A stretch of 64,000 bases of DNA from Actinomadura sp. DC4. Its GTDB lineage: Bacteria > Actinomycetota > Actinomycetes > Streptosporangiales > Streptosporangiaceae. Both the position numbers and the translations under genes were made by a program. The notes beneath the pieces are model-generated. The model did not search any database. It was not told the DNA's origin and worked only from the letters and a program-made list of their open reading frames with translations. The stretch covers positions 1 through 64,000 of the forward strand of contig NZ_JAUEQY010000046.1 of NCBI RefSeq assembly GCF_030406325.1, in the 5' to 3' direction. Of the stretch, positions 1 to 64,000 are shown piece by piece; the first letter of the stretch is position 1, and the number at the start of each line of letters is the position of its first letter.

Positions 1-87
1 CATCCATGATTACCCAGTCAAGATCGGAACCCAAACCATAAAAACGATCTTCGGGGCGAGTGTCACTCTCAGTGATCTATGCGACTC
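1..87. other. AT-richer junction next to truncated reductase
   Basis: This stretch is visibly lower in GC than its neighbours and holds no open frame. It contains two copies of an ACTCTCAGT-like octamer (about 66-73 and 84-91). It abuts the point where the reductase at 88-687 loses homology. It could be the end of an insertion sequence or a deletion scar; no transposase is visible, and the window edge prevents a decision. Confidence 0.3.
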
Positions 88-687
88 TCAGTTGGAGTTG
101 CATGAAGTGAAGTACTTGTTGTAGTGGTCCTGCATGGTGACGAACCGGGCCCAGCCGTGGCGCTCCTGGAGGTGAAGAGCCTTGGCGAACTCCCAGGCGT
201 GCATCGAGGAGGCGCCGAGATAGCGAGCCTTGCCGGACTTCACCACGTCATGCAGGGCCTCCAGGGTCTCCTCCAGCGGGGTGCCGCCGTCGAGGCGGTG
301 GATCATGTAGACGTCGACGTGGTCGGTGCCGAGGCGGCGCAGGCTGCCCTCGATCTCGGTCATGATCGCCTTGCGGGACAGGCCGCCGCCGTTCGGGGCG
401 CCGGGGCGCATGGCGTGGCGGATCTTGGTGGTGATGACGACGTCGTCGCGGTTCGCGAAGTCCTTCAGCGCGCGGCCGAGGATCTCCTCGCTGGAGCCGT
501 ACGAGTAGAGGTTGGCGGTGTCGAAGAAGTTGATGCCGGCTTCGAGGGCGTGCCGGATCAGGGGGCGGCTGGCCTTCTCGTCGAGGGACCAGACGGGGTG
601 GCCGCGGTCGGGTTCGCCGTAGGTCATGGCGCCGATGGCGACGGGGGAGACGTCGAGGCCGGTACGGCCGAGCTTGATGTAACGCAC
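88..687 (-). pseudogene. Aldo/keto reductase, 3'-truncated
   Basis: The product is a 199-residue N-terminal part of an aldo/keto reductase, an NAD(P)H-dependent carbonyl reductase family with a TIM-barrel fold of about 310-330 residues. The N-terminal signature KLGRTGLDVSPVAIGAM is intact. The catalytic tetrad can be placed in FDTANLYSYG (Asp, Tyr), ITTKI (Lys) and YMIHR (His). After the motif MQDHYN, where family members continue with a long C-terminal half, the frame ends with nine unrelated residues and a stop. The cofactor-binding C-terminus is therefore missing and the enzyme is probably inactive. It is divergent from a TetR gene whose operator-like palindromes lie in the shared promoter region, so it was presumably the repressor's target. 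Confidence 0.8.
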
Positions 688-714
688 GGGGGCTCCTAGA
701 GTGGGATGACGTTA

Positions 715-766
715 AACGGAGAACTATCCGCTTGACTCGTACGAAATTAACGGAGAACTCTCCGTT
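715..766. promoter_or_regulatory. Two TetR-type operator palindromes
   Basis: A perfect palindrome with arms AACGGAGA and TCTCCGTT around AC occupies 749-766. A degenerate copy (AACGGAGA, AC, TATCCGCT) lies at 715-732. Their centres are 34 bp apart, about three helical turns. They sit between a reductase gene and a divergent tetR gene, which is the usual layout for an autoregulated TetR operator. Binding by the adjacent regulator is inferred. Confidence 0.7.
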
Positions 767-800
767 TGGCAACCGGGCGACCGCCCGCCAGGAGGAACCC

Positions 801-1352
801 GTGCCCGACGCCGCGCCGCAGCGCTCCGACGCGCTGAAGAACCGGGAGGCGATCCTCCAGGTCGCCCACGATGCGCTGGCCGAGTCCGCGGACGCCTCGC
901 TCAACTCGATCGCCAAGCGCGCGGGCGTCGGCGCCGGGACGCTTTACCGGCACTTTCCGACCCGCGAGGCGCTGATCCTGGAGGTCTACCGGCACGACAT
1001 CGGCCGCCTCGTGGACTCCGTACCGGACGTCCTCGCCGCCCACGCTCCGCTGGACGCGCTGCGGCGCTGGTTCACCACCCTCGCCGTCTACGTACGCCTC
1101 AAGCACGGCCTCGGCGAAGCGCTCCACACCGCCGCCGCGAAAGAGGTCGTCAGTGCCTCCTGGCCTCCGGTCACCGCCGCGGTCGGCCGGCTCCTCGACG
1201 CATGCGAACGCGCTGGCGAGGTACGGCCCGGCATCGACCCCGTCGACGTCATCATGCTCATGAGCTGCCTATGGCGTACCCCCGACAATTCCGACGGCGC
1301 CGCCCAAGCCGACCGCCTGCTCGAACTGGCCATCGACGGCTTCCGACCGTAG
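801..1352 (+). CDS. TetR/AcrR family transcriptional regulator
   Basis: This is a 183-residue TetR-type repressor. The N-terminal helix-turn-helix ends in the family hallmark GAGTLYRHFPTREALI; the rest is the helical ligand-binding and dimerisation domain. I place the start at GTG 801 because AGGAGG stands at 790-795. An upstream ATG in frame at 732 would put the palindromic operator inside the coding region. The gene is divergent from the truncated aldo/keto reductase and probably represses it and itself through the palindromes at 715-766. The ligand cannot be read from the sequence; substrates of the neighbouring reductase are likely inducers. Confidence 0.85.
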   Translation: MPDAAPQRSDALKNREAILQVAHDALAESADASLNSIAKRAGVGAGTLYRHFPTREALILEVYRHDIGRLVDSVPDVLAAHAPLDALRRWFTTLAVYVRLKHGLGEALHTAAAKEVVSASWPPVTAAVGRLLDACERAGEVRPGIDPVDVIMLMSCLWRTPDNSDGAAQADRLLELAIDGFRP

Positions 1353-1864
1353 GACGTCTCCAGGGCCGGTATGCCCCCGCCCGGGGGCCCATGGCTCCAC
1401 CGAATCCACCCGCCGTCGCCGGGTCGCGGGTTGGTGAGGGGGCCCCTCACCAGGCCGCGGGACGGCGACACGGTCAAGGTCCATGGACACGCTGAGCCGT
1501 CCTTGAACGGCCGGTCGTACCGTGAGGCCGGTCGGCGCGAAGGGGCATTACGAGGGCGCCCGAACACCGCAGCACGAATCGGGCACGCGACAGCCCGGCG
1601 GCGCGGGCGGGTCGACGACGGTCAGCTCCTCGAAGTACCGCGCGTCGGCCAGATCCCTGCGTGCTGTGCAGTTTCCTTTCTTATGGGGAAAAGCATGGGC
1701 TCGCGACTGAAAGAGTTTGTAAAGGCTGGTCAACAATGCCAAACAAGCGACGTGCGCATGGGCGGGATGCCTTAGTGGCGTGATCTCCTTATCGGCGGTG
1801 GAGTAGCGGCGAGGTCCTCAAGGTCTGCGCTGGCAAATGCTCTTTTACGCTTGGGAGAAACCTC
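1353..1864. other. Intergenic region with a tight palindrome
   Basis: I see no convincing gene in these 512 bases. A nearly loopless inverted repeat (TGGTGAGGGG, one G, CCCCTCACCA) lies at 1432-1452, downstream of the tetR stop; it could be a terminator or a protein-binding site. The last 200 bases are lower in GC and should carry the promoter of the secreted protein that follows, but no clear -35/-10 pair can be assigned. Confidence 0.4.
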
Positions 1865-2764
1865 ATGAGGCGAAGTCCGATGATTTCGGGCGGCCTGGTC
1901 GCCGTCGCGTTCGCTGGGGTCGTGATGGTGGCTGCGGCGCCGGTGGCCGAGGCACAGACGATCATCGTGCCGTGCAGTACGCCCGCGCTCGTCAGTGCCA
2001 TCAGCGCGGCCAACGCGAGCGGCAACGCCACCTTGAGGCTCTCCGCGAACTGCACGTACAACATCACCACACCCGCGACCGCCATAGACGGGCTGCCGGT
2101 GATCACCAGAACCACCACGATCGTCGGCGGGCCCGGAACGACCATCAGGCGTGACCCCACGGTCGCGACGGTCTTCCGCATCTTCGAGGTCGCCGCGGGC
2201 GCCCGGCTCAACGTGGCGGGGATCTCCATCCTGAACGGAGACGCCGGCGCGGCCAGCAGCGGCGGCGGAATCCTGACCAACACCAACAGCATCCTCGCAC
2301 TGGACCGCGTCACCATGTCGGGCAATACCGCGAGCGCGGGCGGTGCGGTCGCCGTCGTGGCCGGCCGGGCGACCATCTCGCGGTCGGCCTTCACCGCGAA
2401 TTCGGCCATCAATTTCGCCGGAGGTGCGATTTTCCTTATCGGACCCAGCTTCCTGGACCTGGCCACGAGTCGCGTGAATGCGAACATCGCACCCGGCGAC
2501 GGAGGCGGCCTCAACGTCCAGCCGGGCGCAACGGCGAACATCACCCGGACCACATTCAGCACCAACCGTTCCGGGGGCGCCGGTGGCGGGATCGCCGGCC
2601 TCGGCCGCATCACACTCACCCGTACGCTCGTGGAGCGCAATCAGGCCACCGTCGGCGGCGGCATCGCCGGGAACTCCAGAACGACCCTGATCAAGTCGAT
2701 CATCCGCGGCAACACCCCGGACAACTGCGCCCCACTGAACACGATCCCCGGATGCGTCAACTGA
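1865..2764 (+). CDS. Secreted right-handed beta-helix protein
   Basis: The 299-residue product has a Sec signal peptide: basic MRRS, a hydrophobic stretch to about residue 27, and a cleavage site near AEA-Q. The mature part is built of short repeating turns rich in GGA, GGG, GGI and N(T/S)A, such as MSGNTASAGGAVAV and TTFSTNRSGGAGGGI. This pattern is typical of parallel beta-helix surface proteins (pectate-lyase fold, polymorphic-membrane-protein-like repeats). No catalytic residues of a known polysaccharide lyase are evident. Several cysteines (SANC near the N-terminus, NCAPL and GC near the end) may form disulfides. GGGAG lies shortly before the ATG. It is monocistronic and closed by a strong hairpin shared with the convergent SDR gene. 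A role at the cell surface is likely; the substrate is unknown. Confidence 0.7.
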   Translation: MRRSPMISGGLVAVAFAGVVMVAAAPVAEAQTIIVPCSTPALVSAISAANASGNATLRLSANCTYNITTPATAIDGLPVITRTTTIVGGPGTTIRRDPTVATVFRIFEVAAGARLNVAGISILNGDAGAASSGGGILTNTNSILALDRVTMSGNTASAGGAVAVVAGRATISRSAFTANSAINFAGGAIFLIGPSFLDLATSRVNANIAPGDGGGLNVQPGATANITRTTFSTNRSGGAGGGIAGLGRITLTRTLVERNQATVGGGIAGNSRTTLIKSIIRGNTPDNCAPLNTIPGCVN

Positions 2765-2778
2765 CCCGGACTCGCCGT

Positions 2779-2820
2779 GCCCGGAAGAGGTGACGCGCCC
2801 GCTCATCACCTCTTCCGGGC
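2779..2820. terminator. Hairpin between convergent genes
   Basis: A perfect 15-bp stem (GCCCGGAAGAGGTGA pairing with its complement at 2806-2820) encloses a 12-nt loop. It lies between the stops of two convergent genes, with no T-run on either side, so it probably serves as a bidirectional terminator. Confidence 0.75.
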
Positions 2821-2855
2821 CGGCCGGACCTTCACCGGATGGCGGCAGAGACGCG

Positions 2856-3605
2856 TCAGACCTGTGCGACGCCGCCGTCGACGCTGAGTTCGATGCCGGC
2901 GACGAAGCTGCTCTCGTCGGAGGCGAGGAAGACGGCGGCTGCGGCGACTTCGTCGGGCCGACCCATGCGCTTGAGCGGGATCATGGACGCGAAGCCGGCG
3001 CGGATGGCGTCGGCGGCCTCCTTCGAGTCGGCCTGGCTGTCGATGATGGGGGTGTCGACCGGGCCGGGGCTGAGGGTGTTCACACGGATACCGCGGTCAG
3101 CGAACTCCCGCGTCCAGGTACGGGCGTAGGAACGCAGCGCGGCCTTCGTGGCGCTGTAGGTGGTGTAGCCGGGAAGGCCCATGTAGCCGGCCACAGAGCC
3201 GAGAAGCACGATGGAGCCCCCGTCGGTCATCAGCCGGACCGCCTTCTGCGCGGTGAAGAGGCTGCCACGTGCGTTGAGGTCGAAGGTCCTGTCGAAGTGA
3301 TCCTCAGTGACCTTCTCGAACTCGACCGGTTCGACGAGACCGGAGCTTGCGACGAGGATGTCCAGCTTGCCCTTCTCGTCGCGGACCGTCTCGAAGAGCT
3401 GCTCGAGGTCCGCGGCCTTGGTGACGTCTCCCGGTACGGCCCTCACGTTCTTCCCGATCAAGCCGACGGCCTTGTCGAGCTCGGCCCGGCGTCGGCCGGT
3501 GATGAAGACGTAGGCGCCTTCCTCGACGAACCGCTTCGCCGTCGCAAGGCCGATACCGCTGTTGCCGCCGGTGACAACCGCGATCTTGCCACTTAGTCGA
3601 GACAT
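2856..3605 (-). CDS. SDR family oxidoreductase
   Basis: This 249-residue classical short-chain dehydrogenase/reductase should use NAD(P)H to interconvert an alcohol and a carbonyl. The nucleotide-binding motif TGGNSGIG is at residues 12-19 and the catalytic set is N111, S137, Y150 and K154 (YSATK). The usual NNAG motif is replaced by VASSG at 85-89, a variation seen in some family members. The start was set at ATG 3605, where the Rossmann fold begins and GGAAGG stands upstream. The C-terminus ends in the typical VDGG segment. It is divergent from a TetR gene with a palindrome between them, so it is probably the regulated target. The substrate cannot be predicted. Confidence 0.85.
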   Translation of the reverse strand: MSRLSGKIAVVTGGNSGIGLATAKRFVEEGAYVFITGRRRAELDKAVGLIGKNVRAVPGDVTKAADLEQLFETVRDEKGKLDILVASSGLVEPVEFEKVTEDHFDRTFDLNARGSLFTAQKAVRLMTDGGSIVLLGSVAGYMGLPGYTTYSATKAALRSYARTWTREFADRGIRVNTLSPGPVDTPIIDSQADSKEAADAIRAGFASMIPLKRMGRPDEVAAAAVFLASDESSFVAGIELSVDGGVAQV

Positions 3606-3695
3606 GTCAGACCTTCCAGGTTCTGTTCGGTGAAGCAGCTTTGGGGATCTTGGAAGCCCCTCCTGATTGGGATGCTCGTCCCACTGTGGTGGACA

Positions 3696-3726
3696 AAATT
3701 TGGGTTGTCTAATCCAAAAATTTGGG
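3696..3726. promoter_or_regulatory. Putative TetR operator upstream of SDR gene
   Basis: An imperfect palindrome, TTTGGGTTGTCTAATCCAAA, lies at 3699-3718. It is flanked by a direct repeat AAATTTGGG at 3696-3704 and 3718-3726, 22 bp apart (two helical turns). The site lies upstream of the SDR gene in an AT-richer patch, where a repressor would block its promoter. Assignment to the divergent TetR protein is inferred from position. Confidence 0.55.
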
Positions 3727-3856
3727 ATGCCGCGACTCGTGAACATCGTCACTGACCGGCTTGAACGGCTATAACGTGGTCCGCAGCGGGAGGAAAGATC
3801 AAGGTTATTAGGGGACGTTCGAGCCATATTTTTGGACTGGATGCTACGGTTCGACC

Positions 3857-4522
3857 ATGAGCACCGACAACGACTCCATGGCGCGCCCGGTGCGTGTGTT
3901 CACGGCCAAGGGCCTGGCGACCCGGGCCCGCATCATCGCCGCGGCGGCCGAGATCGTCTCCGAGCAGGGAGTCGCCGCCACGGCCATCGAGGACGTCCGG
4001 AAGGAGGCCGGCGTGTCGGGCTCTCAGCTGTACCACTACTTCAACGACAAGCGGGAGCTCATTCAGGCCGTCGTCGCCTACCAGGCACAGGCCGCGGTCG
4101 AGCTCCAGGCGCCGCTGGGTCGGCTGGACAGCATCGAAGCCTTCCGTGCCTGGGCCGACTTCCACATAGAGCTCCAAGAACAGCGCCAGTGTGCAGGGGG
4201 CTGCCGACTGGGATCGCTGGTCCCTCAGGTCGCCGAGGCCGACTCCCAGGCCCGAGCCGTCCTCGGCGCCGGTTTCACCTCTTGGGAACAACCCCTGATC
4301 GACGGCCTTCGCGCCATGCAGAACCGGGGAGAACTCCAGCCGCACGCCGACCCCGAACAACTCGGGACGGCCCTCCTGGCCGCTCTCCAAGGAGGCCTGC
4401 TCCTCACCCAGGCCCAGCGCTCGGTCGCACCACTCAAGATGGCCCTTGGTGCCGCCATCGACCACCTACGCTGCCTCGTTCCGTCCGGGGCATCGGCGAG
4501 GCGCGCTCCGAAACAACACTGA
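3857..4522 (+). CDS. TetR/AcrR family transcriptional regulator
   Basis: This 221-residue TetR-family repressor has an N-terminal helix-turn-helix ending in SGSQLYHYFNDKRELI. Its C-terminal domain contains GGCRLGSLVPQVAE, which resembles the LmrA/YxaF-type ligand-binding domain associated with multidrug or flavonoid sensing. The ATG has no Shine-Dalgarno sequence. A -10-like TACGGT lies about 8 bases upstream of the ATG, so the transcript may be leaderless. The gene is divergent from the SDR gene and is its likely repressor. The effector is unknown. Confidence 0.85.
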   Translation: MSTDNDSMARPVRVFTAKGLATRARIIAAAAEIVSEQGVAATAIEDVRKEAGVSGSQLYHYFNDKRELIQAVVAYQAQAAVELQAPLGRLDSIEAFRAWADFHIELQEQRQCAGGCRLGSLVPQVAEADSQARAVLGAGFTSWEQPLIDGLRAMQNRGELQPHADPEQLGTALLAALQGGLLLTQAQRSVAPLKMALGAAIDHLRCLVPSGASARRAPKQH

Positions 4523-4843
4523 CCCGCCACACATCGGCAGCAGGGCCGTGGGCATGCGCCTCGGCTCACCCGTGCCCGAGCCACCGGCTCCCCGTCGGAG
4601 GTGTTCGTCAGAACTCCGAGCCGGGCGGGGCGAGCCGTTCTCGCGCGGCGTCGAGTCGCTCGCCGTAGTCAGGACGGAAGATGGCGACGGATCGGGTCTC
4701 CAGACGCCGTGGAGTGCCCCCACGGCGACACGCTCGGCCGGCACCCGGTTCCAGCGAGCGCGTGGTGAGGGCCGCGATGTGCCGGTGGCCATCACCGGGC
4801 AGCGTTGTTCCTGCGGGCCCTCGCCGCGCTCTGGGGCAGTGAG
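4523..4843. other. Non-coding or decayed stretch
   Basis: No intact gene is supported here. On the minus strand, fragments in two frames look faintly protein-like (for example LETRSVAIFRPDYGERL in one frame and NRVPAERVAVGALHGV in another). This could be a frameshifted remnant of a gene upstream of the monooxygenase, possibly a 2-oxoglutarate oxygenase, but the evidence is too weak for a call. Confidence 0.25.
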
Positions 4844-6262
4844 TCACGCGGCGCCGAACCACGTCCGCAACGGCCCGGTGACGTCCTCGCCGGGAGCGGT
4901 CCAGCACACGTAGCCGTCCGGTCTGACCAGTACCGCCTCCACATTCTTCCAAGGCAGCGCGTCCACCAGCGTGGATGCGATCCGGTCGCGGTACGGCGGG
5001 GCGAGAGCCAGGTGCTTCTCGTCCGTGGCCAGCAGGACGCCGCGGCCGGCACGGAACAGTTCGCTCGCCCAGCCCTTCCCGATCTGGAAATCGGGAAGGC
5101 GGGTGCCCACGTGACCGGGGCCGCCGTAGTCGATGTCCAGGCCGCTGATCATGCCGGCCGCGACGCGGTTGGCGTCGGGGGCGGCGAGCAGTGTGGTCAC
5201 GATGTCGTGCAACGCGCTGTGACCTGGGTCGGGGCCCCGTACGGCGGACTGTGCGAGGACGTTGGCCAGTACGCGCGCACCGACGGGGTGGCGTTCGGTC
5301 TCGTAGGTGTCGAGCAGGGCGTCGGGCGCCCGGCCGGTGAGGGCGGCGGCCAGTTTCCAGCCCAGGTTGAACGCGTCCTGGACGCCGGTGTTCAGCCCCT
5401 GACCGCCGACCGGCAGGTGGATGTGCGCGGCGTCGCCGGCCAGGAACACGCGGCCCACGCGGTACTTCTCGGCCTGGCGCGCGGCGTTGCTGAAGCGCGA
5501 GGCGTACGGGATGTCCAGCAACGTGTACTCATCGCCATAGAACAGACGGAACCGGTCGGCCACCTCAGCGCTCGTGGGCTCGTCGGCCTCCCCGCCGGAG
5601 TAGACGAACCGGTACAGGCCCGGCCGGCCGATGGGTACGACGCTGGCGAAGGTGCCGTCCGGCCGGCGGCGGCGCGCCTGGCCCATCGACGTCCATCCGG
5701 TCGGCGGCTGTGCCGTACCCGCGCCGAGGACGACATCGGCGACGGTGTTCCACCGCGTCGCCTCGGTGCCCGGGAAATCGACTCCGAGCAGCTTCCGTAC
5801 GGTGCTGCGCCCGCCGTCGCATCCCACCAGACAGCGCGCCCGCAGCGTCTCGGGGCCCTGGACGGTGACGCCCTCGTCGTCCTGCTCGAATCCGGTCAAC
5901 CGCCAGTCTCGGCGCATGTCGCCGCCGAGTTCGGCGAACCGGTTTTCCAGGATTTCCTCGACGCGTGCCTGGAGGACGCCCGCTTGGTACGGGTACCGGG
6001 TGTCGAGCGCGGAGTAGTCCAGGGAGATACCGGCGAAGTGACCTCCGTCGATCCGGCCGATCGCCTGTTCGCCGGCGTCCGCCAGCAGGCCGCGTAGATC
6101 GAGGAGCTCGGCGGTACGCGGCTGCAGGTTCATCGCCTTGCTCTGCCCGCTGCGCACCGTGAGCGCCTCAAGAACGATCGCCCGTACGCCGGCCAGGGCC
6201 AGCTCGGTCGCCACTGCGAGGCCTGTCGACCCGGCGCCGACGACGATCACATCCGTGTCCAT
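4844..6262 (-). CDS. FAD-dependent aromatic monooxygenase
   Basis: This 472-residue group A flavoprotein monooxygenase belongs to the PHBH-like aromatic hydroxylases that act on phenols and polyketides. The FAD-binding motif GAGSTG is at residues 9-14, the mid-protein DG motif reads CDGGRSTVRK, and the second FAD motif is GDAAHIHLPVGGQGLNTG. A C-terminal thioredoxin-like extension (about residues 380-472, ending TGPLRTWFGAA) matches enzymes of the MhpA/tetracycline-hydroxylase type. Length is usual. It should insert one oxygen atom into an aromatic substrate with NAD(P)H and O2. It is transcribed away from a TetR gene, with a perfect palindrome between them, indicating substrate-induced expression for catabolism or detoxification. 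Confidence 0.88.
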   Translation of the reverse strand: MDTDVIVVGAGSTGLAVATELALAGVRAIVLEALTVRSGQSKAMNLQPRTAELLDLRGLLADAGEQAIGRIDGGHFAGISLDYSALDTRYPYQAGVLQARVEEILENRFAELGGDMRRDWRLTGFEQDDEGVTVQGPETLRARCLVGCDGGRSTVRKLLGVDFPGTEATRWNTVADVVLGAGTAQPPTGWTSMGQARRRRPDGTFASVVPIGRPGLYRFVYSGGEADEPTSAEVADRFRLFYGDEYTLLDIPYASRFSNAARQAEKYRVGRVFLAGDAAHIHLPVGGQGLNTGVQDAFNLGWKLAAALTGRAPDALLDTYETERHPVGARVLANVLAQSAVRGPDPGHSALHDIVTTLLAAPDANRVAAGMISGLDIDYGGPGHVGTRLPDFQIGKGWASELFRAGRGVLLATDEKHLALAPPYRDRIASTLVDALPWKNVEAVLVRPDGYVCWTAPGEDVTGPLRTWFGAA

Positions 6263-6285
6263 GGAGCTCCTTCGATCGGCAAGAC

Positions 6286-6315
6286 TGGTACCGTATCAAT
6301 TATGGTACGGTACCA
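6286..6315. promoter_or_regulatory. TetR operator palindrome between monooxygenase and tetR
   Basis: Perfect 10-bp arms TGGTACCGTA and TACGGTACCA are separated by 10 bases. The site lies 20 bp before the tetR start and 24 bp before the monooxygenase start, so a bound repressor would cover both promoters. The core GGTACNGTACC is itself repeated within it. Confidence 0.75.
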
Positions 6316-6334
6316 CGAATGCTAATCTCGACTC

Positions 6335-6916
6335 ATGGACGTGGCGCAGGGCCCCGTGGGCCGCCGGGAGCGGAAGAAGGCGGCGACTCGCGCGCATCTC
6401 GCGGATACCGCGCTGGCCCTGTTCCTGGAGAAGGGGTACGAGAACGTGACGGTCCGTGATGTCGCGGCCGCCGCCGACGTGTCTCCTACGACTCTGCTGA
6501 ACCACTTCTCGACGAAAGAGGCCCTCGTCGTCGATCTCGGCGACGAGCTCGCGGAGGAGCTGAGAAGAGTCGTCGTGGACCGCGAAACGCGCATCCTCGA
6601 CGCCCTACGCGAATACGCCCGCGACCGAGTCGACCGGTCCGCGGCCGCGAACGACCCGGACTCGAGGCGCTTCATGACGCTCGTACTCGAAAACCGGGAC
6701 CTGTCGGATTACTGGCGCAAGACCTGGATGGGACACGAGAACGTCCTCGCCGCGGCAATCCGCGAGGCGATCGGCGCCGCAGCCGACGATCTGCGCCCGG
6801 AGGTCACCGCCCACTTCGTCCTGGACGCGATCGCCTTCGCCATCCGCTCGGCCGACCCGAGACGGGCCGTCGACACGGCCTTCGACGTCATCGTCAACGG
6901 CACCTCGATCGAGTGA
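6335..6916 (+). CDS. TetR/AcrR family transcriptional regulator
   Basis: This 193-residue TetR-type regulator has an N-terminal DNA-binding domain (residues about 12-60) with the motif VSPTTLLNHFSTKEALV; the remainder is helical. The ATG at 6335 lacks a clear Shine-Dalgarno sequence, but residues just after it (RRERKKAATRAHLADTAL) match the usual TetR N-terminus, so the start is probably right. It is divergent from the FAD monooxygenase and the palindrome at 6286-6315 lies between them, so it most likely controls that enzyme and itself. The inducer is probably an aromatic compound. Confidence 0.85.
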   Translation: MDVAQGPVGRRERKKAATRAHLADTALALFLEKGYENVTVRDVAAAADVSPTTLLNHFSTKEALVVDLGDELAEELRRVVVDRETRILDALREYARDRVDRSAAANDPDSRRFMTLVLENRDLSDYWRKTWMGHENVLAAAIREAIGAAADDLRPEVTAHFVLDAIAFAIRSADPRRAVDTAFDVIVNGTSIE

Positions 6917-6921
6917 AGCCG

Positions 6922-7395
6922 TCAGGCGTTCTCCGGTACGGGCTTGCTCAGGCCGGCCGGAACGAGCATGAAGACCTTCGGGCTTAGGCGTTCCATCTCG
7001 CCGCCGCGGGCGCAGATCAGGCCGGCGGCGAAATCCTCGAGTTGCCGGCCCTCGTCGTCCGGCATCGCGCTGAGATCCATCACGACCGGAACGCCCTCCC
7101 GGAAGTAGTGACCCACGTGCAAAACCTCGTTGTAGTCACGGGGGCTCAGTTTCTTCACGATGCCCGATACCGGCCCCGACCCGGCCGGGACCAGCATGAA
7201 GACCTTTGGGCTCAGGCGTTCCATGTCCCCGCCGCGGGCGCAGATCAGGCCGGCGGCGAAATCCACGAGTTGTCGCGCCTCGTCGTCGGGCATGGCGGTG
7301 AGATCCATGACGACCAGGACGTTCTTGCAGAAGTAGTGTCCAACGTGCCGGACGTCGTTGTAGTCCCGAGGGCGCACGGTCTCGACTATCACCAC
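6922..7395 (-). CDS. Tandem SepF-like domain protein
   Basis: The 157-residue product consists of two copies of the SepF C-terminal fold, 76 residues apart. Each copy has PRDYN, VGHYF, a V-VMDL-AMPDDE strand/turn, DFAAGLICARGG and ERLSPKVFMLVPAG. SepF binds FtsZ and anchors it to the membrane, working as a dimer of this domain. Here both halves are in one chain, and the N-terminal amphipathic membrane anchor and the long linker of canonical SepF are absent. The start is GTG 7395 with GGGGAG six bases upstream. The two repeats are still nearly identical in DNA, including 36 identical bases at 7001-7036 and 7229-7264, so the duplication is recent. It is divergent from the HNH-like gene. The function is unproven; it may modulate SepF or FtsZ. 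Confidence 0.75.
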   Translation of the reverse strand: MVIVETVRPRDYNDVRHVGHYFCKNVLVVMDLTAMPDDEARQLVDFAAGLICARGGDMERLSPKVFMLVPAGSGPVSGIVKKLSPRDYNEVLHVGHYFREGVPVVMDLSAMPDDEGRQLEDFAAGLICARGGEMERLSPKVFMLVPAGLSKPVPENA

Positions 7396-7593
7396 GCCAG
7401 TCTCCCCGCCCGCCCCGGATCCCGCACACGGCGACGCACGCCCGCCGCCCTGACCTTCATCACCATTCCGAGCAAAGCCGCGCGTTTCAGTTGATATCGC
7501 GCAGATTGCCTCGATATCGTTCGCTCGCCCTCCGGGCCTCCGGCGGGGCCGATTATGTCGGTTGTGTGGTCGTTTGAGGATGGGGACCCTGCG

Positions 7594-8307
7594 ATGGGTT
7601 GGTTGGGCAAGATCTTCGGCAAAGAAAAGAAGCGGGCCGCGGCATCGCCGAAAAAGGCGCACGCTCACCCGAAGGCGGAGAAAGCCGTCTCCACGGTGAA
7701 GCGGAAGGTCAGCGAGGCTCACGAACACGCGTCCGACCTGAAGACCGGCATCGTCACCGCCGCCCACCAGCAGGCGCTGACGCTGCACATGCTCACCCAC
7801 ATTCCGAGTCACCACCCGCGTGAGGACGACCCGCACTACCACCTGTTCGAGCAGGCCAAGGCGCGGTTGAAGCGGCAGGGTCTCTGGAAGTGCATCATCG
7901 ACGACGACCTCTGCGAGGGGCAGCCCGAGCTGCACCACACCCACGTCGAGTTCTCCCAGATCAACCAGGTCGACCCGAAGGTCATCGAGAAGCACCTCGG
8001 TCTGCACTTCGAGACCGACGAGGACTTCCAGGAGTGGGTCGAGTCTCCCGGGAACCTCGAGGTCCTCTGCGAGAACCACCACCGCGCGCACTACGGCATC
8101 CACGTGATCCCCGGACCGCTCTGGGAGGCGGTGCGCTACCGGAAGAAGGGCACCGAGGCGGCGGCGGAGTTCCTCTCCAACGACGAGGTCGAGGCCATGG
8201 CCAAGAAGGAGACCAAGGTCGAGACCACGGTCCAGGTCGGGGACAAGAAGGTCAAGCTCGAGACCAAGACCGAGACCAAGGCGACCGTCCGGAAGAAGGC
8301 CGACTAG
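7594..8307 (+). CDS. HNH-endonuclease-like protein with lysine-rich tails
   Basis: The 237-residue protein starts at ATG 7594 (GGGGAC eight bases upstream). An ATG at 7555 in frame is possible but lacks a ribosome site. A basic, lysine-rich N-terminus (about 1-60) is followed by a helical part. An HNH-like module (about 115-185) has ELHHTHVEFS followed by NLEVLCENHHRAHYGIH, giving the His-His, Asn and His positions of the betabetaalpha-metal fold, with nearby cysteines (KCI, DLC, VLC). The C-terminal 45 residues are a K/E/T-rich repeat (KKETKVETTVQVGDKKVKLE). HNH modules cut nucleic acid, but no partner restriction or phage gene is present. It is divergent from the SepF-like gene. The cellular role is unknown. 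Confidence 0.6.
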   Translation: MGWLGKIFGKEKKRAAASPKKAHAHPKAEKAVSTVKRKVSEAHEHASDLKTGIVTAAHQQALTLHMLTHIPSHHPREDDPHYHLFEQAKARLKRQGLWKCIIDDDLCEGQPELHHTHVEFSQINQVDPKVIEKHLGLHFETDEDFQEWVESPGNLEVLCENHHRAHYGIHVIPGPLWEAVRYRKKGTEAAAEFLSNDEVEAMAKKETKVETTVQVGDKKVKLETKTETKATVRKKAD

Positions 8308-8434
8308 ACGACCCGGCGAAAGGCGCTAGGCGCTGCCGCGCGTAGTCGGCAGCGCCTGCCCGCCGGAGCACGTATGGGCGACGCCCAGGTCAGTGAGGCC
8401 GACCCGAGTCGTGAAGATCTGGCAGGACACGGCG

Positions 8435-8875
8435 TTAGGTCACCGGGCGGCGGCGTTCCGGGCGCGCCAGGGAAGCGGAGTCCAGGTACGCCGGGCCGTG
8501 CCGGCCCAGCGTCAGCCCGGCAGGGCGCAGGCCCGCCAACGCCGAGAAGACCTCGTCCGCCGGGTAACCGAAGAGGTCGAGGTCCTCCCAGACGACCGGA
8601 ACGCGGCCGGGCGTCGTAGGAGCGGGATCGCCCAGCCGCGTGAAGCGGACCTCATCCAGGCTCGGCCCGCCGCAGACGCTGATCGTCAGGTCGCCGTACG
8701 TGGCGTGGAACGCCCACGCCACGCCGGTCGACCGGGTCCTGACGCAGAGCCACTCCTCGCGTACGTCGCTCAGTGTCGAGATCGGCCACTGGGCCTCCCG
8801 CTCGGTCATCCCGAACCGGAGGGTTCCCGCGCGGTGCGGCAGCGCGACTCCCACCGAGGGCAGCAGAACGAACAT
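8435..8875 (-). CDS. Hypothetical protein
   Basis: This soluble 146-residue protein starts at ATG 8875 (MFVLLPSVGVALPHRAGTLR); GGAG lies about ten bases upstream. There is no signal peptide, membrane segment or motif I can name. The opening LLPSVGVALP...LRFGM and the mixed beta-rich composition recall small actinobacterial proteins that predict a beta-sandwich. That is an impression, not an assignment. It lies 44 bp downstream of, and in the same direction as, a secreted protein gene, so the two may be co-transcribed. Confidence 0.55.
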   Translation of the reverse strand: MFVLLPSVGVALPHRAGTLRFGMTEREAQWPISTLSDVREEWLCVRTRSTGVAWAFHATYGDLTISVCGGPSLDEVRFTRLGDPAPTTPGRVPVVWEDLDLFGYPADEVFSALAGLRPAGLTLGRHGPAYLDSASLARPERRRPVT

Positions 8876-8919
8876 GAGGGGATTCTCCGCCGAAAGATGT
8901 CCACAGGCTGTGGACGACG

Positions 8920-9543
8920 TCAGTAGGTGCACCCCGGCGGGTCGGCCGGGGGCGAGACCTCACCGGAGGGGATCGGCAGCGGGGCGTCCCTCACCGTGTA
9001 GCCCTTCAGGAAACGCCCAGAAGGGCCGGCGCTCGCCGGGCTGAACGGCGCGGGCCCCGTGCCCATCTGCTGGCAGCGCGCGTCGACCACACCCCACGAG
9101 AAGCCCATCCGGTCGAAGCGGTGGCCCTGCGGGGACATGTAGAAGGTCAGCGTCGCCCGCCGCTGGTTGGCGGGTACGTCGTCCGAGCGGACCCCGGACA
9201 CCACCGCGATCGGCCCGCCGGTCATCAGATAGTCGACCGTGATGGTGCCCCAGTGATCCACCGAAGGCCCGCCGGGCGTGTCCGGGGCGTAGTGATCGAA
9301 CCGTACGGTCCCGTGCGCGTCGCCCATTACGAACCGGTTGTCGACGATCTTCCACGGGCCGCCGTGGGCGTCCACGACGAAGCGCCGGTACGGGTACTCC
9401 GGGTCGCCCGGATAACGCACCCACGCGTCCCCGGTGACAGAAGCAGCGGCCTCCGCATGTCGGGCGACGGCCTCCGCCGGCGGAACACCCATCGACGCCA
9501 CCAACACGGACCCGAACGCCACGGTACGGACCAAGTTCAACAC
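8920..9543 (-). CDS. Secreted hypothetical protein
   Basis: The 207-residue product starts at GTG 9543, with GGAGG seven bases upstream. Its signal peptide is VLNLVRTVAFGSVLVASMG followed by a likely AEA cleavage site. The mature part is beta-rich (WVRYPGDPEYPYRRFVVDAHG, TVRFDHYAPDTPGG, ATLTFYMSPQGHRFDRMGFSWG) and ends in PPGCTY. Two cysteines (DARC, PGC) may form a disulfide in the exported protein. No catalytic motif is recognisable. It is probably the first gene of a two-gene unit with the protein at 8435-8875. Confidence 0.6.
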   Translation of the reverse strand: MLNLVRTVAFGSVLVASMGVPPAEAVARHAEAAASVTGDAWVRYPGDPEYPYRRFVVDAHGGPWKIVDNRFVMGDAHGTVRFDHYAPDTPGGPSVDHWGTITVDYLMTGGPIAVVSGVRSDDVPANQRRATLTFYMSPQGHRFDRMGFSWGVVDARCQQMGTGPAPFSPASAGPSGRFLKGYTVRDAPLPIPSGEVSPPADPPGCTY

Positions 9544-9748
9544 GGGCGAACCTCCGATAAGACCCTGCGCGGGCGGTGTTGCCCGCCTGCACAAGCACAC
9601 CGGGCGCAGAGGCGGCACGCCTCCCTCGCGAGGGCCGGATGCCTCCCCCGGGGAGGTGAGGGCGCACGGACGGTCACCCAGGGGTGTACGGAGAAGTGTC
9701 ATCCGGAGGCGGACGTCAGGTTTCCAGGGCCGCACGTAGCGTGTTCCT

Positions 9749-9957
9749 ACAACCTAAGACCACCAAGGAGGCTCGGCGCATCGTCCTGAATTCGGGGGGA
9801 TTCATGGGGGAGGCGATGCGAGGGCCGGTTTCCCGGGCCCTTGGATCTGTACCCGTCCAAGCCCAGGAAGGCGAGTGTTCGCGGGTGGGTTTCCTTTGGG
9901 GGAAGGAGCCCACCCGCGAACGTCGTAACAGGCGTCACCGCAGGGTGGCGCCTTTTT
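9749..9957 (+). ncRNA. Candidate structured non-coding RNA
   Basis: About 200 bases without a credible reading frame fold into five consecutive hairpins. Hairpin 1 is 9777-9820 (CGCATCG/CGATGCG plus inner TGAAT/ATTCA, loop with six G). Hairpin 2 is 9821-9841 (AGGGCC/GGCCCT). Hairpin 3 is 9841-9860 (TTGGA/TCCAA). Hairpin 4 is 9877-9921 (13-bp stem GTTCGCGGGTGGG, loop containing five G). Hairpin 5 is a T-tailed terminator at 9931-9957. A weak promoter, GTCAGG at 9715 and TAGCGT at 9737 with a 16-bp spacer, would start the RNA near 9749. The nearest plus-strand gene is 965 bp downstream, so it is not an mRNA leader. I do not recognise it as tmRNA, RNase P RNA or SRP RNA. The strand is set by the T-run. 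No family is assigned. Confidence 0.55.
9931..9957 (+). terminator. Intrinsic terminator
   Basis: A 9-bp stem (GGCGTCACC pairing with GGTGGCGCC, one G-T pair) is followed directly by five T. The T-run touches the stop codon of the convergent amidohydrolase gene. Since no plus-strand protein gene lies upstream, it terminates a non-coding transcript. Confidence 0.8.
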
Positions 9958-10853
9958 CACGTCACCCCGAAAAGCCGCGCCGCGTTGTCATGGCACACCC
10001 CGCGTAGCCACGCGTCCCCCAGCTCCAGCCGCGCCAGCGCCTCCAGCTGGGAGGCGTACGGGTACGGGATGTTCGGAAAGTCCGTCCCCAGCAACACCCG
10101 GTCGCCCAAGTCGGCCAGCCGAGGCGTCAGCGACGCGGGCCACGGACGAAGCTTCTCGGTGAACGACGTGAACGCCATCGTCGTGTCCAGCCGCACCGAA
10201 GGGTGACGCTCGGCGAGGGCGAGGAACTCCTCGTACTCCGGCATCCCCATGTGCGCGATGATCGCGACCAGCCGCGGATGCCGCGCGAGCACCTCGGCGA
10301 ACGCCCCCGGCCCGGTGAAGGACCCCGCCTCCGGTCCGGACCCGCAGTGCACGACGACCGGCGTACCCGACTCCGCCAGCAGTCCCCACACCGGCGAGAG
10401 CAGCGGATCGCGCGGGTCATAGCCCCCCACCTGCACGTGCGCCTTGAACACCCGGGCCCCGCCGGCGATCGCCTCGGCCGCATAGCGCGGAGCCGACGGC
10501 TCGGGAAAGAACGTCGCCGTACGGAGACAGTCCGGCGTACGGGCGGCGAAGGAGGCGCCCCAGTCGTTCAGCCACGACGCCATGTCCGGCCGGTGCGGAT
10601 AGAGGAGCGCGGTGAACCGCCGTACGCCGAACTCCCGCAACAGCTCCAGCCGCTCCGGCTCGTCCTGCTGGTAGTGCGCCGACCACGAGAGCCCCGCCTC
10701 GGTGAAGTGGTCGAAATACGCCCGCACCTTGCGAAGGACGTTGTCCGGCATGAAGTGCGTATGGACGTCGATCAGGCCGGGCAGCCCGAGGGCCTGCCAG
10801 AAGCCTGGAATGTCCAGGTCGTCCTGAAGGAGAGAGGGGGACATCTCCCGCAT
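9957..10853 (-). CDS. Amidohydrolase family protein
   Basis: This 298-residue metal-dependent hydrolase belongs to the amidohydrolase_2 group (ACMSD-like TIM barrel). Likely metal ligands are H31 and H33 (DVHTHF), H169 (VVVHCGSG), H201 (IIAHMG) and D258 (GTDFPN). K137 (VFKAHV) lies where a bridging lysine can occur. Family members are hydrolases or non-oxidative decarboxylases of carboxylic acids; the substrate here cannot be read. M1 at 10853 has no good ribosome site and M4 (10844) is an alternative start. It is convergent with the candidate ncRNA and divergent from the HTH/Clp-N gene. Confidence 0.8.
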   Translation of the reverse strand: MREMSPSLLQDDLDIPGFWQALGLPGLIDVHTHFMPDNVLRKVRAYFDHFTEAGLSWSAHYQQDEPERLELLREFGVRRFTALLYPHRPDMASWLNDWGASFAARTPDCLRTATFFPEPSAPRYAAEAIAGGARVFKAHVQVGGYDPRDPLLSPVWGLLAESGTPVVVHCGSGPEAGSFTGPGAFAEVLARHPRLVAIIAHMGMPEYEEFLALAERHPSVRLDTTMAFTSFTEKLRPWPASLTPRLADLGDRVLLGTDFPNIPYPYASQLEALARLELGDAWLRGVCHDNAARLFGVT

Positions 10854-10869
10854 GATGCCAAACCGAGGC

Positions 10870-10921
10870 AGCGTCCACCCAAGGTTGACGACCCGAGAGC
10901 GTCCACCTAGGGTTGACGACC
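10870..10921 (+). promoter_or_regulatory. Promoter with 24-bp direct repeats, leaderless start
   Basis: Two 24-base direct repeats (AGCGTCCACC, then a variable pair of bases, then GGTTGACGACC) occupy 10870-10893 and 10898-10921. The first supplies a -35 box TTGACG (10885-10890). The second supplies TAGGGT (10908-10913) exactly 17 bp downstream. A transcript from this pair would begin about at the ATG 10922, so it should be leaderless. The repeat spacing of 28 bp could also allow a regulator to bind. Confidence 0.65.
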
Positions 10922-11614
10922 ATGAGCGTACGGCTGGACGACCTCATCGACGAGGTCAGGACCCAGAGCACCGACGGCAGTCCCCTCGACCACCTCTCCG
11001 ACGCCGTGCTGATCTCCCAGCGCCTCGGCGAGATCGCCGATCACCTGATCGGCCACTTCGTCGACCAGGCACGCCGCGCCGGCGCCTCCTGGACCGAGAT
11101 CGGCAGCCACATGGGCGTCACGAAGCAGGCCGCCCAGAAACGGTTCGTCCCGAACGAGACCGTCAAGCGCGGCGGATGGGCGCGGTTCACCGAACCGGCC
11201 CGCCACGCACTCCTCCAGGCGCAGGAGGAGGCCCGTACGGCCGGGCACGCGCACATCGGCACCGAGCACATCCTCCTCGGCCTGCTGCACGAGCCGGACG
11301 CCCTCGCGGCCCGCGCGATCACCGCCCAGAGCGTCACGCTCGACCAGGTCCGTACGGCCGTCACCGCCGCCTTCGACCCGCCCGAGGCCGAGCCGCCGGG
11401 CGGCCACATCCCGTTCACCCGGCACGCCAAGAAGGTGCGGGAGCTGACCGTACGGGAGGCCCTGCGGCTCGACGACGAGCAGGTCGGCACCGAGCACGTC
11501 CTGCTGGGCCTGCTCGGCGAGGAGGAAGGGCGGGCGGCCGGGGTCCTGGCCGGCCTCAAAGTGACGAAGGCCGCGGCCGAGACCTGGATCGCCGCCGAGA
11601 AGACGAAGGCCTAA
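10922..11614 (+). CDS. HTH + double Clp N-terminal domain protein
   Basis: The 230-residue protein has an N-terminal helix-turn-helix-like part (residues about 30-75, with ASWTEIGSHMGVTKQAAQKRF) followed by two Clp-N repeats. These are recognised by HIGTEHILLGLLHEPDALAARA and VGTEHVLLGLLGEEEGRAAG. Clp-N modules bind substrates or adaptors of Clp unfoldases, but no AAA+ domain is present, so it is not an unfoldase. It may be a regulator or a decoy adaptor for ClpC. The ATG coincides with the predicted transcription start, so translation is probably leaderless. Its stop overlaps the stop of the convergent VOC gene by 4 bases. Confidence 0.8.
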   Translation: MSVRLDDLIDEVRTQSTDGSPLDHLSDAVLISQRLGEIADHLIGHFVDQARRAGASWTEIGSHMGVTKQAAQKRFVPNETVKRGGWARFTEPARHALLQAQEEARTAGHAHIGTEHILLGLLHEPDALAARAITAQSVTLDQVRTAVTAAFDPPEAEPPGGHIPFTRHAKKVRELTVREALRLDDEQVGTEHVLLGLLGEEEGRAAGVLAGLKVTKAAAETWIAAEKTKA

Positions 11615-11991
11615 ACGAGCCACTGCTGCAGCTCGATGAGGTTCCCCTCCGGGTCGCGCAGATGGACGATGCGCAGCCGCTCCCACATCACGGTGGGTTC
11701 CCCGAGCAGCGTCGCCCCACGCGCCGTGATCTCCGCCGCGTACGCGTCCACGTCGGCCACCTTGAGCACGACCAGCGCCCGGTCCCCGGCGGCCTCAGCC
11801 AGGGCGGGCACCGAGCGCAGAAGGTCCGCCCGGTCGTGCAGCGCGATCGCCGCCGACCCCTCGTCGGGACTGAGCTTCGCGTACGGCCCGCTGTCGTTGT
11901 CGAACTGCGGCTTCAATCCCAGAACGTCCCGGTAGAAGCGGAAGCAGCCTGCGAAGTCGGAAACGATCAGCCGTACCTGCGTGAGTTCCAT
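11611..11991 (-). CDS. VOC family (glyoxalase/bleomycin-resistance fold) protein
   Basis: The 126-residue single-module protein has the vicinal-oxygen-chelate pattern: an N-terminal VRLIVSDFAGCFRFYRDVLGL half and a C-terminal VADVDAYAAEITARGA half ending in LRDPEGNLIELQQW. The second-half glutamate typical of metal coordination is present in LIEL, but the first-half histidine usually found after the initial beta-strand is replaced. Catalysis is therefore uncertain and it may be a binding protein. It would act as a dimer. Its stop overlaps that of the upstream convergent gene. Confidence 0.8.
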   Translation of the reverse strand: MELTQVRLIVSDFAGCFRFYRDVLGLKPQFDNDSGPYAKLSPDEGSAAIALHDRADLLRSVPALAEAAGDRALVVLKVADVDAYAAEITARGATLLGEPTVMWERLRIVHLRDPEGNLIELQQWLV

Positions 11992-12010
11992 CCAAAAATC
12001 CTCCCAGCTA

Positions 12011-12024
12011 GGATTCTGGAATCC
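12011..12024. promoter_or_regulatory. Palindrome upstream of acyl-CoA dehydrogenase
   Basis: A perfect GGATTC-TG-GAATCC palindrome lies between the divergent VOC and acyl-CoA dehydrogenase genes. It overlaps a -10-like TAGGAT at 12009-12014. It is a candidate operator; no dedicated regulator is adjacent. Confidence 0.45.
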
Positions 12025-12047
12025 GATTCGGTTGCAGGGAGGCCGGC

Positions 12048-13175
12048 ATGGACACCCAGGACTTCGCGGACGTACTCGACGCCGTCCGCGACTTCGTACG
12101 CGAGAAGGTCGTCCCGCGCGAGGACGAGATCGAGGAGACCGACCGCATCCCGGACGACCTCCGGCAGGCCTCCGCGGAGATGGGACTGTTCGGCTACGCG
12201 CTGCCCGAGGAGTACGGCGGGCTCGGCCTGTCGATGAGCGAAGAGGTGCGCCTGGCCTTCGAGATCGGCTACGCGAGCCCGGCCTTCCGCTCGATGTTCG
12301 GCACCAGCAACGGCATCGCCGGCCAGGTGATCGTCAAGGCCGGCACCGACGAGCAGCGGCGTCATTGGCTGCCCAGGCTCGCGAGCGGCAGTGCGATCGG
12401 CGCGTTCGCGCTCACCGAGGCCGAGGCGGGATCGGACCCGAGCACGCTCACGACCAGGGCCACGAGAGACGGCGACGACTGGGTCATCGACGGCAGTAAG
12501 AGGTTCATCACCAACGCGCCAGAGGCCGACGTCTTCATGGTCTTCGCGCGCACCGGAGGCGAGGGCGGGCGCGGCATCTCCACCTTCATCGTCGAGGCCG
12601 GGACGGAGGGCCTCAAGGTCGGCGAACCGGACGCGAAGATGGGCCAGCGCGGCGCGCACACCGCCGAGGTCTTCTTCGACGGCGTACGGGTCGGGGCAGA
12701 GGCGATGGTCGGCGAGGAGGGCACCGGTTTCCGTACCGCGATGGCCTCGCTCGCGCACGGACGCGTGCACATCGCCGCCGTCTGCGTCGGCATCTCCCAG
12801 CGCATCCTGGACGAGACCGTCGCGTACGCGAAGGAGCGGAACCAGGGCGGCAAGCCGATCGCCGAGCACCAGCTGATCCAGGGCCTGCTCGCCGACTCCC
12901 AGACCGAGCTGTACGCGGGTCGTGCCATGGTCATCCAGGCCGCCCAGGCCTACGACGACGGAACGGACCGCAGGCTCGGACCGTCGTGCGCCAAGTACTT
13001 CTGCTCGGAGATGGCCGGGCGCGTGGCCGACCGCGCGGTGCAGGTCTTCGGCGGCATGGGGTACATGCGCGGGGTGGCCGTCGAGCGCCTCTACCGGGAC
13101 GTCCGGTTGTTTCGAATCTATGAGGGAACGAGCCAGATCCAGCAGATCGTCATCGCCCGCGCCCTGGTCCGCTGA
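12048..13175 (+). CDS. Acyl-CoA dehydrogenase
   Basis: This 375-residue FAD enzyme catalyses alpha,beta-dehydrogenation of an acyl-CoA, passing electrons to ETF. The family signature AFALTEAEAGSDPSTLTTRA is present, and the catalytic base is Glu359 in LFRIYEGTSQIQQ, the position used by short/medium-chain dehydrogenases. Length is normal for the family. ATG 12048 is preceded by AGGGAGG. No other beta-oxidation gene is adjacent, so chain-length preference and pathway remain open; branched-chain substrates are possible. Confidence 0.9.
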   Translation: MDTQDFADVLDAVRDFVREKVVPREDEIEETDRIPDDLRQASAEMGLFGYALPEEYGGLGLSMSEEVRLAFEIGYASPAFRSMFGTSNGIAGQVIVKAGTDEQRRHWLPRLASGSAIGAFALTEAEAGSDPSTLTTRATRDGDDWVIDGSKRFITNAPEADVFMVFARTGGEGGRGISTFIVEAGTEGLKVGEPDAKMGQRGAHTAEVFFDGVRVGAEAMVGEEGTGFRTAMASLAHGRVHIAAVCVGISQRILDETVAYAKERNQGGKPIAEHQLIQGLLADSQTELYAGRAMVIQAAQAYDDGTDRRLGPSCAKYFCSEMAGRVADRAVQVFGGMGYMRGVAVERLYRDVRLFRIYEGTSQIQQIVIARALVR

Positions 13176-13254
13176 CGGCGAGTTACGAAGGCCCGTTTTC
13201 GATTTCGTGTCGCCCTCGCGGACCGTGTATGGTTACGGAGCGCGGAAGCCGCAC

Positions 13255-13330
13255 GCCCCCTTAGCTCAGTCGGCAGAGCGTCTCCATGGTAAGGAGAAGG
13301 TCTACGGTTCGATTCCGTAAGGGGGCTCCA
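13255..13330 (+). tRNA. tRNA-Thr (GGT)
   Basis: Acceptor stem GCCCCCT/AGGGGGC, D-arm TAGCTCAGTCGGCAGAGC, anticodon stem TCTCC/GGAGA around a 7-base loop with anticodon GGT, T-arm with GGTTCGATTCC. CCA is encoded at 13328-13330. A TATGGT at 13228-13233 could be its -10 box. Confidence 0.95.
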
Positions 13331-13425
13331 CCAGTCGATATCCCACCAAGAGTGAGATGTCGGCTGTTCCGGGTGCGGGCGGGGAGTCCTGTATTCTGTC
13401 CCCGGTCCCTCCCGGATTTGTTCGT

Positions 13426-13499
13426 GGCGGAGTAGCTCAGTCAGGCAGAGCAAGCGGCTCATAATCGCTGTGTCGCCGGTTCAAGTCCGGCCTCCGCTA
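13426..13499 (+). tRNA. tRNA-Met (CAT)
   Basis: Acceptor GGCGGAG/CTCCGCT (first pair G-T), D-arm TAGCTCAGTCAGGCAGAGC, anticodon loop CTCATAA, T-arm GCCGG-TTCAAGT-CCGGC. No CCA is encoded. The initiator C1-A72 mismatch is absent, so it is elongator tRNA-Met or, less likely, the lysidine-modified tRNA-Ile2. A TATTCT at 13392-13397 may be its -10. Confidence 0.92.
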
Positions 13500-13578
13500 C
13501 TACCTCACCGATCGCCCGCACCGTGAGCGATCCGGTGAGGTGTCAGTCCGTTGTCCCTCGGAAGGAAGGCACTCCCTA

Positions 13579-13743
13579 GTGGCTGCCACCGACGTACGGC
13601 CAAAGATCACGCTGGCCTGCCAGGAGTGCAAGCACCGCAACTACATCACGCGGAAGAACCGGCGCAACGACCCGGACCGCATGGAGCTGAAGAAGTACTG
13701 CCCGAACTGCCGCAAGCACCAGGCGCACCGCGAGACCCGCTGA
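13579..13743 (+). CDS. rpmG: Ribosomal protein bL33
   Basis: This 54-residue large-subunit protein is of the zinc-binding type: C14xxC17 and C41xxC44 form a ribbon. GTG 13579 is chosen because the conserved protein begins [22 protein letters not shown] lies upstream. It follows two tRNAs and precedes the hadAB-like genes, a conserved actinobacterial order. The presence of all four cysteines implies that a zinc-free paralogue, if the genome has one, lies elsewhere. Confidence 0.95.
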
Positions 13744-13784
13744 GTCACGCGACGCTCGTCCGCCGCAGTTCTTGAACGTTCACC

Positions 13785-13813
13785 GCCCGTCCCGGCGATC
13801 TGCCGGGGCGGGC
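13785..13813 (+). terminator. Hairpin after rpmG
   Basis: A 12-bp stem (GCCCGTCCCGGC with GCCGGGGCGGGC, one T-G pair) and a 5-base loop follow rpmG. There is no T-run, as is common in high-GC genomes. Confidence 0.65.
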
Positions 13814-13874
13814 TGAACCACGTTCTGTTACGGTCGCTTCATCGGCAGGCACGGCCCCGAAGGGATGGATTGCA

Positions 13875-14312
13875 TTGGCGCTGAACCGCGATTTCATCGG
13901 GCGGGCGTTCCCGCCGTCGGAGCCGTACGAGCTCTCGCGGGTGAAGATCAAGGAGTTCGCCGACGCGATCGGTGACCCCAATCCGATCTACCGCGACCGT
14001 GAGGCGGCCAAGGCCGCCGGGCACCCCGATGTCATCGCGCCGCCGACCTTCCCGATCGTCATCGCGTTCAGCGGCGACCACCTGTTCGACCCGGAGCTGG
14101 GCCTGAACTTCGCGATGGTCGTCCACGGCGAGCAGCGCTTCGAGTACACCCGTCCCCTGTGCGCCGGCGACCTGCTGGTCACCGAGGCGAAGGTCGCGGG
14201 CATCCGCTCGATCGGGCGCAACGAACGGCTCGAGATCCAGACCGTCATCACGACGGTGGAGGGCGAGCTCGTCTGCACCGCACACAACGTGCTGATCGAG
14301 CGGGGGGCCTGA
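13875..14312 (+). CDS. MaoC-like dehydratase subunit A (HadA-like)
   Basis: The 145-residue hot-dog-fold protein is of the FAS1-like/MaoC N-terminal type. In mycobacteria HadA pairs with HadB or HadC to dehydrate 3-hydroxyacyl-ACP in FAS-II; in other actinomycetes the pair sits in the same place between rpmG and secE. It carries GDPNPIYRD instead of the catalytic Asp-His hydratase motif, so it is the structural subunit. The start is TTG 13875, with AGGGATGG upstream; the frame gives MALNRDFIGRAFPPSEPY, the usual N-terminus. Its stop is 2 bp before the next start, so the two subunits are translated together. Confidence 0.85.
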   Translation: MALNRDFIGRAFPPSEPYELSRVKIKEFADAIGDPNPIYRDREAAKAAGHPDVIAPPTFPIVIAFSGDHLFDPELGLNFAMVVHGEQRFEYTRPLCAGDLLVTEAKVAGIRSIGRNERLEIQTVITTVEGELVCTAHNVLIERGA

Positions 14313-14314
14313 CG

Positions 14315-14740
14315 ATGACCGCCACGGTGAAGTACGACGAGGTCGAGGTCGGCCAGGAGATCCCGGCTCAGACCTATCCCGTCAAGCGCGTCGATCTGGT
14401 GAAGTACGCGGGCGCGTCCGGCGACTTCAACCCGATCCACTGGAACGAGACATTCGCCAAGTCCGTCGGCCTGCCCGACGTGATCGCGCACGGCATGTAC
14501 ACCATGGCCGAGGGCGGCCGGTTCGTCACCGACTGGGCCGGCGACCCGGGCGCGGTGGTCGACTACAGCGTCCGGTTCTCCTCGATGGTCGTCGTCCCGA
14601 ACGACGAGGGCGCGGAGATCGTGATCTCCGGCAAGATCGAGGAAAAGCTCGACGACAACGCCGTCGTGATCGCGCTGACCGCCCGCTCGCTGGGGGAGAA
14701 GGTCCTCACCCGCGCCAAAGCCACGGTGCGCCTGGCCTGA
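14315..14740 (+). CDS. MaoC dehydratase subunit B (HadB-like)
   Basis: The 141-residue hot-dog-fold catalytic subunit carries the (R)-hydratase motif ASGDFNPIHWNETFA, with Asp and His as the catalytic pair, followed by GLPDVIAHGMYTM. It should act with the upstream HadA-like protein on 3-hydroxyacyl thioesters of fatty-acid synthesis. The start ATG 14315 follows the upstream stop by 2 bases. Its stop TGA shares a base with the murB ATG, so translation is coupled on both sides. No hadC follows, unlike mycobacteria. Confidence 0.88.
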   Translation: MTATVKYDEVEVGQEIPAQTYPVKRVDLVKYAGASGDFNPIHWNETFAKSVGLPDVIAHGMYTMAEGGRFVTDWAGDPGAVVDYSVRFSSMVVVPNDEGAEIVISGKIEEKLDDNAVVIALTARSLGEKVLTRAKATVRLA

Positions 14741-15807
14741 TGGCCGTTCTCTGCGAGCAGGTCAACCTCGCCGGCTACACCACGCTGCGCCTCGGCGGCC
14801 CGGCGCGCCGCTTCGTCGAGGCCACGACCGGCGACGAGCTGATCGGCGCCGTGCGCAAGGCCGACGAGGCGGGCGATGACGTCCTCGTCCTCGGCGGCGG
14901 CAGCAACCTCGTGGTCGCCGACGAGGGCTTCCCCGGCACGGTCGTGCACGTCGCCACCCGCGGGGTCACGGTCACGCCGGGCGAGCACGGCCAGGTGCTC
15001 GTACGCGCCCAGGCCGGCGAGGAGTGGGAGCCGTTCGTGGCGCGCTGCGTCGACGAGGGGCTCTCCGGCGTCGAGTGCCTGTCCGGCATCCCCGGGCGCC
15101 TCGGCGCCACCCCGATCCAGAACGTCGGGGCGTACGGCCAGGACGTCAGCGAGACGATCGTCGAGGTGCGGGCCTACGACCGCGAGCGCGGCGAGGTCGT
15201 CACCCTCGACCGTGACGCCTGCCGGTTCAGCTACCGCCACAGCGCCTTCAAGGGCTCCAGCCGACACGTCGTGCTGGAAGTGACGTTCGCCCTGGAGCCG
15301 ACGGACGTGTCCACCCCGGTCCGCTACGCGGAGCTGGCCCGCAGCCTGGGCGTCGAGACCGGCGAACGCGTCCCTCTCAAGGACGCGCGCGAGGCCGTGC
15401 TCGCCCTGCGCCGCGGCAAGGGCATGGTCCTGGACGCCGACGACCCCGACACCCGCAGCGCCGGATCGTTCTTCACCAACCCGATCCTGGCCGCCGATCA
15501 AGCCGCCGACCTGGCAGAACGCGTCGCGGACCGGCTCGGGGCCGACGCCGTGTTCCCGCGCTATCCCGAGGCCGACGGGCACGTGAAGACCTCGGCCGCC
15601 TGGCTGATCGACAAGGCCGGCTTCGCCAAGGGCCACGCGCGCGGCCCCGTCCGCATCTCCTCCAAGCACACGCTCGCGCTCACCAACCCGGGCGGCGCGC
15701 GCACGGAAGACCTGCTGGGCCTGGCCCGCGAGGTCCGCGACGGCGTACGCGCCGCGTTCGGCGTGACCCTCGTCAACGAACCGGTCTTCGTCGGCGTACG
15801 GCTCTAA
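14740..15807 (+). CDS. murB: UDP-N-acetylenolpyruvoylglucosamine reductase
   Basis: This 355-residue flavoenzyme reduces UDP-GlcNAc-enolpyruvate to UDP-MurNAc with NADPH in cytoplasmic peptidoglycan precursor synthesis. The FAD-binding part has LGGGSNLVVADEGFPGTVVH and the IPGRLGATPIQNVGAYGQ segment. The C-terminal MurB domain has RSAGSFFTNPIL with the catalytic serine, and a C-terminal glutamate in LVNEPVFVG. Length is typical of the actinobacterial enzyme. It overlaps the hadB-like gene by one base. Confidence 0.95.
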   Translation: MAVLCEQVNLAGYTTLRLGGPARRFVEATTGDELIGAVRKADEAGDDVLVLGGGSNLVVADEGFPGTVVHVATRGVTVTPGEHGQVLVRAQAGEEWEPFVARCVDEGLSGVECLSGIPGRLGATPIQNVGAYGQDVSETIVEVRAYDRERGEVVTLDRDACRFSYRHSAFKGSSRHVVLEVTFALEPTDVSTPVRYAELARSLGVETGERVPLKDAREAVLALRRGKGMVLDADDPDTRSAGSFFTNPILAADQAADLAERVADRLGADAVFPRYPEADGHVKTSAAWLIDKAGFAKGHARGPVRISSKHTLALTNPGGARTEDLLGLAREVRDGVRAAFGVTLVNEPVFVGVRL

Positions 15808-15868
15808 AAAGATTGAACTCTCAACAAGATTGGGGAATCGCCCCTTAAAGCCGGGCGTTTTACCGGTC

Positions 15869-16378
15869 ATGCCGATCCGGGGTTTGAACCACGCGGTCCT
15901 CTTCGTACGCGACGCGCAGCGCAGTGCGGCCTTCTACCGCGACGTGCTGGGCTTCCGGGAGATCGTCAGCATGCCGAACGCGGTCTTCATGCGGGCTCCC
16001 GACTCCGACAACGACCACGACCTGGGCCTGTTCGGGATCGGAGACGCCGCGACGGCCTCTCCGGCCGGCCGATCCTCGGTCGGCCTCTACCACCTGGCCT
16101 GGGAGGTGCCGACCCTCGCGGACCTGGCCGACCACCGGGCGCGGCTCGCCGAGGCCGGCGCGCTGGTCGGGGCGAGCGACCACGGCACCACCAAGGCGCT
16201 GTACGCCAAGGACCCCGACGGCCTGGAGTTCGAGGTGTCCTGGCTCGTGCCGCACGAGCTGATCGGCGACGACATGGAGATGGCCACGCTGCCGCTCGAC
16301 CTCGACGCCGAGATCACGAGGTACGGCGGCGACCGGGTGGGCGCGCTCAGCCGGGTTCCGGGAACAACACGTGCGTGA
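15869..16378 (+). CDS. VOC family dioxygenase-like protein
   Basis: The 169-residue protein has a catechol-2,3-dioxygenase-like VOC fold: LNHAVLFVRDAQRSAAFYRDVLGF at the N-terminus (metal-ligand His in LNHA), GLYHLAWEV in the second module (second His), and YAKDPDGLEFEVSW (ligand Glu). All three metal positions are thus present, so enzymatic activity is plausible; the substrate is unknown. ATG 15869 fits the start of the fold better than the in-frame TTG at 15830. Its last 32 bases overlap the end of the convergent GNAT gene. Confidence 0.82.
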   Translation: MPIRGLNHAVLFVRDAQRSAAFYRDVLGFREIVSMPNAVFMRAPDSDNDHDLGLFGIGDAATASPAGRSSVGLYHLAWEVPTLADLADHRARLAEAGALVGASDHGTTKALYAKDPDGLEFEVSWLVPHELIGDDMEMATLPLDLDAEITRYGGDRVGALSRVPGTTRA

Positions 16379-17288
16379 TGTCGTCCTCGCGGTCGCCGTT
16401 CGCGCCGACATAGCGTGACCGCTGGATCCCCTCGCGTACGAAACCCGCCTTCTCCAGCACCCGCTGGGACGCCACGTTGTCGCGTACGGTGCCGGCCACG
16501 AGCCGCCCGATGCCGATCTCGAACGCCCACGCGCTGAGCAGCCGTACGCCGCGCGTGGTGGCGCCGCGCCCGCGAAACCGCGGGTCCATGCTGTAACCGA
16601 TCATCGCCTGGCCGCTGAACGCCTCGTTGTACAGGCCGAGGTCGCCGGCGAACTCCCCGTCCACCCGGATGACCAGGTCGGCGCGCTCGCCGGCGAGCCA
16701 CTCGCTCGCCGCGCCCAGGCAGCGCCGCTCGACCTCCGTACGGGAGCGCTCGTGCCGGGACAGCGACCGCGCGCGTACGTCGGGCAGGTTCAGCAGGGCG
16801 AGAAGGTCGTCCACGTCTGAGGGGGCCAGCGGGCTCAGGGACACCTCGCCGTCGCGCAGACCGCCCGGGGGAAAGTCGGGCAGCGGACGCGCGGCCGGGC
16901 CGGAAGGGTCGCCGGGCAGCCACGCCCAGACCACCTCGTCGCGCCGCCCTCCGTCTCGCAGGAGGCTCCCGCGGCGCACCGCCTCCCGGGTGAACCCGGC
17001 GTTCAGCGCGACGCGCTGGGCGATCGTGTCCGTGACGGGGGTGACGAGCTCCAGCCGCTCACCGGACGCCCCGCACAGCGCGCGTACGGCCCGGGTGGCC
17101 ACGCCACGGCGGCGTTCCTCGGGTACCACCCAGCAGGCCAGGCCGGAGGTGCCGGGGCGGACGGCCGACAGGGCGAGGCCGCCGACCAGCCGCTCGCCGT
17201 CCAGGACCGCGTGGATCACCGCGGGCCCGGCGGGCAGGTGCGGTGTGAGGAGCGCGATCTGAGCCGGGGTCGGGGTCCGCAGGTGCAT
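16347..17288 (-). CDS. Tandem GNAT N-acetyltransferase
   Basis: The 313-residue protein has two GNAT modules. The N-terminal one (about 1-145) has the acetyl-CoA loop PEERRRGVATRAVRAL. The C-terminal one (about 150-313), of the RimJ/RimL type, has DPRFRGRGATTRGVRLL and ASQRVLEKAGFVREG. Such proteins acetylate protein N-termini, amines or antibiotics. ATG 17288 is preceded by GAGAGGA; a GTG at 17306 is less likely. It lies 22 bp downstream of the adenosine deaminase gene in the same direction, probably as one operon. Confidence 0.85.
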   Translation of the reverse strand: MHLRTPTPAQIALLTPHLPAGPAVIHAVLDGERLVGGLALSAVRPGTSGLACWVVPEERRRGVATRAVRALCGASGERLELVTPVTDTIAQRVALNAGFTREAVRRGSLLRDGGRRDEVVWAWLPGDPSGPAARPLPDFPPGGLRDGEVSLSPLAPSDVDDLLALLNLPDVRARSLSRHERSRTEVERRCLGAASEWLAGERADLVIRVDGEFAGDLGLYNEAFSGQAMIGYSMDPRFRGRGATTRGVRLLSAWAFEIGIGRLVAGTVRDNVASQRVLEKAGFVREGIQRSRYVGANGDREDDITHVLFPEPG

Positions 17289-17310
17289 GACGAACGATCC
17301 TCTCACCGCG

Positions 17311-18333
17311 TCACGCGGGTGTACGCAGCCAGCCGTCGACGTCGTCGAGGAGCCGCTTCTGCAGGTCCGCAGGCGCTGCCGAGCCGCGGATCGAGCAGCG
17401 CGCCAGCTCGGCCAGCTCCGCGTCGGAGAAGCCGTGGTACTCCCGCACCAGTTCGTACTGGCGCGTCAGCCGCGAGCCGAACAGCAGCGGGTCGTCCGCG
17501 CCCAGGGCGATCGGCACGCCCGCCTCGAAGATCTGCCGGACCGGGACCTGCTCCGGCGTCGCGAACACACCGAGGCTGACGTTCGAGGCCGGGCAGACCT
17601 CCAGCGTCACGCCGCGGGCGGCCAGGGTGTCCAGCAGCGCCGGATCGTCGGCCGCGCGTACCCCGTGGCCGATCCGGTTCGCGCCCAGCGCGTCCAGGCA
17701 GGCCCGTACGCTCGCCGGGCCCAGCAGCTCGCCGCCGTGAGGGGTCGACAGCAGCCCGGCGCGCCGGGCGATGCGGAACGCCGCGTCGAAGTCGTACGCC
17801 CGCCCCCGCCGCTCGTCATTGGACAGCCCGAACCCCACGACGCCGTTGCCGGCGTACTGGGCCGCGAGCCGGGCCAGCGTCCGCGCGTCGAGCGGATGCC
17901 GCGTGCGGTTGGCCGCGATGATCACTCCGACGCCCACTCCGGAGGCCTCGGAGGCCTCGCGCGCCGCGTCCATCACCAGGTCGGTGAAGGGCGTGAGCCC
18001 CCCGAACCGCGCGCCGTACCCGCTCGGGTCCACCTGGATCTCCAGCCAGCCGGAACCCTCCGCGGCCTCGTCCTCGGCCGTCTCGCGGACCAGCCGGCGG
18101 ACGTCCTCCTCCTCGCGCAGCACCGAGCGGGCGATGTCGTAGAGCCGCTGGAACCGGAACCAGCCCCGCTCGTCGGTCGCGCGCAGGCGCGGCGGCCACT
18201 CCTCGACCAGTGCCTCGGGCAGATGCACGCGGTGCCGACGGGCCAGCTCGACGAGCGTGGCGTGCCGCATCGAGCCGGTGAAGTGCACGTGCAGGTGGGT
18301 CTTGGGCAGTGCGGCGATCGGACGGGCCTCCAT
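17311..18333 (-). CDS. add: Adenosine deaminase
   Basis: This 340-residue zinc hydrolase of the adenosine/adenine deaminase family should convert adenosine to inosine in purine salvage. Metal ligands H13 and H15 are in KTHLHVHFTGS, H199 with the catalytic E202 in TPHGGE, H223 in RIGHGVR and the Asp pair D280/D281 in LGADDPLL. All key residues are in place. Adenine deaminase or an aminodeoxyfutalosine deaminase variant cannot be excluded from sequence alone. It probably heads a two-gene unit with the GNAT gene. Confidence 0.85.
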   Translation of the reverse strand: MEARPIAALPKTHLHVHFTGSMRHATLVELARRHRVHLPEALVEEWPPRLRATDERGWFRFQRLYDIARSVLREEEDVRRLVRETAEDEAAEGSGWLEIQVDPSGYGARFGGLTPFTDLVMDAAREASEASGVGVGVIIAANRTRHPLDARTLARLAAQYAGNGVVGFGLSNDERRGRAYDFDAAFRIARRAGLLSTPHGGELLGPASVRACLDALGANRIGHGVRAADDPALLDTLAARGVTLEVCPASNVSLGVFATPEQVPVRQIFEAGVPIALGADDPLLFGSRLTRQYELVREYHGFSDAELAELARCSIRGSAAPADLQKRLLDDVDGWLRTPA

Positions 18334-18435
18334 GCGGAGATATTGCCGTACGCCGCCGGCAGGCGCGTGACCTCCCCCTCCAACCGCCCATACGGGCCAT
18401 GCGGGACCCCCCCGGAAAAAAGTTTTGAGAAGGCG

Positions 18436-18464
18436 TGCAACCCCCCATGGGACTCACGCGTATA
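18436..18464 (+). promoter_or_regulatory. Putative ECF sigma promoter
   Basis: TGCAACC at 18436-18442 and CGTATA at 18459-18464 place AAC and CGT 17 bases apart, the pattern recognised by many ECF sigma factors (AAC at -35, CGT at -10). It lies 40 bp upstream of the secreted protein gene that precedes an ECF sigma gene, so autoregulation of the three-gene unit is likely. Confidence 0.6.
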
Positions 18465-18504
18465 TGAGGGGCGCGAGAGACCAACCAGGCTGAAAGGCAT
18501 TCGA

Positions 18505-19404
18505 ATGATGACGCTCAAGGTAGCTCTGCTGGTGACCACGGCCGCTGGTGCCGTCGCTGCGGGCGGTGTGACGTACGCGACCGTGGGCAACAGCAGCCAC
18601 GCCCCGAGCGCGCAGGCCGCGAATGACGCCGCCGCCTCGGGCGGCAAGCAGGCGGCCCCCGCCGCCAAGGCGCCCGCCGTCCCCGCCGTCCCCGCCGTGC
18701 CGACCTGCCTGCCGAACCTGCCGAAGGGCCAGAAGCTCGAGGCGGCCAAGGCCAAGGTCGCACAGGAGATCAAGGCGCTGGCCGCGAAGGCCCCGCAGAC
18801 CCCGGTGACCCTGCCGGCGCTGCCCACCGGCAAGCTGCCGAAGGGCATCAAGCTCGACAAGGTGCACAAGGTTCTCCAGGCCGGAGAGCTCGCCAAGCTG
18901 CCGGTGAGCAAGCTGCCCACCTGCAAGGCCGGCGAGCAGGGCACCGCCGCCACGCCGAAGCTGCCGGCCAAGCCGGGCCTGCCCGCGCTGCCGACCAAGG
19001 TCTCCTGCGACTCCGTGCCGAAGACCATCAAGAACGAGCAGGCGCGGGCCAAGGAGTTCACGCTGCCGAACGGCGCGCAGTTCGCCGTCGCCCACGCGCA
19101 CAAGGTCGTGATCCAGAGCCGCGCGGCATGTGTCTACACCCAGGAGCTCGTCGCCGGCAGCCGTGAGCTGCTGACGGTCGACCGGATCCAGACCCCGCCG
19201 CAGGTCACCCTGCGCGAGCTGGCCGCCGGCCTGAAGATGCCCGGCGACTTCGTCAGCGTCGACGGTGTCGACACGTGGCGCACCCCGGCCAACGACGGCA
19301 TGCTGTGGTACTCCAGCAAGGGCTACGCGATCCGCGTGACGAGTGTCAGCCCCGCGGCGACCGCGCTGGTTCCGGGCCTCGCCTCGCAGCTGCGCGGCAA
19401 GTGA
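18505..19404 (+). CDS. Secreted Pro/Ala/Lys-rich protein
   Basis: The 299-residue product starts at ATG 18505 (GAAAGG seven bases upstream; ATG 18508 is also possible). A signal segment VALLVTTAAGAVAAGGV is followed by a long proline/alanine/lysine-rich part (PAVPAVPAVPTCLPNLPKG and related LPALP-type repeats) to about residue 170. A folded C-terminal domain of about 120 residues follows (YTQELVAGSRELLTVDRIQT, DGVDTWRTPANDGMLWYSSK). Four to five cysteines may pair outside the cell. No enzyme motif is visible. It is followed by an ECF sigma gene and a membrane protein gene and has an ECF-type promoter upstream, so it may be an envelope protein under that sigma factor. Confidence 0.65.
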   Translation: MMTLKVALLVTTAAGAVAAGGVTYATVGNSSHAPSAQAANDAAASGGKQAAPAAKAPAVPAVPAVPTCLPNLPKGQKLEAAKAKVAQEIKALAAKAPQTPVTLPALPTGKLPKGIKLDKVHKVLQAGELAKLPVSKLPTCKAGEQGTAATPKLPAKPGLPALPTKVSCDSVPKTIKNEQARAKEFTLPNGAQFAVAHAHKVVIQSRAACVYTQELVAGSRELLTVDRIQTPPQVTLRELAAGLKMPGDFVSVDGVDTWRTPANDGMLWYSSKGYAIRVTSVSPAATALVPGLASQLRGK

Positions 19405-19481
19405 GCACGGCGCGGGTGACCCCGCGCGGAGGGTCACCCGCGCTCGGACGGCACCAATCTGCCTTCATCGGACGGAGCACC

Positions 19482-19997
19482 TTGGCGCGTCGGGATGACG
19501 AGTCATTCGTCAAGTTCGTGACGGAGCGGGGTACGGCCTTGCTCCGTACGGCGAGTCTGCTGTGCGGAGCCCGCTCCGACGCGGAGGACCTCCTCCAGAC
19601 GGCACTGGAGAAGGCCTACCGGCACTGGGGAAAGCTCGACGCCGAGACGAATCCGGAGCCGTACGTGCGCCGGATCCTCGTGAATCTCACGGTGAGCAGG
19701 GCGCGCCGCTGGCGGGTGCTGCGAGAGGTGCAGATGCCCAGCCCACCGGAGATGCCCTCGGCGTCGGAGACAGCGACCGTTGAGCTCCGTGGGGTGCTCA
19801 TCGAGGAGCTGCGCCGTCTGGGTCCGAGGCAGCGGGCCGTCCTGGTCCTCCGTTACTGGGAGGACATGTCCGAGGCCGACACCGCGAAAATGCTCGGGTG
19901 TTCGGTCGGCACAGTGAAAAGTCAGGCCGCGCGGGGGCTCGCGCGGCTGCGTGAGCGGATGGCCTCATCCGCCCACACGGCATCGTCAAGGGGGTGA
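19482..19997 (+). CDS. SigE-family ECF RNA polymerase sigma factor
   Basis: The 171-residue group-4 sigma factor has region 2 in ESFVKFVTERGTALLRTASL and ARSDAEDLLQTALEKAYRHW, and region 4 in LGPRQRAVLVLRYWEDMSEA with the helix-turn-helix MLGCSVGTVKSQAARGL. I place the start at TTG 19482 because the family begins with RRDDESF here; GGAG is four bases upstream. A GTG at 19401 overlapping the previous stop would add 27 residues and allow coupling. The gene directly downstream encodes a membrane protein that may be its regulator. The sigma factor probably reads the promoter at 18436-18464. Confidence 0.85.
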   Translation: MARRDDESFVKFVTERGTALLRTASLLCGARSDAEDLLQTALEKAYRHWGKLDAETNPEPYVRRILVNLTVSRARRWRVLREVQMPSPPEMPSASETATVELRGVLIEELRRLGPRQRAVLVLRYWEDMSEADTAKMLGCSVGTVKSQAARGLARLRERMASSAHTASSRG

Positions 19998-20000
19998 ACC

Positions 20001-20729
20001 ATGGATCTGGAGAATGAGCTGCGGCAGGCCATGGCGGAGCATGTCACGGAGGTGTCGGCCCCGAGGTCGCTGGCCTCGGACGCCAAGCGCCGTCATCACC
20101 GTACGGTCCGGCGCCGGACGGCGCTGGCCGTCGGTGTGGCCGGTGTGGCGGTGGGAGTCGCGATGGTCCCGGCCTATCAGTCCTTTCGCCCGCAGACCGT
20201 CGGTGCGGACGGTCAGGGCGGGGGAAAGCACGGCGGAGGCGTGACCGGCTCGCTGCCGGCGACGCCGGCGCCGTCCGTGACTCCACGCTCGGGCTCGCCC
20301 AAGGCCGGATCGAATGGCGCACACCCCCCGGCGAAGCCGAGACACTCCCCGAGCCCGCGTGGTTCCGGCCTCGCGATGGCCGAGCGACTGCTCGGCTACC
20401 TTCCCCAGGGCCTCACCGCGAAGCCCTGCGAGACGGACCACGTCGGCTCGAAGGAGACCACGGTCTGCCGCTGGACGGGTTCCGGCGGCTGGATCGAGGT
20501 ACGCCTCGTACGCGGCGGAGGGCTCACGGCTCCGACTGATCTCGGGTTGACCCCGCCGATGGCGAAGCAGTCCACCGTGCACGACCATCCCGCGCTGCGC
20601 AGCGCCGGGCCGCCCATTCCGAGTCAGGTCATGTGGATCGAACGCCACGGTCTCGGAGTCTGGGTGAGCGTCAGCCCTTCACTGGGTGACCGGCTTCTGC
20701 GCGTCGCGGACGGTGTGAACGTCTCCTGA
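20001..20729 (+). CDS. Single-pass membrane protein, putative anti-sigma partner
   Basis: The 242-residue protein has a short cytoplasmic N-terminus (MDLENELRQAMAEHVTEVS, basic KRRHHRTVRRR), one transmembrane segment (ALAVGVAGVAVGVAMVPAY, about residues 41-59), a Gly/Pro/Ser-rich linker and an extracellular domain with two cysteines (KPCETD, TVCRW). It begins 3 bp after the sigma gene. Position and topology are those of an anti-sigma factor, but no zinc-type ZAS motif (HxxxCxxC) is present. Partnership is therefore inferred from context only. Confidence 0.65.
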   Translation: MDLENELRQAMAEHVTEVSAPRSLASDAKRRHHRTVRRRTALAVGVAGVAVGVAMVPAYQSFRPQTVGADGQGGGKHGGGVTGSLPATPAPSVTPRSGSPKAGSNGAHPPAKPRHSPSPRGSGLAMAERLLGYLPQGLTAKPCETDHVGSKETTVCRWTGSGGWIEVRLVRGGGLTAPTDLGLTPPMAKQSTVHDHPALRSAGPPIPSQVMWIERHGLGVWVSVSPSLGDRLLRVADGVNVS

Positions 20730-20730
20730 G

Positions 20731-20772
20731 GGGTGCCGGGACGCATCCGCCTCCCAAGGCGTCCCGGCACCC
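20731..20772 (+). terminator. Terminator of sigma operon
   Basis: A perfect 13-bp stem (GGGTGCCGGGACG and complement at 20760-20772) begins right after the stop codon of the membrane protein gene. Confidence 0.8.
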
Positions 20773-20792
20773 GCCCCTCAGGCCCTCGGACA

Positions 20793-20833
20793 CGACACGG
20801 GCCGTTCCGTCATCGACGGGGCGGCCCGTGTCG
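20793..20833 (-). terminator. Terminator of aminotransferase gene
   Basis: A perfect 12-bp stem (CGACACGGGCCG with CGGCCCGTGTCG at 20822-20833) lies 20 bp beyond the stop of the minus-strand aminotransferase gene. Confidence 0.75.
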
Positions 20834-20853
20834 TTGGTCTGGCAGTGGATCGT

Positions 20854-22065
<1,212 letters not shown>

Positions 22066-22160
22066 CGTCGCAGACAGGGTGTCTCGATCTCAGCCGGATA
22101 TCGGCCCGAGTGAGGCCGAACCGGGCGCGCCTGCGGCGTTTGGTTCGACGCGGGGGTGGT

Positions 22161-22188
22161 TTGACACGTAGACTGCGGGACCTAGTGA
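22161..22188 (+). promoter_or_regulatory. Promoter of tRNA-Trp
   Basis: Consensus -35 TTGACA at 22161-22166 and -10 TAGTGA at 22183-22188, 16 bp apart, stand about 45 bp before tRNA-Trp. Confidence 0.75.
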
Positions 22189-22233
22189 CGTCGCTGATGG
22201 CTCTCGCACGCCATGAAGTGATGCCACTGGCGA

Positions 22234-22307
22234 AGGGCAGTAGCTCAATTGGCCAGAGTCCCGGTCTCCAAAACCGGTGGTTGGGGGTTCGAGTCCCTCC
22301 TGCCCTG
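22234..22307 (+). tRNA. tRNA-Trp (CCA)
   Basis: Acceptor AGGGCAG/CTGCCCT with discriminator G, D-arm TAGCTCAATTGGCCAGAG, anticodon stem CCGGT/ACCGG with loop CTCCAAA, T-arm with GGTTCGAGTCC. Located directly upstream of secE, a conserved actinobacterial arrangement. Confidence 0.95.
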
Positions 22308-22420
22308 CGGAATGCGGTTCACGTATACATGAAGACGTATGCATTAAGTACGTGGACGTATGATGCGCACGCCCACAGCGGAGTTCAATACACGACCGAC
22401 GAGGGGATGCGTCGACATCG

Positions 22421-22663
22421 ATGGCGACTGACACACGCGACGACGCCGCGACCAAGGACAAGGGGAAGCCCGGCAAGAAGCGGACTTCGCCCCTCCTGTT
22501 CTACCGCCAGGTGGTCGCCGAGCTTCGCAAGGTCATCTGGCCGACGCGCCATGAGCTCGTCACCTACACGACCGTCTCGCTGATCTTCGTGGTCATCGTC
22601 GTGGGGATCGTCTTCGGGCTCGACAACCTGTTCTCGTGGACGGTTCTGAAGCTGTTCGGCTGA
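22421..22663 (+). CDS. secE: Preprotein translocase subunit SecE
   Basis: This 80-residue subunit of the SecYEG channel has a basic cytoplasmic N-terminus, the conserved amphipathic helix [20 protein letters not shown] and a single membrane span ([20 protein letters not shown]). The length matches the short single-span SecE. A TATGAT at 22359-22364 is a good -10 candidate, in an unusually AT-rich patch holding three copies of ACGTAT (22321, 22335, 22356). It is followed by nusG 46 bp downstream. Confidence 0.95.
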
Positions 22664-22709
22664 TCGCGTCACAGTTCTTGTCAGCGACACCCAACGAACG
22701 AGAGAAAGA

Positions 22710-23483
22710 GTGAACGTGTCCGAGTCCCCAGAGCTCCACGACGAGGCCGTCAAGGAGGCCGAGTCTGTGGAGACGGCGGCTGCGACCGAGGCTGAGGAAG
22801 TCACCGCGGAGTCCGGAGAGACGGCGGAAGACGTCTCGGCCGAGGACACCGCCGAGTCTGCCGAAGAGGCGGAGGACGAGGCTCCCGAGGAGCCCTCCGA
22901 CCCGCTCGGCGACTTCACGGCCCAGCTGCGGCGCCTACCGGGCGAGTGGTACGTCGTTCACTCGTACGCGGGGTATGAGAACCGCGTCAAGACCAACATC
23001 GAGCAGCGCACCCAGTCGCTCAACATGGAGGACTTCATCTTCCAGGTCGAGGTGCCGCAGCACGAGGTCACCGAGGTCAAGGGCGGCAAGCGCCAGAAGG
23101 TCAGCGAAAAGGTCCTGCCGGGCTACATCCTGGTGCGCATGGACCTCACCGACGAGTCGTGGGCCGCGGTCCGCAACACGCCGGGCGTGACCGGTTTCGT
23201 CGGTCTGTCCAACACGCCGTCGCCGCTGCACCTCAGCGAGGTCGCCACTCTGCTGGCGCCCGAGCCGGAGGAGCAGGCCAAGGCCAAGGAGACCGCCAAG
23301 GCCGCGGCCACCGTGGACTTCGAGGTCGGCGAGTCCGTCACCGTCATGGACGGCCCGTTCGCCACGCTGCCCGCCACGGTCAACGAGATCAACGCCGAGG
23401 CGCAGAAGCTCAAGGTGCTCGTCTCGATCTTCGGTCGCGAGACCCCGGTCGAGCTGTCGTTCAACCAGGTCTCCAAGATCTGA
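22710..23483 (+). CDS. nusG: Transcription termination/antitermination protein NusG
   Basis: The 257-residue protein has an acidic, disordered N-terminal extension of about 77 residues (repeated E, A and S), the NGN domain from [16 protein letters not shown], and a C-terminal KOW domain (about 203-257) with [17 protein letters not shown]. It travels with RNA polymerase, modulating pausing and coupling to Rho or the ribosome. The GTG start at 22710 follows GAGAGAAAGA; GTG 22716 is an alternative. The acidic extension is usual in actinobacterial NusG. Confidence 0.96.
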
Positions 23484-23490
23484 AAACGTC

Positions 23491-23553
23491 CCCCGCGAGA
23501 GCGGGGGAGCAAGCGGTTCCAACGCGGCGGCGCGACGTTCCAGCCGCCGCGTT
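23491..23553 (+). promoter_or_regulatory. Two hairpins between nusG and rplK
   Basis: The first hairpin, CCCCCGC-GAGA-GCGGGGG (23491-23508), has a GNRA tetraloop and follows the nusG stop. The second, AACGCGGCGG with its complement (23521-23553), lies in the rplK leader. They could form a partial terminator, or part of the L1-binding autogenous control site of the rplKA messenger; neither role can be decided here. Confidence 0.5.
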
Positions 23554-23608
23554 GCTCGCGTCACGCGGGAGTCGGGGCCGAAATCATCACGGAACGAAGG
23601 GGTGAGGC

Positions 23609-24043
23609 ATGCCTCCCAGGAAAAAGAAGCTCGCCGCGGTCGTCAAGGTCCAGCTGAACGCCGGAGCGGCGACGCCCGCGCCGCCGGTCGGTACCGCTCT
23701 CGGTCCGCACGGCGTCAACATCATGGACTTCTGCAAGCAGTACAACGCTGCCACGGAGTCCCAGCGCGGCAACGTGATCCCCGTAGAGATCAGCATCTAC
23801 GAGGACCGCTCGTTCACGTTCATCACCAAGACCCCGCCGGCCGCGCAGCTGATCAAGAAGGCCGCCGGTGTCGACAAGGGCAGCGGCGAGCCGCACAAGA
23901 ACAAGGTCGGCAGCATCAGCCGCGACCAGCTTCGCGACATCGCCCAGACCAAGATGCCCGACCTCAACGCCGGCTCGATCGAGCAGGCCGAGAAGATCAT
24001 CGCCGGCACCGCCCGTTCCATGGGCATCACGGTCGCCCGCTAA
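23609..24043 (+). CDS. rplK: Ribosomal protein uL11
   Basis: This 144-residue protein of the GTPase-associated centre binds 23S rRNA helices 43/44. Its proline-rich N-terminal domain ([20 protein letters not shown]) moves with elongation factors and is the thiostrepton contact region. The C-terminal RNA-binding domain includes the GTARSMGI motif near the end. ATG 23609 follows AAGGGGTGAGGC. It is co-transcribed with rplA. Confidence 0.97.
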
Positions 24044-24105
24044 GACCATCCCTCGTGGGAGGGCCATGCGCGGCCCGCACCACGCACTCCAGCAAGGAGA
24101 CGCAC

Positions 24106-24822
24106 ATGAAGCGCAGCAAGGGGTACCGCAACGCGGACGCCAAGATCGACAAGGCCGCTCTCTACAACCCGGTCGAGGCCGTCAAGCTGGCCAAGGAGAC
24201 CTCGCCCACCAAGTTCGACGCGACCGTCGAGGTCGGGTTCCGGCTCGGTGTGGACCCGCGCAAGGCGGACCAGATGGTCCGTGGCACGGTCAACCTGCCG
24301 CACGGCACCGGTAAGACGGCGCGCGTGCTGGTCATCGCCGGTGGTGCGAAGGCCGACGAGGCCCGCGAGGCCGGCGCCGACTACGTCGGCACCGACGACA
24401 TGATCGAGCGCATCCAGGGCGGCTTCCTGGACTTCGACGCGGTCGTCGCCTCGCCGGACATGATGGGCAAGGTCGGCCGGCTGGGCCGGGTGCTCGGCCC
24501 GCGCGGTCTCATGCCGAACCCCAAGACCGGCACCGTCACCACCGACGTGGCCAAGGCGGTCTCCGAGATCAAGGGCGGCAAGATCGAGTTCCGTGTCGAC
24601 CGGCACGGCAACCTTCACTTCATCATCGGCAAGACGTCGTTCGGCGAGCAGCAGCTCGTGGAGAACTACGCCGCCGCGCTGGAGGAGATCCTGCGGCTCA
24701 AGCCGTCGGCGGCCAAGGGGCGCTACATCAAGAAGGGCACCCTGAGCACCACGATGGGGCCGGGCATCCCGCTCGACACGAGCGTCACCCGCAACCTCAC
24801 CGCGGAGTACGAGGACGCGTAG
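24106..24822 (+). CDS. rplA: Ribosomal protein uL1
   Basis: This 238-residue L1 stalk protein has the conserved signature [20 protein letters not shown] and a C-terminal GPGIPLD stretch. It binds 23S rRNA and, in many bacteria, the rplK leader as an autorepressor. The start ATG 24106 is preceded by AAGGAGA. It is the last gene of the unit, closed by the UUCG-loop terminator. Confidence 0.97.
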
Positions 24823-24840
24823 GCCTGACCTTCGCTTCAC

Positions 24841-24876
24841 ACGAGAGGCGTCTCCCTTCGGGGAGGCGCCTCTCGT
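24841..24876 (+). terminator. Terminator of rplKA
   Basis: A 16-bp stem with one T-G pair (ACGAGAGGCG, then TCTCCC) is closed by a TTCG tetraloop and followed by CGTCGTTT. It lies 18 bp after the rplA stop. Confidence 0.9.
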
Positions 24877-25016
24877 CGTTTCCGGTGGTTAGGCGGTGGT
24901 TGAAACGGGTGTCCGGTACGGCCTGGTGACGCGCTGTTACGCTCTGCATTACTCCGGTGACGATCTGACAGTACGGCGGACGCAGCGCGTCCCCTAGACC
25001 ACCAGGGACTCCCCCC

Positions 25017-25847
25017 ATGCAACCTGATCCAGGCGATTTCACTCGTGACCCGCTCGTCCGTGCCTTCGCGGCGCTCCTCCGCGCCTACCGCGAGGCGGCC
25101 GAGCTCTCCCGCACCCAGCTCGCCGAGGCGCTCGGCTGCACCGCGCAGTGGATCGCCATCGTGGAGAACGCCGAGAAACCCCCGTCCGAGGCGTTCGCCT
25201 ACGACCTCGACACCTTCTTCAAACCGCCGGTGGAGACGTTCCACCGCATGTGGGAGGAGATCAAACGCGCCGGCCGCCACCGCGTCCTCCCACCCGGCTT
25301 CGAGGCCTACCTCCAACTGGAGGCAGAGGCGACCTCGATCCGGGAGTATGAAGCTCTGCTGGTCACAGGCCTGCTGCAGACCACGCCGTATGCCCAGGAC
25401 GTGTTGAAGTCCGGGCAGAAGGTCGATGCCCTGGATCAGCTGGTCGCGTCCCGGATGGACAGGCAAGCGATCTTGGAGCGCGACGACCCACCGCGACTGT
25501 GGTTGTTGACGGATGAGACGGTGATCCGTCGCAAGATCGGCGATCCGGCGGTCAGGCGCGACCAACTGCGGCGGTTGCTGCTCGCTGCACAGCAACCTCA
25601 TGTCACCGTTCAGGTCGTCCGCGATGACGTGGGCTCCTACCCAGGGCTCGAAGGCTCTTTCATGGTCCTCTCCTTCAAGAATGCTCCGGACGTCGCCTAC
25701 ATCGAGGGTTCCGGTGGGCATGGCATCTTGATACAAAAGCCCAGTGAGGTAGAGGAGATGGTGGTCCGCTTCGACCTCATCCGTGCAGCTGCCCTACCGG
25801 AGATCGAGTCGCTGAAGTTGATCGCGGCGGTGATGGAGAGCACATGA
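25017..25847 (+). CDS. XRE-family regulator with DUF5753 domain
   Basis: The 276-residue protein has an N-terminal helix-turn-helix (residues about 14-68: RAYREAAELSRTQLAEALGC, QWIAIVENAEKPPS) and a C-terminal DUF5753 domain (about 95-270) with EYEALLVTGLLQTTPYAQDV and the late GSFMVLSF segment. This architecture is found in many actinomycete regulators paired with a DUF397 protein and linked to development or antibiotic production. The next gene overlaps it by 4 bases and encodes a DUF397 protein, completing the pair. Confidence 0.88.
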   Translation: MQPDPGDFTRDPLVRAFAALLRAYREAAELSRTQLAEALGCTAQWIAIVENAEKPPSEAFAYDLDTFFKPPVETFHRMWEEIKRAGRHRVLPPGFEAYLQLEAEATSIREYEALLVTGLLQTTPYAQDVLKSGQKVDALDQLVASRMDRQAILERDDPPRLWLLTDETVIRRKIGDPAVRRDQLRRLLLAAQQPHVTVQVVRDDVGSYPGLEGSFMVLSFKNAPDVAYIEGSGGHGILIQKPSEVEEMVVRFDLIRAAALPEIESLKLIAAVMEST

Positions 25848-26014
25848 ATTCGGTGGATTCTTGGCGCAAGAGCAGTCACAGCGGTGGGAGCACCGGTGAC
25901 TGTGTCGAGGTCACTCCTGTCTGGCGCAAGGCCAGCCGCAGCGGCGGTCAGACCGGCGACTGCGTCGAGCTCGCCCTGGTGACCAGCGAGTTCGCCGGGC
26001 AGGGCATGCGCTAG
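25844..26014 (+). CDS. Small DUF397-type protein with doubled motif
   Basis: The 56-residue protein overlaps the regulator stop (ATGA) and is translated by coupling. Two copies of the DUF397 N-terminal motif, WRKSSHSGGSTGDCVEV and WRKASRSGGQTGDCVEL, stand 20 residues apart. The canonical C-terminal part (VRDSKDP...WXXF) is missing. The usual protein has one such motif and 60-70 residues, so this looks like an internal duplication replacing the C-terminal half. The partner is the XRE protein upstream. Its role is inferred from the pair and could be as a small antagonist or target of the regulator. Confidence 0.75.
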   Translation: MNSVDSWRKSSHSGGSTGDCVEVTPVWRKASRSGGQTGDCVELALVTSEFAGQGMR

Positions 26015-26162
26015 TACGACTTGGGGGGCATAGAGCGACAAATCATTTGGTCCCTGCGGGGGATGCTCGACGGAGCGTCGGGCAAGAGACTCGTGATTGG
26101 CGGGACAAGAGCGGTTCGCGGCCAGCGAGCCGATAGCCATACGCGAGACCGCAGGAGGAACC

Positions 26163-26999
26163 ATGGTTCGTCGATACGCCGTAGGCGCCGCGGCAGGTGC
26201 AGCGCTCATCGTCTCCCTCTCGGCGTGCAATGACGCCACGGGTGACGGTAAACAGGCCGACGCGGTTCCGGCCGCGCAGGCCATCGCCCTGACGTCGCAG
26301 AAGACGGCCACCGTCGACACGTACAAGGTCGCCATCACCGCCGCGGGTACCGGCGAGGCGTCCGCGAAGGTGCACGGGACCGTTCAGGTCCGGCTCAAGC
26401 CCGAGCTCCAGGCCACGGGCACCCTCGACAACGCCACCCTGCACGGCCAGTCGGTGCCGGGCGGCGAGCGGGCGATCCTGCTCGGCGACGCCTTCTACGC
26501 CAAGGTGCCGCAGCAGCTGTCCCAGTTCACCGGCGGAAAGCCGTGGGTGAAGTTCTCGATCTCCCAGGCGAGCCGGCAGTCCGGCGTCAACCTCGACAGC
26601 GTCATCAAGCGGGCCGACCCGGCCCAGCAGACGAAGATCCTCACCGGGTCCAAGGACGCGCACCGGGTCGGCAGCGAGAGCATCAACGGCGTGAAGACGA
26701 CGCACTACGCGGGCACGGTCACGCCGGAGGAGGCGGGCAAGCTCGAACCCAAGGCCCAGCAGGCGTTCAAGGAGTTCTACGCCAAGTCCGGCGCCCACAA
26801 GGTGACCTTCGACCTGTGGGTGGGCAAGGACAGCCTGCCCCGCAAGCTCGTCACCAAGGTGACGGCGGACAAGGGCACGGCGTCCTCCACGCTGATCTTC
26901 AGCGACTTCAACAAGTCGTTCTCGGTGAGCGCCCCCCCGGCGTCCGAGGTGACCGACGGCAACCAGCTCAAAAACGTTTTCGGCGGCCAGTCGAACTAG
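26163..26999 (+). CDS. LppX/LprG-type lipoprotein
   Basis: The 278-residue lipoprotein has signal peptide MVRRYAVGAAAGAALIVSLSAC with lipobox LSAC, so Cys is the lipidated residue. The mature part resembles the LppX_LprAFG family of lipid-binding envelope proteins: IKRADPAQQTKILTGSKDAH, TTHYAGTVTPEEAGK, DLWVGKDSLPRKL. These proteins form a half-barrel with a hydrophobic pocket and carry lipids across the periplasm-like space in mycobacteria. SD AGGAGG precedes ATG 26163. A paralogue lies next (27161-28045), and the mce operon for lipid import is 2 kb further, which fits a role in lipid traffic. Confidence 0.8.
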   Translation: MVRRYAVGAAAGAALIVSLSACNDATGDGKQADAVPAAQAIALTSQKTATVDTYKVAITAAGTGEASAKVHGTVQVRLKPELQATGTLDNATLHGQSVPGGERAILLGDAFYAKVPQQLSQFTGGKPWVKFSISQASRQSGVNLDSVIKRADPAQQTKILTGSKDAHRVGSESINGVKTTHYAGTVTPEEAGKLEPKAQQAFKEFYAKSGAHKVTFDLWVGKDSLPRKLVTKVTADKGTASSTLIFSDFNKSFSVSAPPASEVTDGNQLKNVFGGQSN

Positions 27000-27027
27000 C
27001 TGACCAGCCCCTTTATCCGAACATCGA

Positions 27028-27055
27028 GGACCCCGTGACTCATGTCACGGGGTCC
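27028..27055 (+). terminator. Terminator between lipoprotein genes
   Basis: A perfect 12-bp stem (GGACCCCGTGAC) with a TCAT loop follows the first lipoprotein gene, so the second is probably transcribed from its own promoter. Confidence 0.85.
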
Positions 27056-27160
27056 TCCGTTTGAAGAGCTCTTGTAAAGGTACGAACCGAACACCTCGAA
27101 GAGGTGTCCAAAAGAAAAGAACCGGTGTCCATCTGAGCCGCTACCTGGAGGAAACTCACT

Positions 27161-28045
27161 ATGACAGCAAGGGCCAGTCGATATGTGGCAGGCGCCGCCG
27201 CGGGGCTGGCGCTCACGGCGTCGCTGACAGGGTGCAAGGCGGACTCCGGCCAGGACGCCAAGCCGTCCGGCAGCGCGACTCCTGAAGGCCGGGTCCATCT
27301 CACGGCGGCGCAGGAGGCCCTCAGCAAGTCGGCGACCGAGACCGGCGACCTGAAGTCGTTCCGCGCGACGATGACCACGTCCACGGTCGTGTCGGGGAAG
27401 ACGACCGACCTCAAGGGCGACCTGGCGTTCCAGCTCCAGCCGAAGCCGGCGATGAAGTTCGACGTTCCGGCGATCAAGACCGGTGACTCGTCGGCCGCGG
27501 GCTTCAACGAGGTGCTCGTCGACAACACGATCTACCTCAAGATCCCGGCCCTCGCGAAGACGGCGGGCAAGCCGTGGGTGAGCTTCTCCCTCGACCAGCT
27601 GGGCAAGGCCACCGGCGTCGACGTCAAGGCCATGGAGGACCAGGGGCACCAGGCCGACCCGGCCCTGAACGCCAAGATGCTCACGGCCTCCAAGGACGTG
27701 CACAAGGTCGGCAAGGAGACCGTCGACGGCGTCTCCACGACCCACTACAAGGGCACGATCGCGCTCAGCGAGGGGCTCAGCAAGCTGAACGCCGAGCAGA
27801 AGACGCAGGCGCAGAAGATCTTCAGCCAGACCGGTCTCGACAAGCTGAAGTTCGACACCTGGATCGACGGGAAGCAGCTGCCGCGCAAGCTCACGCTGGC
27901 CACTCCCGCCGATGCGAAGCTGAAGTTCAAGACGGCCATGAACTACAAGGGCTTCAACGAGCCGGTGTCGATCACCGCTCCGCCGCAGAGCGAGGTGGCG
28001 GACGGCATGCAGCTCAAGGGCCTCCCCAGCGCCTCGCCCAGCTGA
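27161..28045 (+). CDS. LppX/LprG-type lipoprotein, paralogue
   Basis: The 294-residue lipoprotein has signal MTARASRYVAGAAAGLALTA and lipobox LTGC. The mature domain repeats the landmarks of the preceding gene: KPWVSFSLDQLGKATGVD, ALNAKMLTASKDVHKVG, TTHYKGTIALSEGLSK, DTWIDGKQLPRKL. It is thus a tandem paralogue that has diverged. SD TGGAGGAAA precedes ATG 27161. Lipid binding is inferred from the family; no enzymatic residues are expected. Confidence 0.8.
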   Translation: MTARASRYVAGAAAGLALTASLTGCKADSGQDAKPSGSATPEGRVHLTAAQEALSKSATETGDLKSFRATMTTSTVVSGKTTDLKGDLAFQLQPKPAMKFDVPAIKTGDSSAAGFNEVLVDNTIYLKIPALAKTAGKPWVSFSLDQLGKATGVDVKAMEDQGHQADPALNAKMLTASKDVHKVGKETVDGVSTTHYKGTIALSEGLSKLNAEQKTQAQKIFSQTGLDKLKFDTWIDGKQLPRKLTLATPADAKLKFKTAMNYKGFNEPVSITAPPQSEVADGMQLKGLPSASPS

Positions 28046-28054
28046 TCCGGCCTC

Positions 28055-28104
28055 CGCGCCCGTCGTCCGCGCCGAAGTGATTTGGCATGCGGACGGCGGG
28101 CGCG
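28055..28104 (+). terminator. Terminator after lipoprotein gene
   Basis: A 16-bp stem with one T-G pair (CGCGCCCGTCGTCCGC and its partner at 28089-28104) and an 18-nt loop. The loop and second arm also contain the rplJ promoter. Confidence 0.75.
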
Positions 28105-28110
28105 TACTCT
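28082..28110 (+). promoter_or_regulatory. Promoter of rplJL
   Basis: -35 TTGGCA (28082-28087), 17-bp spacer and -10 TACTCT (28105-28110) would start the transcript near 28117, exactly where the L10 leader begins. The -35 lies in the loop, and the spacer is the second arm, of the preceding terminator hairpin. Confidence 0.8.
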
Positions 28111-28116
28111 TTGAAT

Positions 28117-28295
28117 CGCCGAAGACCGCCGGTCGTCACCCGCATGGGTGACCGAAGGTCCCGCACAGCGGGTGGCCAGCGCAGGTGATGACGAGAGCAG
28201 CGCGACGCCTTCCCGCGTCGCCGCCCCGTGCGCCTGCGCCGGGGCTTTCCTGTTTTCTGGGCCTTCCTTACCGGCGTACATCTGGAAGGAGGCCC
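28117..28295 (+). promoter_or_regulatory. L10 leader (autogenous control of rplJL)
   Basis: The 5' leader between the promoter and rplJ starts GAAGACCGCCGGTCG and contains the hairpin TCACCC-GCAT-GGGTGA and further paired segments. It has the form and position of the L10 leader RNA, to which the L10(L12)4 complex binds to repress its own translation. Recognition is by position and the opening sequence. Confidence 0.75.
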
Positions 28296-28865
28296 ATGGC
28301 GAGGGCGGACAAGGCGGCAGCGGTCGCCGAGCTCAAGGACGCGTTCGAGAGCTCGAGCGGTGCCATGCTGACCGAGTACCGCGGGCTCACCGTGGCACAG
28401 CTCTCCGAGCTGCGCCGGACCCTCGGTGACAATGCACGGTTCGCCGTGGTGAAGAACACACTGACCAAGATCGCCGCTCGTGAGGCCGGGGTCGCCGACG
28501 AACTCGAGCAGCTGCTCCAGGGTCCGTCCGCGATCGCGTTCGTCAGTGGTGACGTGGTCGAGGCCGCCAAGGGCCTGCGTGACTTCGCCAAGGCCAACCC
28601 GGATCTCGTGATCAAGGGTGGTGTCGTCGACGGCAAGTCGATGACGCCCGAGGAGATCACCAAGCTCGCTTCCCTCGAGTCGCGTGAGGTCCTCCTCGCG
28701 AAGCTCGCGGGCGCGATGAAGGCGTCGATGGGCAATGCCGCCGCCGTCTTCAACGCCCTGCCGGTCAAGGCCGCTCAGCTGGCCGAGGCCCTGCGGGTCA
28801 AGCGCGAGGGCGAGGGTGGCGAGGCGCCGGCAGAGGCGCCCGCCGAGGCATCCGACGAGGGTTGA
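28296..28865 (+). CDS. rplJ: Ribosomal protein uL10
   Basis: This 189-residue base of the L7/L12 stalk starts at ATG 28296 (GGAGG upstream). The N-terminal RNA-binding domain contains [18 protein letters not shown] and [11 protein letters not shown]. The C-terminal helix binds L12 dimers, and the tail is acidic and Ala-rich ([14 protein letters not shown]), typical of actinobacteria. rplL follows after 68 bp. Confidence 0.97.
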
Positions 28866-28933
28866 TCCCGCGGTCGTAGAAGACCTTTGTATGTGGCCCG
28901 GACAGCGACCGGGCCGATGAGACAGGAGACATC

Positions 28934-29320
28934 ATGGCGAAGCTCAGCACCGACGAGCTGCTCGACACCTTCAAGGAGATGACCCTCCTCGAGCTGTCGG
29001 AGTTCGTGAAGCAGTTCGAAGAGACCTTCGACGTCAAGGCCGCCGCCCCCGTCGCGGTCGCCGCCGCCGGCCCCGCCGGTGGCGCCCCGGCCGAAGAGGC
29101 CGAGGTCAAGGACGAGTTCGACGTCATCCTCGAGGGTGCCGGCGACAAGAAGATCCAGGTCATCAAGGAGGTGCGCGCCCTCACGAGCCTCGGCCTGAAG
29201 GAGGCCAAGGACCTCGTCGACGGCGCGCCGAAGCCGCTGCTGGAGAAGGTCAACAAGGAGCAGGCCGACAAGGCCAAGGAGGCCCTCGAGAAGGCCGGCG
29301 CCTCGGTGACCGTCAAGTAG
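28934..29320 (+). CDS. rplL: Ribosomal protein bL12
   Basis: The 128-residue stalk protein has an N-terminal dimerisation helix ([20 protein letters not shown]), an Ala/Pro-rich hinge (about 37-58) and a C-terminal factor-binding domain with [28 protein letters not shown] lies upstream. A hairpin GGCCCGG/CCGGGCC stands in the 68-bp gap after rplJ. Confidence 0.97.
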
Positions 29321-29343
29321 TCATCCGCTTCACCGCTTCACGG

Positions 29344-29376
29344 GGGGCGGCCGTCCGTACGGACGGCCGCCCCTTT
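29344..29376 (+). terminator. Terminator of rplJL
   Basis: A perfect palindrome with 15-bp arms (GGGGCGGCCGTCCGT and complement, 29344-29373) is followed by TTT, 24 bp after the rplL stop. Confidence 0.85.
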
Positions 29377-29984
29377 CGCGTCGCCGACCACCACCTGCAC
29401 CGGCGGGTCGATGATCTGCCACTCCGCGTCGCCGAGACGGCGGTGACCGGCGCATCCACCCCGGCCGGAGCACCGGCCGCGGTCACCATCCCGCACTCGG
29501 GCGGCCGGGACGTCGAACATCTGCCACCGCTCCAACCCGACTTGGGCGCAGGCTCGGCCGACCGTCGAACGCGTGAAGACAACTCCGGATCCTCGCTCTT
29601 CTCCCGGCCCTATCCGGCGCCCTCAACGCCGGGCCGGCGTCCGAGACGACCCCGGCCCTCGTGGGGGCGTGGGGGCGGAGCCCCCCTCATCGGGGGTTCC
29701 AGGGGGGCGCCCCCTGGGCCGGCACAGTGGACCTGGGCCTTCACAAGTCACTTGTTGGACCGCTAGTCTCATAAGGATCAAGTAACGATCCGCTTACGAG
29801 GCCATCGCCGGGCCACGGTGTTGGCGTGATCCCCTTCCATTAGGGGACAGGACGACTACGGTAGTTGCACGCTTACACGGAGCCGCGCAGTCACCTTGCG
29901 GTGGCACTGCGCGATAGGGCAACGTGACTCAGCGGTAACTCGCTCGTTGGACCGGATACCCCCCGGCCGGACGAAAGGTGACGA
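29377..29984. other. Long intergenic region before the mce operon
   Basis: No intact gene is supported in these 608 bases. The first 200 bases have a coding-like minus-strand frame (AEWQIIDPPVQVVVGDAKGA) without a recognisable family. At 29671-29715 lie GGGGGCGGAGCCCCC and AGGGGGGCGCCCCCT, the type of G/C palindrome scattered in many actinomycete genomes. A perfect palindrome ACAAGTCACTTGT is at 29743-29755, in the AT-rich stretch where the mce promoter should be. A leader hairpin (CGCGCAGT...ACTGCGCG) is at 29884-29913. Confidence 0.5.
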
Positions 29985-31004
29985 GTGGGCGTCGAAATCA
30001 GAGTCGATGGGCTGACCAAGTCGTTTGGGCGTCAGGTCATCTGGGAGGACGTGACGCTGACCTTGCCTGCCGGCGAGATCTCGGTCCTCCTCGGGCCCTC
30101 CGGCACCGGCAAGTCCGTCTTCCTCAAGACGCTCGTCGGGCTGCTCAGGCCCGACCGCGGTCACTGCTGGATCGGTGACCGCGACATGCCGCACCTGCGC
30201 GAGAACGACCTCTACGAGACCCGCAAGCTGTTCGGCGTCCTGTTCCAGGACGGCGCGCTCTTCGGCTCGATGAACCTCTTCGACAACATCGCCTTCCCGC
30301 TGCGGGAGCACACGAAGAAGTCCGAGTCGGCGGTCAAGAAGATCGTCATGGAGAAGATGGAGATGGTCGGCCTGATCGGGGCCGAGCGCAAGCTCCCCGG
30401 TGAGATCTCCGGCGGCATGCGCAAGCGCGCCGGTCTCGCCCGCGCGCTCGTGCTCGAGCCGGAGATCATCCTGTGCGACGAGCCCGACTCGGGCCTCGAC
30501 CCGGTGCGCACGGCGTACCTCAACCAGCTCATCGTCGACCTCAACGCCGAGACCAGCGCGACGTTCCTGATCGTCACCCACGACATCAACACGGCCCGTA
30601 CGGTCCCGGACAACATCGGCCTGCTGTTCCGCCGCGAGCTGGTGATGTTCGGCCCGCGCGAGATGCTGCTGTCCAGCAACGAGCCGGTCGTCCGGCAGTT
30701 CCTCAACGCCCGCAAGGTCGGCCCGATCGGGATGTCGGAGGAGAAGGACGTCTCCGAGCTGGAGGCCGAGGCGCGGATGGGCTCGGACCCGGGCGGCCTG
30801 CCGCCCATCCCGCCCCAGCTGATGACCGCCGACGGCCGCATCCGCCCCGCCCAGCGCGCGCCGGGCGAGTGGCTGCGCGAGCACGGCGTCACCCCGCCGC
30901 CCGGATCGTTCGTCGACGAGCAGGGCCGTGACTGGCTCGAGGAGTGGCCGCGCTACGTCGCCGAACGCACGCCCGTCGCGGGAGCGGGAGGTGGCCGCCC
31001 ATGA
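29985..31004 (+). CDS. MCE-system ATP-binding protein (Mkl/MlaF-like)
   Basis: This 339-residue ABC ATPase energises MCE lipid import. Walker A GPSGTGKS is at residues 37-44, the signature reads EISGGMRKRAGLARAL, Walker B is IILCDEPDSGLDP, and the switch His is in IVTHD. The C-terminal tail (about 250-339), Pro-rich and ending EEWPRYVAERTP, is longer than in E. coli MlaF and typical of actinobacterial Mkl. The GTG start follows GAAAGG. Mycobacterium tuberculosis also has its mkl gene in this rplL-rpoB interval, but alone; here the permease and Mce genes follow directly with an ATGA overlap. Confidence 0.92.
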   Translation: MGVEIRVDGLTKSFGRQVIWEDVTLTLPAGEISVLLGPSGTGKSVFLKTLVGLLRPDRGHCWIGDRDMPHLRENDLYETRKLFGVLFQDGALFGSMNLFDNIAFPLREHTKKSESAVKKIVMEKMEMVGLIGAERKLPGEISGGMRKRAGLARALVLEPEIILCDEPDSGLDPVRTAYLNQLIVDLNAETSATFLIVTHDINTARTVPDNIGLLFRRELVMFGPREMLLSSNEPVVRQFLNARKVGPIGMSEEKDVSELEAEARMGSDPGGLPPIPPQLMTADGRIRPAQRAPGEWLREHGVTPPPGSFVDEQGRDWLEEWPRYVAERTPVAGAGGGRP

Positions 31005-31840
31005 CCCAGGCGCCCGAGCGCCCCGACGAAGACACCAGGCCGCCGCCGAGCCGTCTCGCCCCGGTCGCCGAAGGTGCGGTCAACGTCATCCTGCGCGAGC
31101 CCGGCCGGTTCTTCGCGATGTCGCTCGACACCATCCGGGCGATGTTCCAGTGGCCGTTCCAGTGGCGTGAGTTCCTGCAGCAGGCCTGGTTCATCGTCAG
31201 CGTGACGGTGGCGCCCACGATCATGGTCGCCATCCCGTTCGGCGCGATCCTGTCGCTGCAGGTCGGCAACCTCATCCGGCAGCTCGGCGCGCAGTCACAG
31301 ACCGGCTCGACCGCGGTGCTCGCGATCGTCCGCGAGGCCAGCCCGATCGTGACGGCCCTGCTCATCGCGGCCGCGGCCGGCTCGGCGATCTGCGCCGACC
31401 TCGGCGCCCGCAAGATCAGGGAGGAGATCGACGCGATGGAGGTGCTCGGCATCAACCCGCTGCACCGCCTCGTGGTGCCGCGGGTGTTCGCCTGCGCCTT
31501 CGTCGGGCTCTTCCTCAACGGCATCGTCTCGGTGGTCGGCATCGCCGGCGGCTACATCTTCAACGTCATGCTGCAGGGCGGCACCCCGGGCGCGTACATG
31601 TCCTCCTTCAGCGGGCTGGCCCAGCTGCCCGACCTCTACCAGGCCGAGGTCAAGGCGCTGGTCTTCGGCGTCACCGCCGCGCTGGTCGCCTCCTACAAGG
31701 GCCTGACCGCGTCCGGCGGCCCCAAGGGCGTCGGCGACGCGGTGAACCAGACCGTCGTGATCGCGGCCATGGCCCTGTTCGTGGAGAACTTCGTGCTCAG
31801 CGCGCTCTACTTCCAGCTCGTACCGCAGAAGGGGATGTGA
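31001..31840 (+). CDS. MlaE-family permease YrbEA
   Basis: This 279-residue integral membrane permease of the MCE system starts at ATG 31001, overlapping the ATPase stop by 4 bases. It has the MlaE pattern: an amphipathic N-terminal helix (FQWPFQWREFLQQAWFIV), about five to six hydrophobic spans, the conserved REASPIVTALLIAAAAGSAI region and the coupling helix IREEIDAMEVLGINPL that contacts the ATPase. It should form a heterodimer with YrbEB. Confidence 0.92.
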   Translation: MTQAPERPDEDTRPPPSRLAPVAEGAVNVILREPGRFFAMSLDTIRAMFQWPFQWREFLQQAWFIVSVTVAPTIMVAIPFGAILSLQVGNLIRQLGAQSQTGSTAVLAIVREASPIVTALLIAAAAGSAICADLGARKIREEIDAMEVLGINPLHRLVVPRVFACAFVGLFLNGIVSVVGIAGGYIFNVMLQGGTPGAYMSSFSGLAQLPDLYQAEVKALVFGVTAALVASYKGLTASGGPKGVGDAVNQTVVIAAMALFVENFVLSALYFQLVPQKGM

Positions 31841-32700
31841 TGGGCGCGGTCGGCGCGGGTACGCGCGGCGGGCTCCGTACGGCGAAGCGGGTCATCGACG
31901 CGCCGATGGAGAAGCTGGAGGACTTCGGCCACCAGATGGCCTTCTACGTCCGCGCCTTCGCGTGGACCTGGCGGGTCCTGGTCCGCTACAAGAAAGAGGT
32001 CATCCGGCTGCTCGCCGAGGTGAGCCTGGGCACCGGCGGCCTGGCCGTCATGGGGGGCAGCGTCGCGATCGTCGCCTTCATGACGTTCTTCACCGGCACC
32101 GAGGTCGGCCTGCAGGGCTACAACGCGCTCAACCAGATCGGCAGCGCGGCCTTCGCCGGTTTCGTCTCGGCGTACTTCAACACGCGTGAGCTGGCGCCCA
32201 CGGTCTCGGCGCTGGCGCTGTCCGCGACGGTCGGCTGCGGCTTCACCGCCCAGCTCGGCGCGATGCGGATCAGCGACGAGATCGACGCGCTGGAGGTCAT
32301 GGGCGTGCCGTCGCTGCCGTTCCTGGTGACCACCCGCCTGGTGGCCGGCATGCTCGCGGTCATCCCGCTGTACGTCATCGGCCTGCTGGCCTCGTTCTTC
32401 GCCACGCGGCTCATCGTGACGCTGGCGTTCGGCCAGTCCAGCGGCACGTACGACCACTACTTCTATTTGTTCCTACCGCCCCACGACGTGCTGTGGTCCT
32501 TCGGCAAGGTGCTGGTCTTCGCCACGCTCGTCATGCTCATTCACTGTTACTACGGCTACAACGCGAGCGGCGGACCGGCGGGTGTCGGCGTGGCCGTCGG
32601 CCGCGCGGTGCGTACGAGTCTCGTCGTCGTCAACGTCGTCGACCTGCTGATGGGGATGGCGATCTGGGGCACCACGACGACGGTCCGGATCGCCGGCTGA
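31840..32700 (+). CDS. MlaE-family permease YrbEB
   Basis: The 286-residue second permease starts at ATG 31840, sharing a base with the previous stop; AAGGGGA precedes. Diagnostic segments are STRELAPTVSALAL-like (NTRELAPTVSALALSATVGC), ISDEIDALEVMGVPSLPFL and the late GYNASGGPAGVGVAVGRAV. It pairs with YrbEA in the inner membrane to hand lipids from the Mce proteins to the cytoplasmic side. Confidence 0.92.
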   Translation: MGAVGAGTRGGLRTAKRVIDAPMEKLEDFGHQMAFYVRAFAWTWRVLVRYKKEVIRLLAEVSLGTGGLAVMGGSVAIVAFMTFFTGTEVGLQGYNALNQIGSAAFAGFVSAYFNTRELAPTVSALALSATVGCGFTAQLGAMRISDEIDALEVMGVPSLPFLVTTRLVAGMLAVIPLYVIGLLASFFATRLIVTLAFGQSSGTYDHYFYLFLPPHDVLWSFGKVLVFATLVMLIHCYYGYNASGGPAGVGVAVGRAVRTSLVVVNVVDLLMGMAIWGTTTTVRIAG

Positions 32701-32712
32701 GGAGGAGAGCGC

Positions 32713-34017
32713 ATGAGTTCGACGGTCTCCGGCGGCTCCTTGTCCGAGCGCGTCCGCTATCGCCTGTACGGGCTGGCGTTCGTGCTCGTCGTCATCCTGC
32801 TCGTGGTGCTGATGCTCGCGCAGTACAACAAGGCGTTCACGCCGGTCTACAAGGTCACGGTCAACAGCGACCGGGCCGGCCTGCAGCTCGTACCGCACTC
32901 CGACGTCAAGGTGCGCGGCCTGATCGTCGGCGAGGTCCGTAAGATCCGCTCGACCCCGACCGGCGCCGCGATCGACCTCGCGCTCGACCCGGGCAAGGCG
33001 ACGCTGATCCCGGACAACTCCTCGGCCCGGATGCTGCCCAAGACGGTGTTCGGCGAGAAGTACGTCGACCTGGTGCCGCCGGCCGGCCAGCGCGGGCCGC
33101 ACCTGAAGAACGGCGACGTCATCGCCCAGGACAAGTCGACCACCGCGGTGGAGGTCAACCAGCTCCTGGACGACATCATGCCGCTGCTCAACGCGGTGAA
33201 GCCCGAAAAGCTCAACGCCACCCTCAACGCCCTCGCCACCGCGCTGCAGGGCCGGGGCGAGGAGATCGGGCAGACGATCGACCTGGCCGACGGCTACCTC
33301 AAGAAGATCAACCCGCACCTGCCGACGATCGTGCACGACCTGCGCCAGCTCTCCACGGTCACCGACAACCTCAACGCCGCGGCGCCCGACCTGCTCACGA
33401 TCATGCAGAACCTCCAGACCACCAACGGCACGATCGTCGACAAGGAGCCGCAGCTGGTGTCCATTCTCGACAAGGGCATCAACCTGACCGGCAAGCTGAC
33501 GCCGTTCGCCGAGGACAACGAGCCCCGCATCGTCGGCGCGCAGCTCGCCAACCGCCGCGCGCTCGCGCTGGTGGCCAAGGCGTCCCCGTCCATCCCGTGC
33601 GTCTTCCAGGGCATGGCCAAGGCACAGCCCCGGCTCGTCCAGGCGATGGGCGGCGGTCAGCCGGGCGTGCACGTGACGATCGAGCTGAGCAAGCCGCGCC
33701 CCGCGTACAAGCCGGGTCTCGACCTCCCCGAGAACAAGGACCAGCGCAACCCGCGCTGTTACGGCCTGCCGAACCCCAAGGTGCCGTTCCCGCAGTACCA
33801 GACCCTGGACGGCACCCAGGACGACACCTGGTGGAAGGGGCCGACCGGCCGCTCCCTGTCCAGCGTCCTGATCAAGCCCGGCACCTCCACCGACGACGAC
33901 TCGATGCTCAAGAGCCTGATGGCCCCGGCCATGGGGACCTCGGCGAGCCAGGTCTCCGACCTCGCCTCCCTGCTGTACGCCCCGGCCACCAGCGGAATGA
34001 TGGTGACGGTCAAGTGA
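32713..34017 (+). CDS. Mce family protein MceA
   Basis: The 434-residue protein has an N-terminal membrane anchor (LYGLAFVLVVILLVVLMLAQ), an MCE/MlaD domain (about 45-125: SDRAGLQLVPHSDVKVRGLI, KTVFGEKYVDLVPP) and a long helical domain that should form the lipid tunnel. A C-terminal region with paired cysteines follows (SIPCVFQGM, RNPRCYGLPNP). These features match MceA. GAGGAG stands 8 bases before the ATG. It is the first of five MCE proteins; its 3' end overlaps the next gene (GTGA). Confidence 0.88.
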   Translation: MSSTVSGGSLSERVRYRLYGLAFVLVVILLVVLMLAQYNKAFTPVYKVTVNSDRAGLQLVPHSDVKVRGLIVGEVRKIRSTPTGAAIDLALDPGKATLIPDNSSARMLPKTVFGEKYVDLVPPAGQRGPHLKNGDVIAQDKSTTAVEVNQLLDDIMPLLNAVKPEKLNATLNALATALQGRGEEIGQTIDLADGYLKKINPHLPTIVHDLRQLSTVTDNLNAAAPDLLTIMQNLQTTNGTIVDKEPQLVSILDKGINLTGKLTPFAEDNEPRIVGAQLANRRALALVAKASPSIPCVFQGMAKAQPRLVQAMGGGQPGVHVTIELSKPRPAYKPGLDLPENKDQRNPRCYGLPNPKVPFPQYQTLDGTQDDTWWKGPTGRSLSSVLIKPGTSTDDDSMLKSLMAPAMGTSASQVSDLASLLYAPATSGMMVTVK

Positions 34018-35033
34018 AGACGACCTCCGCGGCCATCAAGCTGATCATCTTCGCGGTGATCGCGACGCTCTTCACCGGCGTGCTCGCGGTGACGATCTCC
34101 AACACGCAGTTCGTCGACACCACGAAGTACCGCCTGATCTTCACCGATGCCGCCGGCGTGATCCCGGGCGACGAGGTCCGCATCGCGGGCGTCAACGTCG
34201 GCCACGTCGACTCGGTCAAGCTCTACCAGGGGAACCTGGCGCAGGTGACGGTGTCGGTCTTCAAGTCCGAGCGCCTGCCGCGCAGCGCGCAGGCCCAGCT
34301 CCGCTACCGCAACCTCATGGGCCAGCGCTACGTCTCGCTGACCCAGGGCTCGGGCCAGGGCGGCGACCTGCCGCCGAACGGCCTCATCCCCAAGGAGCAG
34401 ACGCAGCCGGCGCTCGACCTGACCGCGCTGTTCAACGGTTTCCGGCCGCTGCTGCGCGCGATCCGGCCGCAAGACGTCAACCAGCTCTCGTACGAGATCA
34501 TCCAGGTGCTCCAGGGCGAGGGCGGCACCGTCAACGGGCTGCTCGCGCACGTCGCGTCGCTGACCCAGACGCTCGGCGACCGCGACCAGGTCATCGGCCG
34601 GGTGATCGACAACCTCGACAAGGTCATCGGCACGATCGACTCGCGCGACCAGGAGGTCTCCTCGCTGATCGTCGACCTGCGGAGCCTGGTCTCAGGCCTG
34701 TCGGGCGACCGCAAGTCGATCGGCGACTCACTGGTCAGCGTCAACCAGCTCATCGGCACCACCAACGGCCTGCTCACGCAGGTACGGCCCCCGCTCAAGC
34801 AGGACATCGCGACCCTGGGCCAGCTGTCGGCGGTCCTCGCCAAGAACGGCAACCAGCTCGACAAGGCGTTCGCCGCGCTGCCCACCAACTTCACGCTGCT
34901 CGACCGGGTGGCGTCCTACGGATCCTTCTTCAACTTCTACCTCTGCAGTCTGGACGCCCAGATCGGGCTGCCCGGAAAGGTCTCCTTCAACACGCCACAG
35001 ATCGTGAACGAGAACGCCCGGTGCAAAGGATGA
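34014..35033 (+). CDS. Mce family protein MceB
   Basis: The 339-residue protein starts at GTG 34014, overlapping the preceding stop. It has an N-terminal anchor (LIIFAVIATLFTGVLAVTI), an MCE domain (FTDAAGVIPGDEVRIAGVNV to QRYVSLTQG), a helical tunnel domain, and the MceB hallmark near the end, ASYGSFFNFYLCSLDAQI. Length equals that of Mce1B. It ends with a cysteine (ARCKG) that could pair with CSLD. Confidence 0.88.
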   Translation: MKTTSAAIKLIIFAVIATLFTGVLAVTISNTQFVDTTKYRLIFTDAAGVIPGDEVRIAGVNVGHVDSVKLYQGNLAQVTVSVFKSERLPRSAQAQLRYRNLMGQRYVSLTQGSGQGGDLPPNGLIPKEQTQPALDLTALFNGFRPLLRAIRPQDVNQLSYEIIQVLQGEGGTVNGLLAHVASLTQTLGDRDQVIGRVIDNLDKVIGTIDSRDQEVSSLIVDLRSLVSGLSGDRKSIGDSLVSVNQLIGTTNGLLTQVRPPLKQDIATLGQLSAVLAKNGNQLDKAFAALPTNFTLLDRVASYGSFFNFYLCSLDAQIGLPGKVSFNTPQIVNENARCKG

Positions 35034-35066
35034 CGCATCTCTTCGGGCGAAGAGGGGAGCACGGCC

Positions 35067-36107
35067 ATGAAACGGTCGTTCCGAGAGCGGGATCCTCTGC
35101 GGATGGGCGTGCTGGGCATGGCCACCGTGGCGCTTTTAGTGCTCCTGTCGTTCAATCTGACGCGCTTCGAGACGGGCACCCGCTATTCCGCGGCGTTCAC
35201 CGAGGCGAGCGGGCTGAAGTCCTCCGAGGACGTACGCGTCGCGGGGGTCAAGGTCGGCAAGGTCAAGAAGGTGAGCCTGGAGGGCGACCACGTGAAGGTC
35301 GTCTTCACAGTGGACGGCAAGGTGCGGTTCGGCGCGAGCTCACGGGCGCAGATCAAGATCGCCACGCTTCTGGGCGCGCACTATCTGGAGCTGCAGCCCA
35401 GCGGTGGGCCGCGGCAGTCGCCGCACTCGGAGATCCCGACCTCACGCACGACGCCCGCGTACGACGTGGTGCCCGCGCTGCAGGACCTGAGCGGGCAACT
35501 GCAGAAGATCGACATTCCCCAGCTCGGGAAGGCCTTCGACACGCTGTCGGACACCTTGCAGGGTTCGTCGGCCAACGTACGCGGGACGCTCGACGGGCTG
35601 CGCAAGGTCTCGCGGGCGATCGCCTCGCGCGACGACGAGCTGTCCCGGCTGCTGACCCACTCGCGCAACGTCACCAAGCTGCTGGCGGACCGCAGCGGCG
35701 ACCTGGCCGCGCTGGTCTCCGACGGGTCCAAGCTGCTGCAGGAGGTCGACGACCGGCGTGCGGTGGTGCGCTCGCTGCTCTCCGGCACGGTCACCCTGTC
35801 GCAGCAGATCACCGGGACCGTCGAGGAGAACCGCGCCACGCTCAATCCGGCGCTGACGCAGTTGCACAAGGTCGTCGGCATCCTGCTGCGCAACCAGGAC
35901 AACCTGACCCGCGCGGTGCACACGCTCGGGCCGTTCGTCACCACCGCGGCGGACGCGACCTCCACCGGCCGTTTCTTCGACGGCTACCTGCAGAACCTCA
36001 TCCCGCTGCCCGTGTCGGTGGCGCCGCCGGCCTCGACACCTCCGGCCGGCGGCAAACCCACTCCGGCGGCGACGCCCGGCGGCGACACGCTGCCGATCTT
36101 CCATTGA
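35067..36107 (+). CDS. Mce family protein MceC
   Basis: The 346-residue protein has membrane anchor VLGMATVALLVLLSF. Its MCE domain opens FTEASGLKSSEDVRVAGVKV and closes with LLGAHYLELQPSG; these are the MceC-type sequences. The helical domain follows and then a Pro-rich C-terminus (PPASTPPAGGKPTPAATPGG). It is shorter than mycobacterial MceC (about 500) because the Pro-rich tail is brief. AGGGGAG precedes the ATG. Confidence 0.85.
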   Translation: MKRSFRERDPLRMGVLGMATVALLVLLSFNLTRFETGTRYSAAFTEASGLKSSEDVRVAGVKVGKVKKVSLEGDHVKVVFTVDGKVRFGASSRAQIKIATLLGAHYLELQPSGGPRQSPHSEIPTSRTTPAYDVVPALQDLSGQLQKIDIPQLGKAFDTLSDTLQGSSANVRGTLDGLRKVSRAIASRDDELSRLLTHSRNVTKLLADRSGDLAALVSDGSKLLQEVDDRRAVVRSLLSGTVTLSQQITGTVEENRATLNPALTQLHKVVGILLRNQDNLTRAVHTLGPFVTTAADATSTGRFFDGYLQNLIPLPVSVAPPASTPPAGGKPTPAATPGGDTLPIFH

Positions 36108-36159
36108 GCATGAGAGGTACGAAGTGTCTCGACCGCCGAGTCGGAAGGGAGCCGCGGCC

Positions 36160-37449
36160 ATGAGCGCGAGGCGGCCTGCCGCCGGGCGAGGACGGCGGGT
36201 GATCCCCCGGGCCCTCGCGACGGTGCTCGCGCTCGGCGTCGCGGTGTCGGGATGCCGGTTCACGGGCGTGTCCTCGCTGCCGCTGCCCGGCGGCGTGGAC
36301 ACCGGGGCCCACCCGCTCGAAGTCAAGATGGTCTTCGAGAACGTCCTGGACCTCGTCCCGCAGTCGCAGTGCCGCGTGAACGACGTGCCGGTCGGCATGG
36401 TCACCAAGATCAGTTTGGTGGACTGGAAGGCCGTGGTGACCTGCAAGCTCCGCAGTTCGGTCGACCTGCCGGCCAACGCGGTCGCCGCCATCTCCCAGAC
36501 CAGCCTCCTGGGGGAGAAGTACGTCGCGCTGTCGGCCCCCCAGGGCCAGACGCCGCAGGGCAGGCTCGCCCAGGGCGCCGAGATCCCGCTCGACCGCACC
36601 TCGCGCAACACCGAGGTCGAAGAGGTCCTGTCGGCGATGTCGATGCTCGTCACCGGCGGCGGCCTGGAGCAGGTCTCGACGATCACTCATGAGCTCAACG
36701 CCGCCCTGCAGGGGCACACGGAGCAACTGCGCGACGTGCTGGGCCGGCTCAACACGTTCGTCGGCACGCTCGACCGGCAGAAAGGCCAGATCGTCACGAC
36801 GATCGACAAGGTCGACAAGCTGTCCGCGACGCTCGCCAAGCACAACAAGACGATCGCCGACACGATCGACAGCACCGGCCCGGCGGTGAAGGTCCTCGCC
36901 TCACAGCGTAAGGACCTCACCAAGCTGCTGGTCAACATGGACAAGCTGGGCACGGTGGCGACGCGGATCATCAACCGCTCGCAGGGTGACACGGTGGCCA
37001 ACCTCAAGGCGCTGCAGCAGATCCTGGACAACACCAACAAGGCCAGCAACGTCATCCCCAAGATCCTCGGCGGCCTGTTCACCTTCCCGTTCCCGCAGAC
37101 GGTCTCCCAGGCGCTCAAGGGCGACTACGGCAACCTCTTCATCTCGCTCGACCTCAACGTCGGCGACATCGCGCACAACTTCCTGGCCGGCACGCCCCTC
37201 GAAGGGGTTTCCAAGGCCGCCGACAAGCTGCAGAACCTCCTGCCACCGCCGCGTACGAGCGTCCCGGACACGCCGCTCGGCGTGCTGCCCTCGCTCACCG
37301 GAAAGGGCGGCGCCGGCACGGGCGGCACCGGAGGGACGGGCGGCAGCGGCGGTAGTGGCGGCGGGCTCGGCGGGATCCTTCCGCCGCTCGGCATGAGCGG
37401 GCCGCCCGGCGACGATCTCGGCGCGCTGCTCAAGGGAGGCACCGCGTGA
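36160..37449 (+). CDS. Mce family lipoprotein MceE
   Basis: The 429-residue lipoprotein has signal RALATVLALGVAVSGC with lipobox VSGC. The MCE domain has QCRVNDVPVGMVTKISLVDW and SQTSLLGEKYVALSAP, matching the LprK/MceE type. A helical domain and a Gly-rich tail (GTGGTGGTGGSGGSGG) follow. Two starts are possible: ATG 36160 (GGGAG nine bases upstream, used here) and GTG 36124 (GAGAGG five bases upstream), which would lengthen the signal peptide by 12 residues. It follows mceC directly; no MceD-type gene lies between them. Confidence 0.85.
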   Translation: MSARRPAAGRGRRVIPRALATVLALGVAVSGCRFTGVSSLPLPGGVDTGAHPLEVKMVFENVLDLVPQSQCRVNDVPVGMVTKISLVDWKAVVTCKLRSSVDLPANAVAAISQTSLLGEKYVALSAPQGQTPQGRLAQGAEIPLDRTSRNTEVEEVLSAMSMLVTGGGLEQVSTITHELNAALQGHTEQLRDVLGRLNTFVGTLDRQKGQIVTTIDKVDKLSATLAKHNKTIADTIDSTGPAVKVLASQRKDLTKLLVNMDKLGTVATRIINRSQGDTVANLKALQQILDNTNKASNVIPKILGGLFTFPFPQTVSQALKGDYGNLFISLDLNVGDIAHNFLAGTPLEGVSKAADKLQNLLPPPRTSVPDTPLGVLPSLTGKGGAGTGGTGGTGGSGGSGGGLGGILPPLGMSGPPGDDLGALLKGGTA

Positions 37450-38882
37450 TCATCAAACGGGGCGTCAAGATCCAGCTGTTGATTTTCGCGGTCATCACGG
37501 CGTTGACCATGGCTTACACCGCGGTCAACATCATCGGTCTCGGCCAGGGCGTGCTCGACCTGCGCTACAAGGTCTACCTCGACCTCGCCGACTCCGGCGG
37601 CATCTTCCAGAACGCCGAGGTGACCTACCGCGGCGTCACGGTCGGCCGCGTCGGGCCGCTCCACCTGACCCGGAACGGCGTCCGCGTCGAGCTGCGCATC
37701 GACCGCGGCAAGAAGGTGCCCGCCAATGGCGTCCAGGCCTACGTCCTCAACCGGTCCGGCGTCGGCGAGCAGTACGTCGACCTGCGTCCCGCCGGCAACG
37801 GGCCCTCGCTGAAGAACGGCGACACGATCCAGCGCGACCACACCCACCTGCCGGTGCCGACCTATGAGCTCCTGCAGAACGTCGACGCGCTGGTCCGTAC
37901 GGTCGATCCCAAGGACCTCGGCACGGTCATCGACGAGCTTGACAAGGGCCTGTCGGGCACCGGTCCTGACCTGCAGTCACTGCTCGACTCCAACAAGCGC
38001 ATCCTCGCCGCGCTGGACGCGACCTACCCCGAGACGATCCAGCTGCTGAACAACGGGCGTACGGTCCTGGACACCCAGGCCGACCTGGGACCGACCTTCA
38101 AGGGCTTCTCCCACGACCTCGCCTCGCTCACCAGCGAGCTGAAGAACGACGACAGCGACGTACGGTCGGTGCTGGACACCACGCCCGGCACTCTCGACCA
38201 GGCCAACGACCTGTTCGAGCGGCTGGAGCCCACGCTGCCCACGCTGCTGGCCAACGGGTCGGTGATCGGGCAGGTGCTGAGCTCGCGCTACACCCAGCTC
38301 CGGCAGATGCTGGTGACCTATCCGCTGATCGTCGGGGGCACCTTCACCGCGGCGCCGGGCGATGGCACCGTCCACTTCGGCGTCGAGCTCAACCTCAACG
38401 CCCCGCCCGTCTGCACCAAGGGCTACGAGAGCACCAAGGTGCGCTATCCGCAGGACACGCGGCCGGCGAGCATCAACCCCAAGGCCTCGTGCAAGCTGCC
38501 CAAGAACTCCCCGAGCGCCGTACGCGGCTCGCGCAACGCCGCTCCGGCTTCGCCGTACCCCACGCTTCCGCCCGGGGCCACCGACGGCGCCGGCTTCCCG
38601 TACGAGCGCAGCTACTCCGGCGGGTCGCAGGACCAGTCCGGCGACCGGTCCGATGACCAGGGCTCTTCCGGCGACGCCGCGAAGCAGGCGTCGTCGAAGC
38701 AGAGCGCGAGCGGGCAGCAGGCGCCGGCGCCCGGGCTTCAGACACTCTTCATCACCGGCTACGATCCCCGGACCCGCGTCTATGTGGGGCCGGACGGCAA
38801 GCGGTACCGCTTGGGCAAGGTCAGTCAACTAACGGGAGACGCTTCATGGCAGACGCTTCTGCTGAGCCCGATCGTCGGCTGA
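37446..38882 (+). CDS. Mce family protein MceF
   Basis: The 478-residue protein starts at GTG 37446, overlapping the mceE stop. It has membrane anchor KIQLLIFAVITALTM, an MCE domain (LADSGGIFQNAEVTYRGVTV to GVGEQYVDLRPAG), an extended helical domain and a conserved late part FGVELNLNAPPVCTKGYEST. These are MceF features. The Ser/Gln-rich C-terminal 100 residues end in a short conserved-looking block (TRVYVGPDGKRYRLGKVSQ). Its last 37 bases overlap the next gene in another frame. Confidence 0.87.
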   Translation: MIIKRGVKIQLLIFAVITALTMAYTAVNIIGLGQGVLDLRYKVYLDLADSGGIFQNAEVTYRGVTVGRVGPLHLTRNGVRVELRIDRGKKVPANGVQAYVLNRSGVGEQYVDLRPAGNGPSLKNGDTIQRDHTHLPVPTYELLQNVDALVRTVDPKDLGTVIDELDKGLSGTGPDLQSLLDSNKRILAALDATYPETIQLLNNGRTVLDTQADLGPTFKGFSHDLASLTSELKNDDSDVRSVLDTTPGTLDQANDLFERLEPTLPTLLANGSVIGQVLSSRYTQLRQMLVTYPLIVGGTFTAAPGDGTVHFGVELNLNAPPVCTKGYESTKVRYPQDTRPASINPKASCKLPKNSPSAVRGSRNAAPASPYPTLPPGATDGAGFPYERSYSGGSQDQSGDRSDDQGSSGDAAKQASSKQSASGQQAPAPGLQTLFITGYDPRTRVYVGPDGKRYRLGKVSQLTGDASWQTLLLSPIVG

Positions 38883-39418
38883 GCGCCGGCCGTGGCGGCC
38901 GGTTGGGGGCGATGCTCGACCGGCGGTTCCGCGGCGGGCGGCTGGGCGCGGCGTTCGCCGCGCTCGCGCTGGTCTTCGTCGCGTTGACGGTGTGGGCCGG
39001 CTTCCTCGCCGACAAGACGTACGCGGCGGACACCCGCAAGTCCGACATCGCCGCGGTCCAGAAGGTCGCCAACCGGGTCGTCACGAACTTCTACGGGATC
39101 AGCTACCAGAGCTTCGACCAGGACACCCAGCGCGTCTACGCCGACCTCGACAGCGCGTTCAAGGCCCAGGCCGTACAACAGCTCGGCTCGACCTGGAAGC
39201 AGACCGTGGTGGGCAACCAGCTCGTCTCCAGCGCGGTCGTGTACGCCTCCGGCGTGGTGAACATCAGCGCCAGGTCGGCCGAGGTGATGGTCACCGTGAA
39301 GCGCACCTCGCGGTCCAGCCAGGTCAAGACGCCGGTGTCGTCCTGGGCGAGCGCCCAGGTGCAGCTGGCCAAGCGCGGCGGCGACTGGAAGGTCTCGGGG
39401 ATGGGCGGGCTGCAGTGA
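38846..39418 (+). CDS. Mce-associated membrane protein
   Basis: The 190-residue protein has one N-terminal transmembrane segment (LGAAFAALALVFVALTVWAGF, about 32-52) and an extracytoplasmic NTF2-like/VirB8-like domain (VANRVVTNFYGISYQSFDQD, KQTVVGNQLVSSAVV). This is the architecture of Mas proteins encoded after mceF in mycobacteria, which stabilise the Mce complex. It overlaps mceF by 37 bases, a strong sign of coupling. Confidence 0.82.
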   Translation: MADASAEPDRRLSAGRGGRLGAMLDRRFRGGRLGAAFAALALVFVALTVWAGFLADKTYAADTRKSDIAAVQKVANRVVTNFYGISYQSFDQDTQRVYADLDSAFKAQAVQQLGSTWKQTVVGNQLVSSAVVYASGVVNISARSAEVMVTVKRTSRSSQVKTPVSSWASAQVQLAKRGGDWKVSGMGGLQ

Positions 39419-40119
39419 CACCGGCGACCGGAAGCAAGAGCCAGGAGACCGACGTGCCGGCCAAGGACGCCAAACCCACCAAGGCCACCGAGGGCAAGGC
39501 GACCGGGGGAGTGGAGAGCACCACGGCCGCGGAGGCGGAGCGGCATTCGCCGGCGACGCCGCTGCTGGCGCTGCTGGCGTCCGCGTGCCTCGTCATGGCC
39601 GTCGGGTGTCTCTACCTGTGGCACCAGACCGTCCACGACCGCGCGGTCGAACGTGCGCGCGACGACGCCCGCGCCGCAGCGCAGTCGGAGGCCAAGGACC
39701 TGCTGTCCTACAACTTCCGCACGCTCGACTACGACCTGAGCAAGGCCAAGTCGGAGATGACGCCGGGCATGGCCAAGTCCTTCGGCGACTACTGGCAGAT
39801 CTTCCGGCCCTCCGTGCTCAAGAGCCAGACGCAGGCACTGACGCAGATCCAGGTCACGGGCGTCACGGACGCCACGCCGACGCGCGTCGAGGTCGTCCTG
39901 TTCGTGAAGATGATCTCGGTCAACGCGGCGCACAAGGAGCCCCAGGTCGACACGTCCTGGCCGCGGCTGCAGATGCGGAAGATCGGCGAGAAGTGGTTGA
40001 TCGACGGGCCGCGGATGACCACCCCGCCGCCGGCGTCCTCGACGCCGAGCACCCCGGCCCCCTCGTCGTCCGCCAAGCCGTCCGGCAAGGGGTCGAGTAA
40101 ACCTTCGGCCAAGCCGTGA
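39415..40119 (+). CDS. Mce-associated membrane protein
   Basis: The 234-residue protein starts at GTG 39415 (GTGA overlap). It has a charged, disordered N-terminus of about 45 residues, one transmembrane segment (PLLALLASACLVMAVGCLYLW), a folded VirB8-like domain (LLSYNFRTLDYDLSKAKSEM, VEVVLFVKMISV) and a Ser/Pro-rich tail. Its fold resembles the preceding protein, and it is the last gene of the operon before the terminator at 40163-40194. Confidence 0.82.
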   Translation: MTPATGSKSQETDVPAKDAKPTKATEGKATGGVESTTAAEAERHSPATPLLALLASACLVMAVGCLYLWHQTVHDRAVERARDDARAAAQSEAKDLLSYNFRTLDYDLSKAKSEMTPGMAKSFGDYWQIFRPSVLKSQTQALTQIQVTGVTDATPTRVEVVLFVKMISVNAAHKEPQVDTSWPRLQMRKIGEKWLIDGPRMTTPPPASSTPSTPAPSSSAKPSGKGSSKPSAKP

Positions 40120-40162
40120 GCGAAGGCCCTCCCAGGTCACCGAATCGCCTTGCCCAGCAGGG

Positions 40163-40194
40163 GTATCCGGACATGTAGCAGGGTGTCCGGATAC
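40163..40194 (+). terminator. Terminator of mce operon
   Basis: A perfect 11-bp stem (GTATCCGGACA with TGTCCGGATAC) and a 10-nt loop, 44 bp after the last mce-associated gene. Confidence 0.75.
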
Positions 40195-40341
40195 TGAGAT
40201 TTGGAGGCTGGGCGGTCATCGCTTAAACTATGGCCTTCGTCACGCCTGATGAGCGGGCGAAATGTCCATGTCTAGTCTTGACGTGGGGCCGCTGACGAGC
40301 GATGCTGCGGAGCAACTGTGATGCATACTGCGGCGGTCGGC

Positions 40342-40370
40342 TTGCCAGCGGTGTAGCCCTCGGCTACACT
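40342..40370 (+). promoter_or_regulatory. rpoBC promoter with overlapping palindrome
   Basis: -35 TTGCCA (40342-40347), 17-bp spacer and -10 TACACT (40365-40370). A perfect palindrome GTGTAGCC-CTC-GGCTACAC (40351-40369) covers the spacer and the -10, so a protein bound there would block initiation. The leader to rpoB is about 125 nt. Confidence 0.8.
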
Positions 40371-40501
40371 GCCCCTTTGCGCTGCCCTCTGATTATCCAC
40401 AACCTGCGAGACCGTCGAGAGTCCTTCTTGCACGGCTTTGGGACGTGGGTCATCTGGCGTGCGCGTCGTCAGTCCGCCGCGAGCCCTCGGAAGGACCACT
40501 C

Positions 40502-43972
<3,471 letters not shown>

Positions 43973-44061
43973 CGAGCGGACGACCGGGCCGGCGCGCGAG
44001 CGCCCGGCCCGGCGGCCGCGACCTGGGAACGGCATACGACAGCAGGGGACTGGTTAACAAA

Positions 44062-47937
<3,876 letters not shown>

Positions 47938-47983
47938 GCGGTAGTCGCGGGCGCCACCTGCGATCGCCATTGATTCACGCAGC

Positions 47984-48022
47984 TCAGAGGCCGCTCCCGA
48001 TGTGATCGGGAGCGGCCTCTGA
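47984..48022 (+). terminator. Terminator of rpoBC
   Basis: A perfect 17-bp stem (TCAGAGGCCGCTCCCGA and complement) with a TGTGA loop, 46 bp after the rpoC stop. Confidence 0.9.
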
Positions 48023-48186
48023 ACTTTCAGGAGTCCGGCGGTCGCGAGTACGGGTCCCACCGTTCAATCACCGCGCCGCACCCACTCCACGCCACGATCG
48101 TGGGCACGACGTCTGACCCCCGAAGTCACGAGCCGATGAAGGGGGGGCCAGGAGCGCCTTCGCCACCGCTGAGCACACCTGACGGC

Positions 48187-48438
48187 AGCGTCTGCGGATG
48201 CTGTCGAACAGTTGCTGGAGCACATGCAGGCCGCTCCGGCGCGCATGCTCGATGTGAGGTGCGGGCAGGGGACCCAGGCGCTTCCCTGCTGGTGCGCAAC
48301 GCGGACGCGTTGGCCATGCATCCGAGTCTGAAGGGTGACTGGGAAGGCGTGCGGGAGGCGGTCAGCGAGACGGCGTACACGAACCGGGCGGGTGTCGAAG
48401 CCAGCGCCGACCGGATATCCGACTCTTCCTTTCCCTAA
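48187..48438 (+). pseudogene. Decayed SAM-dependent methyltransferase
   Basis: Two fragments of a class I methyltransferase are present in different frames. About 48187-48282 encodes AVEQLLEHMQAAPARMLDV followed by RCGQGTQAL, a degenerate motif I (normally LDVGCGQGTQAL). From about 48284 a second frame encodes VRNADALAMHPSLKGDWEGV and then AYTNRAGVEASADR, which I recognise as the C-terminal part of the same family. The middle of the protein (roughly 100 residues) is gone. The gene has thus suffered a deletion with frameshift. Its end is overlapped by the 3' end of the pentapeptide gene on the other strand. Confidence 0.6.
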
Positions 48439-49339
48439 AGACGGTCCAGTCCTGGGGCACGTGCAACCCGGCTGGCAGGTTCTTCGCGCCGATCAGGTGC
48501 GCGCTGCGCAGGTTCGCGTTGCTCAGGTCCGCGCCCTCTATGTCCGCTCCGCGCAGGTCCGTGCTGATCACGTGAGCGCCGCCCAGGTGAGCGCCGCACA
48601 GGTCCGCGCCGCGCAGGTCTGTGCCACTCAGGTCCGCGCCGCCCAGATTGGTGCCGATCAGGTGAGTGCCGCCCAGGTCCGCGCCACCCAGATACGCGAC
48701 GAGCAGGTTGGCGTTGCTCAGGTTGGCGTTGCTCAGGTTCGCGTCGCTCAGGTTCGCGTTGCGGAGGTCTGCGTCGCGCAGGTCCGCGCTGACCAGGTTC
48801 ACGTTGCGCAGGTCCGCGTTGCGCAGGTCCGCGTTGCGCAGGTCTGCGTAGCGCAGGTCCGCATCATGCAGGTCCGCGTAGCGCAGGACCACACCCTGCA
48901 GGTTTGCGCCGTGCAGGACCAGACCGGCCAGGCGGGCGCCGGTCAATTGCCGGCCGCTGAGGTCTAGCCGGCGGCGTTCGGGGCGGTGTGGGCGGCTAGC
49001 GAGGGCGGTGAGGGCAGCCTGTACGTCGGTTGCGGGTCGGTCGGGCAGGGGCGGATCGTGTGGCCACAGGCGGCTGGGCTGAGCAGTTGGGGTTCGGTGG
49101 CAGATGAACGCCTCCAGCACTTCCACCACGTCGTTGTGGTGCGGTCGGGAGTCATCGGCGACGTGCGCGAGGGTGTAAATGCCGCCCAGGCGTGCGTCGA
49201 TGCCGGATGACGAAAGCCGCTCCAAGGCTTTGGTGAATCGGTCGGTGACCTGTCCGCGGTGCGACAGCCGGTACGTGCGGGCGGTGTAGAGGAGGCCGAC
49301 CGCCACCACCACCGCGCCGGCGACCGAGACCACCAGCAC
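48362..49339 (-). CDS. Pentapeptide-repeat membrane protein (5' end interrupted)
   Basis: From GTG 49339 the frame gives 325 residues: a transmembrane segment (VVSVAGAVVVAVGLLYTARTY, 3-23), a conserved cytoplasmic part (RGQVTDRFTKALERLSS, IDARLGGIYTLAHVADDS, VVEVLEAFI), then about 30 pentapeptide repeats A(D/N)LXX from about residue 120 to 290, forming a right-handed quadrilateral helix. Family members usually have two membrane spans before this point. The missing first span is encoded upstream in the same frame (49394-49552) but is cut off by a TGA at 49394-49396, and GTG 49339 has no ribosome site. The gene is probably a disrupted version of a longer one. The C-terminal tail runs into the methyltransferase remnant. 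Confidence 0.7.
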   Translation of the reverse strand: MLVVSVAGAVVVAVGLLYTARTYRLSHRGQVTDRFTKALERLSSSGIDARLGGIYTLAHVADDSRPHHNDVVEVLEAFICHRTPTAQPSRLWPHDPPLPDRPATDVQAALTALASRPHRPERRRLDLSGRQLTGARLAGLVLHGANLQGVVLRYADLHDADLRYADLRNADLRNADLRNVNLVSADLRDADLRNANLSDANLSNANLSNANLLVAYLGGADLGGTHLIGTNLGGADLSGTDLRGADLCGAHLGGAHVISTDLRGADIEGADLSNANLRSAHLIGAKNLPAGLHVPQDWTVFRERKSRISGRRWLRHPPGSCTPSR

Positions 49340-49393
49340 CCGTACGTCGTGCCGGTCACCCGAACCATGAGCATGCGCCCAGTCCGGTGCCTG

Positions 49394-49552
49394 TCATAAC
49401 GCCAGCGCGTACGCTCCGGCCGCGGTCATCAACCCGAGCGCGGTCAGCCCGACCAGCGCTCCCCGTGCCACCGGGTGGGCCGACAGGTACGACACCTCAC
49501 GCTGTGCCCGAACTAATCGTCTTTGCACCCTCCGAAGTAAATGCCACCGCAC
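49394..49552 (-). pseudogene. Separated N-terminal fragment of pentapeptide protein
   Basis: This frame encodes about 52 residues with a basic start (RWHLLRRVQRRLVRAQREVS) and a membrane span (ALVGLTALGLMTAAGAYALAL). It ends at TGA 49394-49396, which is exactly in frame with the pentapeptide gene downstream. Together they would make the usual two-span N-terminus. It could alternatively be an independent small membrane protein. Confidence 0.45.
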
Positions 49553-49689
49553 CACCGCCGCACCATCGAAACGATGAGTTCGCCGAGATCACGGCTCGTG
49601 AACACGGCACCTTGGTCGTCCCTCGGCTTCGGGTGCGGCGGCACTGGGTGAGCCCGATGTTGACGGCCAGAAGGGGGCTCCTGAACGTT

Positions 49690-52410
49690 TTACGCTGAGT
49701 GGTCTCGTGTTCGGCCGCCCGACCGGACAGCGGCGACGCTGACACAGTCGCCTTGGCTGAGTGACGAGCTTCCCCAGACCACACCGTCGGAATCGGTTGT
49801 CGTTCTCAGCCGGTGGACCTCGCGATTGTTGCCGGGCGGGAGCTCGGTCTGCTCCCGTACCTGGGGTGTGGCCACCGCCAGGCTGGATCCTCCGATCTCC
49901 GCCGGCGTTCCTACGCTACGACGCCTCGTCCCGAGGGCGTCCGCCAGGTCTGACGATGTGATCCGGGCGCTGTCCTCGCCGGCCGTGTGCAGGTCCGCGG
50001 CGACGGTTTGAAGAATGCCGTGCTGCATCTTCCGCCGGTGAGCCGGCACCGACCCCAGGTCCGCGGGCAGCGGCTCGTGGTCGAACCCGATGATGACTCC
50101 CGCCTGCGCCAGCAGGTCGTCTTTGTCCGGCAATGGGGCAAGAACCCTGCGGGCTCCTTCCACCCATTCGGGGAACTCGTCGAAGGCGAACAGGCTCCGC
50201 TCGGGGACGGCGCCGGAGAGAAGCGCCGTCACAGCCTCGATCGCGTGGCGGGCATCCGGATCGGCGTCGAGTACCAGCTCTACGCGAGTACGAAGCCTGG
50301 ACAACGCGTCGACCGCTTCGGTCATGGCCTCCTCGGCGGCCGGGTCCTCACGACCCACGGCGTCGAGGCCCAGCAGAACGGCCGTCACGTCGGCTGCGGG
50401 GAACAGCTCGGGTTCAGCGTGCCGCAGGTTCCAGACGGGCTTCAGGCTTTCCAGGCGCCTGTGGAGCTCGTCGAAGGCCGCCGCCTCCGCGTCGATCTCG
50501 GGATCGCTGAGCAGGCGGACCGCGCGCAGCAGCCGTGCGGTACGCCGCTGGTTGGGCGCGTTGTACCGCTCGTGTTTCTCCCGGGCACGGCCCGCCCGGT
50601 CCGCGAGCATTCCGCTGAGCGGCTCGATGACGTCCGGAACCTGGCTGATGCCGATCGGGTACGGGCCCCACCCCCGGAACTCCACGACGGCCTGACCACC
50701 GTTGGCCGTCATGAAGTGGGTGAAGATTCCGAGCCCTTCATTCTGGTCAATGATTTTTCCCGGTTCGGCGAGAAGAGCGTTTTCCAGATAATCCGCGATA
50801 ATGGCCGCCGGGCGTGACGTGGCAAGTGTCAATCCGAACAAGTTGTTCTTGTGTAGACCATTTCCCGCGTTCTCAAGGGCTTGTACGAAGTCCGGAGAGC
50901 CGGCCAAGAAAAAGTCCTGCAGAGTATCGGCGATGGCCTGCGCATTCTCTTCGAGGAAGATTTGGGCACCCTTAGGCAGAGTCCCCCGCAATGCGGTGAA
51001 CGCCGTACGAGAAGCGGCCAGCACCCAGTTCTTCACATAGTTGTCCGCGACGTGCTTCATGAAGCCGGCGGCGATATGGGGATACACCAGCGCCATGAAG
51101 CCGCGGACGGCCGCCACCGACTCCATCTCATCGAGGACGTCGACGGCCAGCGCGGGAACCGGCGTGCCGACGACCCGGCCCGCGTACCTTCTGGCGATCT
51201 CCGTGCCGAACTCCAGGCCCTGGGCCAAGAACCGGGCCGCGTTCGTACCCGGCCGGCCGTTCGCCAGGACGTCCTGGAGCGTGCCGTAAAGCTCCGCCGG
51301 AGCGATGTCGGCGGTGTACTGCGCGAAAAGCGCGAGTTCTTCACCTGGCCCGGCGAAGAAGGGAAGAACGTCGACCTTGACGTCACCCGGGTCGTGAAGA
51401 TGGTGAACCCATCCGTCTTCCGTCAGCCAGTGATCGATCGCAACCGGCCCGTCTTTCGCCTTCTCGGCCAGTAGGTGAATGGCCGAGCTGACCGACTGGG
51501 TGAGCTGCTGGATCGTCCACTGCTTGTTCTCGCCCGGCACCGCTCCCGGCCGGGTGACGAATTCTATGATGGGCGTATGGAACAAGGTCTCCTTCAGTTG
51601 CTTACCAGAGGCTTCGAACGATGCCCTGGTGAGGTGATAGGTGCCCTCTGTGTCCACCCAGAATTTGCGGTGGTCGACCACGAGCTTGTAGCCCAACCGT
51701 TCGTTGTCGGCCAGAACCGCCCTGTACGGCAGTTTCTCCTTGCTCGCCGTCAACCTGATGACGGTCTCGAACTCCGCTCCCAGCGCACCGCCGGGCACGA
51801 CGGCCGGTCCTCCGGTCATGAGCTGCTGGGCGACCGCCTCCGCGACGTTCGGCATCACGTCGCGGCGCTTCCAGTCGGGCAGGCGGTAGTACGCCGCCAC
51901 GATCCGCCGGTGGTCGAACCGCCGTGCTCGCCGGCCGTAGTCCCGGGTGAGCGCATGATCGACCAGGTGCGTCATGTTCCCTGCCCACCGGGAGGGCGCG
52001 GACGCGGCCACGGCACTCAGCAAGGACCTCGCGAACTCCTCGGCGCTCTCCGCCCCCGGCTCGCCGCCGCGGGCCAGCCGCGCCGCCACCAGGATCCGGA
52101 CGACGTCGATGTCGGAGACACGCTCGCCGAGATCCCGCGCGGAAGGCCGATGACCGCTCAACGTCCGGACGATCGTCCCGGCCCGGTCCATGGCGGCCTC
52201 GTACCGGTCCGAGGACTCCTTCCCCAGCGTCACCCGCGCCTTGTGAAGCGCTGTCTCACTGATGCCGCCGGCGGGAAGAGCCCGGCCACCAGGCCTGGTC
52301 CGGTGCCCGACAGCGGCGCGAGGCACCGTGACAAGGAGGGCCTGCACACATGCGGAGTCCGTCCCCGTCCCGCTCCGGCTCGACGTACGCCATCGGGAGG
52401 TGTCCACCAT
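49690..52410 (-). CDS. Large protein with DUF397-like ends
   Basis: The 906-residue protein starts at ATG 52410 (AAGGGG just upstream). Residues 7-25 (WRTSSRSGTGTDSACVQAL) look like the N-terminal motif of DUF397. Residues about 877-895 (VVWGSSSLSQGDCVSVAAV) look like the same motif again. Between them lies a large soluble, helix-rich region with no signal peptide. Parts of it (RAVLADNERLGYKLVVDHRK, TPIIEFVTRPGAVPGENKQ, ELALFAQYTADIAPAELY) resemble a module I recall from giant actinobacterial polymorphic-toxin-like proteins; this is recollection, not a search result. No catalytic motif could be named. It may be a stand-alone effector-related protein or a fusion created by insertion. Confidence 0.55.
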   Translation of the reverse strand: MVDTSRWRTSSRSGTGTDSACVQALLVTVPRAAVGHRTRPGGRALPAGGISETALHKARVTLGKESSDRYEAAMDRAGTIVRTLSGHRPSARDLGERVSDIDVVRILVAARLARGGEPGAESAEEFARSLLSAVAASAPSRWAGNMTHLVDHALTRDYGRRARRFDHRRIVAAYYRLPDWKRRDVMPNVAEAVAQQLMTGGPAVVPGGALGAEFETVIRLTASKEKLPYRAVLADNERLGYKLVVDHRKFWVDTEGTYHLTRASFEASGKQLKETLFHTPIIEFVTRPGAVPGENKQWTIQQLTQSVSSAIHLLAEKAKDGPVAIDHWLTEDGWVHHLHDPGDVKVDVLPFFAGPGEELALFAQYTADIAPAELYGTLQDVLANGRPGTNAARFLAQGLEFGTEIARRYAGRVVGTPVPALAVDVLDEMESVAAVRGFMALVYPHIAAGFMKHVADNYVKNWVLAASRTAFTALRGTLPKGAQIFLEENAQAIADTLQDFFLAGSPDFVQALENAGNGLHKNNLFGLTLATSRPAAIIADYLENALLAEPGKIIDQNEGLGIFTHFMTANGGQAVVEFRGWGPYPIGISQVPDVIEPLSGMLADRAGRAREKHERYNAPNQRRTARLLRAVRLLSDPEIDAEAAAFDELHRRLESLKPVWNLRHAEPELFPAADVTAVLLGLDAVGREDPAAEEAMTEAVDALSRLRTRVELVLDADPDARHAIEAVTALLSGAVPERSLFAFDEFPEWVEGARRVLAPLPDKDDLLAQAGVIIGFDHEPLPADLGSVPAHRRKMQHGILQTVAADLHTAGEDSARITSSDLADALGTRRRSVGTPAEIGGSSLAVATPQVREQTELPPGNNREVHRLRTTTDSDGVVWGSSSLSQGDCVSVAAVRSGGRTRDHSA

Positions 52411-52562
52411 GCTCCCCTTATCCCGGCGCTCTAGGCCGACGCACGCCGCTGACCACGATAGAGCGAGGAAATGGTACGAGACGGACGTCAAGGCGCGCCG
52501 TCACCGGTCCGTTCGACCGGCGGCGCAGGCGGGCGAAGAGCCCCCGCCCGAGCGATCACGTT

Positions 52563-53462
52563 TCAGGGACGGCCGTCGAGCTGGAAGTGCCAGATGATCG
52601 CGATGGGCGAGCCGTCGAGAGCGGCGGCCGCCGCGGCGGGGCACCAGTCCATGACGTCCCAGGAGCCCTGCGCGGGAAGGGAGTCCGGGGCGGGCGCGTC
52701 AGGGGTGACGGTCCTCGGCGGGCGGCGGGGTTCTTCGCAGTGGCGGACCTGAAAGCCGGCAGGGAGGGCGGCCGCGAGGTAGTCCGCGGCCGGGTGACCG
52801 TGGCTGGTCCAGATCGCGGGGCCGTCCGGACCCGGGCGGGCGCTGATCGGGCTGAGGTAGGTCGCGATCAGGTGTGAGTCGGAGATGACCAGGTGTCCAC
52901 CGGGGCGCAGGACGCGGGCGAACTCGGCCAGCACCGGTGTCAGGTCGGGTACGTGCGTCAGCGCGAGCGCGCAGACGACGGTGTCGACCGCGTCATCGGG
53001 AAGAGGAAGCCGGTGCAGGTCCGCCTGGCGGAGATCGACCTCGGGCAGGCGCCGGCGGGCCTGGGCGAGCATCTCGGCGGAGCCGTCGCAGCCGATCACA
53101 CGGTGACCGAGCTCGTTCAGACGGGCCGCGTGCCGGCCGGTCCCGCACGCGGCGTCGAGGGCGGTGCCGACCGGCAGGCCGTCCAGGATGCGCCAGACGA
53201 TGGGCTGCTCGATGTCGATGAGCTGGTTGCCGTCCGCGTCGTAGTGCGGCGCCCACGACCGGTACACCTCGGCCGTACTGATCGCGCCCGGCGTGGCCGT
53301 GACGCCCTCCGTCTGCGTCAGGACCGGGGTGTCGAGCAGCGCGCGGATCTCGGCGATACGCGCCTCGACGAACGCCCGGTCGGCGCGTCCCTCCTTGAGC
53401 CCGCGCAGCAGTGCGGCGCCCTCCAGCCCCAGGAGATATCCCAGTGGACTCAGATACGTCAT
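52563..53462 (-). CDS. Class I SAM-dependent methyltransferase
   Basis: The 299-residue protein begins at ATG 53462 (MTYLSPLGYLLGLEGAALLR; GGAAGG lies 13 bases upstream). The N-terminal 85 residues resemble the helical lid of the family. Motif I is ALDAACGTGRHAARL, followed by VIGCDGSAEMLAQARR and the post-I DTVVCALALTHVPDL and VLRPGGHLVISD of Methyltransf_11 proteins. A His-rich C-terminus (DVMDWCPAAAAA) ends the protein. The substrate is unknown. Whether it is transcribed with the large gene 152 bp downstream is not clear. Confidence 0.82.
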   Translation of the reverse strand: MTYLSPLGYLLGLEGAALLRGLKEGRADRAFVEARIAEIRALLDTPVLTQTEGVTATPGAISTAEVYRSWAPHYDADGNQLIDIEQPIVWRILDGLPVGTALDAACGTGRHAARLNELGHRVIGCDGSAEMLAQARRRLPEVDLRQADLHRLPLPDDAVDTVVCALALTHVPDLTPVLAEFARVLRPGGHLVISDSHLIATYLSPISARPGPDGPAIWTSHGHPAADYLAAALPAGFQVRHCEEPRRPPRTVTPDAPAPDSLPAQGSWDVMDWCPAAAAAALDGSPIAIIWHFQLDGRP

Positions 53463-53774
53463 GAGCGCTGTGAGACCTTCCCCGTCGCCGACGATGGAGC
53501 CGCACGACACGACCGCCGAAGGTGGTAATCGCCACACTCGCCGCTCACAGGCCCCTACGGAGAGCGGTCCGCCGCCACGTCCAGGGCAGATTGATTTGCT
53601 CTAAGCCCGGTCATCACGGCAGGCTGGGGCGAAGGGTATACCGGCGGAAAATACCACCGGCTGGTGTTCGATGACAGACTCGGAGGTCCCCCATATGCGC
53701 CACGCACCTTCGAGTGAAGTTATGCACTGCCGACGGCGCGCCGTCGGCGGCATCGGCGCTGAAGGAGCCCGACG
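53463..53774. other. Divergent intergenic region with palindrome
   Basis: These 312 bases separate the methyltransferase and the YGQ-repeat gene and hold no gene. In the leader of the latter a perfect 20-bp palindrome, GCCGACGGCGCGCCGTCGGC, occupies 53729-53748. AAGGAG lies eight bases before the ATG. No reliable -35/-10 pair was found. Confidence 0.45.
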
Positions 53775-55940
53775 ATGACCGAGCAGAACGGCAGCCAGGG
53801 ATCGCACTGGCCGTTGCCGGACGAGCAAGGTTCGTCCGAACCGTCCCCCACGTCCGAAGCGTCCGACCGTACCAGGGAAGAGGCGTCGGCAGGCCAGGAG
53901 ACGGCTCCGGGCGCGTCGTCGCAGGAGCCGGAGGCCGCGGACATCCCGCCGGACGCACTGCAGTCCGGCCGTACGGTGGTGTTCGGCGCGCACCGCCGGC
54001 CGAACAAACCCACCCCGACCTCCGACCCCGGCACTCCCGTCGCGGGCGCACCGACGTCCCCTTCGGAGCCGGAGTCGGCACCGCCGCCGTACGGGCAGCA
54101 GCCGCCGGGCTATCCCGCCCCCGGCAGCCCGCCGCCGTACGGCACGCCGGGTGAGCAGCCTCCGGCGTACGGCCAGCAGCCCTACGGCCAGCAGCCGGGC
54201 CCGCCCCCGTACGGTCAGCAGCCTTATGGCCAGCCCGGTCAGCAGCCGGGGTACGGCCAGCAGCCCTACGAGCAGCAGGCGCCCTACGGCCAGCAGCCGT
54301 ACGGTCAGCAGCCCTCGTACGGCACGCCGTCCGAGCAGTCTCCGCCGCCCTACGGCCAGCAGCCCGGCGGCCCGCCTTCCTACCCGCAATCGGGCGAGGC
54401 ACCGTCGTACGGACAGCCTCCCGAGCCCTCAGCGGGGTCTCCGTCCTACGGACAGGACGCCTACTCCCAGCAGCAGCCGGGCCAGCCGCCGTACGGCCGG
54501 CAGCCGTCCTACGGAGACCCGGCGTCCCCGTACGGCCAGCAGCCCTACAACCAGCAGCCGGGTCAGCAGCCCGGTTACCCGCAGCAGTCCTACGGCGAGC
54601 CGGGCCCGTACGGCCAGCCGGGCTACGCCGCGCCACAGTACGGCGCGGCACCGTCCTACGGTCAGCCGGGCGGGCCTGCGTACGGCGAGACCCCGCCGGC
54701 CGAGGAGGACGCCGCCGAGCGCACCACGTTCGCGCCGCCGCCGCCCGGCGAGGCTTCCAAGGACGACGGGCTCCCGCCCGCGACGACCGCCTTCCCGACG
54801 GGCGGCCACGACGCCACCGACCAGCAGCCGCCGTCATTCGGCTCCCGGCCGGGCGGCGATGACTCCCAGCCGCTCCCGACCATGCTCGACGCCTCGCTGC
54901 CGCAGGGCCCGCCGACCGGTGAATACGCCAAGCCGGCCGACTCCCCGTACGGCGCCTCGCCCGTCGAGGACGTCGTGCCGGGATTCGGCCCGCCGCAGGA
55001 CGACGCGCCGCGCGAGGGCGAGCCGGGAGGCGCGGAGCGGACCGTGCTCGTGCCGCCGCCCGACGAGCCCGGGTCCGGCGGTCCGGGGCGGTACGACGAA
55101 CCGGTCGCCCCGCAGCGTCCGGAAGGCGGCCTGACGGGTGGTGAGACGACCTCGTTCGAGCAGGCGTCGTCGCCGATCTCGCCGGCCGAGCCCGCATCAC
55201 CGTACGAGTCGTCGTCCTCCTACGAGCCCTCCGCGCCGTACGAGCCCGCTTCGCCCTACGACTCCTCCTCGCCGTACGCGGTGCCGCCGTCCGGCGCCGA
55301 GCAGTCGCCGTACTCCTCGCAGCCGGGCGCCGACCCGGGCCAGCAGGCCTGGGCGCCGCCGAGCGGCGAGCAGGGCGGCTACCCGGCGTACGGCCAGCCC
55401 GGCCAGCCCGGCCAGCCCGGCCAGCCCGGCCAGCCCGGCCAGCCCGGCCAGCCCGGCCAGGCGAGTCAGCCGGGCCAGGCCGGCCAGTCGGGCCCGCAGC
55501 AGGTCCAGCCGGGCCAGGACGCCGGGCAGCAGGGCCAGCAGGGCCAGCAGGGTTACGGTCAGCAGCAGGGTTACGGCCAGGGCTACGGCCAGCAGGGTCA
55601 GGCCTACGGTCAGCAGCAGGGCTACGGCCAGCAGGCGTACGGCCAGGGTCAGGAAGGCCAGGCCCAGCAGGGCTACGGCCAGCAGGCGTACGGGCAACAG
55701 GCCTACGGGCAGCAGGGCCAGCAGGCCCCGGGCTACGGTCAGCAGGGTTATGGCCAGCAGCCGTCGCCCTACGGTCAGCAGCAGCCCTACGGCCAGGAGC
55801 ACGGCGGCCAGGCCGGTTACCCCGGTTACGGCCAGAGCCCGGCCGAAGGCGGCGACTCGAAGCAGAAGCTGTGGATCGCCCTCGGCGCCGGCGCGGTGGT
55901 GCTGGTCATCCTGTTCATCATTCTCTTCCTGGCGCTGTGA
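53775..55940 (+). CDS. YGQ-repeat low-complexity tail-anchored membrane protein
   Basis: The 721-residue protein is almost wholly low-complexity: an acidic/Ser-rich start, a first Tyr/Gln/Pro/Gly-rich block (about 100-310), an acidic Pro-rich middle (about 310-540) and a second YGQ block (about 540-690). About 29 YGQ tripeptides occur, with [10 protein letters not shown] and (GQP)n runs. The only hydrophobic segment is at the very C-terminus, [24 protein letters not shown], making it a tail-anchored protein with the repeats facing the cytoplasm. The composition is like the SYGQ-rich domains of phase-separating RNA-binding proteins; bacterial proteins with similar tails exist, but no function is established. 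It lies between rpoC and rpsL. Confidence 0.8.
55392..55454 (+). repeat. Tandem 9-bp repeat, seven copies
   Basis: Seven exact or nearly exact copies of GGCCAGCCC encode (Gly-Gln-Pro)7 inside the YGQ gene. Such a run is prone to slippage in multiples of one codon triplet, so its length may vary between strains. Confidence 0.9.
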
Positions 55941-55992
55941 GCACCGGCGGCTGAGACGCGGGCGCGCCTGCTTCCCAACCGAGAACGACTAG

Positions 55993-56030
55993 GACAGAAT
56001 GCCGACGGAACAAACCGTCGGCATTCTGTC
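55993..56030 (+). terminator. Terminator of YGQ gene
   Basis: A perfect 16-bp stem (GACAGAATGCCGACGG and complement) with loop AACAAA, followed by GTTG, 52 bp after the stop. It isolates this gene from the str operon. Confidence 0.9.
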
Positions 56031-56080
56031 GTTGTACACCTAGCATCGCCGCGCCACGCCGATGTGGTACAGCCCTTGTT

Positions 56081-56405
56081 TTGACCCATGCGCGGGTGTT
56101 GGGTAGTCTCTCCCTTCGTGCCCGCGGTTCGCGGGTTCAACGTGCGTGCACACCGATCTCGGTGCCTCGCCCTCAGGGTGACCGGCCTGAAGTCAGCGTG
56201 CGGCGCGGATTCGACTCCCTGAGTTCACCTGGCCCTTCTGGGCTGAGTGCAGGCGGGTGTGTGCGACACGCCCGACCTCGGGGGTCGGAGACAGAAGCAA
56301 AACGGCAGGTCATGGCCGCTAGTAGGTCGTGATCGGCTGACCGCGCGAACACGCGGTAGACCCAGCAATGGCTTAACGGCTTGGTACGAGGAAGACGGAG
56401 ACGCG
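56081..56405 (+). promoter_or_regulatory. str operon promoter and long leader
   Basis: -35 TTGACC (56081-56086), 17-bp spacer and -10 TAGTCT (56104-56109) form a strong housekeeping promoter; transcription should start near 56116. The leader to rpsL is about 290 nt, long for this operon. It contains local inverted repeats such as CCCGCG-GTT-CGCGGG (56122-56136), without a reading frame. A regulatory role of the leader is possible. Confidence 0.75.
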
Positions 56406-56780
56406 GTGCCCACGATCCAGCAGCTGGTCCGCAAGGGCCGCCAGGACAAGGTGACCAAGAACAAGACGCCGGCGCTCAAAGGAAGCCCGCAGCGCCGCGG
56501 CGTCTGCACGCGCGTCTACACGACGACGCCTAAGAAGCCGAACTCCGCGCTTCGGAAGGTCGCCCGTGTTCGGCTGACGAGCGGCATCGAGGTCACGGCC
56601 TACATTCCCGGCGTCGGACACAACCTGCAGGAGCACTCGATCGTGCTCGTGCGCGGCGGCCGTGTGAAGGACCTTCCGGGTGTTCGGTACAAGATCATCC
56701 GGGGGTCTCTGGACACCCAGGGTGTCCGGAACCGGAAGCAGGCCCGCAGCCGCTACGGCGCGAAGAAGGAGAAGAGCTGA
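56406..56780 (+). CDS. rpsL: Ribosomal protein uS12
   Basis: This 124-residue decoding-centre protein has a GTG start with GGAG six bases upstream. It has [17 protein letters not shown] with Lys43 and [13 protein letters not shown] with Lys88, both in the streptomycin-sensitive form. It is the first gene of the str operon, followed 1 bp later by rpsG. Confidence 0.97.
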
Positions 56781-56781
56781 G

Positions 56782-57252
56782 ATGCCTCGCAAGGGCCCCG
56801 CAGGTAAGCGCCAGCTGATCGCTGACCCGGTGTACAACTCGCCGCTGGTCACCTCGCTGGTCAACAAGGTCCTGCTCGACGGCAAGCGGTCGATCGCTCA
56901 GAGCATCGTGTACGACGCCCTCGAGGGGTGCCGTGAGAAGAGCGGTAACGACCCGGTCGTGACGCTCAAGCGCGCACTCGACAACGTCAAGCCGACCCTT
57001 GAGGTCCGCAGCCGGCGAGTCGGCGGCGCCACCTACCAGGTGCCCGTCGAGGTTCGTCCGGCGCGCAGCACCACCCTCGCGCTCCGCTGGCTCGTGCTGT
57101 ACGCGCGGCAGCGGCGTGAGAAGACCATGACCGAGCGGCTGATGAACGAGCTGCTCGACGCGAGCAACGGCCTCGGCGCGAGTGTTAAGAAGCGCGAGGA
57201 CACGCACAAGATGGCGGAGTCCAACAAGGCCTTCGCTCACTACCGCTGGTAA
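56782..57252 (+). CDS. rpsG: Ribosomal protein uS7
   Basis: The 156-residue primary 16S rRNA-binding protein of the 30S head has the family pattern: [60 protein letters not shown]. Length is standard. It starts one base after the rpsL stop, so translation is coupled. Confidence 0.97.
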
Positions 57253-57287
57253 CCCAGCACCAGTTTCTAGACACGAGGACGCGAGAA

Positions 57288-59399
57288 GTGGCTACTCAGA
57301 CCGGCGTAGACCTGGCCAAGGTCCGGAACATCGGGATCATGGCCCATATCGACGCGGGCAAGACCACCACGACCGAGCGGATCCTGTACTACACCGGTGT
57401 CAATTACAAGATCGGTGAAGTCCATGAGGGCGCGGCCACCATGGACTGGATGGAACAGGAGCAGGAGCGCGGCATCACGATCACGTCGGCCGCGACCACC
57501 GTCCACTGGGAGGTCGATGAGGTCGATCACACGATCAACATCATCGACACGCCCGGTCACGTGGACTTCACCGTCGAGGTGGAGCGCAACCTGCGCGTGC
57601 TGGACGGTGCGGTGGCGGTGTTCGACGGCGTCGCCGGAGTCGAACCGCAGTCGGAGACGGTGTGGCGTCAGGCCGACCGTTACAACGTGCCGCGGATGTG
57701 CTTCGTCAACAAGCTCGACCGCGTCGGCGCGGAGTTCCACCGCTGCGTCGACATGATCGTGGATCGCCTCAACGCCACTCCGCTGGTGCTGCAGATCCCG
57801 ATCGGCGCCGAGGCCGACTTCAAGGGCGTCATCGACCTGGTCCGCATGAAGGCCCTGGTGTGGAGCGCCGAGGCGGCCAAGGGCGAGATGTACGACGTTC
57901 TCGATATCCCCGACACGCACGCCGACGCGGCCCGCGAGTGGCACGACAAGCTGGTCGAGACGCTGGCCGAGGCCGACGACGACATCATGGAGCTGTACCT
58001 CGAGGGCAACGAGCCCACGGTGGAGCAGCTGGTCCCGGCCATTCGCCGGGCCACGATCGCCGGCAAGCTCACCCCGGTCACCTGTGGCACCGCCTTCAAG
58101 AACAAGGGCGTGCAGCCGCTGCTCGACGCGATCGTCAACTACCTTCCCTCGCCGCTCGACATCGAGTCCATCAAGGGCCACGACTACCGCGACGAAGAGA
58201 AGGTCATCGAGCGCAGGCCGAGCGAGGACGAGCCGTTCGCGGCTCTGGCGTTCAAGATCATGAGCGACCCGCACCTCGGCAAGCTGACCTTCATCCGCGT
58301 CTACTCCGGCGTGCTCGAGGCCGGCACCTCGGTCCTGAACAGCGTGAAGGACCGCAAGGAGCGCATCGGCAAGATCTACCGGATGCACGCGAACAAGCGC
58401 GAGGAGATCGCTCGCGTGGGCGCGGGCGACATCGTCGCGGTGATGGGGCTGAAGCAGACCACCACCGGCGAGACGCTGTGCGACGACAAGAACCCGGTGA
58501 TCCTGGAGTCGATGAACTTCCCGGCGCCGGTCATCAACGTCGCCATCGAGCCGAAGACCAAGGTCGACCAGCAGAAGCTGGGCACCGCGATCCAGCGGCT
58601 CGCCGAGGAGGACCCGTCCTTCCAGGTGCGGACCGACGAGGAGACCGGCCAGACCATCATCTCCGGCATGGGCGAACTGCACCTCGAGGTGCTGGTCGAC
58701 CGCATGAAGCGAGAGTTCAAGGTCGAGGCCAACGTCGGCCGGCCGCAGGTCGCCTACCGCGAGACCATCCGCCGCAAGGTGGAGAAGGTCGAGTACACGC
58801 ACAAGAAGCAGACCGGCGGCTCCGGCCAGTTCGGTCGCGTCATCATCGACATCGAGCCGCTTGGCGGCGGCAGCGACGGCTACGAGTTCGAGAACAAGGT
58901 CACCGGTGGCCGCATCCCGCGGGAGTACATCCCGTCGGTGGACGCGGGCTGCCAGGAGGCGGCCGAGTTCGGCGTGCTCGCCGGATACCCGCTGGTCGGT
59001 GTCAAGGTCACTCTTCAGGACGGCGCCTACCACGACGTCGACTCCTCCGAGCTGGCCTTCAAGATCGCCGGTTCCATGGCGTTCAAGGAGGCGGCCCGCA
59101 AGGCCGATCCCGCGCTGCTGGAGCCGATGATGGCCGTCGAGGTCACCACGCCCGAGGACTACATGGGTGACGTCATCGGCGACCTGAACGGCCGTCGTGG
59201 CCAGATTCAGGAGATGGGCGAGCGTCACGGGGTCAAGGTCATCAAGTCGACCGTGCCGCTCTCGGAGATGTTCGGATACGTCGGTGACCTGCGGAGTAAG
59301 ACCCAAGGACGCGCCGTCTTCACCATGCAGTTCGATTCCTACGCCGAGGTTCCGGGGAACGTCGCGCAGGAGATCATCGCCAAGGCTCGCGGCGAATAA
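57288..59399 (+). CDS. fusA: Elongation factor G
   Basis: This 703-residue translocation GTPase has G1 [15 protein letters not shown]2 [10 protein letters not shown]3 DTPGHVDF and G4 NKLD. The five-domain length is standard, and the domain IV tip region reads [23 protein letters not shown] 57288 lies 35 bp after rpsG. As it sits in the str operon it is the housekeeping EF-G, not the fusB-type paralogue. Confidence 0.97.
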
Positions 59400-59481
59400 C
59401 ACCGCCGCGACGCAAGACCAAAATTTCTGAAGCAACAAACCGGTCGCCCAGACGGCCGAGGATCGCGACAAGGAGACACCG

Positions 59482-60675
<1,194 letters not shown>

Positions 60676-60684
60676 TACGACGGC

Positions 60685-60723
60685 GCGGCGGTCGGAGCTC
60701 CCGGAAACGGGCCCGGCCGCCGC
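60685..60723 (+). terminator. Terminator of str operon
   Basis: A long imperfect stem (GCGGCGG ... CCGCCGC with inner CCCG-GAAA-CGGG, GNRA loop) begins 10 bp after the tuf stop. Confidence 0.7.
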
Positions 60724-60823
60724 ACCACGACTCCCGACTTACGGGATCTCCGCGGAGACGCGAAAGCGGCTCACACGGGGTGTAATCCAGCGGCACTAGG
60801 AAGCAAAGGACACCGAGGCCACC

Positions 60824-61132
60824 ATGGCGGGACAGAAGATCCGCATCCGGCTCAAGGCCTACGACCACGAGGTCATCGACACTTCGGCGCGAAAGATCGT
60901 CGAAACGGTGACGCGCACGGGCGCCAAGGTCGCCGGCCCGGTGCCGCTGCCGACCGAGAAGAACGTGTACTGCGTCATCCGCTCGCCGCACAAGTACAAG
61001 GACAGCCGCGAGCACTTCGAGATGCGCACGCACAAGCGCCTGATCGACATCATCGATCCGACGCCCAAGACGGTCGACTCGCTCATGCGGCTTGACCTTC
61101 CGGCCGGTGTCGACATCGAGATCAAGCTCTAA
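60824..61132 (+). CDS. rpsJ: Ribosomal protein uS10
   Basis: The 102-residue S10/NusE protein opens the S10 operon; it also acts in NusG-linked transcription antitermination. Sequence landmarks are [40 protein letters not shown] and the C-terminal [12 protein letters not shown]. The 148-bp gap before it should contain the operon promoter; GTGTAATCC near 60779 might be a -10 region. Confidence 0.97.
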
Positions 61133-61144
61133 GGGCATCCAGAG

Positions 61145-61792
61145 ATGAGCAAGCAGAGAAAGGGCGTTCTGGGCGAGAAGCTCGGTATGACCCAGGTCTT
61201 CGACGATGAGGGCCGGATCGTTCCGGTAACCGTCGTCCAAGCTGGGCCGTGCGTCGTCACCCGGGTCCGTACGCCTGACGCCGACGGCTACTCAGCCGTC
61301 CAGCTCGGTTACGGCCAGATCGACCCGCGCAAGGTCAACAAGCCCGTCGCAGGGCACTACGAGAAGGCCGGCGTCACGCCGCGCCGTCACCTCGTCGAGC
61401 TGCGCACCGACGACGCCGCCGAGTACGAGCTCGGGCAGGAGATCACCGTTGAGGTGTTCGAGGCCGGGCAGCGTATCGACGTCACAGGACGCAGTAAGGG
61501 CAAGGGCACCGCGGGTGTCATGAAGCGCCACGGGTTCAAGGGCCTGGGCGCCTCGCACGGCACCCAGCGCAAGCACCGTTCGCCCGGTTCGATCGGTGGC
61601 TGCGCCACGCCGGGCCGTGTGTTCAAGGGCCTGCGCATGGCCGGCCGGCACGGCAACACGCGTACGACCGTGCAGAACCTCACCGTGCACGCCATCGACG
61701 CGGACAAGGGGCTGCTCCTGATCAAGGGCGCCGTTCCCGGTCCGAACGGTGGCCTGATCCTGGTGCGCAGCGCCGCGAAGGGGGCGAAGTAA
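61145..61792 (+). CDS. rplC: Ribosomal protein uL3
   Basis: The 215-residue 50S assembly protein has [18 protein letters not shown], the extended loop [20 protein letters not shown] and [20 protein letters not shown] near the peptidyl-transferase centre. It starts 12 bp after rpsJ and abuts rplD. Confidence 0.97.
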
Positions 61793-62407
61793 GTGACCAG
61801 CAAGCTCGACATCGAGCTCGCCCCGGAGATCTTCGACGCCAAGGTCAACGTGCCGCTGATCCACCAGGTCGTCGTCGCACAGCTCGCCGCGGCGCGGCAG
61901 GGCTCGCACAAGACGAAGACCCGTGGTGAGGTCTCCGGCGGTGGCAAGAAGCCGTACCGGCAGAAGGGCACCGGCCGGGCCCGTCAGGGTTCGACGCGCG
62001 CCCCGCAGTTCGCCGGCGGTGGCACGGTGCACGGCCCGCAGCCGCGCTCCTACGTCCAGAAGACGCCCAAGAAGATGAAGGCCGCCGCACTGCGCGGCGC
62101 GCTGTCGGACCGGGCTCGCTATGGCCGGGTGCACGTGGTCTCGGGGCTGGTCGAGGGCGACACGCCCAAGACCAAGGACGCCGTCACCGCGCTGCGGTCC
62201 ATCACCGAGGCCGAGAAGATCCTCTTGGTCCTCGATCGCGAGGACGACCTGACCTGGCTGAGCATCCGCAACGTGGCCGAGGTCCACGTGCTGATGGCCG
62301 ACCAGCTCAACACCTACGACGTGCTCTGCAACGACGAGATCGTCTTCACCGAGCAGGCGTACGAGGCCTTCGTGAACCACGCCAGTGGGAAGGAGAAGGC
62401 CAAGTGA
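61793..62407 (+). CDS. rplD: Ribosomal protein uL4
   Basis: The 204-residue protein lines the peptide exit tunnel via the loop [23 protein letters not shown] (about 45-65). GTG 61793 follows the rplC stop immediately. In some bacteria L4 represses this operon; no matching leader is evident here. It overlaps rplW by 4 bases. Confidence 0.96.
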
Positions 62408-62706
62408 GCAGGATCGTCGACCCGCGCGACATTCTCGTCGCGCCCGTGATCTCTGAGAAGAGCTACGGGCTGCTCGACGAGAACAAGTACACGTTCGAGG
62501 TTCGCCCGGGCGCCAACAAGACCCAGATCCGGCAGGCCGTCGAGTCTGTGTTCGGGGTCAAGGTGACCGGCGTCAACACCATCAACCGGCAGGGCAAGCG
62601 CAAGCGCACCCGGTTCGGTTATGGCAAGCGCAAGGACACCAAGCGGGCCATCGTCAGCCTGGCCGAGGGTGAGCGGATCGACATCTTCGGAGGCCCGGTC
62701 TCATGA
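62404..62706 (+). CDS. rplW: Ribosomal protein uL23
   Basis: The 100-residue protein at the tunnel exit is the docking site for trigger factor and SRP. It has the conserved [20 protein letters not shown] and the basic [20 protein letters not shown] loop. It starts at GTG 62404, overlapping the rplD stop. Confidence 0.96.
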
Positions 62707-62834
62707 CCTCGTCCTCCGTGGCGTGCCGCTCTCGTGAGGGAGCGCAGGTGCGCGACCTCCGGACGCCGGGCACCGCGGAGGGCCGGTCCGGATCGGCAGA
62801 TTTTCCGAAGACAGACAAGGGATGAACGAAAAAG

Positions 62835-63668
62835 ATGGGCATCCGTAAGTACAAGCCGACGACCCCCGGTCGCCGCGGCTCGAGTGTGGCCGACTTCGTC
62901 GAGGTCACTCGTGCCGAGCCGGAGAAGTCGCTGGTGCGTCCGCTTCCCAAGAAGGGTGGCCGGAACGTACACGGCCACATCACCACGCGGCACCAGGGCG
63001 GCGGCCACAAGCGGGCGTATCGAGTGATCGACTTCCGGCGCGCCGACAAGGACGGCGTGCCGGCGAAGGTCGCGCACATCGAGTACGACCCCAACCGCAC
63101 CGCGCGGATCGCGCTGCTGCACTACGCCGACGGGGAGAAGCGCTACATCCTCTGCCCGACCGGTGTGAAGCAGGGCGACCGCGTCGAGAACGGTCCGACC
63201 GCCGACATCAAGCCGGGCAACTGCCTGCCGCTGCGCAACATCCCGACCGGTACGGTCGTGCATGCCATCGAGCTGCGGCCCGGCGGCGGCGCCAAGCTGG
63301 CCCGCTCGGCCGGCTCCGGCGCTCAGCTGCTGGCCAAGGAGGGCAAGTACGCCACGCTGCGTATGCCCTCGGGCGAGATGCGGATGGTCGACCTGCGCTG
63401 CCGCGCGACGGTGGGCGAGGTCGGCAACTCCGAGCAGTCGAACATCAACTGGGGCAAGGCCGGCCGCATGCGGTGGAAGGGCAAGCGCCCGACCGTCCGC
63501 GGCGTCGCGATGAACCCGATCGACCACCCGCACGGTGGTGGTGAGGGCAAGACCTCCGGTGGTCGCCACCCCTCCAGCCCGTGGGGCCAGCCAGAGGGTC
63601 GCACCCGGAAGGCCAACAAGCCGTCCGACCGGCTCATCGTCCGACGTCGTAGCAAGAAGAAGCGGTAG
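62835..63668 (+). CDS. rplB: Ribosomal protein uL2
   Basis: The 277-residue protein is required for subunit association and peptidyl transfer. Landmarks are [38 protein letters not shown] and the C-terminal [20 protein letters not shown] with the conserved histidine. It is preceded by an unusually long 128-bp gap after rplW; AAGGGA lies about 14 bases upstream of the ATG. Confidence 0.97.
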
Positions 63669-63678
63669 GAGCCGATCG

Positions 63679-63960
63679 ATGCCACGTAGCCTTAAGAAGG
63701 GTCCTTTCGTCGACGACCACCTGATCAAGAAGGTGGACACGCAGAACGAGAAGGGCACCAAAAACGTCATCAAGACGTGGTCGCGGCGCTCCATGATCGT
63801 GCCGGACATGCTCGGTCACACGATCGCCGTGCACGACGGCCGCAAGCACGTCCCGGTGTTCGTCACCGAGGCGATGATCGGCCACAAACTTGGCGAGTTC
63901 GCCCCGACGCGGACGTTCAAAGGCCACATCAAGGACGACCGCCGCAGTCGGCGCGGCTGA
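63679..63960 (+). CDS. rpsS: Ribosomal protein uS19
   Basis: The 93-residue 30S head protein has the signature [38 protein letters not shown] and the C-terminal [12 protein letters not shown]. It begins 10 bp after rplB. Confidence 0.97.
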
Positions 63961-64000
63961 ACCGACTTAAAGGGAGAGGCGCCGAGCGAGCGGAGTGGAC
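63961..64000 (+). other. Window end within S10 operon
   Basis: The last 40 bases contain AAAGGGAGAGG, a ribosome-site-like stretch. In this operon rplV normally follows rpsS, but no start codon can be fixed before the window ends. Confidence 0.3.

Follow-up and report, generated by a model that had tools for sequence, protein, structure and literature searches.

Gene context and fold of the RNA at the window locus

Analysis of the window, the whole 64,000-nucleotide stretch of DNA studied here, was directed at a plus-strand segment which a first-pass annotation, made from the letters alone, had proposed to be a novel structured non-coding RNA ending in a terminator. The window comes from a 10.67 Mb genome of the genus Actinoallomurus, and named Actinoallomurus records carry the same copies of the RNA described below. 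As listed in Table 1, an operator-like site and a possible -10 element precede a proposed small RNA, whose terminator-like hairpin abuts the stop codon of a convergent amidohydrolase gene.

Table 1. Features of the RNA locus, numbered as in the window.
Feature	Position	Strand	Remark
Operator-like site, GTCACCC..GGGTGTAC..TGTCATC	9673..9703	+	Exact pattern shared upstream of copies
Operator palindrome, CACCCAGGGGTG	9675-9686	+	Degenerate second palindrome at about 9700-9711
TAGCGT, possible -10 element (TAnnnT)	9737..9742	+	By eye
Proposed sRNA transcript, about 209 nt	9749..9957	+	Conserved core matches model R1; both ends inferred
Helix P1	9770..9826 (9770-9774/9822-9826 and 9777-9785/9812-9820)	+	Encloses hairpin A; covariation
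Hairpin A, loop in G run, GGGGGG at 9794-9799	9787..9804	+	Stem covaries
Third G run, 3' single strand inside P1	9806..9810	+	0.50-0.65 unpaired in window copy
Hairpin P2, loop CUGUACCC	9832..9867	+	Covariation
Tall hairpin P3, tip CTTTGGGGGAAG (9894-9905), GGGGG at 9898-9902	9875..9923	+	Arms, covariation
Terminator-like hairpin, 9-bp stem, 4-nt loop, TTTTT	9931..9957	+	Sequence and MFE fold
Convergent amidohydrolase gene (Amidohydro_2)	9957..10853	-	Synteny marker of type B copies

The segment 9715-9965 is predicted to fold at -125 kcal/mol, more stably than any of 200 dinucleotide shuffles (z -4.5). The hairpins noted earlier at 9777-9820 and 9877-9921 are borne out, with arms at 9777-9783/9814-9820 and perfect 13-bp arms at 9877-9889/9909-9921, and so are the runs of six and five G in two of the loops; the third G run had been missed. 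The consensus fold consists of P1, which encloses hairpin A, then P2, then P3 with the hairpin tip B, and in the type B copies (the window's type, see below) a separate terminator-like hairpin follows P3. Two of the hairpins drawn in the first-pass annotation had to be redrawn accordingly: the one at 9821-9841 lies outside the consensus, in which 9822-9826 pairs with 9770-9774 and extends P1, while the pairing at 9841-9860 is real but is only the tip of the longer helix P2. In the predicted fold of the window copy, 9794-9797 of the first G run are unpaired and 9798-9799 are paired, and 2 of the 12 consensus pairs of P2 fail to form. We also observed that GGCC-type blocks of P1 and P2 (9770-9774, 9822-9827, 9835-9841 and 9860-9864) are complementary to each other, so that the RNA could switch between two pairings; such re-pairing (e.g., the hairpin 9821-9841) is not favoured by the consensus.

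The fold was then compared among relatives. In an alignment of 24 copies, which was fitted to the covariance model R1 and leans towards that model, two-sided change occurred at 38 of the 55 pairs and in 150 cells, compared with a mean of 41.3 cells (sd 6.9) in shuffled alignments, none of which reached 150 in 500 trials, and with at most 50 in slid controls. The 15-copy alignment, made by MAFFT and the one from which the structure was drawn, had 18 of 55 pairs changing on both sides and 90.7% of cells pairing. As judged from these aligned sequences, the fold is supported by covariation.

The terminator proposed at 9931-9957 forms in the MFE fold, with a stem at 9931-9939/9944-9952 followed by TTTTT at 9953-9957, but a simple terminator scanner returned 0 sites; inspection by eye of the three other type B copies showed a hairpin at the terminator position with a weaker or absent T tail. 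The statement that the segment encodes no plausible protein holds in so far as a comparison of the plus strand showed no reading frame present in every copy (ORFs up to 76 aa), although ORFs do occur on both strands (e.g., 9684-10007 on the plus strand, 107 aa). A coding frame beginning MNWGIQRG was considered and rejected: it occurs in five of the eight type A copies, as 28-60 aa or within a longer ORF, and is absent from the other three and from type B. An intramolecular G-quadruplex was set aside by reasoning, since the G runs are far apart. An Rfam scan of the whole window at gathering thresholds gave three tRNAs elsewhere and no family at the RNA locus; when 9500-10100 was scanned with the limit relaxed to E 10, two sub-threshold rows appeared, one for a trypanosome snoRNA (E 0.3) and one for ctRNA_pGA1 (E 9.1), and both were taken as chance matches.

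A multi-copy family in Actinoallomurus and its shared upstream site

Relatives were found by blastn in 8/8 Actinoallomurus genomes, and none in the other 192 sampled genomes of the family (four candidates scored per genome). Model R1 was built from 15 copies, the window copy among them, these being 15 of the 16 blastn loci in alignment A3; the remaining locus (L016) was omitted as marginal and later entered alignment A5 as L095. Among 341 family genomes, R1 matched in the same eight only (eight candidates scored per genome). Since only four (blastn) or eight (R1) candidates were scored per genome, these searches may have passed over diverged relatives in other genera. R1 gave 28 rows, of which three were antisense readings of counted copies and one was a 52-nt P3 fragment; the 24 used correspond to 2-4 copies per genome (3, 3, 4, 3, 2, 3, 4 and 2 in G000-G007). 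The core of the window copy, 9757-9927, scored 163.5 bits against R1, the copy itself being in the model. The window holds this one full copy, and the three further R1 rows there are the antisense P3 arm of this same copy, 20729-20840 and a 37-nt fragment. The second of these, a weak match, was rejected as two ordinary hairpins after an ORF, presumably one resembling an aminotransferase.

An exact-pattern scan of named species genomes returned 43 stretches, 11 of them from Actinoallomurus. R1 gave six rows on the other 32, two full-length and four fragments with a best E of 0.015, and these were not retained. R1 was also run beside rlpA relatives from outside Actinoallomurus, at 14 loci in 13 genomes, and found nothing better than E 0.06; a crude scan placed G4-run hairpins beside 5 of the 14 loci (L172, L176, L179, L180 and L181), three each at L172 and L180, none of which match R1.

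Together, these comparisons make it nearly certain that 9757-9927 of the plus strand belongs to an undescribed family of functional structured RNA, specific to Actinoallomurus and multi-copy, and they support the earlier proposal of a novel structured non-coding RNA with a terminator at its end. Relatives retain the G runs and the hairpins, whose stems change in a compensatory manner; the separate terminator is less widely kept. This pattern is the reverse of the terminator-only conservation against which that proposal had been set. Each member would measure about 170-210 nt, and we infer that the copies are transcribed.

The G runs at the two hairpin tips are conserved. At tip A the run reaches at least four G in 24/24 copies and at least five in 20/24, and the same counts were obtained at tip B (only the tip run being counted at each). 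The base after the run is A in 20/24 copies at tip A and in all 24 at tip B, and the tip loops are alike, most often UGGGGG. Columns 43-46 and 189-191 of alignment A5 are invariant, the mean entropy being 0.85 bits over 170 columns. In type D the run is G4 at tip A in 4/4 copies and at tip B in 3/4. The third run is five G long in 12/24 copies (types A and B minus one B copy, plus one other), and the sequence of the P2 loop is conserved across types A and B (12 copies) and has drifted in the others.

Nineteen of the 24 copies fall into four locus types, A-D, which keep their own loci across species while the paralogs have diverged widely; the five untyped copies are on G002 C14, G003 C52, G005 C333 and C95, and G006 C352. 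Every genome (8/8) has a type A copy, 15-55 nt away from where the match to an rlpA-like gene (DPBB_1) ends. Type B, to which the window copy belongs, occurs in four genomes and faces the amidohydrolase gene, identified by Pfam at the window copy and by gene calls and alignment at the others. Type C (three genomes) has an LPMO_10-like gene nearby, and two of its copies face a protein kinase gene (Pfam on that of G004). All four type D copies (four genomes) have a LysR-like gene upstream, and for three of them there is an M1 peptidase gene 11-23 bp downstream (Pfam on that of G000). Of the 19 copy regions examined, 14 have as their nearest downstream gene a convergent one whose end lies within 60 bp; neighbours were called with a crude GC3 script that missed rlpA in one region, where it was supplied separately (13 + 1 regions). 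Exceptions with a same-strand downstream gene include type D of G001, type C of G003 and the untyped G003 copy.

Upstream of the copies stand two CACCC-GGGTG-like palindromes about 25 bp apart, followed by a TAnnnT site. The exact operator pattern occurs at 18 sites in the eight Actinoallomurus genomes and at 0 in the other 330 of the 338 family genomes searched; the reversed-pattern control gave 0. Sixteen of the 18 sites stand 46-60 bp upstream of RNA copies, accounting for type A in 8/8, type B in 3/4, type C in 2/3, type D in 0/4 and the untyped copies in 3/5, and near matches were seen by eye at the operator-less B and C copies. By eye, TAnnnT is at the -10 position in 16/16 copies with the exact operator, and it reads TA[AG]CGT in 12 of them; a sigma-70 scan of the window locus found nothing.

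In the type D copies (L093, L094, L095 and L097) the fold persists and the G runs are shorter; the operator is missing and the upstream sequence is a different one, so they are probably regulated differently. The other two operator sites precede genes for a small secreted Trp/Asp/Gly-rich peptide in two genomes (G000:C67:16822-16852, L075 and L163; G001:C1:3251198-3251228, L154); judging from their upstream regions, these genes are the only apparent non-RNA members found of the operator regulon. In 6/6 type A regions examined, the copy has a histidine kinase gene running divergently from it (Pfam on one; L104, 3070-4874), with a response regulator gene behind the kinase in 4/6, and by its position this pair is a possible candidate for the operator regulator.

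Possible titration of 6C RNA by the G runs and competing explanations

Among actinomycetes 6C RNA is widespread, and in mycobacteria it represses genes by means of its C-loops. For M. abscessus B11 (6C), mutation and compensation established that repression of a target through the six-G tract of the eccB4 leader can be brought about by either C-loop (PMC10470900). We tentatively favour, at somewhat below an even chance, a model in which the RNA is a stand-alone sponge that titrates 6C through pairing of G runs with C-loops. A putative regulator would turn on the G-run RNA, its exposed G runs (GGGGGA) would base-pair with both C-run loops of 6C and withhold it from G-rich ribosome-binding sites, and 6C targets would be relieved.

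6C is found in 30 of 41 actinomycete genomes, including the eight Actinoallomurus ones, each of which has one match above the Rfam gathering score and two loops of 7-9 C. For 24/24 copies, a G run and a C-run loop make up the best predicted contact with the 6C of the same genome, with energies from -7.65 to -10.99 kcal/mol. The earlier suggestion that the G runs could pair with C-rich targets thereby gains a concrete candidate, although the pairing is little better than that of shuffled controls: for the six of the 24 copies that were tested, trials with shuffled sRNAs attained the native energy 12, 46, 32, 29, 24 and 12 times out of 150, and those with shuffled 6C 10, 3, 33, 1, 3 and 19 times out of 150. 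Complementarity in such GC-rich RNA is weak evidence for 6C pairing. The best contact was made by the third G run in 12 copies and by tip A and tip B in 6 each, and the prominence of the third run, which is less conserved and not present in all types, counts against the sponge, as do the G4 tips and the missing operator of the type D copies. Loop 2 of 6C has at least 7 C in 8/8 Actinoallomurus genomes and also in 12/22 relatives without the G-run RNA, so no clear co-change of the two RNAs emerges. Our confidence in the sponge is held at its tentative level by these loop 2 C runs in relatives and by the shuffled controls that reach native energy.

The two RNAs resemble each other in reverse. 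Like 6C/B11 (RF01066), the G-run RNA is an actinomycete RNA with two hairpins bearing homopolymer loops, whose loop sequence it mirrors; unlike 6C, it has G rather than C runs and another fold and length, 6C being a separate gene elsewhere in the genome, and the RF01066 covariance model has no match in the window.

Precedents for such a sponge are found in Firmicutes. As described in PMC8216469, the G-rich regions of B. subtilis RosA sponge the C-rich RoxS and FsrA, and S. aureus RsaI is likened to RosA; in a review, RsaI-RsaG binding is seen as likely sponge activity (PMC9266662). The G-run RNA would resemble RosA (about 225 nt; PMC8216469) in being stand-alone and regulated in its transcription, and the two share a limited taxonomic range and several G-rich regions, which in RosA pair with C-rich sRNAs. 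It differs in that the G runs are mostly at hairpin tips of a covarying fold, in having 2-4 paralogs per genome and in its candidate partner, 6C. Accessible G-rich regions complementary to a resident C-rich sRNA are present, though shuffled controls often do equally well, and the shared operator-like site, the terminator-like hairpin and the lack of a common plus-strand frame would fit a stand-alone non-coding transcript.

Within the portions of open-licence literature searched, no RNA controlling 6C and no 6C sponge was found. G-rich sponge sRNAs are a kind already known; what appears new is this family, together with its covarying fold, paralogs and operator. A little more cautiously than for the sponge itself, we propose that the copies may constitute the first 6C-directed sponge family, made up of co-regulated G-run paralogs invented and multiplied in one genus, with a dedicated regulon that would include the Trp/Asp/Gly-rich peptide, and independent of Firmicutes RosA/RsaI. 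If this is true, the family would make 6C titration directly testable and would show that distant phyla evolved sponge RNAs in parallel. Should the 6C link fail, there is still a new covariation-supported RNA family and an operator absent from the other family genera searched.

The same conservation of the G runs would fit a real sRNA family with partners other than 6C, the G runs pairing with C-rich segments of mRNAs or of another RNA, an explanation that we consider unlikely but still deserving of weight. It draws on the finding that shuffled 6C is sometimes as good a partner as real 6C, and C runs should be common at such a genome composition. If C runs are that common, however, a G run of 5-6 nt alone would select targets poorly, and a matching RNA with two C-run loops is present in 8/8 genomes.

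Less probable again is a protein-binding RNA, its paired G-loops read by a protein in the way that ANTAR proteins bind dual hexaloop RNAs. As in ANTAR-target RNAs, two hairpins offer similar short loops, here most often UGGGGG. The loop consensus and spacing do not agree, however: ANTAR targets have hexaloops with A1 and G4 and a linker of 2-25 nt (PMC8164766), and in our copies A precedes the G run in only 4/24 (tip A) and 3/24 (tip B), with about 100 nt between the tip A and tip B runs of the window copy (9794 and 9898). Nor is the window copy the leader of a nearby downstream gene, the next plus-strand gene being about 965 bp away.

We give only a slight chance to a convergent bidirectional terminator or a small mobile repeat without function in trans. 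The 14 of 19 regions with a closely convergent gene end would suit a terminator, but a terminator requires neither P1, P2, the G runs nor a shared operator. A mobile repeat could explain why several loci have operator and RNA together, as though the pair had been duplicated in one piece; against it stand the low copy number (2-4), the wide divergence of paralogs, the fidelity of types A-D to their own loci and the empty results of blastn against plasmids and phages and of one exact-pattern scan of viral contigs (0 sites).

A 6S/Ms1-type RNA that binds RNA polymerase is very improbable: the G-run RNA is a stand-alone structured actinomycete RNA of a size similar to Ms1, but 6S-type RNA is a rod with one central bubble while the fold here is one of separate hairpins, and no 6S-type Rfam family matched at gathering threshold in the window or at E up to 10 over 9500-10100. 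A table in PMC9130861 reports Ms1 for Actinoallomurus.

Three genomes have 6C on the same contig as the type A copy (G000:C6, G001:C1 and G002:C17), at distances of about 57, 64 and 84 kb, possibly reflecting an old linkage of the two RNAs.
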